A stretch of 64,000 bases of DNA. It comes from Planctomycetota bacterium. GTDB taxonomy: Bacteria; Planctomycetota; Planctomycetia; Pirellulales; Lacipirellulaceae. How positions within the stretch are numbered: position 1 is the stretch's first letter; every line of letters starts with the position of its first letter. Location of the stretch: contig JAADGV010000053.1 of assembly GCA_013152205.1 (NCBI GenBank), positions 1 to 64,000 on the forward strand, in the 5' to 3' direction. The position numbers were made by a program, and so were the translations under genes. Shown piece after piece: positions 1-64,000 of the stretch. The notes under the pieces are model-generated. The model was given only the letters and a program-made list of their open reading frames with translations, did not search any database and was not told the DNA's origin.

Positions 1-145
1 GGAACCCTTTCAGGGTTCGCTTATCTCAAGCAACGATTACCCAGGGTGGCGCGGCTTCGCCGCTTACCCTGGGCTACGATGTGCAACCCCTACGGGGTAT
101 TCACCTTATGGCAAGTCTTCTGGTTAGGCCAAACTTGGAACTACT
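1..145 (+). repeat. Three-hairpin dispersed element, copy A (5' end cut by window)
   Basis: First of four copies in the window (others 21490-21640 inverted, 21678-21832, 57900-58027). Three stem-loops follow each other: arms at 2-7/13-18; a long one at 40-47/66-73 with an inner stem 51-55/59-63 closed by TTC; and a short one at 86-90/94-98. Copy C is almost identical to it, including the downstream tail that ends at position 145. The element can be read through as protein in several frames, but the paired bases change together between copies, so it is better treated as a structured nucleic-acid element than as coding sequence. Confidence 0.8.
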
Positions 146-326
146 GTCACTTTGCAATCGTCCTGGAGACTTGCTTTACCATCTTGGCGATCTTGGCGTC
201 TTGGCGGTTGTTTTTGGACTTTGCATGCGTCCTCGGGTTGCACGGACACAAATATGCAACCCGCACACATCCCTGCTACACTACAAAAACACCTGTTTTC
301 TACAAAAATCATGGCTGGGGAACACG
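146..326. repeat. Half copy of the ACGATTGCAAAGTC terminal repeat, then sulfatase leader
   Basis: Positions 146-166 carry one arm (CACTTTGCAATCGTCCTGG) of the inverted-repeat element seen complete at 51615-51731. The rest, up to the sulfatase start at 327, shows no recognisable gene; the reading frame of the sulfatase is open upstream to 81, but that stretch is repeat-derived. Confidence 0.5.
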
Positions 327-2078
327 ATGAACCAACACCGATTCACTACCGCTCTATTCCTAATACTCACGTCTTCCGCCTTTCTCTCTACTGCCGTCGC
401 CGAGCCTCCCAACGTCATCCTCATCATGTCCGACGACCAGGGATGGGGCGACTTCGGTGCCACCGGCAACCCGATCCTGAAAACGCCCAACATCGACGCG
501 ATGGCCCAACGCAGCGCTTCGATGAGCAACTTCTACGTCTGCCCCGTTTGCACCCCCACCCGCGCCAGTTTGATGACCGGGCGATACAACTACCGCACCC
601 GCGCCTTCGATACCTACGTCGGTCGAGCGATGATGGAGCCGCAGGAAGTCACCGTTGCCGAACTCCTCTCGACCGCCGGCTACGCAACTGGCATCTTCGG
701 CAAATGGCACCTCGGCGACTGCTACCCGATGCGTCCCAACGACCAAGGCTTCGAAGAATCGCTCATCCATCGAGGCGGCGGCCTGGCACAACCCTCCGAG
801 CCAAGAGAAAACAACCGACGCTACACCAACCCCATTCTTTTTCACAACGGCCAACAGGTTCAAACCACCGGCTATTGCACCGATGTCTACTTCGACGCCG
901 CAATGCAGTTCATCGACAAAGCACACAAGCAGCAGCGCCCCTTCTTCACCTACATCGCAACCAACGCACCGCACTCGCCGTATCACGACGTCCCCGAAGA
1001 ACTTCGCAAACAATACATGCAAGAAGATCTGACCAGCATCATGGTCAAGCAGCCATCCAAAAAAAATGCACCTAAGCAGATCGACACCCTGGCTCGCATT
1101 GGCGCGATGATCACAAACATCGACGACAATGTAGGCCGACTATTCAAAAAACTCGACCATTTAGGCCTCACCGAAAACACTTTGGTGATTTACCTCGTCG
1201 ACAACGGCCCCAACACCGAACGATTTGTCGGCCCCTACCGCGGTGCAAAAACCAGCGTTCACGAAGGGGGCGTCCGCTCACCACTCTGGCTGCATTGGCC
1301 CGCACGCCTAAAGCCCAACACCACACGCAACGAAATTGCCGCCCACATCGACGTCATGCCGACAATCCTAGAAGCTTGCCAAGTCCAACCAGACGCCCAG
1401 CTTGCCCTGGATGGCAGAAGTCTCTTACCGTTGCTTGAAGACAAAGAAATCCCGTGGCCCGAACGAACCATTGCCACCCAATGGCATCGGGGCGACCAAC
1501 CGGTCCGCTACCACAACTTCATGATTCGCGATTCTCGTTGGAAACTACTCAACGACAGCAGACGATTAAAAGAATTGACCGACCCGCCGAATTTTGAACT
1601 TTACGACCTGGTGTCCGACCCGGGCGAAGCCCATAATCTGATCGACCAAAAACCAGAAATCTTTGCCCGACTAAAAGCGGCCTACGACCGCTGGTTCGAC
1701 GACGTCTCCAGCACCCGACCCGACAACTACGCGCCCCCTAGAATCGTAATTGGCACCCCACACGAAACCACCACCGCACTGACACGCCAAGACTGGCGCA
1801 GCAACGGCTGGGCCCCTGGCACGACCGGCTATTGGCTAGTAAACATCGCCCAAGCAGGCCGCTACGACGTACAAGTATTGCTCGCCAACGCCAAAACCGG
1901 CGATAACGTCCGCCTAAAAATCGGAGACACCATCGTCAACCAACAGGCCCCCGATGGCTCCGACTCGTGCCAATTTACCAATCTCGATTTACCCGCCGGC
2001 AACACCCAAATCTCCGCCACCCAAACCGCCAACAAAAAAAGCCAAGGGGCTTATCAACTAATCATCACCAAAAAATAG
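327..2078 (+). CDS. Secreted arylsulfatase (formylglycine-dependent)
   Basis: Probably hydrolyses sulfate esters of polysaccharides outside the cytoplasm. The protein has 583 residues. An N-terminal signal peptide (about 1-26) precedes the alkaline-phosphatase-like sulfatase fold. The metal-binding pair is seen in IMSDDQGWGD (Asp36/Asp37), and the sulfatase signature C-T-P-T-R at 75-79 gives Cys75 as the residue to be converted to formylglycine. The last ~110 residues form an extra beta-rich tail beyond the core, possibly carbohydrate-binding. ATG 327 was chosen because the signal peptide begins there; the frame is open further upstream to 81, but only through a dispersed repeat. A purine-rich GGGGAA lies just upstream. 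The natural substrate cannot be told from sequence. Confidence 0.93.
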   Translation: MNQHRFTTALFLILTSSAFLSTAVAEPPNVILIMSDDQGWGDFGATGNPILKTPNIDAMAQRSASMSNFYVCPVCTPTRASLMTGRYNYRTRAFDTYVGRAMMEPQEVTVAELLSTAGYATGIFGKWHLGDCYPMRPNDQGFEESLIHRGGGLAQPSEPRENNRRYTNPILFHNGQQVQTTGYCTDVYFDAAMQFIDKAHKQQRPFFTYIATNAPHSPYHDVPEELRKQYMQEDLTSIMVKQPSKKNAPKQIDTLARIGAMITNIDDNVGRLFKKLDHLGLTENTLVIYLVDNGPNTERFVGPYRGAKTSVHEGGVRSPLWLHWPARLKPNTTRNEIAAHIDVMPTILEACQVQPDAQLALDGRSLLPLLEDKEIPWPERTIATQWHRGDQPVRYHNFMIRDSRWKLLNDSRRLKELTDPPNFELYDLVSDPGEAHNLIDQKPEIFARLKAAYDRWFDDVSSTRPDNYAPPRIVIGTPHETTTALTRQDWRSNGWAPGTTGYWLVNIAQAGRYDVQVLLANAKTGDNVRLKIGDTIVNQQAPDGSDSCQFTNLDLPAGNTQISATQTANKKSQGAYQLIITKK

Positions 2079-2147
2079 CCCAACAAAACCGAAAAAACCC
2101 GCCACCGCTCGCGGCTTAGCCACATCGCCAAAACAACGCAACACACC

Positions 2148-2169
2148 ATAGCCCGGCCATCCTGGCCGA
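2148..2169 (-). repeat. CCGGCCAGGATGGCCGGGCTATG palindromic repeat
   Basis: Short palindrome family built on GGCCAGGATGGCC. This copy is in the minus orientation; other copies lie at 23591-23613, 26094-26117 and 55457-55480. It lies 70 bp after the sulfatase stop. Confidence 0.65.
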
Positions 2170-2211
2170 AAACCCTGGGCTATCGCTAGAGCAACTTACC
2201 AATTGCTCCCC

Positions 2212-2549
2212 ATCTATCCCGTAAATCCCGTCAAAAAACTCTGCTGTCTCCGCCGTCTCTGCGAGAAACACCCCTGGCCAAATTTTTACAGTTGAAATTG
2301 TGCCACCACTTCTGGGACAATAGCGGTTAGCTTTTACATTAGCGATCAGCTTTTTCGTCATTCGTCATTCAGATTTCGTCATTGATAGCGCCCAAATGGA
2401 CAATATTTTTCACTTCCGCACTCCGATTTCCGCATTCCGAACTCCCTTTTGTCCACCTCAATGGGGCCCCCCCGCAATTCGTGCCAAAACTAACCCACCA
2501 AACACTACGATAGCAGCACCAACCAACATAATTTTGTCCAATAAAGTCA
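2212..2549 (-). repeat. ~330 bp dispersed repeat, inverted copy
   Basis: Reads, on the minus strand, as a diverged copy of 20338-20665; a shorter copy of one end lies at 21833-21968. Shared landmarks include GACTTTATTGGACAAAAT, the block GTCCATTTGGGCGCT, runs of GAATGACGAA, AAGCTAACCGCTATTGTCCC and a GCAGAGACGGCGGAGACAGC end. It fills most of the 626 bp between the sulfatase and the channel gene. Open frames inside it are not supported as genes because they are not conserved between copies. Confidence 0.75.
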
Positions 2550-2704
2550 ACCAATCAACAACACGCAAGACGAAAGTCGGATATGCCGAATGCGAGCCTT
2601 CTCATGCTTATTCGATCGATTCACAAGCCCCCTTCCTTTCAGCTTGAGTTATTTACAATGTCTCCTTGATCACGTCGACAACCGAACTACTGAACGAGAA
2701 CGCC

Positions 2705-3559
2705 ATGCCTCCGCATAAAGCAGCCCCCAGCAAAACCCAAACTTGGCGAGAACGTTGGTACGAAGTGATCTTCGAGGCAGATACGCCTCGGGGAAAACTG
2801 TTCGATGTCATCCTACTACTAGCGATCTTTCTGAGCGTATTGGTGGTAATGCTCGACAGCGTCGAGGCGTACCGCAACCTATACAAGAGTCAGCTCAGCA
2901 GCGCAGAATGGATTTTCACCCTTCTCTTTACGCTTGAATACGGCTTGCGAATTGCTTGTGCCAAACGACCCTGGCGATACGTGTTTAGCTTTTACGGAGT
3001 GGTTGATCTGCTGGCCATTTTGCCAACGTATTTAATCGCTATTATGTATTCCGATCTGGGGATGGGAGACAGCGCCGTCCAGCGATTGGCGGTGATTCGT
3101 GCCCTGCGGCTGTTGCGTACTTTCCGAATCTTTAAGTTGACGCACATGCTGTCAGAGGCGAGCGCGCTGCGCGCAGCAATATGGGGAGCGAGGGCAAAAG
3201 TCGTTGTTTTTTTGGCATTCATTTTGATTGCCGTGGTAATCGTCGGGTCGATGATGCATGTGATCGAAGGGACCACAAAAGGATTCGAGTCAATCCCGCA
3301 GAGCATGTATTGGGCCGTCGTGACAATGACGACGGTCGGCTATGGCGACATCGCGCCCGAAACGGCTCCAGGGAAAGCACTAGCAGCGATAATGATGGTA
3401 CTCGGTTACAGCTTTATCATCGTGCCCACAGGGATCGTGTCTGCGGAGCTAGCGCACGTCGGAGCCAAGAAACTAACCACGCAGGTATGTCCCGAGTGCA
3501 TGAAGGAAGGACACGACACGGATGCCTCGCACTGCAAGTACTGCGGTGGCAAGATTTGA
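2705..3559 (+). CDS. Voltage-gated K+ channel with C-terminal zinc ribbon
   Basis: A 284-residue cytoplasmic-membrane channel of the 6-TM Kv type. Segments S1-S3 span about 32-115. S4 carries basic residues at every third position (R132, R135, R138, R141, K144), the voltage-sensor pattern. S5 is about 165-183, and the selectivity filter TTVGYGD is at about 209-215 before S6. The unusual part is the tail: C262-x2-C265 and C277-x2-C280 make a compact zinc-ribbon-like knuckle on the cytoplasmic side. The ATG at 2705 is preceded by GAGAA; a TTG 39 bases earlier (2666) is the alternative start. The gene ends 5 bp from the convergent esterase gene. K+ selectivity follows from the filter; the role of the zinc ribbon is unknown. 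Confidence 0.9.
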   Translation: MPPHKAAPSKTQTWRERWYEVIFEADTPRGKLFDVILLLAIFLSVLVVMLDSVEAYRNLYKSQLSSAEWIFTLLFTLEYGLRIACAKRPWRYVFSFYGVVDLLAILPTYLIAIMYSDLGMGDSAVQRLAVIRALRLLRTFRIFKLTHMLSEASALRAAIWGARAKVVVFLAFILIAVVIVGSMMHVIEGTTKGFESIPQSMYWAVVTMTTVGYGDIAPETAPGKALAAIMMVLGYSFIIVPTGIVSAELAHVGAKKLTTQVCPECMKEGHDTDASHCKYCGGKI

Positions 3560-3564
3560 ACGAG

Positions 3565-4653
3565 TTAGCTATTCGGCTTACGAATTGGCAAATGGCGAGC
3601 AAAGAAGTCGCTCGTTTTTTGCCACATCGTCTCGCTGAGAACGTGGCCAACGCCAGCTTCGACATAGTGACTAAAGTTTTCGGCAGCGCCCAACTGACGG
3701 TAGGTTTCGGCAATAACCTCGGCGCCACGTTTGGCTTCGTCGATGGGGCTGCCAGTGTCCAGTTCACCGAAATTGAGATGAAACGCTCTTGGGGCCGTGA
3801 GCGCAGCAATGTCGGGAGTGTCGGCTTCAGGATAAATACCTGGGACAAAGTTAGGAAAACAATGCAAGAGTTGCTCGCGGTGAATTCCCCGATAGGTGGG
3901 TAAACAGCAGTTGCCAACCAACGCTTTCAGCCGCGGCTCCCAGCCGCCGACCAACCAAGTGTGGGTCGACCCCATCGAGTGGCCATAACAGCCAAGTTGG
4001 TCGGAGAGAACCTCGGTTCGCGTTTGCAGGTAGTCGACCGCGCGACGCATGTCGAGGATGTTTTTCCAGGCGAGTGTTTTTCCCTCGACCAAGTAACGAA
4101 GAAACAGATAGCGTTCGTAGCCACCGTCGCGCAAGGCACCTTGATTGGAACGATTAGACAGTTCCGGGTTTTGGCGATCCTCGAACCCGAGAGCGTCGAT
4201 GCAAAGCACCACGTAGCCAAGTTTGGCTAACGCAACGCCGGTGTAGTGTTCCGGATTACCAGCCAACCCCGCAGGCTCCGATTTGCCTAGGTGGTATTGC
4301 CCGTTGTGTTGATGCCAAATGCAGATTCCCGGGGCAGGTGACTTCGCGTCGATTCCTTCGGGAACTAGCAGCAACGCGGGGATGCGGTCGTCGGGTTCGG
4401 CCAAGAAGGAAAGATGCTCGATACGGTAACCATCTTTGGCAACAGTAATGGTGACTTCCGGTTGCAGCGGACCAGGCTTTGGCCAAGGGCCACCAAGAGC
4501 GAGTAAGAGCCGGTCTCGAAACTCAGCACGTTCGGGCGAGAGCGGATTGTCTTTGGCAGCGGCACGATCGTTCATGGACACTACGCTACCGACTACCGTG
4601 GAAGAGACAACCCCCTGAACGAATTGTCGGCGATTGACAGAGAATTTTTTCAT
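3565..4653 (-). CDS. Tat-exported alpha/beta hydrolase (acetyl-xylan-esterase/dienelactone-hydrolase type)
   Basis: A 362-residue secreted esterase-like enzyme. The N-terminus NRRQFVQGVV followed by a hydrophobic stretch is a twin-arginine signal. The catalytic triad can be read: nucleophile Ser226 in GHSMG, acid Asp299 in GELDTGSP, and His337 in GVGHVLS, in the order and spacing of the alpha/beta-hydrolase fold. The long loop around 112-137 (WHQHNGQYHLG) resembles the putative acetyl xylan esterase family (Abhydrolase_7). It probably removes acyl groups from polysaccharides or related esters, which fits the sulfatase-rich neighbourhood. It is convergent with the channel gene and divergent from the SMP-30-like gene at 4867. 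Confidence 0.85.
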   Translation of the reverse strand: MKKFSVNRRQFVQGVVSSTVVGSVVSMNDRAAAKDNPLSPERAEFRDRLLLALGGPWPKPGPLQPEVTITVAKDGYRIEHLSFLAEPDDRIPALLLVPEGIDAKSPAPGICIWHQHNGQYHLGKSEPAGLAGNPEHYTGVALAKLGYVVLCIDALGFEDRQNPELSNRSNQGALRDGGYERYLFLRYLVEGKTLAWKNILDMRRAVDYLQTRTEVLSDQLGCYGHSMGSTHTWLVGGWEPRLKALVGNCCLPTYRGIHREQLLHCFPNFVPGIYPEADTPDIAALTAPRAFHLNFGELDTGSPIDEAKRGAEVIAETYRQLGAAENFSHYVEAGVGHVLSETMWQKTSDFFARHLPIRKPNS

Positions 4654-4817
4654 GATATTCCGATCCTATAAGTAACTTTCCAAAAAATCCATGATCGCAT
4701 GGGCGTACGCCATGCACTAGAATCGCAAAGGCAGGGGCACCTCATCGTAACCGCTGCACAGGGGAAATATCAAGAATCGATGCAGTTCTAACAGGTAAGG
4801 ATAGCAAAATCATACTA

Positions 4818-4844
4818 GCCGCGAGCGGAAGCCGCGGTTGGACA
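4818..4844. repeat. Fragment of GCCGCGGCTTCCGCC palindrome repeat
   Basis: Contains AGCCGCGAGCGGAAGCCGCGG, one half of the inner palindrome of the element at 51615-51731. It lies 23-49 bp upstream of the start at 4867, in the leader of that gene. Confidence 0.5.
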
Positions 4845-4866
4845 ACACGCAAGAGAGACAACAGAG

Positions 4867-5859
4867 ATGACCAAACAACTAGTTCCATTGAGCAAGGTTC
4901 TGCTACTGTTTTTTTTAGTAGCAGTTGGAATGAGGGAAAACATGGCCCACGCAGACGAAGGGAGTAGGAAAGCCGGTCTGGCAACCCAGACGGCAACAAC
5001 GATGTCAGATAAACTTTATGTTGCAAAGCCGGCAACCGAGAAAGGTTCGTTTACCTCGGGTATCGAAGGACCGGGCGTCGATCGCGATGGGAACGTCTAT
5101 GCAGTAAACTTTGAACGGCAACAGACAATCGGTCGATTGACGCCGCAGGGCAAGGTCGAAGTGTTTTGCACCTTACCCAACGATAGCGTGGGCAACGGCA
5201 TCCGATTCAATCGGCAAGGCATGATGTTTGTTGCCGACTATGTGAATCACAACGTGCTGAAGATCGACCCTCGGACCAAGCAGATCGAAGTGTTTGCGCA
5301 CAACGGGGCGATGAACCAGCCCAACGATTTGGCTTTGGCAGTCGATGGCACGTTGTATGCGAGCGATCCGAATTGGGGAGACAGTACAGGACAGTTATGG
5401 CGAATCGACCTCGACGGCAGCACAACTTGCCTGGGGCACAATCTGGGGACTACCAACGGCATCGAAGTGAGCCCCGACGGGAAAACGCTCTATGTGAACG
5501 AGAGTGTGCAACGCAAGGTTTGGGCTTTTCCGATCCGACAGGATGGCACGTTGGGCCAACGGAAAGAGTTTGCCTCGTTTGACGAGCACAGCCTCGACGG
5601 CATGCGCTGCGACACAGCAGGCAACTTGTACGTCACGCGGCACGGGGCCGGCATCGTCGCAAAACTTTCGCCGACAGGCGAGTTGCTGGAAGAAATCGAC
5701 GTGCTAGGCAACATGCCAAGCAACATCTGCTTCGGCGGACCGGATGGCCGTACGGCGTATGTCACCGAGGTCGAGCACGGGCGACTGGTGAGTTTCCGAG
5801 TCGAGCTACCAGGATTGGCTTGGGAGTGGTTGTATGACGCGAAGCGGGAGTCGCAATAG
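4867..5859 (+). CDS. Secreted SMP-30/gluconolactonase-like beta-propeller
   Basis: A 330-residue protein with a signal peptide (hydrophobic 10-22, cleavage near AHA-DE) and a six-bladed propeller of the SMP-30/gluconolactonase/LRE type. Conserved landmarks of that family are present: the opening EGPGVDRDGNVY (metal-ligand Glu in SMP-30), TNGIEVSPDGKTLYVNES with the metal-ligand Asn, and DGMRCDTAGNLYV with the metal-ligand Asp. The expected activity is hydrolysis of a sugar lactone in the periplasm; other esterase substrates are possible. The start is ATG 4867 after AGAGAGACAACAGAG. It is divergent from the Tat esterase. Confidence 0.87.
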   Translation: MTKQLVPLSKVLLLFFLVAVGMRENMAHADEGSRKAGLATQTATTMSDKLYVAKPATEKGSFTSGIEGPGVDRDGNVYAVNFERQQTIGRLTPQGKVEVFCTLPNDSVGNGIRFNRQGMMFVADYVNHNVLKIDPRTKQIEVFAHNGAMNQPNDLALAVDGTLYASDPNWGDSTGQLWRIDLDGSTTCLGHNLGTTNGIEVSPDGKTLYVNESVQRKVWAFPIRQDGTLGQRKEFASFDEHSLDGMRCDTAGNLYVTRHGAGIVAKLSPTGELLEEIDVLGNMPSNICFGGPDGRTAYVTEVEHGRLVSFRVELPGLAWEWLYDAKRESQ

Positions 5860-6233
5860 TCAAGCTCACGAAACAACGTCAAAGCTATTTTGCGATCCAA
5901 CGATCAGTGTGGAGCCAGCAACTTCGACATAAGGCAAGGGAAATTCGCCGGTCAAACGATAGTTAATAGCAGCATAGGAAATCCCCTTGTCGAGAAAGGG
6001 ACAAAAAATACAGGAGAGCTACAAAGTCACAGTTTCCGTTATAGCCGCCGGCGGAAGCCGCGGTTTTTTCAGACTCAGCCACGGCTTCCGCCTGCGGCTA
6101 GTATGGCTTTGCAGTCGTCCCAGCGTTTCGTTCAGGCTTACAGAAATGAGTAGACGCACAAAGAACCCCGAGCATACAATCGGGACTACAAAAATAGCCT
6201 TGCGGCTTAGTTGTATTTACCGAGGTAAAGGTG
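5860..6233. repeat. Intergenic region with a GCCGCGGCTTCCGCC hairpin element (6018-6124)
   Basis: No gene is seen in these 374 bp. Positions 6018-6124 form an element of the family complete at 51615-51731: a degraded left arm (CTACAAAGTCAC), two opposed GC-rich arms GGCGGAAGCCGCGG and CCACGGCTTCCGCCTGCGG around a T-rich loop, and the right arm GCTTTGCAGTCGTCCCAG. On RNA it would fold into a strong hairpin. Confidence 0.6.
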
Positions 6234-7577
6234 ATGAACGAAAAACAACTCGATCGTAGACGTTTTCTTGGTCGTTCGACTGGGGTGGTGGCCGCGGCTT
6301 GGGCAACGCCAAGTTTGTTGGCCAGCGAATTGCCACCGGTGGATCATCCTCGTGCGACCTCGGGAGACAATCGCCACGAGCCTGATTGGAGTGAACGTCT
6401 GACCGTGACCGTGGGGCCCGACAAAGCCGACATCGTCGGAAATACCGAAAAGGCGATTCAGGCAGCGGTCGACTACGCGGCCAGATGGGGTAACGGCTCG
6501 GTGAAGATCTTGCCGGGCGAGTATCGTTTTCGCAATTCCGTGTTCTTGCCGTCCGATATTCGGATCGTGGGCAGCGGTCAAGACGCGGTCTTAATCAAAG
6601 AGGAGTCGTTGACAGCCAAATTGGTTGCCGACTCAGACTGGTTTGATCAAGAAATTACGTTTGCCGATGCCAGCGGGTTGAAGTTAGGCGATGGGGTTTT
6701 CATTTCCGTTGCCAAACCAGGAGCCGGAGGGGTGGTCAACCTGAAACGTACGCTTGTCGCGCGAGACGGAAATCGTTTCAAGCTTGATCGGGCACTACGA
6801 AAAAATGTCTGGCTCTCTGGTGAGCCAAGTTGTACAACCTCGTTTCCGCTGTTCAGTGGCGAGAATATTGAGAACGTAGTGATCGAAGACCTCACCTTCG
6901 ACGGAAATCGAGCAAACAACGTCAATCTAAATGGCAACTACGGCGGTTGCATCTGGTTGCAAGATTGCAATCAGATGACAATGCGAGGACTGACGCTGCG
7001 CAACTACAATGGCGATGGCATCAGTTGGCAGATTTGTCACGATGTGGTCGTGGAGAATTGCCACAGCGTAGGCAACACCGACTTAGGGTTGCATCCAGGA
7101 AGCGGTTCGCAGCGGCCTTTGATTCGTGACAACCGTCTTGAGCGAAATGGAATAGGAATTTTTTGGTGCTGGGGAGTGAAGTATGGATTGGCAGAGAATA
7201 ACAAGATCGTCGACAGCGTGAAGCATGGCATGACGATTGGGCATAACGATACCGACAATGTGATTCGCAATAATGAAATCCTAAACAGCGGGATCGGTGG
7301 TATTCTTTTTCGCGAAGATAATCGAGGAGTCGATTTTTGGGCCAATCGAAATGTCTTGGAAAAGAATCGCATCGTCGACAACGGTGGCGACGAGGGCATT
7401 GCGATCGACGTGTTGGGCAAGACGAAAGATGTGGTGATTGCCGGGAACGAGATCGTCGAGACAAGAAAATCGGCCAGCCGAATCGGAATTCGAATAGGCG
7501 CCGACGCCAGCAATGTCCGTTTGTCGAACAATACCGTGAAGGGTTTTGCCAAAGCTGTGGAAGACCTACGTACGTAA
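6234..7577 (+). CDS. Tat-exported right-handed parallel beta-helix protein (pectate-lyase-like)
   Basis: A 447-residue secreted protein. The Tat motif RRRFLGRS is near residue 7-14 and is followed by a hydrophobic alanine-rich stretch. The opening fold region IQAAVDYAARWGNGSVKILPGEYRFRNSV is typical of pectate-lyase-superfamily N-caps, and from about residue 200 there are repeated N-x-I/V strands (IENVVIEDLTFDGN, NQMTMRGLTLRNYNGDG, HDVVVENCHSVGNTD, IVDSVKHGMTIGHN) that stack into a parallel beta helix. It probably binds or cleaves acidic polysaccharides; no catalytic residues can be assigned with certainty. The ATG at 6234 has GAGG 8 bases upstream; GTG at 6231 is an alternative. Its TAA lies inside the left arm of the repeat element that follows. 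Confidence 0.82.
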   Translation: MNEKQLDRRRFLGRSTGVVAAAWATPSLLASELPPVDHPRATSGDNRHEPDWSERLTVTVGPDKADIVGNTEKAIQAAVDYAARWGNGSVKILPGEYRFRNSVFLPSDIRIVGSGQDAVLIKEESLTAKLVADSDWFDQEITFADASGLKLGDGVFISVAKPGAGGVVNLKRTLVARDGNRFKLDRALRKNVWLSGEPSCTTSFPLFSGENIENVVIEDLTFDGNRANNVNLNGNYGGCIWLQDCNQMTMRGLTLRNYNGDGISWQICHDVVVENCHSVGNTDLGLHPGSGSQRPLIRDNRLERNGIGIFWCWGVKYGLAENNKIVDSVKHGMTIGHNDTDNVIRNNEILNSGIGGILFREDNRGVDFWANRNVLEKNRIVDNGGDEGIAIDVLGKTKDVVIAGNEIVETRKSASRIGIRIGADASNVRLSNNTVKGFAKAVEDLRT

Positions 7578-7727
7578 CTCAGACTGAAAAGAATTTCATC
7601 ACAGAGTCACGGAGTGTTTAGAATCGTAAGAACAACAAATTCTACCCTACTGCCAATTGGACTTTGTGACTGTTTTCTCAGTGTCCCCCGTGGCTCTGTG
7701 GTTATTTTTTCACTTTGAGTACATACA
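7571..7727. repeat. MITE-like element with TACTCAAAGTGAAAA terminal inverted repeats
   Basis: Left arm TAACTCAGACTGAAAA (7575-7590) and right arm TTTTCACTTTGAGTACATA (7707-7725) are imperfect inverted repeats. The same arms bound 13507-13704. The centre here is another inverted repeat, CACAGAGTCACGG...CCGTGGCTCTGTG, unlike the centre of the second copy. The stop codon of the preceding gene (7575-7577) falls in the left arm, so the element occupies nearly the whole gap to the next gene. Confidence 0.7.
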
Positions 7728-7751
7728 TGTTTGATTGAAAGGATATTCAGG

Positions 7752-9119
7752 ATGCGCTACATGAGAATGTTATTCGCCGTAGCAACGGTGTTTCTGCTTG
7801 TGTCTAGTGGCCCTTTGGTCGGGGCGTCGGAGCCACTACGGGTGGGGAAGTTTATCGTTGACGTATCACCGCCGGTGGGAAGTCCATTGGCTTACGACCG
7901 TTGCGATGGGGTCGGGATGCCGTTGACGGCACGGGGGGTGGTGCTGGTTGGTAGTGGCGAGCCGATTGTTTTGTGCGCTGTCGACTGGATCGGCCTTAGC
8001 AACGATGGCTACGAACGGTGGCGAGAAGCGATCGCCCTAGCAACCGCGACGAGTGTCGAACGGGTGGCGGTGCATTGCTTGCATCAGCATGATGCGCCAC
8101 GATGCGATTTTAGCGCCGAGCAGTTGCTGGCTGAGCAAGGAATCGGCGGCGTGATGTTCGACGTGGCTTTTGCTCGCGATGCCATCAAGCGAGTGGCCGA
8201 AGCGGCAAAGCAGGCGACCGAGGATGCCCAAGAAGTAACCCATCTGGGACTTGGGCAGGCGAAGGTAGAGAAGGTGGCGTCCAATCGGCGCATTCTCGGC
8301 GAGGACGGTCGGGTACGAGTGGTCCGCTACACGGCGTGTGCCAATCCAAAAGTGCGTGCTGAGCCAGAGGGAACCATCGACCCATTTGTTAAATCCATTA
8401 GCTTTTGGAACGAAGAGACCCCAGTGGTGGTGCTTACCTACTACGCGACCCATCCGCAAAGTTATTACCGAACGGGAGTGGCAAGTGCCGATTTCCCAGG
8501 GATTGCTCGCTTCATGCGGCAAAGCACGCTCAACGGTTTGCAGCACGTCCATTTCAACGGAGCGGGCGGCAACATCGGGGCTGGCAAATACAACGACGGT
8601 TCGCACGAGAACCGACAGACCTTAGCCGTGCGTTTGGCCGAGGGGATGTCGCAAGCGTTTCAAGCGACAGAAAAACATCCCATCACCGCCGCCGACGTAG
8701 ATTGGAAAACCGAGGCAGTCGCACTGCCCATTTCTCCTCATGTGGTCGAAGAAGAGCTAATCGCAACACTTCATAACAAGGAACTCCCCGCAGCCAAACG
8801 AACTTATGCCGCGAAAGATTTAGTTTGGTTTAGCCGCTGTCAGTCAGGCGACACGGTGGATATCACCTGCCTAAAGCTAGGGCCGGCGCGCGTATTGAGT
8901 TTGCCGGGCGAAGCGGTGGTCGAGTATCAGTTGGCTGCTCAAAAGATGCAACCCGATTTGTTTGTCGCAGTTGCTGCATACGCTGAATACGCCCCTGGTT
9001 ACATCTGCATGAAAAAACACTACCAACAAGGCGGCTACGAGGACAGCCCCCGAGCGTCGAGAGTCGCCCCCGAAGTAGAAGACGTACTGATGTCGGCGAT
9101 GCAAAAGCTTTTGGATTAG
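7752..9119 (+). CDS. Neutral/alkaline ceramidase-like secreted hydrolase
   Basis: A 455-residue protein with a signal peptide (about 1-25). The sequence follows the neutral/alkaline non-lysosomal ceramidase family: an opening VGKFIVDVSPPVGSPLAYD, then a histidine motif VAVHCLHQHDAP where family members coordinate zinc, a later LTYYATHPQSYYRTG and HFNGAGGNIGAGKYNDGS, and the C-terminal EYAPGYICMKKHY. Such planctomycete paralogues are often annotated generally as ceramidase-like, and their substrate may not be ceramide. ATG 7752 is preceded by AAAGGA at good spacing; TTG 7731 is a poorer alternative. It may be cotranscribed with neighbouring catabolic genes, though a 208 bp gap follows in which no gene is seen. 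Confidence 0.8.
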   Translation: MRYMRMLFAVATVFLLVSSGPLVGASEPLRVGKFIVDVSPPVGSPLAYDRCDGVGMPLTARGVVLVGSGEPIVLCAVDWIGLSNDGYERWREAIALATATSVERVAVHCLHQHDAPRCDFSAEQLLAEQGIGGVMFDVAFARDAIKRVAEAAKQATEDAQEVTHLGLGQAKVEKVASNRRILGEDGRVRVVRYTACANPKVRAEPEGTIDPFVKSISFWNEETPVVVLTYYATHPQSYYRTGVASADFPGIARFMRQSTLNGLQHVHFNGAGGNIGAGKYNDGSHENRQTLAVRLAEGMSQAFQATEKHPITAADVDWKTEAVALPISPHVVEEELIATLHNKELPAAKRTYAAKDLVWFSRCQSGDTVDITCLKLGPARVLSLPGEAVVEYQLAAQKMQPDLFVAVAAYAEYAPGYICMKKHYQQGGYEDSPRASRVAPEVEDVLMSAMQKLLD

Positions 9120-9327
9120 AGCGACTTTCTAAAGTACGTGATCGCAATGTATTAATGCGGCTAACCGCGATCCCATGGGGGTGTACTTCGCACTAGGGGT
9201 GGTACTTTTTGCAGGCCGTGCCGGAAAATAGCAGCGACTTAGGAGTTTTGAGCTATAATCCCGGCAGGGTTGTCTAACCGAATGTGATTGGACAGTTGAT
9301 ACGCCAACGGCTCGGGGAGCGTAAACG

Positions 9328-11589
9328 ATGCTAGGGAGACAAGTTGCTTACTTGTGGCTTTTTGTTGCGATCGTATTTTTGATCGATGGTAGCTTGGTTG
9401 TCCAAGCCGTCGAACAAATCGCTACACCTGATTTCGAGCAAGAAGTTGTACCCTTGCTCATAAGGCGATGCCTGGAGTGTCATCAAGAGAGTGATTCCTC
9501 GGGCGGACTTTCGTTGGCTTCCAAAGCAGGGTTGTTGCAAGGTGGCGACAGCGGTCCTGCGATAGCGTTGGACGCCACGGAAGAAAGCTATTTGCTAGAG
9601 CGAGTCATTGCGGGCGAGATGCCGCCGGAGAAAAAGGGCATTGCGCAGAAGCTGTCGGCAGACGAGATCGCACTGCTTGAGCGTTGGGTACAAACGGGCG
9701 CCAATTGGCCTGAGAATCGCACGCTCGATCTTTATGAGAAAACGAGCGATGTTCGGGGCGGGCGAGATTGGTGGTCGTTGCTTCCGGTTCTGCAGGTCAC
9801 TCCACCTAAGGTTCGCCGTGCTGATTTGGTGAGCAACCCGATCGACAACTTTGTGCTGGCAAAGTTGGAAGCGGCAGACATGGAGCCGGCGCCCTTGGCA
9901 GGTAAGCGGGAGTTGATCCGCCGAATCTATTTCGACGTGATTGGTCTGCCACCATCCTTCCAGCAGATCAAAGCGTTTGTTGCCGACCAACGCCCCGATG
10001 CTTGGGAGCGAACGGTCAATGAACTGTTGGCATCGCCTCAGTATGGTGAGCGCTGGGCGCGGCACTGGCTGGATTTGGTTCGCTTTGCGGAGACGAGTGG
10101 CTACGAACGCGATCAAGAAAAACCGTTTGCATGGCGGTATCGCGATTGGGTTGTCGATTCGCTGAACGAGGACAAACCCTACGATCGGTTTGTATTGGAA
10201 CAACTGGCGGGCGACGAACTGCCTGATCGGACAGAGCAATCAGTGATTGCTACTGGGTTGTTACGGTTGGGTACCTGGAATGATGAACCCAATGATCCGC
10301 AGGACTATAAATACGAGCGGTTAGAAGACTTGGTGCATGTCACCTCGTCGGCATTTCTTGGTTTGGTAGTAAAGTGTGCCCGGTGCCACGACCACAAGTT
10401 CGATCCGATCCCGCAGTTGGACTACTATCGGCTGGCGGCGATTTTTTGGCCGGGGGCGATCGAACCTCGCGGGCGCGAACTCCTGGGCGGTCCAACGTCC
10501 GAGGAACTCGGGTACGACAATGTGCTTGGGTGGACCGATCTAACGACAAAGCCGGTGCCCTTGCATTTATTGAAGCAAGGAGATCGGCATAAGCCCGGAG
10601 AGATTGCCGAAGCTGGGGCGTTGACGGCAGTAAGCGTATTGGATCGGTCTTTTGAACCTCCTTCGGCAGGTGCGGCATCTACCGAGCGGCGATTGCAATT
10701 TGCCCGTTGGGTGGTTAATCCGCAGAACCCACTGACGGCACGAGTGATAGTGAATCGATTGTGGCAACACCATTTTGGGGCGGGGTTGGTTCGCACGCCA
10801 AACAATTTTGGTTATCGGGGAGCGCTGCCTACCCACCCGCAACTGCTCGATTGGTTAGCAACGGAGTTCGTGCAAGGTGGTTGGAAGACTAAGGCGATTC
10901 ACAAGAAAATTTTAATGTCGCGAGTGTACAGGCAATCTTCAGTTCATCCTCGCTTTGATGAATATCAGCTGCAAGATGCGGCGAATCAGTTGTGGTGGCA
11001 TGCGAAGCGGTACCGATTAGATGCCGAGGCATTGCGAGATGCGATGCTCCAAGTGACCGGTGAGTTGGACCCAACTCGGGGCGGTCCTAGCTTCCGTCCG
11101 ACGATGGATGCTAGTGCTTTAGAGGGCTTGTCGCAAAAAGAGGCGGCCTGGCATTCGTCGCCTGCCCAGCAGCAACTACGCCGAAGTCTGTATATGTTTT
11201 CAAAACGTAGCCTGCTGCTGCCGATGATGACGACATTTAACTTTAGCGACACGATTTCGCCGTGTGGACAGCGGGATGTAACCATCGCACCCACGCAAGC
11301 GTTAGCGCTACTCAACAATGCGTTTGCCCATGAGCGGAGTATGGCCCTGGCAAGGCGGGTAGCAAGTTCTGGGGCAAGCGATCGGTTGGAGCAGGTGCAG
11401 AGTGTCTGGCGATTTACATTGGGCCGCGATCCGAAACCAGAGGAAGAACAATTGGCGGTCGCACACTTGGCACAGCAGCAAGATCGTTTTGAAGCCGTCA
11501 CGTCGGCTGAGGCGACGCCTGAGTTGTTGTCGTTGGCATCCTTATGCCATGTGGTTTTGAACTCCAATGAGTTTATCTATGTGGATTGA
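9328..11589 (+). CDS. PSCyt1/DUF1549/DUF1553 planctomycete cytochrome-c-domain protein
   Basis: A 753-residue protein of a family expanded in planctomycetes. After a signal peptide or anchor (6-27) comes a planctomycete-type cytochrome c domain with heme motif C48-L-E-C51-H52. Then follow the DUF1549 domain, recognisable by ERWARHWLDLVRFAETSGYERD and VKCARCHDHKFDPIP (a second CxxCH), and the DUF1553 domain beginning near ARWVVNPQNPLTARVIVNRLWQHHFG and containing the HSSPAQQQLRRSLYMFSKR stretch. The function is unproven; a secreted redox or polysaccharide-linked role is usually proposed. It is followed after 15 bp by the DUF1501 gene, the standard two-gene arrangement of these families, so both are likely one operon. 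Confidence 0.92.
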   Translation: MLGRQVAYLWLFVAIVFLIDGSLVVQAVEQIATPDFEQEVVPLLIRRCLECHQESDSSGGLSLASKAGLLQGGDSGPAIALDATEESYLLERVIAGEMPPEKKGIAQKLSADEIALLERWVQTGANWPENRTLDLYEKTSDVRGGRDWWSLLPVLQVTPPKVRRADLVSNPIDNFVLAKLEAADMEPAPLAGKRELIRRIYFDVIGLPPSFQQIKAFVADQRPDAWERTVNELLASPQYGERWARHWLDLVRFAETSGYERDQEKPFAWRYRDWVVDSLNEDKPYDRFVLEQLAGDELPDRTEQSVIATGLLRLGTWNDEPNDPQDYKYERLEDLVHVTSSAFLGLVVKCARCHDHKFDPIPQLDYYRLAAIFWPGAIEPRGRELLGGPTSEELGYDNVLGWTDLTTKPVPLHLLKQGDRHKPGEIAEAGALTAVSVLDRSFEPPSAGAASTERRLQFARWVVNPQNPLTARVIVNRLWQHHFGAGLVRTPNNFGYRGALPTHPQLLDWLATEFVQGGWKTKAIHKKILMSRVYRQSSVHPRFDEYQLQDAANQLWWHAKRYRLDAEALRDAMLQVTGELDPTRGGPSFRPTMDASALEGLSQKEAAWHSSPAQQQLRRSLYMFSKRSLLLPMMTTFNFSDTISPCGQRDVTIAPTQALALLNNAFAHERSMALARRVASSGASDRLEQVQSVWRFTLGRDPKPEEEQLAVAHLAQQQDRFEAVTSAEATPELLSLASLCHVVLNSNEFIYVD

Positions 11590-11604
11590 AAGGAAAGAAG
11601 CATC

Positions 11605-13065
11605 GTGAGCGATGAACGATTATTTCCGTGCGGGCAAACTCGCCGTGAATTTGTGTGGGAGATGGGAGCTGGTTTTGCCGGCTTGGCCCTCGGGAGTTTG
11701 CTTGCAGGAGACGGTTTTTTTGCGAGCCGTGCTAATGCGGCGGAGGGTGGTATCGCGAACCCCTTGGCATCCAAGCCGCCGCAACTTGCCAAGGGAGCAA
11801 AGGCGTGCATCTTCTTGATGATGAACGGCGCACCGAGCCAAGTAGATACTTTCGACTACAAGCCCGAATTGGAAAAGTATGCCGGCAAGACATTGCCTGA
11901 GAATAAAACGTATATCAATTCGGGCGGACGCAAGGTCGGTTATCTGACACCTGCATGGCGGCCTTTTCGCCCTGGGGGTGAGAGCGGCTTGCTGGTGTCG
12001 GATTATTTTCCGGAGGTCCGAAATCATGTGGACAAACTGTGTGTGATCAATTCGTGCCATACGGATAGCCATGCGCACGGCTCGGCACTGATTGCCATGA
12101 ACACGGGGAAGACGTTTATCGGCAGACCTTCGCTGGGTAGCTGGTGTACGTATGGGCTTGGCACCGAGAATCAAAGCTTGCCGGGTTACGTCGTGATGCT
12201 CGATAAACGAGGTGGCCCAATCAGTGGTGAGCCGAATTGGTCGAGCGGCTTTATGCCTTCGACGTTCGCTGGCACACTGTTTCGACCGGTGGGCGATCCG
12301 ATTCTCGACCTACGTGGGCCAGCCCATATCACGCCTGCTGCTCAGCGCGCCCAGTTGGATTTACTTGCTCAGTTGAACGATCAGCATAAGGCCGAACGCC
12401 CAGGTGGGCACGAGTTGGCCGCACGGATTGAGTCGTACGAATTGGCCTACCGAATGCAGTCGGAAGCGCCCGAGGCGGTGGATATTTCGCAGGAGGCCAG
12501 CGAGACGCTATCGCAGTATGGCGTCGGTAAGCAACCGACCGACGAGTTTGGACGCAATTGTTTGGTGGCTCGGCGCTTGGTCGAACGGGGTGTGCGGTTT
12601 ATCCAGCTTTATTCAGGGGGTGGGCATCTTGAAGAAACTTGGGATGCTCATGGAAATATCGAAAAAAACCATGGCCAACATGGATCGGAAGTTGACCAGC
12701 CGATCGCTGCCTTGCTAAACGATCTGGAACAGCGAGGCATGCTCGACGAAACGCTGGTCGTCTGGGGAGGCGAATTCGGTCGGATGCCGTTTAGCGAAGG
12801 CAAAGATGCCCCAGGGCGTAATCACAATCCGTATGGATTTACCATGTGGCTAGCCGGCGGCGGTGTGCGTGGCGGCATGCAATACGGCAGTACCGACGAA
12901 GTGGGCTTTGAAGCAGTCGAAAACAAAGTCCACCTACACGACATCCACGCCACGATTTTGCACCTAATGGGATTAGATCACGAACAACTCACCTACTTCC
13001 ACCAAGGCCGCAAAGAGAGCCTCACCGACGTAGGCGGACGTGTGATTCATGACGTGATTGCATAA
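11605..13065 (+). CDS. DUF1501 Tat-exported protein
   Basis: A 486-residue partner of the DUF1549/DUF1553 protein upstream. The Tat signal is RREFVWEMGAGFAGLALG (about 13-30). The DUF1501 core, which has a sulfatase/alkaline-phosphatase-like fold, shows ACIFLMMNGAPSQVDTFDYKP at the start, NSCHTDSHAHGSAL, GGHLEETWDAHGN and VVWGGEFGRMPF. The GTG start at 11605 follows AAAGGAAAGAAG, a strong ribosome-binding site, 15 bp after the previous stop. This pairing is a hallmark of planctomycetes and verrucomicrobia, but its biochemical activity is not established. Confidence 0.93.
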   Translation: MSDERLFPCGQTRREFVWEMGAGFAGLALGSLLAGDGFFASRANAAEGGIANPLASKPPQLAKGAKACIFLMMNGAPSQVDTFDYKPELEKYAGKTLPENKTYINSGGRKVGYLTPAWRPFRPGGESGLLVSDYFPEVRNHVDKLCVINSCHTDSHAHGSALIAMNTGKTFIGRPSLGSWCTYGLGTENQSLPGYVVMLDKRGGPISGEPNWSSGFMPSTFAGTLFRPVGDPILDLRGPAHITPAAQRAQLDLLAQLNDQHKAERPGGHELAARIESYELAYRMQSEAPEAVDISQEASETLSQYGVGKQPTDEFGRNCLVARRLVERGVRFIQLYSGGGHLEETWDAHGNIEKNHGQHGSEVDQPIAALLNDLEQRGMLDETLVVWGGEFGRMPFSEGKDAPGRNHNPYGFTMWLAGGGVRGGMQYGSTDEVGFEAVENKVHLHDIHATILHLMGLDHEQLTYFHQGRKESLTDVGGRVIHDVIA

Positions 13066-13506
13066 AGCAACTTTTAGAAATACGTAGACCGGCTATCGGC
13101 AGCCCATATCCGTATTTTGCACGCGACCTTTTCCTCAGGATCTCATTGCGAAACTTCGCCGAGCGAGTCTTCCATCTGGTCTTTTATTTCAGACCACTGA
13201 GATATTGCAAGAACCTGTGGATGATGCTACCAACAAACCATCGGGGCTGACGAGATAATAGGTTGGAACCGATGGGAACTCGCGTTTCGACGTCTCGAAC
13301 GATGTGACCTGTGGTGCGTGTTAGCCGCTTCGGCTTGAATGCTTCGGCGGGCGCCACCGAACGCATTTTCACAATTCAACGTTCATGTAGTAGGATGGGG
13401 CAACCGCACGCACGACACCTTCTTAACTGCGTCAGGATGATGTATTCGAAGTGGACTTACAAGTGCCTATTTTGCCAACGGGCTGACACACCAACTAGGT
13501 TATGAA
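13066..13506. other. Intergenic region without recognisable gene
   Basis: About 440 bp after the DUF1501 gene. Short open frames exist, but none has a ribosome-binding site or family resemblance. I see no repeat family member in this part; the following 13507-13704 is an element. Confidence 0.6.
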
Positions 13507-13704
13507 TATATACTCAAACTGAAAAGAAAGGAGCCCGCGAATCACGCGAATAGACGCGAAAAAGACTCGTTTTTCAGAATAGTTCGACTTGCGACTTACG
13601 GCAAGTTTGAGGAGGTGAGTTCAATAAAAAAAATTAAATCCATTCGCGTTTTTTCGCGTGATTCGCGGGCTTTATTGCGTCGGCGTTTTCACCTTGAGTA
13701 TATA
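13507..13704. repeat. MITE-like element with TATATACTCAA terminal inverted repeats, second copy
   Basis: Left arm TATATACTCAAACTGAAAA (13507-13525) and right arm TTTTCACCTTGAGTATATA (13686-13704) match in 17 of 19 positions when inverted. Inside them is a second inverted pair, AGCCCGCGAATCACGCGAAT (from 13532) against ATTCGCGTGA-type sequence ending GCGGGCTT (to about 13673). The inner motif recurs alone at 43538-43575. The outer arms match those at 7571-7727, whose centre is different. Confidence 0.75.
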
Positions 13705-13726
13705 CATTGCTATGATTGAATTTGCA

Positions 13727-15796
13727 CTAATTCGTTTGAGTAACTCGCCATCGGATTGTGATAGAGCAGAAAGCACCAAGTAGGAAAATCGATCCTGTCG
13801 CCGGCTCGGGAACGGCCAAAAGAGTGACCTTGCCAGCGCTGTAGAGTTGAGAAAGATCCCACCGATAATCGCTTTGTATCGAAAACTTTCCCGAAGGCGA
13901 AACACCTGTCCAGTCAAATATTTGAAACGTGCGGCCAATTTGGGTTGCTATTTCCACCTCGTCAGCGAAATCCAAAATTACCGCCCCTCCCTCGAGCATT
14001 ACAGGAATTCCTGGCTCAAAAGAAATGAGCGAATCCCACGGATCAGTCTCGAAAAAAAACCGGAGTTCTCCGCCGGTATCCATAGACAATCTTTGCTCGA
14101 TTGTAATGGAGATTGGTTCTATCGGTATAAAAGTGCTTGGGTTACCGTCATAGTCCCTAACTAACAATCTTTGGCCTTCTACAAGGTTAAGCCCGTGAAT
14201 CCTACCATCGGGTTGAATGAGGTTGTCGGTGAGTGCACTGCTTAGGTTAGGAATAAGTGCCGCCCTTAGATCGGCTCCGGTAAGGTCTGCGCCGGTTATC
14301 ACGGTACTAAAGAAAAACGCGCCGGTGAGGTTTGCCTCTACCAGAATAGTATTGGCCAACGTGCTACGTACAAAGTCTATTTCACTAAGGTTTGCTCCCC
14401 TCAAATTTGCATTGTCTAGTGTCGATTCCTCAAAGCCCACATTCGTAAGGTTTGCCCCGGTTAAGTCAGTGTTAGTTAATGTAACTTCATCAAATTCCGC
14501 ATCAGTGAGGTTCGCTCCTCTCAAGTTAGCATTGCTTAGTTCGGCTCCAAGGAACACTACATTAGTAAGATTTGCCCCGTTAAGATCAGCGCTGATCAGC
14601 GTTGAACCAAAAAAACGCGCGTAACTCAGGTTCTGTTCAGCAAAGTTCCAGCCATTCAGATTGTTATTTTCCATAAAAATCCGAGTTAAATCTTTGGCTT
14701 GATAATTAGCCGTCGAATAGAGCTGAACTGGAGTGAAACCACTGTCAGTAATACTTGAAAAACGTGCTCCGCTTATGGTCGCCCCAGTTAGGTTAGCTCC
14801 ATTCATTCCTGTATCGCGAAAATTTGCTTTGTTAAGGTTTGATCCCGACAAGTTGGCGTCGGTCAGCTTGGCACGAAAAAAGCGAGCTTCAGTTAGATTT
14901 GCTTCGCTTAGATCTGTGTTGGCCAGGGTGGCGGAATTAAAAGTTGCACTTGTTAAGTTTTGCCCGGAAAAATCCCAATCGCTTAAGTCGTTGCCACTCA
15001 AGCCAATTCCCGTTATGTCTTTGGCTTGGTAGCTGGCGGTGGAGTAAAGTTGTGCAGTTGTGATGCCAGTGCCTCTCATAAATCTTGCGAAACTCGCACC
15101 ACGGACCTCCGTCCCGGTCAGGTCGGTGTTGGTCCATATGGCCTCATACGAACTTACACCGGTAAGATTTGCCCCGGCTAGGTTTACGTTAGTGAGCACT
15201 GCGCTACCTAAATACGCGCCGGTGAGATTCACGCTTTCCAGATTTGCGGACGTCATATTAGCGCCATTAAATCTTGTGTTGGTTAAATTCTGCCCAATGA
15301 AGTTCCAGCCGCTAATGTTGGACCTCTCAAGATAAATGGTGGACAAATCTTTGGTTCGGTAGCTTGCAGTTGAGTAGAACTGCTCGGCAGAAATACCGCT
15401 ATTCTCATTTACCGACAACAAAGCCCCGCGAATTTGTGCATTAGTGAAGTTTGCACCAATCATCATGACATTACGCAAGTCCGAGGTGTTGAGGTTTGCC
15501 CCAGTCAAGTCGGCATCTGTTAGCTTAGCACCAGAAAACTTGGCGCCGGTTAGGTCTTTGTTAATCAAGTAGGCCATGGTTAGGTCGCGAGAGTACAATT
15601 CAGCACCAGGCATCGCCTCAACGCCAGCGCCATCAGGTACGAGTGTGGCGCTTTCACGTTTTCCAAGGCTGGGTTCTCCCGGGTCAACGAACTCCCACTT
15701 GTAGATTTCGGCTTGGGTGGGTAGAGCCGAGAATGCGACAACCAGAAAAAGAGAGAGGAGAAGAGATTGGTTCTTAGTATGACTAGGTGTTATCAT
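13727..15796 (-). CDS. Secreted pentapeptide-repeat protein with PEP-CTERM sorting signal
   Basis: A 689-residue exported protein. The signal peptide (about 1-29, ending TQA) starts at ATG 15796; the frame is open 33 codons further upstream, but that part overlaps a hairpin. Most of the protein is A(D/N)LxG pentapeptide repeats, which form a right-handed quadrilateral beta helix. It is organised in three larger modules, each opening with a variant of QLYSTASYQAKDL and (S/N)GWNFxGQNL. After about residue 500 comes a beta-sandwich-like region, then VPEPATGSIFLLGAF and a basic tail: the PEP-CTERM signal recognised by exosortase. It is probably a surface or matrix protein. The base composition is visibly more AT-rich than that of the neighbours. 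Confidence 0.88.
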   Translation of the reverse strand: MITPSHTKNQSLLLSLFLVVAFSALPTQAEIYKWEFVDPGEPSLGKRESATLVPDGAGVEAMPGAELYSRDLTMAYLINKDLTGAKFSGAKLTDADLTGANLNTSDLRNVMMIGANFTNAQIRGALLSVNENSGISAEQFYSTASYRTKDLSTIYLERSNISGWNFIGQNLTNTRFNGANMTSANLESVNLTGAYLGSAVLTNVNLAGANLTGVSSYEAIWTNTDLTGTEVRGASFARFMRGTGITTAQLYSTASYQAKDITGIGLSGNDLSDWDFSGQNLTSATFNSATLANTDLSEANLTEARFFRAKLTDANLSGSNLNKANFRDTGMNGANLTGATISGARFSSITDSGFTPVQLYSTANYQAKDLTRIFMENNNLNGWNFAEQNLSYARFFGSTLISADLNGANLTNVVFLGAELSNANLRGANLTDAEFDEVTLTNTDLTGANLTNVGFEESTLDNANLRGANLSEIDFVRSTLANTILVEANLTGAFFFSTVITGADLTGADLRAALIPNLSSALTDNLIQPDGRIHGLNLVEGQRLLVRDYDGNPSTFIPIEPISITIEQRLSMDTGGELRFFFETDPWDSLISFEPGIPVMLEGGAVILDFADEVEIATQIGRTFQIFDWTGVSPSGKFSIQSDYRWDLSQLYSAGKVTLLAVPEPATGSIFLLGAFCSITIRWRVTQTN

Positions 15797-15841
15797 TGTC
15801 AAAACTATTCCGATCAAAGGTGTTGCTTGCCGCCGCATACA

Positions 15842-15909
15842 CAAAAAAAGCCGCCACGAATCTTGCACAGTTGGCCCTGAAGAGGCCATATGCACTGATT
15901 CGTGACGGC
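15842..15909 (-). terminator. Intrinsic terminator-like hairpin in the leader of the pentapeptide gene
   Basis: On the minus strand the arms GCCGTCACGAATC (15897-15909) and GATTCGTGGCGGC (15850-15862) enclose a smaller hairpin (GGCC...GGCC, 15873-15888) and are followed at once by seven U. It stands 46 bases before the ATG at 15796. It may terminate transcripts from the CehA-like gene upstream, or act as an attenuator for the pentapeptide gene. Confidence 0.6.
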
Positions 15910-15913
15910 TTTA

Positions 15914-16312
15914 CGTTAGTTCTTATCCCGTAAACGGTAGTTAGACTTGAAATTCTGAACAACCTCAATATACATCCCAGCGTCGGGCATGCAAGGATTA
16001 AAGGTGAAATCCGGAGTTGGGCCAAAAGATCGGGAGGACGCCTGCTGGAAAAAGGGCGTTATGAGGGCAATATGCAGCCCTAAGTCATTTTTCTGCAATG
16101 ACTTACACGATGAGCTTCGTTACGTGCGTTGGTGAAATCGCCCGACGGCACTTAACGGCCTGTGTAGACGCTTCGGTTTGCCCCACCGAAGTCGTTTTAG
16201 GTTCGCCCCGAACTAGTGTCGAACCGAAACACCGAACGCACCTCATAGGCGCGGAGATGCCGTACTGAACTGAGGGGGAAATATATTACTGAGGTATACA
16301 CCTTGTATTGGT
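15914..16312. other. 399 bp gap between CehA-like stop and the terminator
   Basis: No gene is supported here. A 60-codon minus-strand frame with a TTG start (16098 to 15916) ends just before the hairpin but has no ribosome-binding site or recognisable motif. The stretch 16140-16260 is rich in short palindromic words but matches none of the repeat families in the window. Confidence 0.5.
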
Positions 16313-18586
16313 TTATGGCGTTTTGCTTTCGGCGATGATTTTTTTGTAGGTTTCTCTGGCGTGGTCGTAGGCGGCGATGGCGTCTTTCATTTCTTTTTTG
16401 TCGATGAAGCGTTCTTTTTGACTCCAGCAGCGGTCGACGCTTTTTAGGCACCATTCGGCGCTGCGGCGGGATGCTCGGATGGGTTTGTTGTCGACTAGGA
16501 CAAAGATGGGATTGGTGTGGGACGAAGCTTCGATGCGTAATGCGACCCAACTGCTTTGTTCGATGGGTACCTCGAAGGTGACTTCTTGTGAGGTGCCGTC
16601 GGCGACGATCGTCTTCTTGTCGACGGCGTAGCCGTTGACGATTACCTCAACGGGGACTTCGCGGGTGCCATCGACGCGTGCTCGCTCCAGATGCCAGTAG
16701 GGTTTTTGGGAGTAGGGACGCTCTTTGATGCCTTCTTCGACCGTTTCGTTCAGCAGGGCAGCGACATTTACCGTGGCCGTTACCTTTCCGGGAGTTTTGA
16801 GGTTTAACGTGCTTCCGTCGGTGCCGACCTCGACATCCTCGACTTTGAAATCCATGAGATGGCTACTGCCATCTGATACATAAGCACGGCCGCGACGGAT
16901 GCCTTCGCACCAAGCATCGTAGCTAAGTCGGCCATCGATTTTAACGTAGGCACGGCCCAGCCCGACTCGCTCGTCGAAGATACAGGGGAAATCGGTTTCG
17001 CCACTGATGCGTGTTTGGAAGCCGCAGTTGAGCGTGTGGTACCAGATATTGAGTTCCCAGGTGTAGGGCGTGTCGACCGTGGAAACGAAGTCGACGGCGG
17101 GCACTAAGGTCTTGTCGGGGCCTTCGATCTTGTGGGTGACGTCGACGATGTACTCGTTGGCTCCGATGCCATCGAATGGAGGGATTTTGTAGTTGGGAAG
17201 ATCGCGGCCTTCGAGTGCCAAGCCCCAGCCGGTGTGAGCCGGGCCAACCACTGCGCCTTGCTTCTTCGCCCATCGCAACGTGTTGAGGCAGAGCGTTGGC
17301 CAATGGTCTTTGGAGTCGCCCCCGTCAGGAATCTGTTGCTTGAGTCGGAGCAAGCACAGGTGCCCCGACGCCCCGGAGCCAAATCCGCTGACTTCGATGT
17401 CGTAACGTAGCAGGTAGGGATAAACGGAAACGGGATCGTCCTTGCCTGTAAAGAATTGTTTTTGATAGTCGAAGCAAGGGCCCCAGGTAAGGTTGGCTCC
17501 GATCTTGAGATCTTCGCCGAGACAGTGCCGCATCATATCGATGGCATGGACGCCCTCGGTTGGTTTGGCGTAGTGGGAACAACCGGCGGCGTGGATGTGG
17601 TGGTCGCCCGACCACCAACCGAGCGCAGCGGGGTCGACCCAGCGTTTTAGGTTGTATGAGATGGTTGATGGTTTGTCGCTGACCTCGATTTCTTGGGTTT
17701 GCTCTAGGTACTCGGGGCCGCGTCGGCAGGTGACGGTGAACTTGCCTGTGGGAAGGAGGATTTGCTCGCCATCGGCGCGGTAAATTTGTGGATGGAATCG
17801 GAAGTCGGGTGCCAAGCGTTTTGACTGAGCGGGGTAGATTCGTTGCTGGGCGTCGCGGATGACGAAGGACGCGGTTGTGGGCTTGTTGTTTTCGTCACGA
17901 ACATGAACGGTTACCGGTGTTGCAGCATTGCAATCAAACACGAGAGTGACATCGCTTCGAAAGCCGAGGTCTTGGGTGCCTTGGCCAACGTCGAACGAAA
18001 GGATGGCCGACCGCTTGCCGGCGTCTCGGCTGTAGAGTTGGATGATTCGATATTCGAGGCCGATGCCGCTGAGGTCTTTGCCCAGAGGTCGGTCGCCGAA
18101 CATGCTGAGGTCTAACCAGCGGTCGCGGCCTTCGGTCGCGGTGGCTTCAGAGACCGACTCCGCTTGTTTGCTGGTTGCCTTGAGCGGCGCGGTTACGCTG
18201 GCCGTGTTCCGGACTTTGATGAGAAAGACACTCCAGCCCTGTTGGACTAGGCGTCGTTGGGCGGGGCCAGCTTGGACTTTGACGCGAGATTCGGGGTTAA
18301 TTTGGATGTCGATTAAGCAGAGTGGGTCGAGGGCTTCTTGGATGATTTCTAGAGCCTCATTGTTGTTTTCTGCCTCGGCGGCTTGGTCGAGTTGTTTGGC
18401 GATTTCATCGGAAACGGGTTGGCCTAGATATTGCAAAGCTTCGCGGAGTCGTTGGACATGGACGCTGACTGGTTGGTAGTCGATGTCGGAGACCTGCGGT
18501 AGGGCCTGGGCCGGAGGCGAGGTCAGTAGAGTGACTATAAAAAGTGTTGCTACGATAAAAAGTCGACGGGTGGCTTGATGTTTCAT
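16313..18586 (-). CDS. Secreted CehA/McbA-family metallohydrolase (PHP-like)
   Basis: A 757-residue exported protein with a signal peptide of about 29 residues. The first ~300 residues are a helical start and beta-rich domains. The metal-binding domain begins near GWWSGDHHIHAAGCSHY (His329, His330, His332), the HxH motif of PHP-like phosphoesterases in the CehA/McbA group. Further candidate ligands are in VVGPAHTGWG and ISGETDFPC. A C-terminal beta-sandwich follows. CehA is a carbaryl hydrolase in other bacteria; the planctomycete homologues have unknown substrates, and given the neighbours a polysaccharide or ester bond is plausible. ATG 18586 has AGAGGA 7 bases upstream and is preferred over the frame's upstream extension to 18622. 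Confidence 0.83.
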   Translation of the reverse strand: MKHQATRRLFIVATLFIVTLLTSPPAQALPQVSDIDYQPVSVHVQRLREALQYLGQPVSDEIAKQLDQAAEAENNNEALEIIQEALDPLCLIDIQINPESRVKVQAGPAQRRLVQQGWSVFLIKVRNTASVTAPLKATSKQAESVSEATATEGRDRWLDLSMFGDRPLGKDLSGIGLEYRIIQLYSRDAGKRSAILSFDVGQGTQDLGFRSDVTLVFDCNAATPVTVHVRDENNKPTTASFVIRDAQQRIYPAQSKRLAPDFRFHPQIYRADGEQILLPTGKFTVTCRRGPEYLEQTQEIEVSDKPSTISYNLKRWVDPAALGWWSGDHHIHAAGCSHYAKPTEGVHAIDMMRHCLGEDLKIGANLTWGPCFDYQKQFFTGKDDPVSVYPYLLRYDIEVSGFGSGASGHLCLLRLKQQIPDGGDSKDHWPTLCLNTLRWAKKQGAVVGPAHTGWGLALEGRDLPNYKIPPFDGIGANEYIVDVTHKIEGPDKTLVPAVDFVSTVDTPYTWELNIWYHTLNCGFQTRISGETDFPCIFDERVGLGRAYVKIDGRLSYDAWCEGIRRGRAYVSDGSSHLMDFKVEDVEVGTDGSTLNLKTPGKVTATVNVAALLNETVEEGIKERPYSQKPYWHLERARVDGTREVPVEVIVNGYAVDKKTIVADGTSQEVTFEVPIEQSSWVALRIEASSHTNPIFVLVDNKPIRASRRSAEWCLKSVDRCWSQKERFIDKKEMKDAIAAYDHARETYKKIIAESKTP

Positions 18587-18771
18587 AAAATCCTCTCGGG
18601 TGGATACAGACAGGCCTATCATCCAGTAGAATGCTGTCCTGCGTCAAGTATTTTCCGTGTGAGCAGGCAAGGTTGCTGTAATTTCCCTCTATTGATAGAT
18701 GTGCAGAGATCGATAGCGGTTTTGTTGAATGAAATTTTCCGAACGAAATAAAAAATCGGAGGAAGTACGTG

Positions 18772-20271
18772 ATGGGAATAATTCGATTTGCGGTGGCATG
18801 TGTTTTCATCTTGCTGGTAAGTACCACAGCCCTGGCGGCGGCGAAGAATGTTGTGCTTTTTGTGACGGATGATCAGAGCCTCGATGCTGGGTGTTACGGC
18901 AATCCTGCGGTTCAGACGCCGAATATGGATGAATTGGCTCGGGATGGCACGCTGTTTACTCATGCGTTTTGTACGACGGCAAGTTGTTCGGCAAGCCGGT
19001 CGGTGATTCTCACTGGGTTGCACAATCATGCGAATGGTCAGTATGGTCATTCGCATGATTATCATAAGTTCAACAGTTACTCGAACATTGCCAGCTTGCC
19101 CGTGCTGTTGAACCAGGCCGGTTATCGAACGGCCCGGTGTGGTAAATATCATATTGCCCCGGAGTCGGTCTATCAATTCGAGACCGTCATTCCCGGCTCA
19201 TCACGTAGTCCGGTTGAAATGGCAAACAACTGCGAATCGTTCCTCGCAGAGCAAGGCGAGAAGCCGTTTTTCTTATACGTGTGTACCTCCGATCCGCATC
19301 GCAGTAGAGAACTTGCCAAGGAATTGCCCCAGCGGCCCAATCGGTTTGGCAACCCCGCTCCGGGAGCTGAAGGTTACCCTGGAGTTGAGGAAGTTGTGTA
19401 TCAACCCGAGGATGTGTTGGTGCCTGGTTTTCTGCCTGACACGCCGACTTGTCGGGCAGAGATTGCCCAATATTATCAATCGATTTCTCGAATCGACCAA
19501 GGCGTCGGGCGACTGATTGAGGTGCTGAAGGAGACGGGGCATTGGGAAGATACGCTGTTTATTTTTATCTCGGATCATGGCATTGCGATGCCGGGGGCTA
19601 AGACGACCGTGTATGAGGGTGGGTTGCGTTCGCCCTGTTTGGTTCGAAATCCGTATAACGAACATCGCGGCGTGACCTCCGATGCGATGGTGAGTTGGGT
19701 TGATTTAACGCCCACGATTCTCGACTTTGCCGGTGTTCTCAATGCCAAGATGGGCAAAGCCAAAGCAAGCGTGGTTAATCAACTTCGTCCTGCAAAAAAG
19801 GATTCTCAGCCTACAAAATACGTTAAACGAGGTGAATTTCACGGTCGTTCGTTTTTGTCGTTATTGGATGGGAAGCCTGCTCAGGGATGGGACGAAATTT
19901 TTGCTTCGCATACGTTTCATGAGATTACGATGTACTATCCGATGCGTGTGGTGCGTTTGCGTCAGTATAAGTTAATTTGGAACATCGCTTATCCGTTGCC
20001 TTTCCCGTTTGCTACGGATCTTTGGACGGCGCCAACTTGGCAGGTGCAATACAAAAAGAGTTTGGATGCTCCCTATGGTGCGAAGACAGTAGGTAGTTAT
20101 ATTCAGCGTCCGGAGTTTGAATTGTATGACATCAAGGCCGATCCGCATGAGGGAAAGAACTTGGCCGGTGATCCGCAGTATGCCGACCAGTTGCAGGAGT
20201 TGAAGGTGAAGCTTCGTCAATTTCAGGATCGAACGGACGATCCTTGGGTTCGGAAATGGCAGTACGAGTGA
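18772..20271 (+). CDS. Secreted sulfatase, heparan N-sulfatase (SGSH) type
   Basis: A 499-residue sulfatase with a signal peptide (1-23). The metal pair is in VLFVTDDQSLDAG (Asp33/Asp34). The active-site motif is S-C-S-A-S-R with Cys72 to become formylglycine; this serine-rich form with Ala in place of Pro resembles the N-sulfoglucosamine sulfohydrolase branch, in contrast to the C-T-P-T-R enzyme at 327. Other conserved features are GKYHIAP, DPHRSRE and SDHGIAMPGAKTTVYEGGLRSP. A strong ribosome-binding site CGGAGGA at 18757-18763 serves ATG 18772 (9 base spacing); GTG 18769 is an alternative. It is divergent from the metallohydrolase. It probably desulfates amino or O-sulfated sugars. Confidence 0.92.
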   Translation: MGIIRFAVACVFILLVSTTALAAAKNVVLFVTDDQSLDAGCYGNPAVQTPNMDELARDGTLFTHAFCTTASCSASRSVILTGLHNHANGQYGHSHDYHKFNSYSNIASLPVLLNQAGYRTARCGKYHIAPESVYQFETVIPGSSRSPVEMANNCESFLAEQGEKPFFLYVCTSDPHRSRELAKELPQRPNRFGNPAPGAEGYPGVEEVVYQPEDVLVPGFLPDTPTCRAEIAQYYQSISRIDQGVGRLIEVLKETGHWEDTLFIFISDHGIAMPGAKTTVYEGGLRSPCLVRNPYNEHRGVTSDAMVSWVDLTPTILDFAGVLNAKMGKAKASVVNQLRPAKKDSQPTKYVKRGEFHGRSFLSLLDGKPAQGWDEIFASHTFHEITMYYPMRVVRLRQYKLIWNIAYPLPFPFATDLWTAPTWQVQYKKSLDAPYGAKTVGSYIQRPEFELYDIKADPHEGKNLAGDPQYADQLQELKVKLRQFQDRTDDPWVRKWQYE

Positions 20272-20337
20272 TGCGGTTGGGATGTTTGATGTTCGATTTA
20301 TGATTTTTGATTTGGCTAAGCCGCGAGCGGCTGGGGT

Positions 20338-20665
20338 GACTTTATTGGACAAAATTGGGTTGGTTGGTGCTGGTATCGTAGTGTTTGTGGAGCGAGTTTT
20401 GGCGCGAATTGCTGGGAACTCTATTGGGGTGGACAGAATTGAGTGCGGAATGCGGGATTTGTAGTGCGGAAGGGGATGATATTGTCCATTTGGGCGCTGT
20501 GAATGACGAAATCTGAATGACGAATGACGAAAACGCTAATGGCTAAAAGCTAACCGCTATTGTCCCCGAAGTGGTGGCCTAATTTCAACTGTTAAATTTG
20601 GGCGGGGTGTTTCTTGCAGAGACGGCGGAGACAGCAGAGTTTTTATGACAGGATTTATTGGATGG
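20338..20665 (+). repeat. ~330 bp dispersed repeat, direct copy
   Basis: Diverged copy of 2212-2549 in the opposite orientation. Shared blocks include GACTTTATTGGACAAAAT, TGTCCATTTGGGCGCT, GAATGACGAAATCTGAATGA, AAAGCTAACCGCTATTGTCC, AATTTCAACTG and GCAGAGACGGCGGAGACAGC. The sequence between the second sulfatase (20271) and the orphan gene at 20874 holds nothing else except, at about 20750-20790, a fragment resembling the GGTGCGTTACGC repeat at 35472-35565. Confidence 0.75.
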
Positions 20666-20873
20666 GCGGGATGATTGAATGTGCCACTATCCTGTTTGAT
20701 CTTGTACATCCTGTCGAAAAATCTTGTGGGCCGGGTGGCCAACAAAGCACCCTTTACACGTTTCTTTCTTGTAGGGTGCGCTGCAAGCGGATAATGCGTT
20801 AACACCAGTTCGACCTCGATGCCGCGAAATAAACGTACCGTTTTTTCAACGACCACACACCCTACCAACTATT

Positions 20874-21383
20874 TCAGTCAGCCCAACTCCGTCCAAGGCC
20901 CCATGATTGCGTTAAGACCATACCTGCATATATGGCAATAAACTTTTCTTCATGGTGCATGTTGTAAACCACATCAGAACTTCCATCAAATAAACCCGTT
21001 CTCCATGAAACGAGCCGCTTCCCCGCTAGATCAAGAATACTACACGTAAGACCACGTTGTTGCTCGTTGAATTTTTTTTCATCACCAAAATTCCATTCCG
21101 CTCTTGTTTTAGAGCATTTGAAAATCTGATCCATGAGAGTAGGGAAAATCAAATATCTCGTGCAAATAGTTTGACTGTCAATTACTATGTGCCACTCTAA
21201 ATTATCGGTCGTTCCTGGGTATGTGGCGAAGCATTCACTCCCATCTATCCATGTCCAACGCAAACATCTTCGGCCTGGGTAAGGTTCTAGGTCATAATCA
21301 TCAAATACGGGAATCACACTACCTTGGAAGTGTATTTCAAACGGCCGACTGGGCTTTAGTTTTCCCTTAATAAGCATCCTCAC
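20874..21383 (-). CDS. Orphan hypothetical protein, AT-rich
   Basis: A 169-residue cytoplasmic-looking protein without signal peptide or membrane segment. I do not recognise the family. It is rich in Trp and Phe (WTWIDGSECFATYPG, EWHIVIDSQ, WRTGLFDGSSDVVY), suggesting a compact beta-rich fold, perhaps an immunity- or lipocalin-like domain, but this is a guess. The GTG start at 21383 has GGAGG 10 bases upstream; ATG two codons later (21377) is the alternative. Base composition is lower in GC than the surrounding genes, and it sits alone inside a repeat-rich island, which together suggest acquired DNA. Confidence 0.6.
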   Translation of the reverse strand: MRMLIKGKLKPSRPFEIHFQGSVIPVFDDYDLEPYPGRRCLRWTWIDGSECFATYPGTTDNLEWHIVIDSQTICTRYLIFPTLMDQIFKCSKTRAEWNFGDEKKFNEQQRGLTCSILDLAGKRLVSWRTGLFDGSSDVVYNMHHEEKFIAIYAGMVLTQSWGLGRSWAD

Positions 21384-21489
21384 TAGCAGGCTGCCTCCGT
21401 TATCTGAGGATCAATAAAAGTGTCAAGCACGAATGACACCTTTGTTCGACCTGGCCATTTGGGTTGGTAGTTGTTGGGTGCTGGGGAAT

Positions 21490-21640
21490 GACAGTAGTTT
21501 CAAGTTCGGCGTGCCGAGCAGTCCAGGCCGTAAATCCTTTACGCCAAAGGCGTTTCACATCGTAGCCCAGGGTTGCCGCGAAGCGGCGCACCCTGGGTTC
21601 TAAGGCTCCGAAAACCTCAACCCTGAAAGGGTTGCACAAT
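21490..21640 (-). repeat. Three-hairpin dispersed element, copy B (inverted, diverged)
   Basis: Same three stem-loops as copy A, but several paired positions are changed on both sides: stem 1 is CAACCC/GGGTTG instead of GAACCC/GGGTTC (21618-21634), the inner part of stem 2 is GCCGC/GCGGC instead of GCGGC/GCCGC (21566-21597), and stem 3 is ACGCC/GGCGT instead of ACCCC/GGGGT (21541-21553). It faces copy C, 50 bp away. Confidence 0.78.
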
Positions 21641-21677
21641 CGTCGTGCGATCAAAAATGTCTGGAAAACATGATGTT

Positions 21678-21832
21678 TCAACTTGTGGAACCCTTTCAGG
21701 GTTCACTTATTCTCAAGCAACGATTACCCAGGGTGGCGCGGCTTCGCCGCTTACCCTGGGCTACGATGTGCAACCCCTTCGGGGTATTCACCTTATGGCA
21801 AGTCTTCTGGTTAGGCCAAACTTGGAACTACT
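21678..21832 (+). repeat. Three-hairpin dispersed element, copy C
   Basis: Nearly identical to copy A over its whole length, including the tail TTCTGGTTAGGCCAAACTTG. Stems at 21688-21704, 21727-21760 and 21773-21785. It forms an inverted pair with copy B. Confidence 0.82.
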
Positions 21833-21968
21833 GAATGACGAAAAAAGCTGATCGCTGATGGCTAAAAGCTAATCGCTATTCTCCCAGAAGTGGTGGCACA
21901 ATTTCAACTGAAAAATTTGGCCGGGGTGTTTCTCGCAGAGACGGCAGAGTTTTTTGATGGGATGACGC
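21833..21968 (+). repeat. Partial copy of the ~330 bp repeat
   Basis: Joined directly to copy C. Contains GAATGACGAAAA, GGCTAAAAGCTAATCGCTAT, CCCAGAAGTGGTGGCACAAT and CTCGCAGAGACGGCAGAG, matching the second half of 20338-20665. Confidence 0.7.
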
Positions 21969-22014
21969 GACTGGGTGGGGCGGGCCTTGGGCCGCGTGGC
22001 GGTCCGGCTGGGGG

Positions 22015-23331
22015 CTATCTTGTCTTTTTTCGGGTGTCGTTGCGTGTTGTGGTTTTGGGTACGGGCTTTGGGGTCAAACTGGGAATCGGTAGGCTTTGGA
22101 TCATCTCGATCGCTTGGCTTACGAGAGGTAGCCAGGCGCTGTCGGCCTGTGGGAATAGCACGCGGGTTAGTCGGCTTGTTGGGATTTCGGTGTATTCTGG
22201 CTGAAGCAGCAACGGTTGTCGCTCGAAGGCCATCAAACAGCCGGTCTGGTTCGGCACCGTTTCGCAAGTTCCGGTGAGCGTCATTCCGCGACTTGTTATT
22301 TCGAAATTGCAACTTAGCTCGTCGAAGGTTTGCCAATTGCCGGAGACCTTTTTGGAAACATCTCTTGCCGCCGACGTTGGGACGCAGTGCAATAGTTTTT
22401 CGAATTGCGTCATCAAACTACGATCAATCTGCCCTGCGCCGACGCGCAGTTGCCCTTGCACCAATTTTACCCCGTCGGCATCCCACTCCACACGCTCCAA
22501 CTGCAAGCTACCCACGGCCTTCACTCGATAGGGCGACAACGGGCCGATCCATTGCTTCAGATCGACCTGCGAAAAACGTCCCTGCAATTTGCCGCTGTTG
22601 CCAGAAGGGCCGACCAATCCCTTTCCAGAAAAAGTTGCCTCGGCACATCGGCCTGACCCGGGAATCGCGCCAGCCATCAACCAAGCTGGGAGCTTTGCTT
22701 GCTGGGTGTCGAATTTTGCTACCAGTCCGGCCCCCAGCGGCGCACTTTGATTTTCTAGAACCACCTTCACGGTTGATTTCGATTCACCTTGCCCAACATC
22801 GGCTAGAAGCTGAATCTGTTTTTCGCCCGTTTTTCTCACCTCGCCGCGCAAGCGTAGATTTGTCAACTCGAACCGCTTGCCATCGGCACCGACTATGACC
22901 AAGTGTTTGGCATGGAAATCGGTCGGCGGCAAATCTGTTGCTGCGAAACAGGTTTCGATCGACCGTGCGAATGCTCGAATCTGTCCGATCGGTAGCTCGA
23001 CCTGCTCTGCTCCCAGCGCGATCCTGGAGCCCTGGTGCTCGATCTGCAATGTTTCGATCGTGGCCAGTGATTGATTCGATCGCAGGTCAGCGATTTCTAC
23101 CTGGGCCAGCTTTGTCACCCCTGGTCGGGGCGACTCGATGCCTGTAACGCTTACTCGAACGTGAAAACGGTGCGACAGCTCGCGCTGCCAATCGTCGTAT
23201 CGCCAGGGGCGATAGAAATGCGCGATCCAGACGACCGTCCATAACGTCGGCAGGACGCAGAAAATCAGAAAAGCGGCGCGACAAACACGCCGTTGAGTTT
23301 TTTCATGCAACGAGAACATCCGTGATCTCAT
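22015..23331 (-). CDS. Membrane-anchored hypothetical protein (AsmA-like architecture)
   Basis: A 438-residue protein with one N-terminal membrane segment (about 20-38) after a basic start, so most of it should lie in the periplasm. The rest is predominantly beta with alternating hydrophobic strands (ATIETLQIEHQGSRIALGAEQ, HLVIVGADGKRFELTNLRL, VGSLQLERVEWDADGVKLVQ), the general look of AsmA/DUF748-type envelope proteins, though I cannot assign a family. The C-terminus is a basic, proline/threonine-rich tail. The ATG at 23331 was kept; ATG 23319 is equally possible. It is followed by a repeat island and preceded on the same strand, 287 bp away, by aroC. Confidence 0.7.
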   Translation of the reverse strand: MRSRMFSLHEKTQRRVCRAAFLIFCVLPTLWTVVWIAHFYRPWRYDDWQRELSHRFHVRVSVTGIESPRPGVTKLAQVEIADLRSNQSLATIETLQIEHQGSRIALGAEQVELPIGQIRAFARSIETCFAATDLPPTDFHAKHLVIVGADGKRFELTNLRLRGEVRKTGEKQIQLLADVGQGESKSTVKVVLENQSAPLGAGLVAKFDTQQAKLPAWLMAGAIPGSGRCAEATFSGKGLVGPSGNSGKLQGRFSQVDLKQWIGPLSPYRVKAVGSLQLERVEWDADGVKLVQGQLRVGAGQIDRSLMTQFEKLLHCVPTSAARDVSKKVSGNWQTFDELSCNFEITSRGMTLTGTCETVPNQTGCLMAFERQPLLLQPEYTEIPTSRLTRVLFPQADSAWLPLVSQAIEMIQSLPIPSLTPKPVPKTTTRNDTRKKTR

Positions 23332-23590
23332 CGGGGTTTAAATTCAATAGTTCCAAATTTGTATCAGGGTGGCTGTGGTCAAGTTGTCTCGTAAGTAGTT
23401 CAAATTCCAAGTGAGACGTTACCAACAACTTGCCCACAGTGCGTCTCGTTCTACCATTGCCACATCCTGGGGGCAGTTGCCGGTCGTATGTTGCCGAAAA
23501 AGGTTGGGACCACTCCGGCAACCTGACCCCAGCCACCCAAGTCTGTCACGGCTCGAATTTGGAATTACTGAATTTGTTTGTTTTGTGTTT

Positions 23591-23613
23591 CCGGCCAGGA
23601 TGGCCGGGCTATG
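23591..23613 (+). repeat. CCGGCCAGGATGGCCGGGCTATG palindromic repeat
   Basis: Perfect family member, ending six bases beyond the stop codon of aroC on the minus strand; as RNA it would form a short hairpin directly after the aroC coding sequence. The remainder of 23332-23590 shows no gene. Confidence 0.7.
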
Positions 23614-23618
23614 GGGGC

Positions 23619-24758
23619 TTACCGTTTTGCTGCCATTTCTTGGAATTGCTTGTAGCGTGCTTCTATCTCTTGCAAGCTATCGCCGCCGAACTTGTCGACG
23701 AATGCTCGGGCGACTTCAAATGCTACTACGCTTTCGATAATCACGCTGGCGGCTGAGACGGCGCAGACGTCGCTCCGTTCGTAGCTGGCCTCCTCGGGCT
23801 CTTTTGTTTCTAAATTGATCGAAGCTAAGGGTTTGGCCAACGTGCTAATCGGTTTCATTGCAGCACGAATAATGATTGGCTGGCCGTTGGTCATTCCTGC
23901 TTCGATGCCGCCTGCATTGTTCGTTGGGCGCACGTAGCCCAGCATCGGCGTGTCGCGAAGGCTCTCGTCGTATTGGATTGGGTCGTGGACCTGTGAACCG
24001 GGTCGTCGGGCCGCCTCAAAACCTAGCCCGATCTCTACGCCTTTGATCGCTTGCACCGCCATCACGGCCTGTGCCAGTCGGCCATCAAGCTTCGTATCCC
24101 ATTGGGCATGAGTTCCCAGTCCAAATGGCACCCCGTCGACCCGCACTTCGATGATTCCGCCCAACGTGTCGCCATCTTTGCCGGCACGATCGATCAACTC
24201 TTTGATTGGCGCATCGCGATCGAGATTCAAGCCATAGATTTCGCTCTTGTCGCGGATCGTGCGTAGTTCTTCAAGCGTCCCGTCGACCGCTTCGATTTTT
24301 TCGCCGCCCAACTCGGTCACGTAGCCAAACACGTTGATATCGAACGTGGCTAACAGTTGTTTGGCCAATGCGCCGGCTGCGACTCGCACGGCTGTCTCTC
24401 GGGCCGAGGCTCGTTCGAGAACTCCGCGGATGCTTCCGAGATATTTTATCGCGCCGGTTAGATCGCCATGCCCGGGCCGGGGACGAGGCAAATCGTCAAG
24501 CTGCTCAAGTTTGTAGTCGCGATTCACCACCTCGAGCGCGATGGGGCTTCCTAGCGACTTGCCTTTCCAGATGCCGGTGCGGACATCGACCCGATCGGTT
24601 TCGATCCGCTGCCGACCACCGCGACCATAGCCGCCCTGACGGCGTTTTAATTCTGCGTCGATGGCGTCGGTGTCGATCGTTACGCCGGCAGGAAACCCGT
24701 CGACGAGCGCCAGCAGCGTTTTTCCGTGAGATTCTCCAGCGGTCCAGTAGCGCAGCAT
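23619..24758 (-). CDS. aroC: Chorismate synthase
   Basis: A 379-residue enzyme for the last step of the shikimate pathway: it converts 5-enolpyruvylshikimate-3-phosphate to chorismate with reduced FMN in the cytoplasm. Family signatures are visible along its length: MLRYWTAGESHGKTLLALVDGFPAG at the N-terminus, the arginine-rich RRQGGYGRGGRQRIETD, RPRPGHGDLTGAIKY, the region SARETAVRVAAGA, and NNAGGIEAGMTNGQPI. The length is normal. The ATG at 24758 gives the standard N-terminus. It is not clustered with other aromatic biosynthesis genes here. Confidence 0.97.
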   Translation of the reverse strand: MLRYWTAGESHGKTLLALVDGFPAGVTIDTDAIDAELKRRQGGYGRGGRQRIETDRVDVRTGIWKGKSLGSPIALEVVNRDYKLEQLDDLPRPRPGHGDLTGAIKYLGSIRGVLERASARETAVRVAAGALAKQLLATFDINVFGYVTELGGEKIEAVDGTLEELRTIRDKSEIYGLNLDRDAPIKELIDRAGKDGDTLGGIIEVRVDGVPFGLGTHAQWDTKLDGRLAQAVMAVQAIKGVEIGLGFEAARRPGSQVHDPIQYDESLRDTPMLGYVRPTNNAGGIEAGMTNGQPIIIRAAMKPISTLAKPLASINLETKEPEEASYERSDVCAVSAASVIIESVVAFEVARAFVDKFGGDSLQEIEARYKQFQEMAAKR

Positions 24759-25146
24759 AATGACAGAACGATCGGTTGAGAACGAATAAGAGGGGTCTGG
24801 TTTGGCAGCGGAAGGTTAGAAACCAGCGGCCAAACACGCAAGGCGAGCAATTGGCTTATTTTACACTAGGCAAAAGGAGAGGGATAGGTAAGCGAGATTG
24901 CATCCGTTCACTGAGAAAAAGTCAGGGGGAACCACGAATCGGGCGAATCGTACGAATATGAGAAACCCGCATTTCTCGCCAGCTTATAACGCGGCCTTTG
25001 GCCGCAAACAAAAAAAGGGGACCGCTAATCAGCGCTAATACACGCTAATAGGTGGACGAAATGCGAAAAACAGAAATGCGAGTTAGTCATTTAAGTCGAG
25101 GGGGGGGCGTGGCGTGTGCGTGAATCCTTGTGTCCATTTGATGCGT
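24759..25146. repeat. Intergenic region with GCGGCCTTTGGCCGC/GCGCTAATACACGCTAAT repeat (24985-25052)
   Basis: No gene seen in 388 bp. At 24985-25052 a small hairpin GCGGCCTTTGGCCGC is followed by an A-rich spacer and CCGCTAATCAGCGCTAAT / ACACGCTAAT. Copies of the whole unit occur at 39584-39651 and 60133-60195. Just before it, CCACGAATCGGGCGAATCG (about 24931-24949) resembles the CGCGAATCACGCGAAT motif at 13532. Confidence 0.65.
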
Positions 25147-26040
25147 TTATTTCCAGGGGAAATCTGCTCCGGTAATTCGCTCGCAGGCTTCGACGTATTT
25201 TGCTCGGGTGCCGGCAACTACTTCGTCGGGCAACTCGGGCGGCTCGCTGTTTTTGTCCCAGTCGGACGCTGTCAACCAATCGCGGACGTATTGCTTGTCG
25301 AACGATGCTTGACTTCGGCCTGGCTGGTACTGGTCGGTGGGCCAAAAACGTGAGCTGTCGGGGGTCATTACCTCGTCGATCAAGATTAGTTCGCCGTCGA
25401 CTTGGCCAAATTCGAATTTTGTGTCTGCCAACATGATGCCGACCGATTCGGCGTGGGCTACGCCTCGTTGATAGATATCAATGCTCCGCCGTCGCAATTC
25501 TTCTGACAATTCGACCCCAACCTGATCGCACATTTGCTCGAACGAGATATTCTCGTCGTGGTCGCCCATCTCGGCCTTGGTTGCGGGAGTGAATATGGGC
25601 TCGGGTAGGCGATCGCTTTCTTGGAGGCCTGTGGGTAGCTTGATTCCGCAAACGGTGCCGTCTGCTTGATACTCCTTCCATCCCGACCCCGCCAGATAGC
25701 CGCGTACGACGCACTCGATCGGCACCACCTCGGTCTTGCGGACTAAAATCGATCGCCCGGCGAGCGCCTCGCAATCGACCTCGACGGGCAGTTTCATCTG
25801 TTCTACGTCGGTCTCCAACAGATGGTTGGGCACGTTGAGCGTGTTGAACCAGAAGTTGCTGACCTGGGTTAAAACCCGGCCTTTGTCGGGAATCCCCGTA
25901 GGTAGTACCCAATCGAAGGCGCTGATTCGGTCGCTACTGACAATGAGCAACTGGTTGCCCAGGTCGTAGACATCACGCACCTTGCCTCGTTTTAAGGGCA
26001 AGCCCTGCAACTCGGTTTTTAGTAGTGGCAAACTTGGCAT
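25147..26040 (-). CDS. purC: Phosphoribosylaminoimidazole-succinocarboxamide synthase (SAICAR synthetase)
   Basis: A 297-residue purine-biosynthesis enzyme that couples CAIR with aspartate using ATP. Signatures: [25 protein letters not shown] near the N-terminus, [30 protein letters not shown] and the Mg/ATP-site [30 protein letters not shown]. It is of the longer (~300 residue) bacterial/fungal type. The start at ATG 26040 puts [11 protein letters not shown] at the N-terminus as in homologues; the frame extends to 26115 but that part overlaps a palindromic repeat. It is divergent from the GH10-like gene. Confidence 0.97.
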
Positions 26041-26093
26041 GGGGGGTCTTTCTTCCGACTTGGCTGGTGCGTATTGTTGTGTGTTTGGTATTT

Positions 26094-26117
26094 CCGGCCA
26101 GGATGGGCGGGCCATAT
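26094..26117 (+). repeat. CCGGCCAGGATGGGCGGGCCATATGG palindromic repeat
   Basis: Diverged member of the CCGGCCAGGATGGCCGGGCTATG family, 54 bases upstream of the purC start in the divergent intergenic region. Confidence 0.6.
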
Positions 26118-26263
26118 GGTCACCAGACCCCGAATATAACCGTTCTATGCACAGGCGGGCATCCCGTGTGGGGAAATTTGTGGTAAACTGGGGGTCTCGT
26201 TTACATCACCGAATGCCGACTTGCTGGGGGGCGGAGTCGCACGCCGTATCAAAGGGCAGCCAC

Positions 26264-27751
26264 ATGGGAGAGATGCGATTTCGCTTGCAAAACCGTAATC
26301 GCATCGCCGAGGGGGGCTTGCGCCGAATCTATGTTGCAGGGGCCGAGGAGGTTCCTTGGCAGACCCATGCCTCGTGGGATGGCGACGAGCTTGTGGTGCG
26401 GCGCTCTGCCGATGAGTCGGGCAATGTGACGGTTCCGTGGCAGGTGGATGGCTACGGCGAATGCCTTCTCACCACCGCCACCCTGATGGAGCGGGATCGG
26501 CCGTACCAACTCGATGTTGAATTGGCCCGTGGCCTCATCCAGCGAATTCGGAATCGATTGTTTGTTTGGGAATGGCTCCACTTCGACTGCCCCGAAGAAC
26601 TTCGCGAAAACCTCCAGCAAGCCACACGCGAATTTTCGCTTGCCGCCACAACCCAAAATCTGCCGGCAGAATCGGCAGTCGCTGCGAATCGGGCTCTCGC
26701 CCTCGCGCTTCCAACCGCAGAAGCGATGGTCAACAACTTTGCGCAACAGGCCCTTGCCGCGCGCCAACAAGAACAGCCGAAGATATCTACGTTGGTTGGG
26801 GTGTCGCTCAATTCTGAAGTACCTGAGGTGGACGTTCTTCGCCAATTGGTCGATGCCTGTAACATCGTTGAAATCCCGATCGCCTGGCGTGCCATCGAAG
26901 CCGACGAAGGAAGCCGAGACTGGACACACACCGACCAGCAACTGGCCTGGTGTCAAAAAGGGGGACTGAAAGTTGCTGCTGGCCCGTTGCTGCGCCTCGA
27001 CGACTTTGGCATTCCCGACTGGATGGTTCTCTGGGAAGGCGATTTCGAAAACCTAGCTCGCGTGATGCTCGATCATGTCCGCGCTGTGGTCACCCGTTAT
27101 GCAGGTCGGGTGCATCTTTGGCATGTTGCTTCGCGCGTGAACACCAGCAAATTGCTATCGCTCGAAGAAGAGCAACGTCTGTATCTTGTTGCCCAAGCTC
27201 TTGAGGTCGTACGGCAAATCGATCCGCGCACCCCTACCATTGTCTCATTCGATCAACCTTGGGCTGAGTACCTGGGCCGACAGGACGAAGACCTCGCGCC
27301 GATCCACTATGCGGATGCCCTTGTCCGTGCCAACTTGGGCCTCTCGGGTTTCGGGATCGAAATCAACCTTGGCTGCCAACCCGGGGGGAGTGGTCGCCGG
27401 CCTAGCTTCGAGATTGGTCGATTGCTCGATCAATGGAGCGTTTGGGGGCTTCCCTTGATGGTTAGCCTTTCGACCGCGAGCGGCTCGCAAGACGATCCCA
27501 AAGCCAAATCGGGCATCCGCGTTGACCCGATAGGCCTCGACGGGCGAGCGTCGCCTGAATCGCAATGCAACTGGGCCGCGTCGGTCTTGCCGCTATTGCT
27601 GGGGCGTAACAACGTGCAAATCGTTCTCTGGAATCAACTGACCGACGCCGCTCCGCACGAATTCCCCCACGCTGGGCTCTTTGACGAACATAATTACCCC
27701 AAGCCGGTGGTCGGTTTGATACGCGATCTGCGCAAGAGCTGTTTGATGTAG
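26264..27751 (+). CDS. GH10-fold protein with catalytic glutamates replaced
   Basis: A 495-residue protein without signal peptide. Its first ~170 residues look like the N-terminal part of a glycoside hydrolase 10 family protein; from about 170 the TIM barrel can be followed: NIVEIPIAWRAIEADEG, GGLKVAAGPLLRLDDFGIPDW, then YAGRVHLWHVASRVN at 279-293, which aligns with the GH10 motif WDVVNE. Here Glu is replaced (W286-H-V-A-S-R291). The nucleophile region that normally reads ITELD is GLPLMVSLSTAS (about 395-406), also without Glu. So it is probably not an active xylanase, unless other residues serve; a carbohydrate-binding or regulatory role is possible. ATG 26264 follows AAAGGGCAGCC; ATG 26273 is the alternative. 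Confidence 0.72.
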   Translation: MGEMRFRLQNRNRIAEGGLRRIYVAGAEEVPWQTHASWDGDELVVRRSADESGNVTVPWQVDGYGECLLTTATLMERDRPYQLDVELARGLIQRIRNRLFVWEWLHFDCPEELRENLQQATREFSLAATTQNLPAESAVAANRALALALPTAEAMVNNFAQQALAARQQEQPKISTLVGVSLNSEVPEVDVLRQLVDACNIVEIPIAWRAIEADEGSRDWTHTDQQLAWCQKGGLKVAAGPLLRLDDFGIPDWMVLWEGDFENLARVMLDHVRAVVTRYAGRVHLWHVASRVNTSKLLSLEEEQRLYLVAQALEVVRQIDPRTPTIVSFDQPWAEYLGRQDEDLAPIHYADALVRANLGLSGFGIEINLGCQPGGSGRRPSFEIGRLLDQWSVWGLPLMVSLSTASGSQDDPKAKSGIRVDPIGLDGRASPESQCNWAASVLPLLLGRNNVQIVLWNQLTDAAPHEFPHAGLFDEHNYPKPVVGLIRDLRKSCLM

Positions 27752-27837
27752 CTGGGGATGGGATTGGGGGCACATTTGCCTCCTTGGACCGCGTGGCGGT
27801 CTGGCTGCTAGAGACGAGGAATCGTGGTGCCTGGGTA

Positions 27838-30603
27838 TCAACGCCTTAGGATTGCGTCGATCGCGTCTTGGATGCTTCTCTTGGCAAAATGTTCGGGCTC
27901 TTCATCCAACGCTTTTTTTAGAGCCGAGAGGCTTTTTCGGGTTCCAATTTTTTTAAGTATTTCGGCAGCCGCCTCGCGAGCGTCTTCCGACTTGTGATCT
28001 AGCATTTCGCTGACCGCCTCTTCCGTGTCGGCTCCGAAGGCCAGCAATACCTCTTTGGCTTCGCTATCCTCCGTAAAATACACCAGGCGCGATGCAACGG
28101 CCCGGGCGACTCGCAACGACTTAAATCGCCCTAACGCTTTGATAATCTCTTTTCGCTCAGGCCAATCAATGCCTTCGGCATCCTCGGTTAGCAGTTTAAT
28201 CATTCCAGGAACTTGCTTTTTGGTCGCCCAATTGGCAAGACCCTCGACAGCAGCCCGTTGGTCGAATGCATTCGGCTTGTTTGCATAGTACAAAAAAATC
28301 TTGCCCACCAACTGCTGCCGTTTGGGAACAACAGGCAATTCGGTCAATTCCCTCAACTCTTGTAAATGCGCAGGACCGTGGTGGCGTCGCAGTTGCCCGC
28401 GACGATCCTGGTTATTTGACGTATCCGGCATGAGGATGGCGATCAGTTCGTCAACCCGTTCTGGATCTCTCTTCGGCTTAGCATCCGCGGATCGCCTAGT
28501 GCCATTGCCCTTGGGCTTCCGTCTGAATTTACGTTCCGTATCTTTCGCAAGCGAAGCGCCCATCAGTCTCGCCGCTACGACAGCAAGGTTAAGAACTTGT
28601 TCTTCAGCCGCTTCCTCTGGGTTTAGTAGCTTGTAACTTAAGGTATAGGGCACTGTATCAACGGAGCCATCCTTGCTACGGAAACTCACCTTCGATTCAT
28701 ACTCCAAGCTTACCGGCATGCCGATTTTTTTGTTGAACACTAGTGTTCCCGTCCCCTTTTGTTGAAACAGGGGCGGGTCGTCCTCTTCCAGAGTTCGGAA
28801 TTCATAATTTTTGGTTATTGTGACCAGATCCGACGACTCTTCTGTCACCTTGTAACTGTTCCGCTCGATCGCCGGATAGGTTTTGGTTTCTGGCTCAAGA
28901 AGCGCTTGGAGCTGGCTACTGTTCTGGTGGCCAAAATGCCTGGGGAACTGGAACCTGTTTCTCTCTTCTTTGATGCTAAATTCTTTGAGCGAGGAGGAAG
29001 ACCAACTCTTTTTTCCCTCGTGGCTCATATCTTCAATCACCAAGCCCCCAATGGGGCCTAGGTCGTAGGGCAAACTCCCCTTGCCCTTGTACTGCGACAT
29101 CTGGCCAAACCTTGTGACCGAAAAATTCACCCTGCCAGTGACCGGAAACAGACTGGCTGTATTCGAATCGAGGACCCTCAGCGCAGAAGCTGTCGAAGCC
29201 TTCTTTGGGGGAGTCGTCTGCGTAAGAAAATTGTATTTGAAGTCGACCCGATAGGCCTGGCGGGATTCCGGATTGAGTACCACTTCTAGATAGGCGACCG
29301 CGGGAGTAACCATTCTTGCCAATTCTGGCCCGCTTTGTGGCTTGGGTCTGGCCTTCGCATTTGGCGTGATTTTCGACCTTTTGAGCAATCGGAGGACTTC
29401 ATCCGCGGGAACTCCAAAACCAACTTCCGAAATCCGAATGCCCGAGAGCAAGGCGCTCGCGACGCCAACAACCCGGCCCTGATCGTCGACAATCGGGCCG
29501 CCGCTATTTCCGGGGTTCACCGTTGCGTCGATCTGAAACGTACGGCCACCGCCCTCCTCTTCCTGAGTTCTTCCGGCAACCGTCCCACTCGTCATTTTGA
29601 TTCCCTTGCCGAGCATATCCGACAGCGGGAAACCAACCACTCGTACGGGTTCTGCTAGTTCGACCCCGCTGGCGTCCGAGAGCATCAGTGTCGGCAGACC
29701 GCTGGCTTCGACATGCACAATCGCCAAGTCCTGGACTTGATCTACCGCCACGACTTTTCCTTCCCATTCTCGTTCGCCTAGAACCACCTTCACTCGGGCG
29801 GCATCTTGAACCACATGGGCACACGTCACCAGATAACCATCCTGCGACACAAAAAATCCTGTGCCTGTGCCGGTCAGCTCTTCTTCGGTAGGTTTGTTAA
29901 CCACTTTCCCGACGGAGTAGGTGCAATTACCCTTCACCGTTTTCTGGCCTTCCTTCAGATCCACAACCAGTTGAAATGAATAATTGTGACTTCGACCCGT
30001 ATCCCACTGATAGAGCAACGAGGTCTTGGCTGTTGTGGGCTGATCGAGATCGGCCTTCTCTTCGCCAAGCTCTTGCGAATCTGGTTGCTGAGGTTCTGAG
30101 GGCCTACGCTTCTTTTCGACCACGCTGGATAATTCCACATCGGACCGTTGTGGTGAGTCGCTTGATTCGCGGGGGTGCTCTTTCTCTTCCGACTGGCTCA
30201 GTTCGGTTGTTGGTTGCTCCGCTGGTTTAACGACTGGAGTCGAGACGGATTCCACAGCAACTGCAACGGATGACTCTTTGGCATGTTCAGAATTGGTTGG
30301 CGACAATGCGTCGCTATCAGGCACCAGCATGACGGCACAGACAATCGCAATGGTCGTGGCTGCCCCTACGGCAATTCCGATCGCGATGCCTCGCGAACTC
30401 GAAGAGATTTTTGGCTGTTCGTTGCTCTGATTGTCCGAGGGTAACGACCCTGAGAGCGCCAAGGAGGTGGGCTGCAGAGTCGGCAAAGGCTGTTCTGAAG
30501 CGATCGCAAATTGCGACTGGCACCCGGGGCAGACGATCGACGATCGCTCGCCTCTGTACTTCAGCTTGGAATGACACACAGGGCATTCAGCGTACCGGTA
30601 CAT
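27838..30603 (-). CDS. Membrane-anchored trypsin-like serine protease with zinc ribbon and HEAT-like C-terminus
   Basis: A 921-residue multidomain protein. A cytoplasmic zinc ribbon (C7-x2-C10, C25-x2-C28) is followed by a single membrane segment (71-94), a Ser/Glu/Pro-rich linker to about 190, and a DegP/HtrA-like S1C protease domain. The triad is His263 in VTCAHVV, Asp292 in DLAIVHV and Ser367 in NPGNSGGPIV. No PDZ domain is evident; instead a ~300 residue beta-rich region (about 420-690) follows, and the last ~200 residues are helical HEAT-like repeats (LLAFGADTEEAVSEMLDHKSEDAREAAAEIL). The protease should work in the periplasm, possibly in envelope quality control or signalling. The ATG at 30603 is preceded by AAAAAGG. 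Confidence 0.83.
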   Translation of the reverse strand: MYRYAECPVCHSKLKYRGERSSIVCPGCQSQFAIASEQPLPTLQPTSLALSGSLPSDNQSNEQPKISSSSRGIAIGIAVGAATTIAIVCAVMLVPDSDALSPTNSEHAKESSVAVAVESVSTPVVKPAEQPTTELSQSEEKEHPRESSDSPQRSDVELSSVVEKKRRPSEPQQPDSQELGEEKADLDQPTTAKTSLLYQWDTGRSHNYSFQLVVDLKEGQKTVKGNCTYSVGKVVNKPTEEELTGTGTGFFVSQDGYLVTCAHVVQDAARVKVVLGEREWEGKVVAVDQVQDLAIVHVEASGLPTLMLSDASGVELAEPVRVVGFPLSDMLGKGIKMTSGTVAGRTQEEEGGGRTFQIDATVNPGNSGGPIVDDQGRVVGVASALLSGIRISEVGFGVPADEVLRLLKRSKITPNAKARPKPQSGPELARMVTPAVAYLEVVLNPESRQAYRVDFKYNFLTQTTPPKKASTASALRVLDSNTASLFPVTGRVNFSVTRFGQMSQYKGKGSLPYDLGPIGGLVIEDMSHEGKKSWSSSSLKEFSIKEERNRFQFPRHFGHQNSSQLQALLEPETKTYPAIERNSYKVTEESSDLVTITKNYEFRTLEEDDPPLFQQKGTGTLVFNKKIGMPVSLEYESKVSFRSKDGSVDTVPYTLSYKLLNPEEAAEEQVLNLAVVAARLMGASLAKDTERKFRRKPKGNGTRRSADAKPKRDPERVDELIAILMPDTSNNQDRRGQLRRHHGPAHLQELRELTELPVVPKRQQLVGKIFLYYANKPNAFDQRAAVEGLANWATKKQVPGMIKLLTEDAEGIDWPERKEIIKALGRFKSLRVARAVASRLVYFTEDSEAKEVLLAFGADTEEAVSEMLDHKSEDAREAAAEILKKIGTRKSLSALKKALDEEPEHFAKRSIQDAIDAILRR

Positions 30604-33865
<3,262 letters not shown>

Positions 33866-33932
33866 GAAGGCGCTCGTTGCTGGGCGCTCGTTGAAGTAGC
33901 CGCGATCCTTTGGATCGCCGGAGTCGCATGGT

Positions 33933-34661
33933 ATGCTGCTCTGCATGGAACGCCCTTACTCGCTAACGCGTCAGCAATCACGCTTGATCGACACCATTGC
34001 CATCGACCAGTATGGCATCCCTGGCATGGTCTTGATGGAAAACGCTGGGCGTGGTGTTGTTGATGTGTTGCTTGAGCTTGATCCTACGCTCACGCAAAAT
34101 CCCGAACCGAAAATCGCCATTCTCTGTGGCAAAGGTAACAACGGCGGCGATGGATTTGTGATCGCCCGGCATCTGGCAATTCGTGGGGCTCGGCCAGTGG
34201 TGCTATTGCTGGCTTCGGCCTCTGAACTACGGGGCGATGCTTTGCAGAACTATCAGATTCTTACGCATTGCGGTGTGCCGATTGTTGACTTGAGTGGGGA
34301 GTCGGATTTGGGGAGTGCGCTGGACGCTGAAGCTTCCGACGCCGGGTGGTTGGTGGATGCTTTGTTGGGGACTGGTGCCCTTGGTGAGCCGCGTGCGCCG
34401 CTTCCTTTGGTCATTCGGTGGATGAACGGGCAGAACGCGAAACGCCTTGCTATTGATGTCCCTAGCGGACTGGACTGCGACACGGGGCAAGCAGGCAGCC
34501 ATTGTGTCCGCGCCGATCACACTTGTACGTTTGTTGCGTCAAAAATTGGCTTTGCAATGCCAGGTGCTCAACCGTACCTTGGCCAAGTGCATATCGTCTC
34601 GATTGGCGTGCCGTCGGAACTGATAGTAGAAGTAGCCCTGCTCCCCCCAACCACGCTATAA
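33933..34661 (+). CDS. nnrE: NAD(P)H-hydrate epimerase (YjeF_N domain)
   Basis: A 242-residue cytoplasmic repair enzyme that epimerises damaged R-NAD(P)HX so that the S-form can be dehydrated back to NAD(P)H. The YjeF N-domain signatures are clear: GMVLMENAGRGV, AILCGKGNNGGDGFVIARHL (Rossmann-like glycine loop), WLVDALLGTGALG and AIDVPSGLDCDTG. Only the epimerase domain is present; the ADP-dependent dehydratase domain, often fused C-terminally in bacteria, is absent, so nnrD would have to be elsewhere. ATG 33933 has GGAG 9 bases upstream; ATG 33945 is equally close to homologue starts. A small hairpin GCGATCC-TTT-GGATCGC lies just upstream. Confidence 0.92.
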   Translation: MLLCMERPYSLTRQQSRLIDTIAIDQYGIPGMVLMENAGRGVVDVLLELDPTLTQNPEPKIAILCGKGNNGGDGFVIARHLAIRGARPVVLLLASASELRGDALQNYQILTHCGVPIVDLSGESDLGSALDAEASDAGWLVDALLGTGALGEPRAPLPLVIRWMNGQNAKRLAIDVPSGLDCDTGQAGSHCVRADHTCTFVASKIGFAMPGAQPYLGQVHIVSIGVPSELIVEVALLPPTTL

Positions 34662-34708
34662 TCAAAGCACTACCCAAAACTCATCACCCCCACACCTCAG
34701 GCAAAACG

Positions 34709-34981
34709 ATGCCCAAGAAAGATCTTGCCGAAACGCTCGCCAAAGTGCATAGCGAGTTGGCCGGTGCCCAGTCGATCGACGACGATACCCGACAGCTACT
34801 TACCAAGCTGACTGAGGATATCCAGCGGATCTTGGAACAAGACGAGCCGCAGTCCTCGGACGGAGGTGAGCCGCTCAGCGACCAAGTTGCCGACCTGATG
34901 CTCCAGTTCGAAACCGAACACCCCGATTTGACCTCCGCCTTGAATCAGGTTGCTGCTGCTCTGGCGAATCTGGGGATTTAG
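34709..34981 (+). CDS. DUF4404 family small protein
   Basis: A 90-residue, acidic, helical cytoplasmic protein. The start KKDLAETLAKVHSELAGAQ and the FETEHPDLTSALNQVAAALANLGI end match the DUF4404 family, whose function is unknown. It follows nnrE after 47 bp, with TATAAT overlapping the nnrE stop codon (34657-34662) as a possible -10 box. Confidence 0.75.
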   Translation: MPKKDLAETLAKVHSELAGAQSIDDDTRQLLTKLTEDIQRILEQDEPQSSDGGEPLSDQVADLMLQFETEHPDLTSALNQVAAALANLGI

Positions 34982-34983
34982 AT

Positions 34984-35049
34984 AGGACGATTGCAAAGTC
35001 GTAGGTTCCGTTGTGACCGCGGCTTCCGCCTGCGGCTAGTATGGTCTTG
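34984..35049 (+). repeat. Partial ACGATTGCAAAGTC/GCCGCGGCTTCCGCC element
   Basis: Intact left arm AGGACGATTGCAAAGTC (34984-35000), then one arm of the inner palindrome (CCGCGGCTTCCGCCTGCGG), and a degraded right side. Begins two bases after the DUF4404 stop. Confidence 0.65.
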
Positions 35050-35215
35050 TCATCCCGTGGCTTTGGGGCTGTTTGACGCTAGCAACTTTTGTCTCGCTGC
35101 TCGCCGTCCCCTAGTTGCGAACCTCTCTCTCTCGTGTGATACTATTGGGCAGCGACCTGCCTTTTGTGGGTCGTAAAAAAGTCTTCGTTTCACGTTTGTA
35201 TTGGGGGATGGAAAG

Positions 35216-35473
35216 ATGAAAACTTCTGTTGCACTACTGGTTGCGGCTGCCCTGTGGTTGGGGTCTGCTGCTGATGTCCAGGCCCACACTCCTTATGTCA
35301 CTTACTTTCACCCCGTACCCCATGCCGTGTACTACGCTCCGGCACCTGTGGTCTACCAGCCGGTTGCACGAGTGCATACTCGTTTCCGTCCGATCTTAGG
35401 TGGTCGCGTTACTCGGGTGCGGTATGGTTATGCGCCTGCGTACTACGCGCCGCCCGTTGTGTATGCGTACTAA
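35216..35473 (+). CDS. Small secreted Tyr/Pro-rich protein
   Basis: An 85-residue protein with a clear signal peptide (MKTSVALLVAAALWLGSAADVQA, about 1-23) and a mature part rich in Tyr, Pro, Val and Arg (PVPHAVYYAPAPVVYQP, YGYAPAYYAPPVVYAY). Such short exported Tyr-rich proteins are common in planctomycetes; the function is unknown. The ATG at 35216 follows GGGGGATGGAAAG. The stop overlaps the first unit of a tandem repeat. Confidence 0.75.
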   Translation: MKTSVALLVAAALWLGSAADVQAHTPYVTYFHPVPHAVYYAPAPVVYQPVARVHTRFRPILGGRVTRVRYGYAPAYYAPPVVYAY

Positions 35474-35565
35474 AGGTGCGTTACGCTATCGCTGCACACA
35501 CCCTACGTGCTAGTTGCGTGAGAGAGTGAGAAAGGTGCGTTACGCTCTGCTGCACGCACCCTACG
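35472..35565. repeat. Tandem pair of AAAGGTGCGTTACGCT...ACCCTACG units
   Basis: Two ~35 bp units at 35472-35507 and 35531-35565; each can fold on itself (GGTGCGT / ACGCACC in the second). They occupy the space between the small secreted protein and the cyclase-kinase gene. A related fragment is near 20753. Confidence 0.6.
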
Positions 35566-35614
35566 GCTTGCACGCCCTGCCAGTCTCTGACCTCCTGCCT
35601 AGCACCCCTCGCCG

Positions 35615-38338
35615 ATGGCCCAGCTAAAAACTTTTTTGTTTACGGATATCTGCCGTAGCGTCGACCTGAAAGACGAGATGGTCGGGCGTAGCGTGACTGA
35701 GCGCGATATGGCGTTCATCGAAACCATTCTCACGCCTCACCGCCAGCGGATCGAAGCCCGCCTCGAAGAGTATGGTGGCCGGGTTGTCTCTACGGCCGGC
35801 GATGGGCACTTCTTGGTTTTCGACAGCACCATCCAGGCTGCGCAGTGGGCTGTCGACGTTCAACAAAGCCACCACGACGACCCCATCAAAACACCCGGGG
35901 GGGCTGTCGAAGTTCGTATCAGTGTTCACGTCGGTGTTCCGCAAGTCGATCCGGCTGATCCCGACAATTTTGTTGGAAAAAGCGTCGACTACACCTCTCG
36001 GCTAAACGACTTTGCCAACGGCTCGCAGATACTGGTCTCGCGTAGCGTTATGGCGATCCTTGAGGATATCGGGTTGGACGGTATTTCGTTTCATCTCCAC
36101 GGTCGTCGTCCGCTCAAAGGCATCGGTCGAGTCGAAGTCCACGAATTGCTGTACGCTGGCAACTCACCCTGTGCTTTGCGGCAACAGCCTTCCAGCCATT
36201 CCGGTCGGCAATGGACGGTTGTGCCTACCATGGGCGCCGGACAGCCTTCCCCGGGCGATGCTGAAACATCACTTTTAGCGACCGCGCCTGCCCTCAAGCA
36301 AATTGGCAACTACCAACTCGAAGAACGACTCGGCAGCGGCGGCATGGGCGATGTTTACAAGGGTCGCCATAGCCAGTTCGAACGAGTCCGTGCGATCAAA
36401 GTGATCAAGCCGCAATACGTCGCCTCGGGCAACACCGAGATGATAGAGCGATTCTATCAAGAAATCAAAGCGATCGGCGCGTTGGAACACAACAACATTG
36501 TCGTCGCGATCGATTCCTCTACCCCGTCCGATCATCTGCACTACTTGGTGATGGAGTACATCGACGGCGTTTCGCTGAGCGAGCTTGTCGAACAACATGG
36601 CCCACTCTCGGTGCCTGACGCCTGCGAAATCATCCGCCAAGCGGCCCGAGGCCTTCAGTATATTCACCGCAACGGGATGGTGCATCGGGACGTCAAACCG
36701 TCGAACCTCATGGTTACTCTCGCCGACAGCGACGGACTGGTTACGGACACGTCTTCGCCCCATGATGTCGATGGCACCTACGGCGTCGTTAAGATTCTCG
36801 ACCTGGGCCTTGCTCTTTTGGTGGGCGACCAGCACGAGCGTCTTACTCGCATCGAGAACCGGGCCATGGGGACTGGCATGTATATGTCGCCTGAGCAATG
36901 GAAGACCACGAGCGTCGACATCCGTGCCGACATCTATAGCCTTGGCTGCACGCTGTATCACCTTCTCTCGGGCAATCCGCCGTTTGCCGATTCGGATCTT
37001 CGGCCAGAAAAAGCTCACGAGAAATCTCGCGTCCCGCCGATTCGCTCGGGTAACATTCCGCGCAAACTTTGGGACATTTTGTGCAAGATGTTAGCCAAAT
37101 CGCCCAACGATCGTTTCGCTACGCCCGCTGAAGTGGCTGCCGCCCTTCTGCCATTTACGGAATCAAACGATCTCATCACCCTAGTGCGAGGCTACACCGA
37201 AGCCGATGCTGAGGGGACACTGCAACATCACACCTGCACCGACTCGGAAGCAAAGGTCGACACCTGGCTTTCGCGTGCCAGTCGCATCTACCCCTCGCGG
37301 CGTTGGCTGCTGCATACGGGTCTGCCGCTGGTGATCGTCGCCGGTTTTCTTGGCTTCTTTGTTTGGTCTACCCAGCACAGCCGAAAGCTGGTCGTCGAAG
37401 ATGCGATGGAAACTGCCCGCGTTCAATTAACCAGCGATGCGGATAAAGTGGCCACCGAGTACATCGGCAAAGAAATCGACCATCGTTTTCGGGTGCTGCT
37501 AGACGCGTCAAAAGAAGACGAGCTACTCGAATTGCTCGCGGGGTTTGACAGCAGCAAGCCACGGGAAGAACTCGCAGACCATCGGCTTCAGCAATGGATT
37601 CGAGAGCATCGGTTTAAGTGCGAGGACGATGGTGCCAAGTCGAACAGTTGGTTTATTAACGACCCACAAGGCATTCAGATCGCTCGCAGCCCACTTCGCG
37701 ACCACGATACCAAAGAGATCGTAAAAAGTTTTTTAAGTCGTTATGCCTATCGCAACTACTTTCATGGCCTGCAGAAAGATTTGGCTAAAGATAAACAGGA
37801 TGGCATAAAACCCCTCGGACAGCCTAATCTTTCGGCTGTGTATTTGAGCCGGAATTCGCACCGGCTCAAAGTTGCTTTCTCGGTCCCGATATTCAGCAAA
37901 CCGGCCAATGGCGAATCGCCAACGATCTTGGGCGTTTTGTCGATGTCGGTCGACTTGGGAGAGTTCGAGGTTTTGGACAAATACATTACCAGCAAGACCA
38001 AGAAAATTGTGCTGATCGATCTTCGAGAGGATTACCTGGAATCCAATCCTGACTCTGACAAAAAAGTTGTCCACCGAGGTCTGATTCTCCAGCATCCACT
38101 GGAGAATGCTTGGGAAAGCGAGGGCTTTCCGCGCGTTGCCCCAGAAATTCTTCAAGCCATGGACCGCTCGGAGCGAGGGTTTTTACCGAAATTTCAGGAC
38201 CCGCTTTTCGGGCAAAACAAAACCTACTGGGGCGCTTTCGCACCGGTAGAAAATACTGCGAAGTATTCGGCTAGCAGCGAAAAAAACAAAGCCTCAGCCG
38301 GTTGGGTTGTCTTGGTGCAATCCTCGGCAGTCGAGTGA
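35615..38338 (+). CDS. Adenylate/guanylate cyclase - Ser/Thr kinase - sensor fusion protein
   Basis: A 907-residue signalling protein. Residues 1-180 are a class III nucleotide cyclase domain: metal Asp11 (FTDIC) and Asp63 (AGDGHFLVF) are present, the transition-state Arg129 is kept, but the usual Asn of that helix is Asp125 (SVDYTSRL). Residues about 233-505 are a Hanks-type kinase: GSGGMGDVYKG loop, Lys262, catalytic HRDVKPSN with Asp359, metal motif DLG (Asp396), and SPEQW. One membrane segment (about 565-585) follows, then a ~320 residue C-terminal domain that should lie outside and looks like a dCache/PAS-type sensor. Start ATG 35615 has no clear ribosome-binding site. Its end overlaps the convergent transporter gene by 45 bp. 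Input outside may control both cyclic nucleotide and phosphorylation output. Confidence 0.88.
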   Translation: MAQLKTFLFTDICRSVDLKDEMVGRSVTERDMAFIETILTPHRQRIEARLEEYGGRVVSTAGDGHFLVFDSTIQAAQWAVDVQQSHHDDPIKTPGGAVEVRISVHVGVPQVDPADPDNFVGKSVDYTSRLNDFANGSQILVSRSVMAILEDIGLDGISFHLHGRRPLKGIGRVEVHELLYAGNSPCALRQQPSSHSGRQWTVVPTMGAGQPSPGDAETSLLATAPALKQIGNYQLEERLGSGGMGDVYKGRHSQFERVRAIKVIKPQYVASGNTEMIERFYQEIKAIGALEHNNIVVAIDSSTPSDHLHYLVMEYIDGVSLSELVEQHGPLSVPDACEIIRQAARGLQYIHRNGMVHRDVKPSNLMVTLADSDGLVTDTSSPHDVDGTYGVVKILDLGLALLVGDQHERLTRIENRAMGTGMYMSPEQWKTTSVDIRADIYSLGCTLYHLLSGNPPFADSDLRPEKAHEKSRVPPIRSGNIPRKLWDILCKMLAKSPNDRFATPAEVAAALLPFTESNDLITLVRGYTEADAEGTLQHHTCTDSEAKVDTWLSRASRIYPSRRWLLHTGLPLVIVAGFLGFFVWSTQHSRKLVVEDAMETARVQLTSDADKVATEYIGKEIDHRFRVLLDASKEDELLELLAGFDSSKPREELADHRLQQWIREHRFKCEDDGAKSNSWFINDPQGIQIARSPLRDHDTKEIVKSFLSRYAYRNYFHGLQKDLAKDKQDGIKPLGQPNLSAVYLSRNSHRLKVAFSVPIFSKPANGESPTILGVLSMSVDLGEFEVLDKYITSKTKKIVLIDLREDYLESNPDSDKKVVHRGLILQHPLENAWESEGFPRVAPEILQAMDRSERGFLPKFQDPLFGQNKTYWGAFAPVENTAKYSASSEKNKASAGWVVLVQSSAVE

Positions 38339-39406
38339 CGACGACTCTTCGCTCTCCGCGCGTCGGGCCAAAAACCAATCCGCTCCTCCCGCCACGATAT
38401 GCTGCAACAGCGTCGCCAGCACGATTATCAGTATCACTCGCGGCTCTTCGTGCAGCACTTCGCCCGCCAGCACCAACGCTAGCCCGGTGTGCTTCATGCT
38501 AAACCCAAAAGCCAAAGCGATGCCCGACGCCCGGTCCAGCTTCAACAGACAGCTTAGCACCCAAGCGCTCACCAAGCCCAACATCGACAGCGACACCGCC
38601 AGCACGGCTGACACCAACAGAGTCTCTGCACCTTCGCCATCAAATACCTTCGGCATGGCCAACGACGCATTTGTGTAATTCAGCGTCAGCAACGCCATCG
38701 CACTGACAAGACGAATCGCTCCACGCGCACGATCAATTCGATCTGGCCCCGCCAGCCGATTGACCACCACACCTGCTATCGAAGGTAAAATCACCCAGAT
38801 AATAAAAAACGTACCCGAAAATTGGGCGACTAATCGCTCGCACTGCGCTGTCTCTTGCTCCGACAGCACCAGCCCCATTAGCTTGAGCATCTGAGGTGCC
38901 GCCAGCGGGCTGAGCACAATCGTCATTACGATTAGCCCTAAACCTAACGCCATGTTGCCCCGCGCATTCTGACACCAGGCAACCGAGGAATTTGCCACCG
39001 GCATGGCCGCGACCAGGGCCAAACCGACCATCATGCCCGGGGTCACGTACTCGCCCAACAGCAAAGGCAACGCCCACCCGAGCAAGCCGACGAAGCCTGC
39101 GGGCACCACCCAAATGGCAACCAGCGCAAGCAGCAATACCGCGGGACGTTGCAATAAATTTTGAACACGCGACCAACGGACCACGACCGCGGCACAGAAC
39201 AGCAGCAGGGCCAACAAGAGCATGGGCGCGGTCACGACGCCGACGGAGGGTTGGGTTACCGAAAGCCCTCGAATCGCTAACCCCGGGCCTGGAAATACTG
39301 CTGCTAGCAGGTAGCTGGCCACCAACAACCATAGAAAGTTGGTGTGTACCCAACTAGCAAAAGCGGTCAGACGCCGGGTGCCGTTGCTACTATCAGTTGA
39401 CGCCAT
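38294..39406 (-). CDS. Bile acid:sodium symporter family (SBF) transporter
   Basis: A 370-residue inner-membrane protein with about nine to ten hydrophobic segments. The SBF fold is suggested by PMLLLALLLFCAAVVVR, MMVGLALVAAMPVANSSVAWCQNARGNMALGLGLIVMTIVLSP (the conserved crossover with N/S residues binding Na+) and ALAFGFSMKHTGLALVLAGEVL near the C-terminus. Substrates of bacterial members include bile acids, pantoate and other organic anions; none can be predicted here. ATG 39406 is used; TTG 39421 is an alternative. It is convergent with the cyclase-kinase gene, with the last 45 bp overlapping. Confidence 0.85.
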   Translation of the reverse strand: MASTDSSNGTRRLTAFASWVHTNFLWLLVASYLLAAVFPGPGLAIRGLSVTQPSVGVVTAPMLLLALLLFCAAVVVRWSRVQNLLQRPAVLLLALVAIWVVPAGFVGLLGWALPLLLGEYVTPGMMVGLALVAAMPVANSSVAWCQNARGNMALGLGLIVMTIVLSPLAAPQMLKLMGLVLSEQETAQCERLVAQFSGTFFIIWVILPSIAGVVVNRLAGPDRIDRARGAIRLVSAMALLTLNYTNASLAMPKVFDGEGAETLLVSAVLAVSLSMLGLVSAWVLSCLLKLDRASGIALAFGFSMKHTGLALVLAGEVLHEEPRVILIIVLATLLQHIVAGGADWFLARRAESEESSSLDCRGLHQDNPTG

Positions 39407-39722
39407 CGCGAGTATCGGCAAGCGGATTGCCGTAGGAAGCCAAGGTTAATGAAAGCTTCACCAACCAACGGAAACCTGTGAAGCAAACTCCAGGATACCA
39501 GAACGCCCCGAATATTTCAGCCTCGACTTCCCGGGCAACTGCAAAGTCGGTGGGATCCACCAAGGTTCAAAAAGCTAAGATAACCGCAGCGCGGCCTTTG
39601 GCCGCAAACAAAAAAAGGGAACCGCTAATCGGCGCTAATACACGCTAATGGGTAAGAACAGGCGAAAATAGGTTCCATAGTTGCAAATTTGAATCGTGGC
39701 AAACCTGGGCGGCTGGTGGTTG
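39407..39722. repeat. Intergenic region with GCGGCCTTTGGCCGC/GCGCTAATACACGCTAAT repeat (39584-39651)
   Basis: No gene seen. 39584-39651 is the second copy of the unit at 24985-25052, differing in only a few bases. Just upstream, CAACTGCAAAGTCGGT (about 39538-39553) resembles an arm of the ACGATTGCAAAGTC family. Confidence 0.65.
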
Positions 39723-40532
39723 TCAAACACCCAGTTGGCGATTTAGCTCGTCGAGATCTCGCCGTAGCTCGTCAGTCTCGCTCTGAATTTGCTCGCGAAA
39801 CTCTGTGAACTGCTCCTTTAGCGCGACTACTTCGTTGCGCAGGGCCTGCAACGCATCCGTCTCACATACTCCCGTAACACTCAAAGGGGCTGGTGTTGGG
39901 GCACTTTGCGGGGCTGCTGAAGCAGCAGACGCCGGGGGGGGTGTTGGGGGGGCGTCGACCTTTAGGTTGCCGTGTTCGGCTCGGACCTTCTCAAGCTCTT
40001 GCTCTTGATACAGCGCGTGTGTTACCACACAGCCACGACCTGGCGGAGTCAGGAAAATCACCAAGCCTTTTTGCTGCAAACTGTCGACAATCGGTCGAAG
40101 TTCTGAGATGCCTTTGATCGGCTCCATCCGTGCGGCTCGACCGCGTAGCTCGCCCAAGGTTTGCGCTCCACGCAGCAACAACTCGGCCATCACCGCCAAT
40201 TCCACCTTGTCGACGCCAAGCCAGTCGTACAGCAGATGCCGATACTTATCGACGCGGCCATCCCCTTGAATCACTGCGGCCGCACCCACTGCCCGCAGCC
40301 GCTCGATCGCATCGTCCACCTGGCCCTCGTCCAGTTGCATCTGCGGAAAGCGATTGCTTTTCTGATTGCAACCGTTCACCAGAGCATTCGACGAGAGCGG
40401 ATAATTCTCGGGCGTCGTCTTAGCTTTTTCGACCATCACGCCGACTACCCGACGGTCAATCCGCTCTAAGGGCTGCCACCGAGCCCCCGATTCCGCCTCA
40501 GAAGTCTGATTTTCGCTCATCTGCTCTGCCAT
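39723..40532 (-). CDS. YceH/DUF480 family protein
   Basis: A 269-residue cytoplasmic protein of the DUF480/YceH family, which folds as two winged helices. The family start is seen as RWQPLERIDRRVVGVMVEKAKTTPENYPLSSNALVNGCNQKSNR, followed by VLELA-type helices and LLLRGAQTLGELRGRAARM. The C-terminal third adds a Pro/Ala-rich linker and a short coiled coil (LRNEVVALKEQFTEFREQIQ). The function of the family is not established. ATG 40532 was chosen; ATG 40520 is also possible. It is divergent from alaS with 145 bp between starts. Confidence 0.88.
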   Translation of the reverse strand: MAEQMSENQTSEAESGARWQPLERIDRRVVGVMVEKAKTTPENYPLSSNALVNGCNQKSNRFPQMQLDEGQVDDAIERLRAVGAAAVIQGDGRVDKYRHLLYDWLGVDKVELAVMAELLLRGAQTLGELRGRAARMEPIKGISELRPIVDSLQQKGLVIFLTPPGRGCVVTHALYQEQELEKVRAEHGNLKVDAPPTPPPASAASAAPQSAPTPAPLSVTGVCETDALQALRNEVVALKEQFTEFREQIQSETDELRRDLDELNRQLGV

Positions 40533-40677
40533 TGCTTGGTTTGAGAAGGGAGAATTGTTGCCACAGTCTACGCCGTAGCCCATCGCAGGGCCACCACACC
40601 CCCCTCCTCTCTCCCGCTCACTCGCGATATCATAGGAGGCTCCCAGTTTCTCCGAACCCACACCAGCCCGCTGATCT

Positions 40678-43521
40678 ATGAAAACTGACGAACTTCGCGA
40701 AAAGTACCTTGCCTTCTTTGAAACCAAGGGACACAGCCGACAGCCGAGCGATGTGCTTGTGCCGACCTGGGATCCGTCGGTGCTGTTTACTCCTGCGGGA
40801 ATGAATCAATTCAAAGATCATTTTCTCGGCAAAGTAAAACTCGACTTCACCCGTGCCACCACTTGTCAGAAATGCCTTCGCACCGGCGACATCGACAACG
40901 TGGGCCGTACTGCTTATCACCACACTTTTTTTGAAATGCTCGGCAACTTTAGCTTTGGCGACTACTTCAAGCGAGAAGCCATCCATTGGGCCTGGGAATT
41001 TCTTACCGATAAAAAGTGGCTTGGCCTTGATCCCGATCGCCTTACAGTGACCGTCTACAAAGACGACCACGAAGCGGCTGAAATTTGGGCCAACGAGGTG
41101 AAGCTTCCGAACGCCCGCATCGAGCGGATGGAAGAAGACGAAAACTTTTGGCCTGCCAGCGCGCCTAGCCAAGGGCCTGACGGCGTCTGTGGGCCTTGTA
41201 GCGAAATCTACTTCCACCCCGAGAATGGTGAGTCCGTCGAAATCTGGAATCTTGTTTTCACCCAATTCAATCGCGTTGGCGATCCGCCCGACAACCTCCG
41301 TCCGCTGCCTTCGAAAAACATTGATACCGGCATGGGCCTTGAACGAACGGTCGCCACCCTGCAAGGAGTGCCGACCAACTATCACATCGACAGCCTTATG
41401 CCGATCGTCGAGGCGGCGGCTGAAGTCTGTGGCGTGAAGTACCAACTCGATAGCGAAGCCGGCCGACGCTGTCGTCGTATTACCGACCACGTCCGCGCCT
41501 GCACCTTTGCGGTCCACGAAAACGTCTACCCTGGGGCCAACAAAGAAAAATACGTCGTCAAGCGCCTACTACGTCGTGCTGTCCTTGATGGGCATCAGCT
41601 TGGTCTTCGTGAGCCTTTCCTGCACACGTTGGTTCCGAAGGTCGTCGAGATGATGAGCAATGCCTATCCCGAGCTTACCGAAACGGCTGATCGTGTCGCC
41701 CAAGTCATCAAAAAAGAAGAGGCGAATTTCTTCGGCACCATCGACGATGGGCTTAGCCGCATCGAACGCGCCTTTGACGACATGCGTGCCCACGATCGCG
41801 TGAAAATCGAGGGCGCCGTCGCAGCCGAGCTTTACCAAACCTACGGTGTGCCGCCTGAGCTATTCGAAGCCCTTGCTGCCGAACACAACCTGACGTTCGA
41901 TTGGGATGGCTACGCCCAAGCCATGCAGGAGCATGGCGAGGTCTCTGGCAAAGTCCAGCATACGGTCATGGGCGCCAAAGGCCCCATCGACTCGCTCAAG
42001 CACGCTCTGCATAGCACCGAATTTGTCGGCTACGAAACTACGGAAGCCGAGGCCACCGTCAAAGGCATCGTCACCGGTTCGGGTGCCGACTCTCACCTTT
42101 GCGATCAGATGAAAGAGCAAGGATGCGGCGACCTTATTCGCGTGGTCCTCGATCGCACTCCGTTCTACGGCGAAAGCGGCGGCCAAGTTGGTGATACGGG
42201 TCAACTTGTTGGCGAAGGTTTTGAGTTTGAGGTTGTCAACACGCAAAAAGATGGGCAACTCTTTATTCACCACGGCCACCTCCGCAAAGGAGTGATGCAC
42301 GAAGGCGACTCGGTCGAAGCGATTGTCGACAGTTCGCGACGCGATGGCATTCGCCGTGCCCACTCTGCCACGCACCTCCTCCACCACGCCCTTCAAAAAC
42401 ATCTCGGCACGCACGCCCAGCAGCAAGGCTCGAAGGTCGAGGAGGATAGTCTGCGTTTCGACTTCACTAACCTCAGCCCGGTCACCAGCGAGCAACTCTC
42501 GGCCATCGCAGCCGACGTCGAAGAACAGATCGCTGCCCAGGCCCCCATCGGTTGGCAAGTCCTTCCCTTGGCCGAAGCTCGCAGCCAAGGCGCGATGATG
42601 CTCTTTGGCGAAAAGTACCCCGACCCTGTTCGCATGGTCTCGATGAGCTCCGAAGCAGGAAAAGCATTCAGCAAAGAACTCTGCGGGGGCACCCATCTAC
42701 AAAACACGAGTGAAGTCGAAGCCTTCGAAATCATCAGCGAAGAGGGCGTTGCTGCTGGTACTCGTCGCATCACGGCGTTCACAGGAAAACGGGCTGCCGA
42801 ACATGCCAGTCAAACCAAGCAGGCATTGGCGGCCAGCGCCGAACTCGTGGGTTGCGACCCCGCCAATCTTGCCACCGGCGTCGCCCAACTTATCGAACAA
42901 CAGCGCGAGCTGAAAAAGCTTTTGGCCTCGGGCGGTACACTAGAATCTGCACAGCCGGCGTCGACCTCCGCTGAGTCCAACGCCCCTGCACCAACTGCGG
43001 CCCAGGCGAAAGCGGTTCTTGCCGAGACGGGCCAGTTGCTCTCGGTCGCCCCGTTGGCTACGCCCAAACGTATCGCCGCGATCAAACAGGAAGTTGAATC
43101 TTTGCGAGACCGCCTGGGGCAACGCGCGACTGCTGGGCCCATTACCGCCGACAGCTTGTTGGAGCATGCTGAAACCTTGGGCGATATTATCATCGTTGTG
43201 GCCGAAGCTCCGACGGCTGAGGCCAATCTGATGCGGCAACTCATCGACCAAATTCGCAAAAAAACGGGTTCCGCGGCTGTTCTGCTTGCCAGCACCGAAG
43301 GCGACGACAAAGTGACGCTCGTCGCGGGAGTTTCCAAAGATCTCCAAGAAAAAGGTGCGCACGCGGGCAACTGGATTCGCCCCGTCGCCCAAGCCATGGG
43401 CGGCAACGGCGGTGGCCGACCCGACATGGCCCAAGCCGGCGGCAAGCAACCGGCGAAGCTGCCCCAGGCACTTGAAGTTGCTAGAAAAACAATCGCCGAA
43501 ATGATTGGCAACTCAACGTGA
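40678..43521 (+). CDS. alaS: Alanyl-tRNA synthetase
   Basis: A 947-residue class II tRNA synthetase that charges tRNA-Ala and clears mischarged Ser/Gly. The catalytic core starts with ELREKYLAFFETKGH and contains FTPAGMNQFKDHFLG, RTAYHHTFFEMLGNFSFGDYFK and the motif 3 region TGMGLERTVA. The editing domain has the zinc ligands HSATH (562-566) and C669-G-G-T-H673. The C-Ala oligomerisation domain ends with the glycine-rich GGNGGGRPDMAQAGG. About 70 residues longer than E. coli AlaRS, mainly from insertions around the Ala/Ser/Pro-rich stretch near 750-785. ATG 40678 gives the canonical start. Confidence 0.97.
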   Translation: MKTDELREKYLAFFETKGHSRQPSDVLVPTWDPSVLFTPAGMNQFKDHFLGKVKLDFTRATTCQKCLRTGDIDNVGRTAYHHTFFEMLGNFSFGDYFKREAIHWAWEFLTDKKWLGLDPDRLTVTVYKDDHEAAEIWANEVKLPNARIERMEEDENFWPASAPSQGPDGVCGPCSEIYFHPENGESVEIWNLVFTQFNRVGDPPDNLRPLPSKNIDTGMGLERTVATLQGVPTNYHIDSLMPIVEAAAEVCGVKYQLDSEAGRRCRRITDHVRACTFAVHENVYPGANKEKYVVKRLLRRAVLDGHQLGLREPFLHTLVPKVVEMMSNAYPELTETADRVAQVIKKEEANFFGTIDDGLSRIERAFDDMRAHDRVKIEGAVAAELYQTYGVPPELFEALAAEHNLTFDWDGYAQAMQEHGEVSGKVQHTVMGAKGPIDSLKHALHSTEFVGYETTEAEATVKGIVTGSGADSHLCDQMKEQGCGDLIRVVLDRTPFYGESGGQVGDTGQLVGEGFEFEVVNTQKDGQLFIHHGHLRKGVMHEGDSVEAIVDSSRRDGIRRAHSATHLLHHALQKHLGTHAQQQGSKVEEDSLRFDFTNLSPVTSEQLSAIAADVEEQIAAQAPIGWQVLPLAEARSQGAMMLFGEKYPDPVRMVSMSSEAGKAFSKELCGGTHLQNTSEVEAFEIISEEGVAAGTRRITAFTGKRAAEHASQTKQALAASAELVGCDPANLATGVAQLIEQQRELKKLLASGGTLESAQPASTSAESNAPAPTAAQAKAVLAETGQLLSVAPLATPKRIAAIKQEVESLRDRLGQRATAGPITADSLLEHAETLGDIIIVVAEAPTAEANLMRQLIDQIRKKTGSAAVLLASTEGDDKVTLVAGVSKDLQEKGAHAGNWIRPVAQAMGGNGGGRPDMAQAGGKQPAKLPQALEVARKTIAEMIGNST

Positions 43522-43537
43522 AAAGGCAGGCATGAAA

Positions 43538-43575
43538 AAGCCCGCGAATCACGCGAATAAACGCGAAAAGGCTCC
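43538..43575. repeat. AGCCCGCGAATCACGCGAAT solo motif
   Basis: Same sequence as the inner arm of the element at 13507-13704, here as a single arm between alaS and the NIPSNAP gene. Confidence 0.65.
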
Positions 43576-43629
43576 TTTCTTTCCGTTTGAATTAACAACT
43601 AGAACGCCCAGCAAATGAGGACTATTCCT

Positions 43630-44409
43630 ATGAAACGACGCACTTTCCTCCAAGCTTCGACCGCCTCCGCAGCACTTGCCGGCACCAGTAGTTTGGCTCA
43701 GGCGGCGCTCCACCCTACCCCGTCGGCTGATTACTACGAATTTCGCACCTATCGTTTAGACACGCTCGACCAACAAAAACTCGTTGGGGACTACCTCGAA
43801 AAGGCGGCTTTTCCTGCTTGGAAACGTTTGCAAATCGGCCCGGTGGGTGTCTTTACCGAAATCGGCGATGCTCCCACACCCTCGATCCATGTTCTGCTCA
43901 CCTATTCCTCGATTCAGCAATTTGCTGATGCGCGTGCTGGTCTCGAAGCCGACTCCCAGTATCAATCTGCCGCCCGAGAATATCATAGCGTCACCAAAGA
44001 CAGCCCTGCTTTTGCCCGCATCGAAAGCTCATTTATGGTCGCCTTTGCAGGCATGCCAAGAATCGCCCCTTCCAATGGCGGCCCGCGTGTTTTGGAGCTT
44101 CGAACCTACGAAAGCTACAGCGAATCGAAAGCTCGTCGGAAAGTTGATATGTTCAACGACGGCGAAATCCCTATCTTCGGGGGCGTCGGGCTTACGCCGG
44201 TGTTCTTTGGCGAAACGCTCATTGGTCCGCGCGTTCCCAACCTTAAATACATGCTGCAAACCGACGACCTTGAAAGCAACCAAGCCGGCTGGAAACGCTT
44301 TATCGTCGACCCCGACTGGGTCAGGATGCGCGACCTACCCAAATACGCAGACACGGTATCTAAAATAGCGAAGCTCTACCTCGTCCCCACTGGGTACTCT
44401 GAGATTTAG
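43630..44409 (+). CDS. Tat-exported NIPSNAP-family protein
   Basis: A 259-residue protein. The Tat signal KRRTFLQASTASAALAG is at 2-18 with cleavage near AQA-A. Two NIPSNAP-like ferredoxin-fold halves follow: YYEFRTYRLDTLDQQKLVGDYL and PRVLELRTYESYSESKARRKVDMFN. Such dimeric alpha-beta barrel proteins are frequent in planctomycetes with unknown function. ATG 43630 has GAGG 9 bases upstream. No partner genes are adjacent in the same operon. Confidence 0.88.
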   Translation: MKRRTFLQASTASAALAGTSSLAQAALHPTPSADYYEFRTYRLDTLDQQKLVGDYLEKAAFPAWKRLQIGPVGVFTEIGDAPTPSIHVLLTYSSIQQFADARAGLEADSQYQSAAREYHSVTKDSPAFARIESSFMVAFAGMPRIAPSNGGPRVLELRTYESYSESKARRKVDMFNDGEIPIFGGVGLTPVFFGETLIGPRVPNLKYMLQTDDLESNQAGWKRFIVDPDWVRMRDLPKYADTVSKIAKLYLVPTGYSEI

Positions 44410-44686
44410 CCCGATAAAACGCCTGTAACTTGTACGGATGCTAGCAATTCTTGGCGTCTGTCGAGTTGCGTCTTGGTAATTCGCGCAAGTCAGGCAAAGC
44501 CGCCGACCCTTTTGCTTTGAATCGACGTAATACGGTTGTTAGCCGACCACGCTTGTTTCAATCGGGCAGATCGGTTTAAGATGCACTATCGGGGAAGGGC
44601 GAGCACTCCGTGCGACTTGCATTTGACGGAGTTTTGTGAGGGCTCGTCCAACGGTGAGCCACTTGCTTGGATCAGGAGCCAGCGCA

Positions 44687-45064
44687 ATGTCTAAACTACA
44701 ATTGGAGAAGGCTAGAATCGGATCGGTCGACCGCGGCCCCGATTGGCTGTTCGTTCGACTACAGCGGCCCGAGGATCTGCACCTCGAAAAAGTTGCCGAC
44801 CAACTTTGGGAATTGCTCAACAAGCATTTCATCTACCGGCTGGTTTTGGAAATGGACGACGTCGAGATGCTTCCGAGCCAATTGATCGGGCAGCTCATCA
44901 TGTTGCAAAAACGGGTTCTTCAGCACGATGGCGCACTGCGTCTCTGTGGACTATCATCCCAGTGTGAAGATGCGCTCCGCCTCTGCCGACTCGACCACGT
45001 TTTCCCTAACTTCGATTGCCGCTCTGACGCTGTTTATGGCAGTACGCATCCGAAGCCTCGCTAG
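44687..45064 (+). CDS. STAS-domain protein (anti-sigma-factor antagonist type)
   Basis: A 125-residue cytoplasmic protein with a STAS fold. The central strand-helix VLEMDDVEMLPSQLIGQLIMLQKRV corresponds to the region that carries the phosphorylatable Ser in SpoIIAA-like antagonists (Ser64 region), and the later ALRLCGLSSQCEDALRLCRLDHVFPNFD is the typical second half. It would bind a partner anti-sigma factor or sensor; none is encoded nearby. ATG 44687 has AGGAG 8 bases upstream. The 277 bp before it hold no recognisable gene. It converges with the HDOD gene, and the stop codon lies in a repeat. Confidence 0.82.
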   Translation: MSKLQLEKARIGSVDRGPDWLFVRLQRPEDLHLEKVADQLWELLNKHFIYRLVLEMDDVEMLPSQLIGQLIMLQKRVLQHDGALRLCGLSSQCEDALRLCRLDHVFPNFDCRSDAVYGSTHPKPR

Positions 45065-45137
45065 AGCGTTTTGCTTTTTCTGTTCGCAAAAGGTGTTCTA
45101 CGGGAGGATGTCGTGGCCGACACCGCTAACGACTGCT
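45061..45137 (+). repeat. GTGGCCGACACCGCTAACG dispersed repeat
   Basis: T-rich part with TTTTTCTGTTCGCAAAA, then GTGGCCGACACCGCTAACG. Other copies: 46289-46375, 48345-48421, 55356-55435 and, inside a gene, 60530-60590. It begins on the STAS stop codon and fills the gap between two convergent genes. Confidence 0.72.
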
Positions 45138-45145
45138 ATTTGGTT

Positions 45146-46153
45146 TCAAACGCTCGATACTAGCGTTTCTAGACCGCCTAGGTAGTCTTCTGAGTCGAGG
45201 GCTGCCTGTTCGTATTGTTCGCGTGCTTGCTGTTCGACCTCTTCTAAATTGATTTCGCCGTCGAGCTGGACGCCAAAGATTTCCATGCTTTCGTTGATCG
45301 CCTCCTCGGTTCTCAAGGCTAGCGTTATCAGCTCGTCTACTTTCAGGCCCAACCGCCGATTCAGCACTTGCTGCAACGGTTGCATGTACGCACATGCCGG
45401 GTTCCACAATACCTCGGTCATCAAGTTCGCTGACAGCAGGAGATGGTTGAGCGTCGGCGACAGGGGCAAATAGGTATGATGATTGGCCACGGCATCGATC
45501 AACTCCGTGGGCAACTGCCACCTCTGTAGCAATTGCTGCCCGACCGCCATGTGATCGAACCCAAACAGCTCTCGCTCGGCCTTGACCAACTCGATCGTAT
45601 GATCCGGCTCGTCGGCAATCTCGACGTAACGCTCGGTTTCGAGTTGCGCGATCACGAGCATTCCCAGATCGGCAAGCAACCCGGCAGCAAATGCGGTATC
45701 GGCGTTGGCCCCTTTGTCGTCGGATAGTTCCGCACATTTCCGTGCAGCGGCCGCCATCGTCAGCGATCGCTTCCAATACATTTGATGAAACTGAGCCGGA
45801 GCGCCACTCACCAAGGTTTTTACCAAACCAAAGCTTAATACGGCCAGCCGTAGCGGTCGACGCCCCAAATAGGTTACGGCGTGGGGCAAGCTTGTTACCG
45901 TCTGCGATAGCCCGTAATAGGAGGAATTCACTAGCCGCAAAATCGACGCTGCCAAGGCCGGGTCGTGCTCTAAGCACTTTGCAACGTCAACGATTTCGAA
46001 GTCGGGGTCTTTGGTTTTCTCCATCACTTGCAAAGCGATGACGGGTGAACTGTGCAGCTTATCTAGTCGGTTTAACAATTCACCAATCGCGGTATCTTGC
46101 TCTTCTTCTGAGGCCGACATTTTACGAGACTCATTTGCAACCGACAGATTCAT
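45146..46153 (-). CDS. HDOD-domain signalling protein
   Basis: A 335-residue cytoplasmic protein with an HDOD domain (about 30-230): SSPVIALQVMEKTKDPDF, EHDPALAASILRLVNSSYYGLSQTVTSLPHAVTYLG, and FAAGLLADLGMLVIAQL and NHHTYLPL are the usual landmarks. HDOD proteins resemble HD phosphohydrolases but lack the full metal site, and they act in regulation, often beside response regulators. The neighbouring divergent CheB and response-regulator genes fit that context. ATG 46153 is preceded by AGAGGGC. Confidence 0.88.
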   Translation of the reverse strand: MNLSVANESRKMSASEEEQDTAIGELLNRLDKLHSSPVIALQVMEKTKDPDFEIVDVAKCLEHDPALAASILRLVNSSYYGLSQTVTSLPHAVTYLGRRPLRLAVLSFGLVKTLVSGAPAQFHQMYWKRSLTMAAAARKCAELSDDKGANADTAFAAGLLADLGMLVIAQLETERYVEIADEPDHTIELVKAERELFGFDHMAVGQQLLQRWQLPTELIDAVANHHTYLPLSPTLNHLLLSANLMTEVLWNPACAYMQPLQQVLNRRLGLKVDELITLALRTEEAINESMEIFGVQLDGEINLEEVEQQAREQYEQAALDSEDYLGGLETLVSSV

Positions 46154-46642
46154 ACGATCATTGCCCTCTGTGAAAATTACTGTTGGTTTCTGCTCAACTT
46201 GCCCCCTGGAGCAAGGCGAGTTTGCATTACAACTATAGCATTCCTCCTTTAGCGATTGTGCCGACTGTTGCGCCGAGCCGACTTTTCTACTAGAGCGATT
46301 TTGCCTTTTCCTTGCGGAGAGCGTTTTCCTTTTTTTGTGGCGTGGCCGCCACCGCTAACGGATGTTGTTTCTTGTGCCGAATAGCCATGACTTCGAAACA
46401 CATTTTACTTAGGGGCTATAACACCACTTCCAAAACGATACTACGTTATGCGTTGGCTGTAGTGCTGGTAGCGCGTCGGGTGCATGATGGCATAACACCA
46501 TCCCCCGGGAAAATGCCTTTAGGATGTTGTTGGTTTTCTTGACTCATGGGCACCTCAGTCTATGTTTGTGTGGCGCTACCCGAGGTGTAGTGTCGTAAAA
46601 ATATCTTCGGTGTAAATAGAACCATCTTCCCGCTAGGCGACC
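46154..46642. repeat. Divergent intergenic region with GTGGCCGCCACCGCTAACG repeat (46289-46375)
   Basis: 489 bp between HDOD and cheB. 46289-46375 is a copy of the family at 45061, with GTGGCGTGGCCGCCAC as a palindrome. A small hairpin GATGGCATAACACCATC follows near 46492. A short open frame running from 46312 through the repeat is not supported as a gene. Promoters for both genes should lie here. Confidence 0.6.
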
Positions 46643-47755
46643 ATGGCTAACAAACTCATTCGTGTATTAGTGGTAGACGACTCCGCCTTACTGCGTGAGA
46701 TTCTTTGCGATATTGTGGAGAGTTCAGAAGGACTCGTGGTCGCAGGTACGGCCAAAGATGGCGAGGACGCGCTGGTTAAGATCGCTGAGTTGCAGCCGGA
46801 CATCGTGACCCTTGATGTCCAGATGCCCAAGATGGACGGATTGGAAACCTTAGACGCTATCCTGCGGACCAACCCCATACCCGTCATCATGGTTAGTGCG
46901 GTGACGCAGCGAGCGGCGGACACAACGCTTCAAGCGCTGGAACGAGGAGCGCTGGACTATATTGCTAAGCCCGACAGTTTGAAGTCGACCAATACGGCAT
47001 TCCGCCACGAGCTGCTCCAAAAAATACGTAACATGGTCGGCACCGACGTGAAGCGAGTTCTTCGCATTCGCCAAGCTCGCACTCGGCGATCAGCCATGAA
47101 GGCAAACACGAGCCACACCACGACAACATCTGGCAATCAAGCGTTGCAGGCCTACGATGACTGTTGTATCGCTTTGGGTATTTCTACTGGAGGCCCGCCG
47201 GCGTTGACCGGATTGTTTCAATTATTGGAACCGCCCTTACCCCCCATTGTCGTTGTTCAGCACATGCCGAAAAATTTCACGGCCCCGTTCGCAGCAAGGC
47301 TTGATTCGATTTCGCCAATAGCTGTCAGGGAAGCGAAGACTGGCGATGTATTGCGACCTAACGAGGCTCTAGTCGCACCCGGCGGCTCTCATCTTCGCTT
47401 ACGACGTCAAGGTTCTCGTGTCGTCGTACAAATTCGAGATGGCGAATCGGTGAGCGGGCATAAGCCTTCGGTGGATGTGATGATGCATCATGCGTCGGAA
47501 GCTTATCAAGATCGCTGCTTGGGTGTGATCATGACAGGGATGGGGCATGATGGGGCGGAAGGATGCGGCGAAATCCGTAAGGCTGGCGGCTATGTCTTGG
47601 GGCAAAATGGAGCGAGTTCCGACGTTTACGGAATGAATAAGGTGGCGTTCACCCAAGGCAATGTGGATGAACAATTTGCGTTGGATGATCTGCCGGCGAT
47701 CCTTTCACGACAATGCAAGAAGATGTTTCAACCTGTGGCGGCTAATGCAGTGTGA
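46643..47755 (+). CDS. cheB: Chemotaxis-type protein-glutamate methylesterase
   Basis: A 370-residue response regulator/methylesterase that demethylates or deamidates receptor glutamates. The receiver domain shows VVDDSALLRE and phospho-acceptor Asp58 in TLDVQMPKMDG, with Lys109 in IAKP. A linker of ~50 residues precedes the catalytic domain with Ser181 (GISTGGP), His207 (VQHMPKNFT) and Asp303 (MTGMGHDGAEG). Normal length. No cheA, cheR or receptor gene lies in the window, so its partners must be elsewhere. ATG 46643 gives MANKLIRVLVVDDS. Confidence 0.95.
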   Translation: MANKLIRVLVVDDSALLREILCDIVESSEGLVVAGTAKDGEDALVKIAELQPDIVTLDVQMPKMDGLETLDAILRTNPIPVIMVSAVTQRAADTTLQALERGALDYIAKPDSLKSTNTAFRHELLQKIRNMVGTDVKRVLRIRQARTRRSAMKANTSHTTTTSGNQALQAYDDCCIALGISTGGPPALTGLFQLLEPPLPPIVVVQHMPKNFTAPFAARLDSISPIAVREAKTGDVLRPNEALVAPGGSHLRLRRQGSRVVVQIRDGESVSGHKPSVDVMMHHASEAYQDRCLGVIMTGMGHDGAEGCGEIRKAGGYVLGQNGASSDVYGMNKVAFTQGNVDEQFALDDLPAILSRQCKKMFQPVAANAV

Positions 47756-47883
47756 CGAAGACAAACCGCGGACAAGTTTCGGCCTCGGCTACGCACCGTT
47801 AGTTGGCTGAGCTAAAAACTCGGCCGAAAACATTAGAAACAAATAAAAAATTTCAACTACCACTTTCAAACGGGAATCATCTC

Positions 47884-48342
47884 ATGGCCACACAAACACC
47901 TGCCTTGACGTTGCTGTTGGTCGACGACGACCCAAGCATGGTACGTCTGCTTTCGAAAGTCATCGAGCGCTCGTTCAGCGACAAAATCAATGTTGAATCG
48001 CTTACCGATCCGGTTGAGGCTCGTGAACGAATCAGTGAGGGTGGCATCGACATTCTTGTGACTGACCTAGAAATGCCTAGCGTTAATGGACTCGAATTGT
48101 TGCGATGTGCAAAGCGGCGCAATGCCTGCACCCAAGTGTTGTTTCTCACGGGTCATTCAACTCTGGATTCGCTTCTCGACGCATTTGAGTTTGGGGCGAC
48201 CGACTATCTGCTTAAGCCGGTTGACCAAGATCAACTTTTGGAGTTGGTCGAGCAAGCACATGTTCGTCAACGACGGTGGCAACGGGCGCTGGCGGATACT
48301 TGGCAACAGCGTAGCGAAGCGACTACGGCGGCGGATGGCTGA
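47884..48342 (+). CDS. Single-domain response regulator
   Basis: A 152-residue receiver protein. VDDDPSMV provides the acidic pocket, Asp61 in VTDLEMPSVNG is the phospho-acceptor, Thr/Ser in LTGHS and Lys in LLKPVD complete the site. After the receiver there are only ~25 helical residues, so no output domain: it may act like CheY or as a phospho-shuttle. ATG 47884 follows GGGAATCATCTC; the frame is open upstream to 47803. Downstream of cheB in the same direction, 128 bp away. Confidence 0.9.
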   Translation: MATQTPALTLLLVDDDPSMVRLLSKVIERSFSDKINVESLTDPVEARERISEGGIDILVTDLEMPSVNGLELLRCAKRRNACTQVLFLTGHSTLDSLLDAFEFGATDYLLKPVDQDQLLELVEQAHVRQRRWQRALADTWQQRSEATTAADG

Positions 48343-48344
48343 AT

Positions 48345-48421
48345 CTAGTGCAACTTTTACCTTTTTCTGTTCGCAAAAATGTTTTGCAAGAGGATGTTGT
48401 GGCCGACACCACTAACGCATT
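48345..48421 (+). repeat. GTGGCCGACACCACTAACG dispersed repeat
   Basis: Family of 45061-45137, starting two bases after the response-regulator stop. Includes TTTTTCTGTTCGCAAAAATG. Confidence 0.7.
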
Positions 48422-48528
48422 GACTCGCGGCAATGCTAAATTGCGGGCTAGGATGCCGCTTTACTAGTCGTTATGATTCGCGGTAGATTCTGGTCGGGTG
48501 TTTTTTGTTAGCAAGGACGGTATCTGAC

Positions 48529-48918
48529 GTGTCTGAAGCCGAGAATCTTATTGAACATCTTGTCCGAGAGTTGGACATTACCGCGTCGCAAGCCGAAGGA
48601 GGGGCGGGGCTACTGCTATGTTTTGCTCAGCAAAGCATGAGTGCTGCCGACTATGAGCAGATAGCTGATGCGATACCAGCGATTTCCGACATTATGAACA
48701 AGGCTCCCCGTTTTGAGGCGAAAGTGACGGGGCCAGCCAGGGCGGCCATAAGCCGTGCGTTTGGTGGACTCGGCGGTCTGACATTTTTGGTCGGTGCCTT
48801 TGCGCTTTTGGGCCTGGACAAGACGAAGCTGCCGCCGTTTGTTGCTGCGATGCTGTCTTTTTTTGGCCAAGCTGGGGGCGCGAAAGTGGAGTCGCTGTTG
48901 CGGGCAGTTCTGCGGTAG
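48529..48918 (+). CDS. DUF2780-like protein
   Basis: A 129-residue protein resembling the VcgC/VcgE (DUF2780) family: VRELDITASQAEGGAGLLLCFAQ, YEQIADAIPAISDIM and a glycine-rich end with hydrophobic stretches (GGLGGLTFLVGAFALLGLD). Function unknown. GTG 48529 was chosen (GTG TCT GAA GCC); TTG 48505 is an alternative. It ends 9 bp before the HerA-like ATPase, suggesting cotranscription. Confidence 0.72.
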   Translation: MSEAENLIEHLVRELDITASQAEGGAGLLLCFAQQSMSAADYEQIADAIPAISDIMNKAPRFEAKVTGPARAAISRAFGGLGGLTFLVGAFALLGLDKTKLPPFVAAMLSFFGQAGGAKVESLLRAVLR

Positions 48919-48927
48919 ACTTAGGGG

Positions 48928-51372
48928 ATGGAAAATTACGAAAAACAGGGCTCGTTCTACCTCGGTCGGCAGCACGATCTTTCGTCGGGCAAAACTGGCT
49001 CGAAACTGACGCTCTACGATAGCAAAGATTTGACGACTCATGCCGTGTGTGTGGGGATGACCGGCAGCGGCAAGACAGGGCTGTGTCTCTCGCTTATTGA
49101 AGAAGCGGGGCTGGACGGCATCCCGGTGATCGCCATCGATCCGAAAGGCGACTTGGGCAATCTGTTGCTCACCTTTCCTGAGTTGCAGTCGAGCGATTTT
49201 CGGCCCTGGGTCGATCCTAGCACAGCAGCACGCAAAGGGATGTCGCCCGACGAGTTTGCTGAGAAGACGGCTACGATGTGGCGGGACGGCTTGGCGGATT
49301 GGGGTCAAGATGGCGAGCGGATTCGTCGCTATAACGAGCAAGTAGATAAGGCGATTTACACACCGGGTAGTTCAGCAGGTATTCCGTTAACCGTCCTCAA
49401 ATCGTTTCGCGCGCCGCCTCAAGCGGTGATCGACGACAGCGACGCCTATCGCGATTATGTTCAATCGACGACGTCGGGCGTGTTGGCGTTGCTGGGTATT
49501 GATGCGGATCCGGTACGAAGTCGGGAGCATATTTTTCTTTCCAACGTATTGGATCGTACTTGGCGAGCAGGGCGCGACCTCGATCTGGCGAGCCTGATTC
49601 ACGAAATCCAAAACCCGCCTTTTAGCAAAGTGGGCGTGGTGGATTTAGAGACGTTCTTTTCGGCCAAAGACCGGTTGGAGTTGGGCATGCAGTTGAACAA
49701 TCTGCTGGCGTCGCCTTCGTTTGCCAGTTGGTTGGAAGGCGACCCGCTGGATATTCAGAAACTTTTTTACACCGACGAGGGGCGGCCACGGCTGTCGATT
49801 TTGTCGATTGCTCATCTAAACGATACCGAGCGGATGTTCTTTGTCACGATTCTGCTCAACGAAATTCTTAGCTGGATGCGTTCGCAGCCGGGTACGGGTA
49901 GTTTGCGGGCGATACTCTACATGGACGAAGTGTTTGGCTACTTTCCTCCGACAGCCAATCCGCCGAGCAAGCGGCCGATGCTGACGTTGCTCAAACAAGC
50001 GCGGGCGTATGGGTTGGGGGTCGTGTTAGCTACCCAGAATCCGGTCGACTTGGACTACAAGGGGCTCTCGAACGCTGGGACATGGTTTTTGGGGCGGCTG
50101 CAAACTGAGCGGGACAAGGCTCGGGTTCTTGAAGGTTTGGAAGGAGCATCTGCCCAGGCGGGGGCAAACTTTGATCGCGGCAAGATGGAAGCTACCTTGG
50201 CGGCGCTCGGCAGCCGTGTGTTTTTGATGAACAACGTCCACAGCAACCAGCCGGAGGTATTTCATACTCGCTGGGCGATGTCGTATTTGCGGGGGCCGCT
50301 GACGCGTGATCAGATACGTACTCTGATGGCCGGTCGCAAAGCACTTGCCGCGGAGCGAGCGGAGAAAGAGCCTTCGCCGTCTGGGCCGGAGAAGGCAGAA
50401 TCTGCGAAGCCTGCCACTCCGACAAGCCCACCTGTGTCGGTTGAACATGCGCGGCCGGTGATTTCGGCGGATGTTCGACAGAAGTTTTGGCCGCTGGCCG
50501 AGCCGATCGCAGCAGATGCGACGCTGGAGTACCGACCGGCCTTGTTGGGTGAAAGCAAGCTGCACTTTGTGCGTGCATCGATGGATGTCGACACTTGGCA
50601 AGACTTGGTGGTGTTGCAACCGGTGCATGGGGAGTTGCCCGACCCGGTTTGGGAAGCATCGCATGGTTACGAGCAGACGCCGCCGCTTGATAACGAGCCC
50701 TGCGCGGGTGCCCGATTTGCCGACTTGGTTTCGCCGCTAGCGCAAGCGAAGAACTATAAGCGTTGGGATGATGATCTGAAAAAGCACCTGTATCGCACCG
50801 AGAAGCTGACGGTTTGGGAGTGCAAGGCTTTGGATCAAAACTCGGAGCCGGGGGAATCGGAAGGCGATTTCCGAATTCGCATTACTCAGCTTGCGAGAGA
50901 GAAACGGGACGAAGCAAAAGCTGCGGTACGTGAGAAATATAAGAAGCGTCTTGATCGGGCAGAGGAAAGCGTTCGCAAGGCGGAGGGGTACGCTAGCGAA
51001 CAACGGTCGCAATTTTGGACACGTGTCTTGGGCGTTCTGTGGATGATTGTGGAAGTGGCGTTGGGAATGATGGCAGGCGGCAAGGGCAAGCGTCGTTTCT
51101 CGACAACTTCAGCCAGCCAAGCGATGCGAGAACGGGGCGAGCAAACCCGAGCCGAACAGAAATTGGCCCTCAAGCAGGAAGCTCTCCAAGAATTGCAAAA
51201 AGAATGCGAAGAGCAGATTGAGCGAATCGAGTTGGATTTCGATCCTAAAAATTTGGACTTAGAGTGCGAAGAGATTGCTCCTCGCAAGTCGGACACGGCC
51301 ATCGATCCCATCGTGCTGGTGTGGCTGCCTTGGCAGATTGACTCGGATGGGGCTGCTCAGGTGGCGTATTGA
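48928..51372 (+). CDS. HerA-like ATPase (helicase/translocase family)
   Basis: An 814-residue P-loop ATPase. The N-terminus SFYLGRQHD is followed by Walker A GMTGSGKTG (43-51) and Walker B LYMDEVFGY (Asp333-Glu334), then LATQNPVDLDYKGLSNAGTWFLGRLQTERDKARVLEGL, the layout of the HerA/DUF87-DUF853 group of hexameric pumping ATPases. A ~290 residue C-terminal extension contains a Pro/Ser linker, a long coiled coil (about 645-690 and 720-770) and a short hydrophobic segment. The HerA relatives act in DNA end-processing, plasmid movement or defence, but no NurA nuclease is adjacent; the substrate is unknown. ATG 48928 lies 9 bp after the previous gene. Confidence 0.85.
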   Translation: MENYEKQGSFYLGRQHDLSSGKTGSKLTLYDSKDLTTHAVCVGMTGSGKTGLCLSLIEEAGLDGIPVIAIDPKGDLGNLLLTFPELQSSDFRPWVDPSTAARKGMSPDEFAEKTATMWRDGLADWGQDGERIRRYNEQVDKAIYTPGSSAGIPLTVLKSFRAPPQAVIDDSDAYRDYVQSTTSGVLALLGIDADPVRSREHIFLSNVLDRTWRAGRDLDLASLIHEIQNPPFSKVGVVDLETFFSAKDRLELGMQLNNLLASPSFASWLEGDPLDIQKLFYTDEGRPRLSILSIAHLNDTERMFFVTILLNEILSWMRSQPGTGSLRAILYMDEVFGYFPPTANPPSKRPMLTLLKQARAYGLGVVLATQNPVDLDYKGLSNAGTWFLGRLQTERDKARVLEGLEGASAQAGANFDRGKMEATLAALGSRVFLMNNVHSNQPEVFHTRWAMSYLRGPLTRDQIRTLMAGRKALAAERAEKEPSPSGPEKAESAKPATPTSPPVSVEHARPVISADVRQKFWPLAEPIAADATLEYRPALLGESKLHFVRASMDVDTWQDLVVLQPVHGELPDPVWEASHGYEQTPPLDNEPCAGARFADLVSPLAQAKNYKRWDDDLKKHLYRTEKLTVWECKALDQNSEPGESEGDFRIRITQLAREKRDEAKAAVREKYKKRLDRAEESVRKAEGYASEQRSQFWTRVLGVLWMIVEVALGMMAGGKGKRRFSTTSASQAMRERGEQTRAEQKLALKQEALQELQKECEEQIERIELDFDPKNLDLECEEIAPRKSDTAIDPIVLVWLPWQIDSDGAAQVAY

Positions 51373-51614
51373 GCGGGAGCGGGGTTTCTTTGGACGTAAC
51401 CGTTGCGGAACGAAAAAGGTTGAACCACGAAGAACCCAGCACAGCAAAGCCACAACCAAGCAGGTAGGAATTCTCGCAAAGGCGCTAAGTCGCAAAGGAA
51501 AGACAGAAAAGGGATTGTCTCGCAGAGGCGCAAAGACAGCAGAGGAAATTTGAATGCCGTAGCTCTGCTGCCTCCGTTTTTCAGCAAGAGTCTAATTTGC
51601 AGGTCCAATCATCC
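51373..51614. repeat. Intergenic region with CGCAAAGGCGCTAAGTCGC repeat
   Basis: No gene. 51470-51600 contains TCGCAAAGGCGCTAAG, GATTGTCTCGCAGAGGCGC, AGACAGCAGAG and GTAGCTCTGC, a family shared with 60220-60356 (there partly rearranged) and related to the GCAGAGACGGCGGAGACAGC end of the ~330 bp repeat. Confidence 0.6.
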
Positions 51615-51731
51615 AGGACGATTGCAAAGTCATGCTAGCCGCAGGCGGAAGCCGCGGTCGAATCTGAAAAAACCGCGGCTTCCGCCCGCGGCTACTACAG
51701 AATCCAGAATCAGCGACTTTGCAGTCGTACT
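51615..51731. repeat. Complete 117 bp inverted-repeat element (AGGACGATTGCAAAGTC arms)
   Basis: Outer arms AGGACGATTGCAAAGTC (51615-51631) and GACTTTGCAGTCGTACT (51715-51731) match in 15 of 17 positions. Inside is a second strong palindrome, AGCCGCAGGCGGAAGCCGCGG against CCGCGGCTTCCGCCCGCGGCT, around a short A-rich loop. Partial copies: 146-166, 6018-6124, 30708-30725, 34984-35049, 63675-63726. Confidence 0.8.
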
Positions 51732-51846
51732 GGCTGAAAAAGTGCATGGCTGGTTCGTGGGGCTGAACATTGTACAATCGTGGTTTCTGCCTTTTTGCAG
51801 TCGCTAGGCGATTTGGCCACAGAGTACACCGAGGACATTGAGAAAA

Positions 51847-52398
51847 ATGAATTGTCGTCGTTTATCGATTGAAAAAAGTGCTGGGGGGATGTTGTGTCTG
51901 TTGGTTCTGCTTGGTGCCAGTGGCTGCCAACCACGAGCGGCTGGCGAGTTACTAGGGCGTTGGGAGGGGCACCCCGACACGGCGGCTGCCCGCGCAGAAC
52001 GCGAAAAGAAAAAGTATGGGCAAGTGCCGGGCCTTGAGAGTGCGGAGGATAAAACAACCGACACAGTGTCGAGTACGGATTGGGAACAGTATGACGTCAC
52101 TGTGCATTTTGATTTTCAGAGTGCCCATCGTTTAGAGATGTCGCTTGAAGGGAACGGAGATATCCTGGCGGGCGACTGGCATATTATTGCAAGCACCCCT
52201 GCGGTCTGCACGATCGAGGTAACAACCGATCCGCCGACATCGCAAACTGGCAGCAAAACTTTGGCCGAAGAAGAGCCTCGTCGCTTTGATTTAGAGTTGG
52301 ACAGGCGTGATGGCGAGTGTGTTGGTTTTTTGCTTTCCGAAGCAGGCGCCGATCGACAGTTGGGCACACTCTACTTCCGCCGGGCACCCTCGCCGTGA
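51847..52398 (+). CDS. Predicted lipoprotein
   Basis: A 183-residue protein with a lipoprotein-type signal: hydrophobic GGMLCLLVLLGASGC, with the Cys as the lipidated residue. The mature part is hydrophilic, with EQYDVTVHFDFQSAHRLEMSLEGNGDI and a C-terminal beta region ending TLYFRRAP. I do not recognise a family. ATG 51847 was chosen (TTG 51838 alternative). It precedes the N-anchored protein by 45 bp, same strand. Confidence 0.7.
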   Translation: MNCRRLSIEKSAGGMLCLLVLLGASGCQPRAAGELLGRWEGHPDTAAARAEREKKKYGQVPGLESAEDKTTDTVSSTDWEQYDVTVHFDFQSAHRLEMSLEGNGDILAGDWHIIASTPAVCTIEVTTDPPTSQTGSKTLAEEEPRRFDLELDRRDGECVGFLLSEAGADRQLGTLYFRRAPSP

Positions 52399-52443
52399 AG
52401 CTCCCGCGTCGGAGCGACCAAAAAACCATTTGGAGTTGAAATT

Positions 52444-52956
52444 ATGTCGGAACGAGAGCGTTGGATTGTCTATCCCCTGTTGTTTTTTGCCTTGGGAGCC
52501 GCAATACGTGATAAACTTTTGCAGCGCATCGAAACGAAAGAAATTTACTGCGAAAGTCTTCGGATTGTAGACCAACAAGACCCTAATCGGATCTTGGCCG
52601 AGCTGAGCTTTCGGCGTGCGAATTCGACCGATCCTACGCAATTGGCCGATCGCGAAGGTCGGCTTCGTCTGATCGATAGCGATGGTCGCGAGGTTTGCGA
52701 GCTGAACCGCAACCTAACGGTGCAACGCTTGGCCACCAAGCAACTGTTAGTCATCGACCCTAGTGGCGTTCCGATGATCAATGCGCTGGCTGAACCTGTG
52801 CCCGGCATGATGTTGGGGGAAGCGGACTCTTCGGTCTCGTATCGAGGAGTGATTTATCTCAACAACCGCCCCATGGGCATTCGCTTGGCGCCTCCGGTCG
52901 CGCCGCCAAAGCAGGCCCCTTCTCCTGCGCCCAGTCCGCCATTGCCTGCCTCTTGA
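52444..52956 (+). CDS. N-anchored hypothetical protein
   Basis: A 170-residue protein with a short N-terminal hydrophobic segment (WIVYPLLFFALGAAI, about 7-21), then a periplasmic beta-rich domain (YCESLRIVDQQDPNRILAEL, RLRLIDSDGREVCELNRNL, QLLVIDPSGVPMI) and a Pro-rich tail. The start MSERERWIVYPLLFFALGAA is of a type common in planctomycete genomes, without known function. ATG 52444 has GGAG 9 bases upstream. 52957-53237 after it holds nothing recognisable. Confidence 0.7.
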   Translation: MSERERWIVYPLLFFALGAAIRDKLLQRIETKEIYCESLRIVDQQDPNRILAELSFRRANSTDPTQLADREGRLRLIDSDGREVCELNRNLTVQRLATKQLLVIDPSGVPMINALAEPVPGMMLGEADSSVSYRGVIYLNNRPMGIRLAPPVAPPKQAPSPAPSPPLPAS

Positions 52957-53237
52957 GCGGATGCACCCGGCATATTGGGCTTACCCTTGGCCGGAATGGC
53001 GAAAATCGGCGAAATTCACGTATGCTGAGTTCCACGCATGTTGCAGAGTATGGGCACCAAAGGCTACCCTATGTAGTCTGCTTGGCCTGATCATTGATGC
53101 TGTTGCGCAGTTTTGAAAGTTGCTTTCGACTATTTCGGAGTGCATGGTCTGGAATGCCGACCACCCCGGTTGAGCCGTAAGTAAATTGTAATCGATATTC
53201 GTTGCCCCTTATTTTTCCTCACCCGTTTTTCTCATCT

Positions 53238-55346
53238 ATGCCAAGTACACTGATCGATATTGGCGTAGGTTGGAGTACGTTGGCCGACATGCTGGAGCAT
53301 CGGGCCAACCAACATCCTGAGCGCTTGGCTTTTGTTTACGAGGAAGAGTCGGGGCACGTCAACGAATTTAGCTATGCGAAGCTTGACTCGCGTGCTCGGG
53401 CGATCGCTGCTTGGTTGGCCGAACGCACGGAGCCCGGCGATCGGGTTCTTTTGGTCTATCCGCCAGGGTTGGAATTCATCGCAGCCTTTTTTGGTTGTGT
53501 TTATGCAGGGGTGTTGCCAGTGCCGGCGACTTACCCCAAGCCGCGCCGTCCGATGCCCCGTCTGAACTCGATTGTGGCCGATTGCCACCCTCGACTTGTG
53601 CTGACCCATAGTTCGTCGCTCGACGGTCTTGCTTTAGAGGGACAATCGCCTGCTATCCGCGATTTAGTTTGGGAACCTACCGACCATCTGGCTTCTTCGA
53701 TAGGGTCAGGATTTCAACCGGTGTCGCGCAAGTCTGAGGATATTGCTTTCTTGCAGTACACGTCGGGCTCGACCTCCGACCCGCGGGGCGTGATGGTCTC
53801 GCATGAGAATCTATTACATAACATGCAAGCCATTTACGGAGGCTTTGCTGTTGGAGAGCATGGAGGGCCCAAGGATATACCAACCGGTGTGTTCTGGTTG
53901 CCGGCCTATCACGACATGGGGCTGATTGGCGGTATCCTTACACCGATTTTTGCGGGGGGAACAAGTTATTTATTAGCCCCGACAACGTTTTTGCGGCGAC
54001 CCTTGCGGTGGTTAGAGTTGGTGTCTCGGGTGGAAGCAGACGTCAGCGGTGCTCCGAATTTTGGTTACAAATTGGTTGTTGAAAAAACCACTCCGGCTGA
54101 ACGTGCTGAGTTGAACTTGAAAAGTTGGCGACTTGCGTTCTGTGGCGCAGAGCCGATTCATCCTGAAACGCTGAACGATTTTTCGGCTGCTTTTGCGGAA
54201 GCGGGCTTCAACTCCTCTGCGTTTTATCCTTGCTATGGCTTGGCTGAGGCCACCCTGTTGGCCACCGGTGGCAAGGGGCCGTCGGGGCCGCGTATTTTGC
54301 ATGTCGATCGGCAAGAGCTTGGTAGCCATCGTGGAGTCCGTCTTGAAAGCACTCACCCTCGGGCACAGGCTTTGGTGGGTTGCGGTGCAGCACTCAACGA
54401 CAATTTGGTGAAAATTGTCGATCCAAAGACGGGCGTTGAACGCGAGGAAGGCGCCGTAGGCGAAATTTGGATTTGTGGAGGGTCTGTTGCGCTTGGCTAT
54501 TGGAACCAAGACGAGCTGAATCAAGAAGTTTTTCAGGCGTCGCTTCCTGACAATGGTTCGCTAAACTATTTGCGGACGGGCGATCTTGGGTTCTATCTTG
54601 ATGGCGAGTTGTATGTGACGGGGCGTCTGAAAGATGTGATCATCATTCGAGGCCGAAATCACTATCCGCATGATATCGAACGCACGGCCCAACACGCCCA
54701 TGAAGCCGTCGATATGGGTGCCGCGTTTTCGGTCGAGGGAGAGCGTGAAGAGCAGCTTGTTGTTGTACATCAGTTGCGACGAGAGCATCGTAAGGCGGAC
54801 AAAAACGAAGTCTTACGTGAAATCCGCAAACGAATTGTCGACGAACATGAACTCGACCCTCATGCCATTTTACTGATTCGCCCCGTGAGTTTGCCGATCA
54901 CCTCTAGTGGAAAAGTGCAACGGAATGCGTGTCGCGAGCAGTACCTAACCGGCCAACTGCCTGTCGTTGGTGAATGGACCAATCGTTCAACCAACGAAGA
55001 GGGGAACAGCGAACGAGCAGATGTTCTTGCGGCATCCACGGGATTTTTAGAGAACGTGGGACAGGAAGTATCTGCCGAATTGACCGGGGAGATACAAGGG
55101 TGGCTTATCGCCTGGCTTACCGAACGGGCGAATCTCAACCCGGGGACGATGACCCCGACTACTCCTTTTGCCGAGCTTGGTATCGACTCGCTCACGGCGG
55201 TCGAAATTAGCCAAGAGCTGGACCAAATACTCGGCTTGCAGTTGCCGCCGATGGTGATCTGGAGCCACCCTGATCCTGAGGCGTTGGCCAGCTATCTAGC
55301 CGAACAGCTTGTCGCGAGCCGTTCGGGCGCGGCAGTTAGCGATTAA
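53238..55346 (+). CDS. Fatty acyl-AMP ligase fused to an acyl carrier protein domain
   Basis: A 702-residue ANL-superfamily enzyme. Core motifs are AFLQYTSGSTSDPRGVMVSHENLLHNM (P-loop, about 170-196), WLPAYHDMGLIGGILTP, FCGAEPI, YGLAEATLLATGG and RTGDLGFYLDGELYVTGRLKDVIIIRGRNHYPHDIE. The PAYHDMGLIG and RGRNHYPHDIE sequences are the hallmarks of fatty acyl-AMP ligases rather than acyl-CoA synthetases. The C-terminus is a carrier domain with phosphopantetheine Ser651 in LGIDSLTAVE. It should activate a fatty acid as acyl-AMP and load it on its own carrier domain. No polyketide or peptide synthase is adjacent. ATG 53238 is preferred; the frame is open to 53202. Confidence 0.92.
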   Translation: MPSTLIDIGVGWSTLADMLEHRANQHPERLAFVYEEESGHVNEFSYAKLDSRARAIAAWLAERTEPGDRVLLVYPPGLEFIAAFFGCVYAGVLPVPATYPKPRRPMPRLNSIVADCHPRLVLTHSSSLDGLALEGQSPAIRDLVWEPTDHLASSIGSGFQPVSRKSEDIAFLQYTSGSTSDPRGVMVSHENLLHNMQAIYGGFAVGEHGGPKDIPTGVFWLPAYHDMGLIGGILTPIFAGGTSYLLAPTTFLRRPLRWLELVSRVEADVSGAPNFGYKLVVEKTTPAERAELNLKSWRLAFCGAEPIHPETLNDFSAAFAEAGFNSSAFYPCYGLAEATLLATGGKGPSGPRILHVDRQELGSHRGVRLESTHPRAQALVGCGAALNDNLVKIVDPKTGVEREEGAVGEIWICGGSVALGYWNQDELNQEVFQASLPDNGSLNYLRTGDLGFYLDGELYVTGRLKDVIIIRGRNHYPHDIERTAQHAHEAVDMGAAFSVEGEREEQLVVVHQLRREHRKADKNEVLREIRKRIVDEHELDPHAILLIRPVSLPITSSGKVQRNACREQYLTGQLPVVGEWTNRSTNEEGNSERADVLAASTGFLENVGQEVSAELTGEIQGWLIAWLTERANLNPGTMTPTTPFAELGIDSLTAVEISQELDQILGLQLPPMVIWSHPDPEALASYLAEQLVASRSGAAVSD

Positions 55347-55355
55347 AACTCTGCT

Positions 55356-55435
55356 AGGTAGTGTGACCTTTTCTGTGTCCTAGACCGTTTCTCATTTGTA
55401 GTGGCGTGGCCGCCAGCACTAACGGTTGTTGACTC
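55356..55435 (+). repeat. GTGGCCGCCAGCACTAACG dispersed repeat
   Basis: Family of 45061-45137, 10 bases after the acyl-AMP ligase stop and facing the end of the TolC-family gene. Confidence 0.65.
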
Positions 55436-55456
55436 TGGTGCCATATTTTGGTGCTT

Positions 55457-55480
55457 CCGGCCAGGATGGCCCGGCTATGG
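55457..55480 (+). repeat. CCGGCCAGGATGGCCCGGCTATGG palindromic repeat
   Basis: Family of 23591-23613. The TAG stop of the TolC-family gene (55475-55477) lies inside it. Confidence 0.68.
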
Positions 55481-57691
55481 GTGGGGTGGCGAATCGTTGG
55501 TCGGTGGTAGCGGTAGGATTGGTTCGCTCTCGTATTTGATTCGTTGGATTTTTTCTGTTGCCATGCTTGGTTGCGATTCTGGGCGGTCTTCTAATTGACT
55601 TGTAACCGTTGTGGGGGGCGTTGCGTCGTCGGGCGACGAGGTTTTTTCTAAGTGTTGTTTGTAGACACCGCGGCTAACTCGCGGCGTGTTGGCTGAGGAA
55701 TAATTCATCGGCTTGGGACGGCCACGCAAACTTTCGAGTCGGGCGGCATCTTGATAGGCCATCCGTGGCCAGCCGCCTTCGCTGAGGAAGACGCCATCGT
55801 AATCGAGTAGCGTGCCTTTGGCGTAATGGACATTCTTCAAAGCGATGGCATACTCGGCCACAATTCGGTAATAGCGACTTTGAGCATCTGCCAACCGGCG
55901 TTGCGAATCGAGTAACAAGTCGAGTGAAATTTTGTCGGATTCGAAGGCTGCCTCGACGGCTTCTAATTGCTGTCGGGCGGCTTCGAGTCGATTCATGGCT
56001 GTCTGAGAAACTAGGTACGCCCGCTGCATTTCGGCCACGGCTGAGGCGACGTTGTGCAACACGTAATGTTCCTGTTCGCGTAAGATGGCACGCGATCGGC
56101 TGAGTTGGAGTTCCGCATTGCGAGCGGCCGAGAAAGCGCGGCGATAGCCGATCGGTACGCTTAATTCTAAGCCCAACTGCCATTCCTGGAAATCGCCACC
56201 GGTCAGGTCTTCCCAAGCGTTGTCGAATCGGGGGTTGTTGCCACTCGGGTTGAGCAGCCGCTCGCCGAAGCCTCGCCAACGGTAGCGGCCAATGGCATCC
56301 AGACGCGGCAGCAAATGATTTTTGCTGGCGATCCATTCCAACTCGCGACGGCGAGTTTCAAACCGTTGTCGGCGAAGTTCGGCACGTCGTAGCACCGCTT
56401 CATGAGTTGTCTGCGCCCAATCGAACTGGACGGGTGCGGTAATGGGTTCATCTGCCGGACGAAGCAAGCGGCCATCGCTTGGCGGCAATCCCATCAGCAA
56501 TCGCAAACGACGCTCAGCCACATGGACTCCGCCATTGGCTCGAAAGGTGCCGCCCCCGCTGCCGTTGCCGGTTCGAGTGCCGTCTACCATTCGGCCACTG
56601 AGAGCGTTTTGCACTTCTTCTTGAAAGCGGAAGAATTGCTCGCGTGCTTGTGCTTCCTTCTCGGCTTCGCCACCACGGCGACCTGATTCGTAGAGTGCGT
56701 GTACCCGTCGCCAAGTATCTAGCGTCGCGTCTCGTGCGGCAATCCTGGCGTCTAGGTCGCGGTAGGCAAAGTAGAGATCCCAGTAGGCATTTTCGATATT
56801 GCTGACCAGATCGCGAACGCCCATTTCGAAGTCGGCTAGTTCGACATCCATGTTGACCCGCGCGATCAGCACGCCGCCGTAAATGCCCGGCGTTGTACTC
56901 GGGCCGGCAATGCGATTGAACAACATGCCGCTGCCTTGCAACAGTGGGTGTCTGAATTCCGATTCTAGATTGACATTCCACGCGCCTGGAAAACGGTTGC
57001 CGGGAGCGTTGTTCGCATCGTACTCGGCATTGTGTCGGAAAGTGAATTCGGTGCCCGTCACGGCCCGTTTCGTTAGTTGCGATTGCAGCGAGAGTACGTC
57101 TTGTTGTAGGAGTCGTGTACCGCCGCCGAAAAACTCGTTGTTCAGCGCCTTGTCGTTTTTCTCGCCAAAAACGCTTGTCGAGAATTGAGCGTCGAATGCA
57201 CTGAGCGCAGCATCGACACCAAAGCGAGGGTCGGTTTCTTGTAGGGCCGGATCCCAATAGGTTTCGGCAGTGGCAGGCGATCGCAGAATCGCCCCCCCTA
57301 AGTCTCGCAAGACTTTCGATTGGGAGAGCGAGAGTTGAATGACTTCTTCGAGTTTGACGTCCCAGTATTCGGTCTCGCTCAAGGTGGCCAAGGTCACAGG
57401 TTCGAGGCTGGCCCAATCTTCGCTCGACGCACTGCATTGGCTGACCTGGGGATATTCGATTTGGGTTGCCAACGCCCGATAGCTGTCGTCGGTGTTGTTA
57501 TTGCTCGCTTTGAATTCGCCCGTGCCGTGCGTACGACAGCCGCATACGATCGCCATGGCCAGACAGACCGGCAGCGCGAAAAGCGGTTGTGTAGGCAATA
57601 GATGGCGTATGCAGGGCAAAATAGGCACTCGATCGATGCAAATTTTGGGCGTCTTGGCGAAACTCGACAGCCTCGGAGTCGTTTTCGACAT
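55475..57691 (-). CDS. TolC-family outer-membrane efflux lipoprotein
   Basis: A 738-residue protein. Its N-terminus has a hydrophobic signal ending VCGC, with Cys52 as the likely lipidation site. The body is of the outer-membrane efflux protein type: long heptad-rich helices with two duplicated halves (VSNIENAYWDLYFAYRDLDARIAARDATL; YVLHNVASAVAEMQRAYLVSQTAMNRLEAARQQLEAVEAAFES), and the conserved beta/turn regions LQGSGMLFNRIAG and VPIGYRRAFSAARNAEL. It is longer than E. coli TolC because of N- and C-terminal extensions; the Pro-rich last ~80 residues are probably flexible. It is divergent from the adaptor/protease genes at 58044-63655 and is their obvious partner. Confidence 0.9.
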   Translation of the reverse strand: MSKTTPRLSSFAKTPKICIDRVPILPCIRHLLPTQPLFALPVCLAMAIVCGCRTHGTGEFKASNNNTDDSYRALATQIEYPQVSQCSASSEDWASLEPVTLATLSETEYWDVKLEEVIQLSLSQSKVLRDLGGAILRSPATAETYWDPALQETDPRFGVDAALSAFDAQFSTSVFGEKNDKALNNEFFGGGTRLLQQDVLSLQSQLTKRAVTGTEFTFRHNAEYDANNAPGNRFPGAWNVNLESEFRHPLLQGSGMLFNRIAGPSTTPGIYGGVLIARVNMDVELADFEMGVRDLVSNIENAYWDLYFAYRDLDARIAARDATLDTWRRVHALYESGRRGGEAEKEAQAREQFFRFQEEVQNALSGRMVDGTRTGNGSGGGTFRANGGVHVAERRLRLLMGLPPSDGRLLRPADEPITAPVQFDWAQTTHEAVLRRAELRRQRFETRRRELEWIASKNHLLPRLDAIGRYRWRGFGERLLNPSGNNPRFDNAWEDLTGGDFQEWQLGLELSVPIGYRRAFSAARNAELQLSRSRAILREQEHYVLHNVASAVAEMQRAYLVSQTAMNRLEAARQQLEAVEAAFESDKISLDLLLDSQRRLADAQSRYYRIVAEYAIALKNVHYAKGTLLDYDGVFLSEGGWPRMAYQDAARLESLRGRPKPMNYSSANTPRVSRGVYKQHLEKTSSPDDATPPTTVTSQLEDRPESQPSMATEKIQRIKYESEPILPLPPTNDSPPHP

Positions 57692-58043
57692 CTGAGAACC
57701 GGTAATACCATGATTTCCGCTAGAAGCGGCAAACCTTACGCAGTTTAACTAGCTGACACGATTAGACCGGAAATGCCGAGAGTTTTTTGCAATGAGCAAG
57801 TGCTATCAATGAGGAATCTGAAGGGTTGGATATACTGAAATAGTGCGAGGTCATGTCCATGCTGGTAGTGCCACTGGAGGATGACCGAGAGAACGTGGCA
57901 TTTCAATTTGTGGAACCCCTTTGGGGTTCTTTGCTTCTCAACAAACGATGCCCCAGGGTGGCGCGACTTCGCCGCTTACCCTGGGCTACGATGTAAAACC
58001 CCTTTGGGGTATTATCCTTGCGGCAAGAATGACCAAATCCCTA
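57692..58043 (+). repeat. Divergent intergenic region with three-hairpin element copy D (57900-58027)
   Basis: Copy D has stems at 57913-57929 (lengthened to GAACCCC/GGGGTTC), 57952-57985 and 57998-58010. It lies immediately before the GAF-HlyD start, so it will be in the leader of that transcript. The rest of the gap shows no gene. Confidence 0.75.
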
Positions 58044-60104
58044 ATGACCAATGAAAACGACTCTGTTGATGGCGGCTGGCGACAGCTCGAGGAGTTTGTT
58101 GACCGGTTGCATGAGCTTGCGCATACGCCCATAGAAACTGATGCGTTCTATCGTCGTTTGTTGGATGGGTGTGTCGCTGCGCTGGCAGCAACGGGTGGTG
58201 CCGTTTGGTTGCCGAATGTTCGGGGACGTTGGGAGTTGCTTCATCAGACGAACTTGCCGCATGCGCTAAGCCCGGAAAATCCAACCACTGAAGCGGCTCA
58301 CTATTCGCTGCTTCAGAAGGTGGCTGCATCTGACGAGGCCTTGATCTATCCGCCTCGTAGCGGCACCGTCGACGCGAGAGAAAACCCAACCGATTCAGTA
58401 CTCGTGGTGTCTGCCGTGCGAAGCGATGCCAGCCCTTCGAATGAAAAACCGGTCGCTATTATTGAGCTTTTCATGCGGCCCGGGACGAGTCCGGCTGTGC
58501 AGCAAGGTTGGCAAGATATGGTGTCAACCGTTTGCCATCTCGCGGCGAACTATCACACACTCGACGAGCTTCGTACTCTTCGGGGCGAGCGGGGTTTGCA
58601 TCGCCAGTCGTTGGCCCTGTTGCGACGGATCAATCAGCCGACGGATCTTCGCCGGACGGTGTTCGAGATTGCTAACGAAGGTCGTAGTTTTGTCGAAGGC
58701 GATCGTCTTAGCCTTGTGTTGCGGCATGGCCAGTCGTGGCGAGTGGCGGCTGTGAGTGGTGTCGATCGGATTGAGGCACGAGGTGATACTGCTAGAAAGC
58801 TAGAACAACTGGCCGACCGAACCGCGAGTTGGGGCGAGCCGATTGATTCTGAGGATGGCGAATCCGTGGGCGAGAAAAAGTCTCTTGAGGACGATCTTCC
58901 GCCGGAACTGATACACGTCATTGAACAACAGAGGGACGTTTCGCACGCTCGTCGGGTGGTGGCGGTGCCGATCGAATTTGCTAGGGACGTGGATTCGCAG
59001 CAATCGTCGGTTGGCCCCTCGAGTCAACCGGCTGCTGTTTTGATTGCTGAACAATTTAGCGTCTCGACATCTGGATTTTCGCGTCAGCGGGTTGTTGAGT
59101 TGGCCCAATTGTGTGAGCCGGCTTTGCGTCAGGCAATTCGGCTCGATCGTTTTCCGGCCCGCCTTTTCCTGCGGTGGACGGATCGTTGGACCCGGGCACG
59201 ACAAGCTTGGGGGGTGAGCCGGCTGGCAGTAGCCGCGATGGCTGTTGTAGCGATCGTCGCGGCGTTGGTCTTTGTGAAGCGCGACTTCGAAATCGAAGCC
59301 CCTGCTACCCTGGTGCCAGTCGTCGAGCGCGACGTATTTGCCACGGCCAATGGAACGATCGTTGATGTGCAAGTTGTTCATGGCGAAAAAGTGGAAGCTG
59401 GCGCGGTATTGGCCGTGATCGACGACCCGACGCTCTCGTTGGATTCGCAGCGGGTGCTTGGAGAGGTTGAAACTATGCGCAAGCGGTTGGAGGCAATCGC
59501 GGTGGCAAGGACCGATCGAAATGTCCAAGCGGATACTGATCGCGAACGCTTACCCCTGTCAGCCGAAGCTCAGCAGCTTGAAAAGAAGTTGGCTAGCTTG
59601 GAAAAGCAACGCGAGATATTGGCCGCTCGTCGCACGGCACTCACGCTACGTAGTCCGATCGCCGGGACGGTGCTGACGCTTGATGTTCAAAACCTTTTGC
59701 GGACCCGCCCGGTTGAACGGGGCCAAGTCCTTTTCAAAGTGGCCGATGTCGAGGCGGGCTGGTGGCTATGGGCCGAGGTCGAACAAGATCGGATCGGGCA
59801 TGTGGTTGCTGCCCAACAGGCAAGCGAGGGCAGTTTGCCCACCCGATTTCGTTTTGCAGGAGAAGATGCCGAGATTTTCTCGGGGCATGTCGAATCGATT
59901 AGTGCCACGGCGGTGCTTGATCCAAATGAATTGAATGAAGCTGCTCCTGCGTTGCGAGTGCGGGTGGCAGTCGACGAGCAATCATTGCCCGCTGCTCGGC
60001 CTGGGATGACGGCGAAAGTTCGTATTCAATGTGGTCGGCGTTCGCTTGGGTATGTTTGGCTGCACGATGCTTGGGAGACAGTTTACTCGTGGTTGGTGTT
60101 TTGA
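58044..60104 (+). CDS. GAF-domain/HlyD-family membrane fusion protein
   Basis: A 686-residue protein with a rare domain order. The N-terminal ~390 residues are cytoplasmic: two GAF-like domains (about 20-175 and 185-365), separated by a short helix. A membrane segment (393-411) follows, then a HlyD-like periplasmic part: lipoyl half VFATANGTIVDVQVVHGEKVEAGAVLAVI, a short coiled coil (about 475-545), second lipoyl half TLRSPIAGTVLTLDV and a beta-barrel that ends GMTAKVRIQCG. So a cytoplasmic sensor is joined to an export adaptor. The start is uncertain: ATG 58044 used, ATG 58029 possible; the frame is open through the repeat to 57921. Confidence 0.85.
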   Translation: MTNENDSVDGGWRQLEEFVDRLHELAHTPIETDAFYRRLLDGCVAALAATGGAVWLPNVRGRWELLHQTNLPHALSPENPTTEAAHYSLLQKVAASDEALIYPPRSGTVDARENPTDSVLVVSAVRSDASPSNEKPVAIIELFMRPGTSPAVQQGWQDMVSTVCHLAANYHTLDELRTLRGERGLHRQSLALLRRINQPTDLRRTVFEIANEGRSFVEGDRLSLVLRHGQSWRVAAVSGVDRIEARGDTARKLEQLADRTASWGEPIDSEDGESVGEKKSLEDDLPPELIHVIEQQRDVSHARRVVAVPIEFARDVDSQQSSVGPSSQPAAVLIAEQFSVSTSGFSRQRVVELAQLCEPALRQAIRLDRFPARLFLRWTDRWTRARQAWGVSRLAVAAMAVVAIVAALVFVKRDFEIEAPATLVPVVERDVFATANGTIVDVQVVHGEKVEAGAVLAVIDDPTLSLDSQRVLGEVETMRKRLEAIAVARTDRNVQADTDRERLPLSAEAQQLEKKLASLEKQREILAARRTALTLRSPIAGTVLTLDVQNLLRTRPVERGQVLFKVADVEAGWWLWAEVEQDRIGHVVAAQQASEGSLPTRFRFAGEDAEIFSGHVESISATAVLDPNELNEAAPALRVRVAVDEQSLPAARPGMTAKVRIQCGRRSLGYVWLHDAWETVYSWLVF

Positions 60105-60486
60105 TGATGATGAGAGAAACCACAGATGAACATAGCGCGGCCGTTGCCGCAAACAAAAAGGGGAACCGCTAATCAGCGTTAATACACGCTAATCGATGAA
60201 AGAAAATAAGAAAAAGGGAAGGATTGTCTCGCAGAGACGCTGAGACAGCAGAGAAAACCAGAATGTTGTAGCTCTGCCGTCTCAGCGAGATTCAATTTCC
60301 TTACGAAGCCGCGTATGAGACTTATAATTTTTGCGTCTTAGCGCCTTTGCGAGAGTCCTATTTAACGGCCTAAGCAGCCAAGATTTTGCAAGCTACGCAA
60401 ACTTGAACTGTTAGTAATACGGATGATATGCGATCTAATCCATTTAACGATGTTTAGCCACTAAAATTTCTGACGAATCTCTAAAA
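60105..60486. repeat. Intergenic region with two repeat units
   Basis: 60133-60195 is the third copy of GCGGCC..CCGC plus GCTAATCAGCGTTAATACAC. 60220-60356 shares GATTGTCTCGCAGAGACGC, AGACAGCAGAG, GTAGCTCTGC and CTTAGCGCCTTTGCGAGAG with 51470-51600. No gene between the two adaptor genes. Confidence 0.65.
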
Positions 60487-61446
60487 ATGAAACTACTAGT
60501 ATTTAATTCGACTGGCCTTTTTTTTCGAGGGGATGCTTTCTCTGTTGGTAGGGGCGTGGCCGCCACCGCTAACGGGTGTTGCTTGGGGTGCTTGCTGATG
60601 TTGCAATGCTTACTAGGGGCAGCTTGGGTGCGTGCTGATGAGCAAGCGGTGATCTTGGTTGATTCGGTTGTTCTGCGACCGCTTCGAGCGGCGGAAGTGC
60701 CTTCGCGGCAGACGGGCTTGCTAGACTCGATTGAGGTTGATGAAGGACAGGTTGTTGAGGCGGGGCAAATTTTAGCTTCGCTAGATGCTCGCGAGGCTAG
60801 GCTTGAGTTGGCCAAAGTAAAGTTGCAGTCGGCTCAAGCGGAATCGAAAGCCAAGAATCTTGTTCGCATCCAATATGCTCAGAAAGCACTGGAAGTTGCC
60901 AAAGCCGAGTTGCAACGCTCGAACGAATCGATAGAGAAATTCCCGAAGAGTATTTCTCAGTCGCAGGTGGATGTCGAACGGCTGACCATTGAAAAGCTCG
61001 AATTAGAGCTGCAACAGGCTGAACATGAGCTGGAGCTTGCGCGTTTTGATCTTGAACTCGCAAAAAACGAGATCGAGGCGGCTGAGCTGCGACTTTCGCA
61101 ACATCAGCTGCGTGCTCCGTTTAAGGGAACCGTGGTGCTGGTGCGCGGTCGTGTGGGCGAGTGGGTCGAGATCGGAGCGCCGGTACTTCGGTTGGTCGCC
61201 ACCGACCGTTTACGGGCGGAGGGGTTCTTGCCCGCCGAATCGGCGACCGGTGATTTGGTGGGACGGTCTGTACGATTTTTGGTGGGATCGGATGAGAACG
61301 CGCGGCAAGTTTTGGGAGTGGTACGTTTTATCAGCCCCGAGATGGATCCCGTCACGCGGCAAGTACGAGTTTGGGCAGAGTTGCCTGGGACCGATGGAAA
61401 ACTACGCCCTGGCCAACAGGGTTCGATGGAAATTTTGGCAAAGTAG
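60487..61446 (+). CDS. RND/HlyD-type periplasmic adaptor protein
   Basis: A 319-residue (at most) membrane-fusion protein. Lipoyl half VPSRQTGLLDSIEVDEGQVVEAGQILASLD is followed by a long coiled-coil hairpin (about 95-210, ELAKVKLQSAQAESKAK ... LELARFDLELAKNEIEAAELRLSQ), the second half LRAPFKGTVVLVRGRVGEWVEIGAPVLRLV and a beta barrel ending LRPGQQGSMEI. It would bridge an inner-membrane component to the TolC-family protein. The start is doubtful: ATG 60487 gives a signal-like region whose hydrophobic part is encoded by a copy of the GTGGCCGCCACCGCTAACG repeat; ATG 60598 would leave a very short signal. Confidence 0.85.
   Translation: MKLLVFNSTGLFFRGDAFSVGRGVAATANGCCLGCLLMLQCLLGAAWVRADEQAVILVDSVVLRPLRAAEVPSRQTGLLDSIEVDEGQVVEAGQILASLDAREARLELAKVKLQSAQAESKAKNLVRIQYAQKALEVAKAELQRSNESIEKFPKSISQSQVDVERLTIEKLELELQQAEHELELARFDLELAKNEIEAAELRLSQHQLRAPFKGTVVLVRGRVGEWVEIGAPVLRLVATDRLRAEGFLPAESATGDLVGRSVRFLVGSDENARQVLGVVRFISPEMDPVTRQVRVWAELPGTDGKLRPGQQGSMEILAK
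60530..60590 (+). repeat. GTGGCCGCCACCGCTAACG repeat inside a coding region
   Basis: Same family as 45061-45137. The matching copy at 46289-46375 encodes the same peptide string GVAATANGCC in the corresponding frame, showing that this part of the adaptor's N-terminus is repeat-derived. Confidence 0.7.
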
Positions 61447-61474
61447 CTGACCGTCAGATGTGTGATACAAACGA

Positions 61475-63655
61475 ATGACAACCACTTCGGCATATAATCT
61501 GGCTGCGATCGATCGCCCGATTGGGCTGTGCGCGCGGAAGGATATTGGGAAGACCGCGGTAACCTTCACGAGTCAGACGGCGTACGTTCTCAAAGATCCG
61601 CTCACGCTTGAGTTTATTCATCTTACTGCTGAGGAGTATTTTTTATTCAGTTTGCTGGAAAATCCGATTTCGCTGAGTAAGTTGCGGCGAGAATTCGAGC
61701 GAAAGTTTGCTCCGCGGCAAATCAGCCACGAAGCGTTGCAGCACGGTATCAATCAGCTGTATAGCGAAGGTTTGCTGTTGAGCGAAACGACCGGCCAGGG
61801 GCACGAACTTTTTAAGCGAGGGGAGCGTCGCAAGCGAAACGAGCGATTGCAAAGTCTGCTGCAACTGTTGTCGTTTCGCTTGGGGAGCATTGATGCGACC
61901 CGATTTATCGAAGGCGTCTATGGCAAGGTGCGTTGGTTATTCACTACCCCCATGCTTGCCATTGCAGCGGCCATTGTTTTCTACGCAGGTTGGATTTTAT
62001 TGACGCGAGGAGGCGAGGTTGCTGCCCGACTGCCGAGCGTTAATGAACTCGCCCGGCCAGAAAACTGGTTGCTTTGGCTGGTGACCTTTGTTGTGGTCAA
62101 GATTGTTCACGAACTGGCGCATGCGACGACTTGTCGGCATTTTGGGGGGCGGTGCCACGAGATGGGCGTCTTGCTGCTTGCTTGTGTTCCTTGTCTCTAC
62201 TGCGATGTTACTGATGTTTGGCGATTGCCGAGCAAATGGCGACGGATTGCGGTTTCGGCAGCGGGGATGATTGCCGAGTTGGTGATTGCTGCTGTTGCGT
62301 TGATTGCTTGGTGGCATACACAGCCTGGGCTGCTCAACACTTGGTGTTTGAGCTTAGTGGTTGTCTGTTCGGTTGGCACTTTGTTGGTCAACGGCAATCC
62401 TTTGTTGCGGTACGATGGCTATTACATTCTTTCCGACTTGGTCGAGGTGCCCAATCTGGCAGGGCGTGCTCAGGGGCTGTTGCCTGGTATGCTGCGGAGA
62501 TGGCTGCTGGGTGAGCCGCGAGTCGACGACCCGCTACTGGACAGGGCACAACAGCGAGGATTGCTTGTCTATGCTGTGGCCGCCCGTATTTATTTGACGG
62601 TTGTCTTGCTGAGCATCTTTGTTGCTTTGCTGGCTTGGACTCGGCCGTATCGTTTAGAAAACCTTGTTTACACGGTTGGGGTTATTACGTTGCTAGGAAT
62701 TCTCATTCGGCCCTTGACCACGATTTGGCGCATGTCGAACAATCCGGCTTTGCGGTCGCGAATACGTAGGTGGCGTGCGGCGACCTTACTGGCGGGAATT
62801 GCTGCGACCGTTGCCTTGGTGCTGTTTTTGCCAATCACGCACTCGGTGTCTGGGCCGACTGTTCTGGTTCCGGTCGAAGGGAAAACGGTCTACGCGACCA
62901 TTGCTGGCGAGCTTCGCTATGCGGTAGCTGCTGGTACTCGGGTCGAGCAGGGAGAGGTGTTGGCTCGGCTGGCTGACCCGGACGTAGAGATTGCTCTGGC
63001 ACAGCAGCAGGGCGAGTACGACGTTTTTCGCGTACGTTACGATCAGATGAATGCGATGCGGGCCTTGGACGAGCGTGTGTTGCAACGGCTGCCCACGGCT
63101 CGGGCGGCGTTGGCCGACGCTCGATTGCAAATGGAGGAGTCTCGCCAGCAAGCTGAGGAGCTGGTGGTTCGTGCTCCTGTTGCGGGAACCGTCGTCGGCC
63201 CGCCGCGAATGGACGACGCGGCCAAGGACGAGGGGCGTTTGCCGAGTTGGTCTGGCTCTCCTCTGGAACCGCGTAACCTGGGGTGCTGGGTTGAGCCGGG
63301 GACCGTTCTTTGCACGGTAGCCGATCCCGGTCGCTTGGAAGCGTTGCTGGCCATCGATCAAGCGGATGTTTCGAAGGTCGAAGCTGGCCAAAAGGTTCGG
63401 CTTCGATTCGACTCTGCCCCTGCGCGGGTTTTCGAAGGAACGGTATTGCAGGTAGCCCGTCGTGCTGCCAACCGGCCCGTTGATGCCGCTCAGACTGAGC
63501 CGGGTAGATATCACTTGGTGCAAATTCGATTGGATAGCCAGGAGCCGGGCCTATTGGTCGGGGCTCGTGGCACGGCGAAGATCGAAGCCAGCCGAACGAC
63601 ACTGGGGGCGAAAGCCTCAACTTATCTTCGGCGTATGCTGCAGCTGCCTTGGTAA
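61475..63655 (+). CDS. PqqD-like / M50 metalloprotease / HlyD-like fusion protein
   Basis: A 726-residue membrane protein with three parts. Residues about 30-105 (YVLKDPLTLEFIHLTAEEYFLFSLLENPISLSKLRREFE) resemble a PqqD-type peptide-binding domain. From 150 the membrane core contains the site-2 protease motif HELAH (212-216) and the second metal ligand Asp314 in NPLLRYDGYY, both in hydrophobic context, as in M50 and YydH-like peptide metalloproteases. After about 455 there is a lipoyl/HlyD-like module (VYATIAGELRYAVAAGTRVEQGEVLARL, VVRAPVAGTVVGPPR) with a coiled coil between the halves. It may cleave a peptide in the membrane and couple it to the export adaptors. It starts 28 bp after the adaptor stop, so both are likely cotranscribed. 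Confidence 0.88.
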   Translation: MTTTSAYNLAAIDRPIGLCARKDIGKTAVTFTSQTAYVLKDPLTLEFIHLTAEEYFLFSLLENPISLSKLRREFERKFAPRQISHEALQHGINQLYSEGLLLSETTGQGHELFKRGERRKRNERLQSLLQLLSFRLGSIDATRFIEGVYGKVRWLFTTPMLAIAAAIVFYAGWILLTRGGEVAARLPSVNELARPENWLLWLVTFVVVKIVHELAHATTCRHFGGRCHEMGVLLLACVPCLYCDVTDVWRLPSKWRRIAVSAAGMIAELVIAAVALIAWWHTQPGLLNTWCLSLVVVCSVGTLLVNGNPLLRYDGYYILSDLVEVPNLAGRAQGLLPGMLRRWLLGEPRVDDPLLDRAQQRGLLVYAVAARIYLTVVLLSIFVALLAWTRPYRLENLVYTVGVITLLGILIRPLTTIWRMSNNPALRSRIRRWRAATLLAGIAATVALVLFLPITHSVSGPTVLVPVEGKTVYATIAGELRYAVAAGTRVEQGEVLARLADPDVEIALAQQQGEYDVFRVRYDQMNAMRALDERVLQRLPTARAALADARLQMEESRQQAEELVVRAPVAGTVVGPPRMDDAAKDEGRLPSWSGSPLEPRNLGCWVEPGTVLCTVADPGRLEALLAIDQADVSKVEAGQKVRLRFDSAPARVFEGTVLQVARRAANRPVDAAQTEPGRYHLVQIRLDSQEPGLLVGARGTAKIEASRTTLGAKASTYLRRMLQLPW

Positions 63656-63674
63656 CGCTGGGGCCGCTGTCTTG

Positions 63675-63726
63675 CAGGAGGATTGCAAAGTCGCTGTGGG
63701 AGATTACCAACTTTGCAGCCGTCCTG
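63675..63726. repeat. Short ACGATTGCAAAGTC inverted-repeat element
   Basis: Arms CAGGAGGATTGCAAAGTC (63675-63692) and CTTTGCAGCCGTCCTG (63711-63726) with only 18 bases between: a compact copy of the family at 51615-51731 that has lost its inner palindrome. Confidence 0.7.
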
Positions 63727-63768
63727 TTTTGTCGTGTGCATTAAGTCGGCATGTTGTTCGTAGCGCAT

Positions 63769-63807
63769 AAAAAACCGGAGGCCGACCAGTTTCGGGTCGA
63801 CCTCCGG
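63769..63807 (-). terminator. Intrinsic terminator of the minus-strand porin gene
   Basis: Arms CCGGAGGTCGACC and GGTCGGCCTCCGG (minus strand; 63795-63807 and 63775-63787) with a seven-base loop, followed by six U. It lies 38 bases after the stop codon at 63845. Confidence 0.82.
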
Positions 63808-63844
63808 CAGGGGGACTTTTTGAGTGTTCAGCTCTAACCTTCGG

Positions 63845-64000
63845 TTAGTAGGTCAGAATCACGTCGCAGCCGACCATGTCTTGGTCAAAGCCAGTCGCAG
63901 GAACCCAGTCCTTACGAACTTCTGGACGAAGTACCATGTTGTCCAGCAGCTTGATGTTGACACCGGAGGTTATCGCGTTGTTCGACACGCCCGTGTTTCG
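63845..64000 (-). CDS. C-terminal end of a probable outer-membrane beta-barrel porin (partial)
   Basis: Only the last 51 residues are in the window. The sequence has alternating strands and turns (GVNIKLLDNMVLRPEVRKDW, then a loop with FDQDMVGCDVILTY) and ends in an aromatic residue, the usual C-terminal signature of outer-membrane barrels. Planctomycete OmpL-like porins (BBP2 type) end in a similar way, but the family cannot be fixed from this fragment. A strong terminator follows the stop codon. The 5' part lies beyond the window end. Confidence 0.6.
   Translation of the reverse strand, partial: RNTGVSNNAITSGVNIKLLDNMVLRPEVRKDWVPATGFDQDMVGCDVILTY

Follow-up and report, generated by a model that had tools for sequence, protein, structure and literature searches.

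The four-gene cassette at positions 55475..63655 of the window, by which we mean the whole 64,000-nucleotide stretch of planctomycete DNA that was analyzed, is proposed to be an ABC-free, TolC-dependent exporter of large surface proteins carrying an N-terminal leader, a reading to which we assign a probability of about 0.7. The cassette is real, conserved and partly known, while the export system built upon it is proposed from sequence.

All four genes of the original prediction are present in the window sequence. The first (55475..57691, reverse strand), divergent from the other three, encodes a TolC/OEP outer-membrane channel (PF02321, 1.8e-21). Because its hydrophobic stretch terminates in ...AIVCGC, and a Gly-Cys lies behind a hydrophobic stretch in all 14 relatives compared that have a divergent TolC gene, this protein is likely a lipoprotein. 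The gene at 53202-55346, convergent with the TolC gene, encodes a fusion of a fatty acyl-AMP ligase with a carrier domain. The second gene (57921..60104, forward strand) encodes a tandem-GAF/TM/HlyD protein (HlyD_3, 2.6e-11); the longest frame begins at a TTG (57921), and the ATG at 58029 is the likelier start. Pfam matched the HlyD part and not the GAF domains of this protein; PF01590 was found at E 0.01 or better in 31 of 38 aligned members. The structure predicted with AF2 (pLDDT 84.7) comprises a pair of mixed alpha/beta domains, a helix long enough to span the membrane and the HlyD part, and Foldseek matched it to the GAF structure of PDE5A (3lfv; rank 48, E 7.7e-11). A sensing role of the GAF domains would be a guess. 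The third gene (60487..61446, forward strand) encodes a periplasmic adaptor of the RND-MFP type with an N-terminal hydrophobic segment (TIGR01730, 1.1e-34, above cut-off), and the fourth (61475..63655, forward strand) a fusion of an RRE (PqqD-like) domain, an M50 intramembrane metalloprotease and an HlyD part (PF02163, 5.4e-08, above cut-off; HlyD_3, 3e-12). Both an HlyD-type adaptor and a TolC-type channel are present at the locus, as seen from profiles and from the HlyD folds recovered by Foldseek. The envelope-spanning export set that had been predicted is upheld as two adaptors, an outer-membrane channel, an intramembrane protease and a probable leader-recognition domain. The accompanying claim that no ABC or RND motor is present holds for the four genes, among which profile searches found neither, and which include no MFS pump either, but a SecA-type ATPase belongs to the loci of many relatives.

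The AF2 model of the M50 fusion (pLDDT 83.5) has strands and then three helices in its N-terminal segment; HELAH and YDGYY lie in a multi-helix part that comes next, ahead of the HlyD part. Seven residues (H212, E213, H216, N306, P309, D314 and Y316) are invariant in alignments of 31 and of 40 proteins. H212, E213 and H216 belong to the HELAH active-site motif (62108..62122, forward strand), and D314 and Y316 to the YDGYY motif (62411..62425, forward strand), where D314 is the probable third zinc ligand, by analogy with site-2 proteases. Four cysteines lie near the active site (C220, C227, C240 and C243; 62132-62203). Of these, C240 and C243 are invariant and C220 and C227 occur in 90% or more of 40 planctomycete members, and at these columns cysteines are not conserved in 12 proteobacterial members; a second metal site or disulfides are possible.

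The RRE/PqqD-like domain occupies residues about 18-103 (61526..61783, forward strand). Pfam gave no match for this segment in the window protein alone; of the 20 members from which a profile was made, 13 matched PF05402 with E values up to 1, the lowest being 1.5e-7. That profile, which covers the N-terminal segment, found TfuB1 (6jx3, E 0.0018) and PqqD (3g2b, E 0.0021) as top structures, with a FurB third (0.062) and TbiB1 fourth (0.24); TfuB1 and TbiB1 are RiPP leader-binding proteins. These comparisons through relatives support the PqqD-like identity that had been predicted for the segment. Only periplasmic adaptors were among the 50 Foldseek matches listed for the fusion, so the M50 and RRE folds are not confirmed by that route; structures of MacA, MexA and AcrA are similar to the HlyD parts of both this fusion and the GAF protein.

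Conservation of the neighbourhood was assessed in planctomycete loci from a scan of named genomes, using the best 80 of 535 confirmed loci. The GAF-HlyD and adaptor genes both precede the M50 gene in 52 of the 57 assessable loci among these 80 (those with at least 3.6 kb upstream), and the neighbourhood is conserved. Of the five misses, L071, L077 and L085 show neither gene, and L066 and L094 have an overlapping adaptor frame and were counted as lacking an adaptor because the distance rule drops overlapping frames. The TolC gene could be assessed in 51 of the best 80 of 535 loci (at least 5.8 kb upstream): a divergent copy is found in 14 of 14 with the window-like adaptor type, in 0 of 32 with the other adaptor type and in none of the 5 that lack an assigned adaptor. 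In the same best 80, measured on longest frames, 54 of 62 relatives' loci have a GAF-to-adaptor gap below 100 bp, and 54 of 72 an adaptor-to-M50 gap this short. The corresponding GAF-to-adaptor gap in the window measures 382 bp and contains no more than three frames, of 21, 38 and 27 aa. The window genome contains two cassettes, one per adaptor type, the second being on contig C21. No TolC match was found for this second cassette in the 20 kb examined and no SecA2 adjoins it; the canonical SecA lies about 10 kb off.

The proposed cargo was recognized from genes that accompany the cassette on plasmids, where 19 loci out of 71 records were examined. A long leader-bearing gene occurs in the cassette neighbourhood of 14 of the 15 determinable loci, four (L021, L112, L113 and L114) having been left out where the gene start is beyond the sequence taken or the cassette is at the record end. 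The leader consists of a basic stretch and LExRxLL or LExRxhF. In two of the 14 loci the gene is some distance away (about 4 kb in L171, 10 kb in L018), and in Phyllobacterium L016 the upstream gene has no leader and an annotated ABC/HlyD type I pair is close by. The cassette-adjoining genes are annotated as LEPR-XLL, DUF4347, Ig-like or LamG and reach 12,918 codons, the longest being the linked gene in L017 with about 13,000 residues. The type of leader follows the class of cassette, all 6 leaders of the first class being LL(S/N)AD and all 8 of the second (F/Y)D(A/G), but these classes are also lineages and the match is therefore co-inheritance and not independent proof. The small protein DUF3467 is linked to the cassette in five of the 19 plasmid loci (L107, L108, L109, L110 and L113), and a function as chaperone would fit; one copy is present in the window genome (G000:C89:63680-63952).

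Across the phylum, leader and cassette co-occur. In a draw of 119 genomes, which are related to each other and vary in completeness, M50-HlyD was detected in 28, the search scoring at most about 9 candidates per genome. The curated LEPR-XLL model NF012209, which like PF07595 is independent of our leader models, was matched in 13 of the 119 genomes, comprising 13 of the 28 M50-positive and none of the 91 M50-negative ones (Fisher 4.8e-10). The match in G087 is internal and probably due to chance; when dropped, 12 of 12 matched genomes are M50-positive (3.2e-9). At family level (67 families, taken from the highest label) the model was found in 9/18 versus 0/49 families (1.1e-6). It was absent from 15 of the 28 M50-positive genomes and over cut-off also in one of 14 control genomes (Deinobacterium). 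Of 27 matches inspected, own genome excluded, 26 start 7-117 residues past the first possible start, and the frames bearing inspected matches are up to 9725 aa long. Together with the positions of the plasmid genes, this makes the link between M50 cassette and leader strong, both statistically and positionally. PF07595 was tried as an independent profile test and is too weak below its cut-off to decide: at E 0.05 it gave no separation (8/28 M50-positive versus 12/91 negative genomes, p 0.08), and over cut-off it was found in two genomes only, both M50-positive. Weaker leader models also make the division less sharp. Two models were built from the leaders found here, and their matches on those genes are thus circular; the class-1 model A6 at E 0.05 was matched in 16 M50-positive and 7 M50-negative genomes, and the RRVL model A8 in 9 and 7 at E 0.02 and in 4 and 0 at E 0.001, one of the four in a 78-aa frame.

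Of 19 loci with the window-type cassette, 9 have a same-strand leader-bearing ORF of LExRRVL-like type downstream, and the pattern behind the first seven of these ORFs was fixed before they were seen. The strict pattern occurs within the first 110 aa of 9 of 799 ORFs versus 0.23 expected, an expectation based on a single internal match among 350,834 residues. No such downstream ORF was found in 10 of the 19 loci, including six with 9-10 kb of downstream sequence (L024, L025, L034, L044, L049 and L079), and L024 and L025 are among the nearest relatives. In the frames of the window no leader was found. A model of the RRVL leader, made from the seven ORFs, matched a single protein of the window genome strongly (E 7e-6), followed by 0.067 for the next match. 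An 866-aa PKD-repeat protein with the leader RLERRRVLDA (PF18911, 3.4e-11) is encoded on the window's contig (G000:C95:99437-102037, reverse strand), about 36 kb beyond the window M50 gene, and is 43% identical over 884 columns to an ORF 3 kb from the L023 cassette. This protein is probably the dedicated cargo of the window cassette. At its C-terminus, a moderately hydrophobic stretch is combined with a basic tail, possibly a sorting tail; the ORFs L023:15179 and L070:13502 likewise have basic tails at the C-terminus. NF012209 has three matches over cut-off in the window genome, and model A6 has six, having been built partly from these six. The six class-1-leader proteins are of subtilase, SdrD-B, beta-helix and RTX types and may use the second cassette.

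A secondary SecA (SecA2) was considered as motor. The window genome encodes two SecA_DEAD proteins of 1248 aa and 647 aa, the latter on another contig. In the phylum draw, 13 of 43 loci (10 genomes) carry a secondary SecA no more than 5 kb from the M50 gene. This count omits partial M50 matches and matches to HlyD parts only, and uses 24 hand-picked SecA matches (frame below 760 aa or beside the M50 gene; G071 and G058 omitted). In G071, a genome 83% complete, a short SecA and a weak leader match were found and no M50. Among the 19 plasmid loci scanned, SecA2 is present in 8 of 9 of one cassette class and in 0 of 10 of the other, and is consequently not a universal motor. It is likely to drive some cassettes and is a candidate motor for that of the window.

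From the conservation, linkage, co-occurrence and domain make-up observed, we infer leader binding, cleavage and a motor as follows. The leader, a basic stretch followed by LExRxLL or LExRRVL and then usually by small residues, would be bound in the cytoplasm by the RRE of the M50 fusion, in the manner of RRE domains on RiPP leaders. Cleavage by the M50 site would take place at or within the membrane, close to the LL/SA or VL/DA junction. Energy may be supplied by the secondary SecA ATPase, in the window genome from another contig, or by another motor. The conduit would form when the separate adaptor and the HlyD parts of both membrane proteins dock on the TolC lipoprotein, and the GAF domains might gate or regulate it.

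It is also conceivable, if unlikely, that the cargo crosses the inner membrane by ordinary Sec, and that the cassette does no more than remove the leader and take the protein across the outer membrane. The SecA-type partner at many loci fits such a two-step route, and canonical Sec could serve the cassette class that has no linked SecA2. The leaders compared, however, have no Sec-like hydrophobic core: hydrophobicity maxima in 11 typed leader regions (three trimmed at the start) were 0.45-1.47 versus 2.15-2.70 in a hand-chosen set of six Sec-type sequences, of which the window supplied five and L024 one. The RRE at the N-terminus of the fusion, which is probably in the cytoplasm, also speaks against that route.

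The original prediction raised a small peptide as possible cargo, and a RiPP-like pathway, in which M50 matures a PqqD-bound precursor that leaves through the adaptors and TolC, is suggested by the RRE-like domain and by an M50 part closest to the daptide protease model NF041824 (2.1e-43) and to YydH/LiaK NF058609 (5e-10). The M50 core is common to all three, but the window protein falls far below both curated cut-offs (148.9 of 300 and 39.4 of 225 bits), is fused to HlyD and is proposed to handle large cargo. Moreover, the cassette genes abut in most relatives, and the gene that travels with the cassette is long and leader-bearing. A small peptide as cargo is not supported, and we regard this pathway as quite improbable. 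Slightly less probable still is a drug or small-molecule efflux set regulated by M50 and GAF, for although the HlyD parts are like those of MacA, MexA and AcrA, a pump is lacking among the four genes as described above, and the cassette is linked to and co-occurs with leader-bearing proteins. The export of large leader-bearing proteins is the reading that we prefer.

Type I secretion of giant adhesins such as LapA and SiiE employs an HlyD-TolC conduit for repetitive giant cargo, with an ABC motor and a C-terminal signal. Conduit and, as proposed here, cargo are common to the window cassette, which differs in its N-terminal leader, the lack of an ABC gene at the locus and the fusion of a protease to an adaptor. 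The original prediction held that the combined system had not been described. This does not stand, since Kamneva, Poudel and Ward (2015; PMC4452313) presented a conserved secondary SecA_DEAD/type-I-like locus of GAF-HlyD, M50-HlyD, HlyD adaptor and sometimes OEP genes, without an ABC transporter and with cargo unknown there, in Planctomycetes, Proteobacteria and others. The clustered GAF-HlyD, M50-HlyD and HlyD genes and the missing ABC are shared with the window; SecA2 is in or near that locus, whereas the window genome has it on a different contig, and cargo and leader are proposed here. The words 'cargo', 'giant' and 'export signal' and the name Studholme are absent from the main text of that paper. 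As to the leader, PMC8567305 describes an R. baltica consensus, RRLxxExLExRxLLA, as a likely novel N-terminal export signal and cites Studholme 2004 for PF07595 on R. baltica cell-surface proteins. PF07595 and NF012209 describe the same N-terminal motif as in the proposed cargo, and in the passages cited neither is tied to an export machine. In the open-access literature searched, we recognized no paper joining leader and machine and found no exporter named for the 2004 signal. The locus type has hence been known since 2015, and what is new is the probable cargo and the leader link.

This link joins two loose ends, the planctomycete N-terminal surface signal of 2004 and the SecA2/M50/HlyD locus of 2015, and makes them testable together. 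If true, it provides an ABC-free route open to proteins as large as that linked in L017, with about 13,000 residues. More tentatively, with the odds slightly against it, the cassette may represent a general Gram-negative secretion system of Planctomycetota and Proteobacteria, in which a fusion of RRE, site-2 protease and TolC-docking parts reads leaders whose address types are matched to cassette types. LExRRVL would address the window type, LEPRxhFDA the SecA2-free type, and LExRxLL-SA the SecA2-linked cassettes and perhaps also the second planctomycete type. A cell that has two cassettes, as the window genome does, could then use them to sort different cargo. On E. coli plasmids, the SecA2-free cassette adjoins a 4459-codon Ig-like gene (L020:7262-13557, NZ_CP081687.1). 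Matches to this cassette were found in 24 of 5426 complete E. coli genomes, 22 of them over at least 80%, and 21 of the 25 places are on plasmids.
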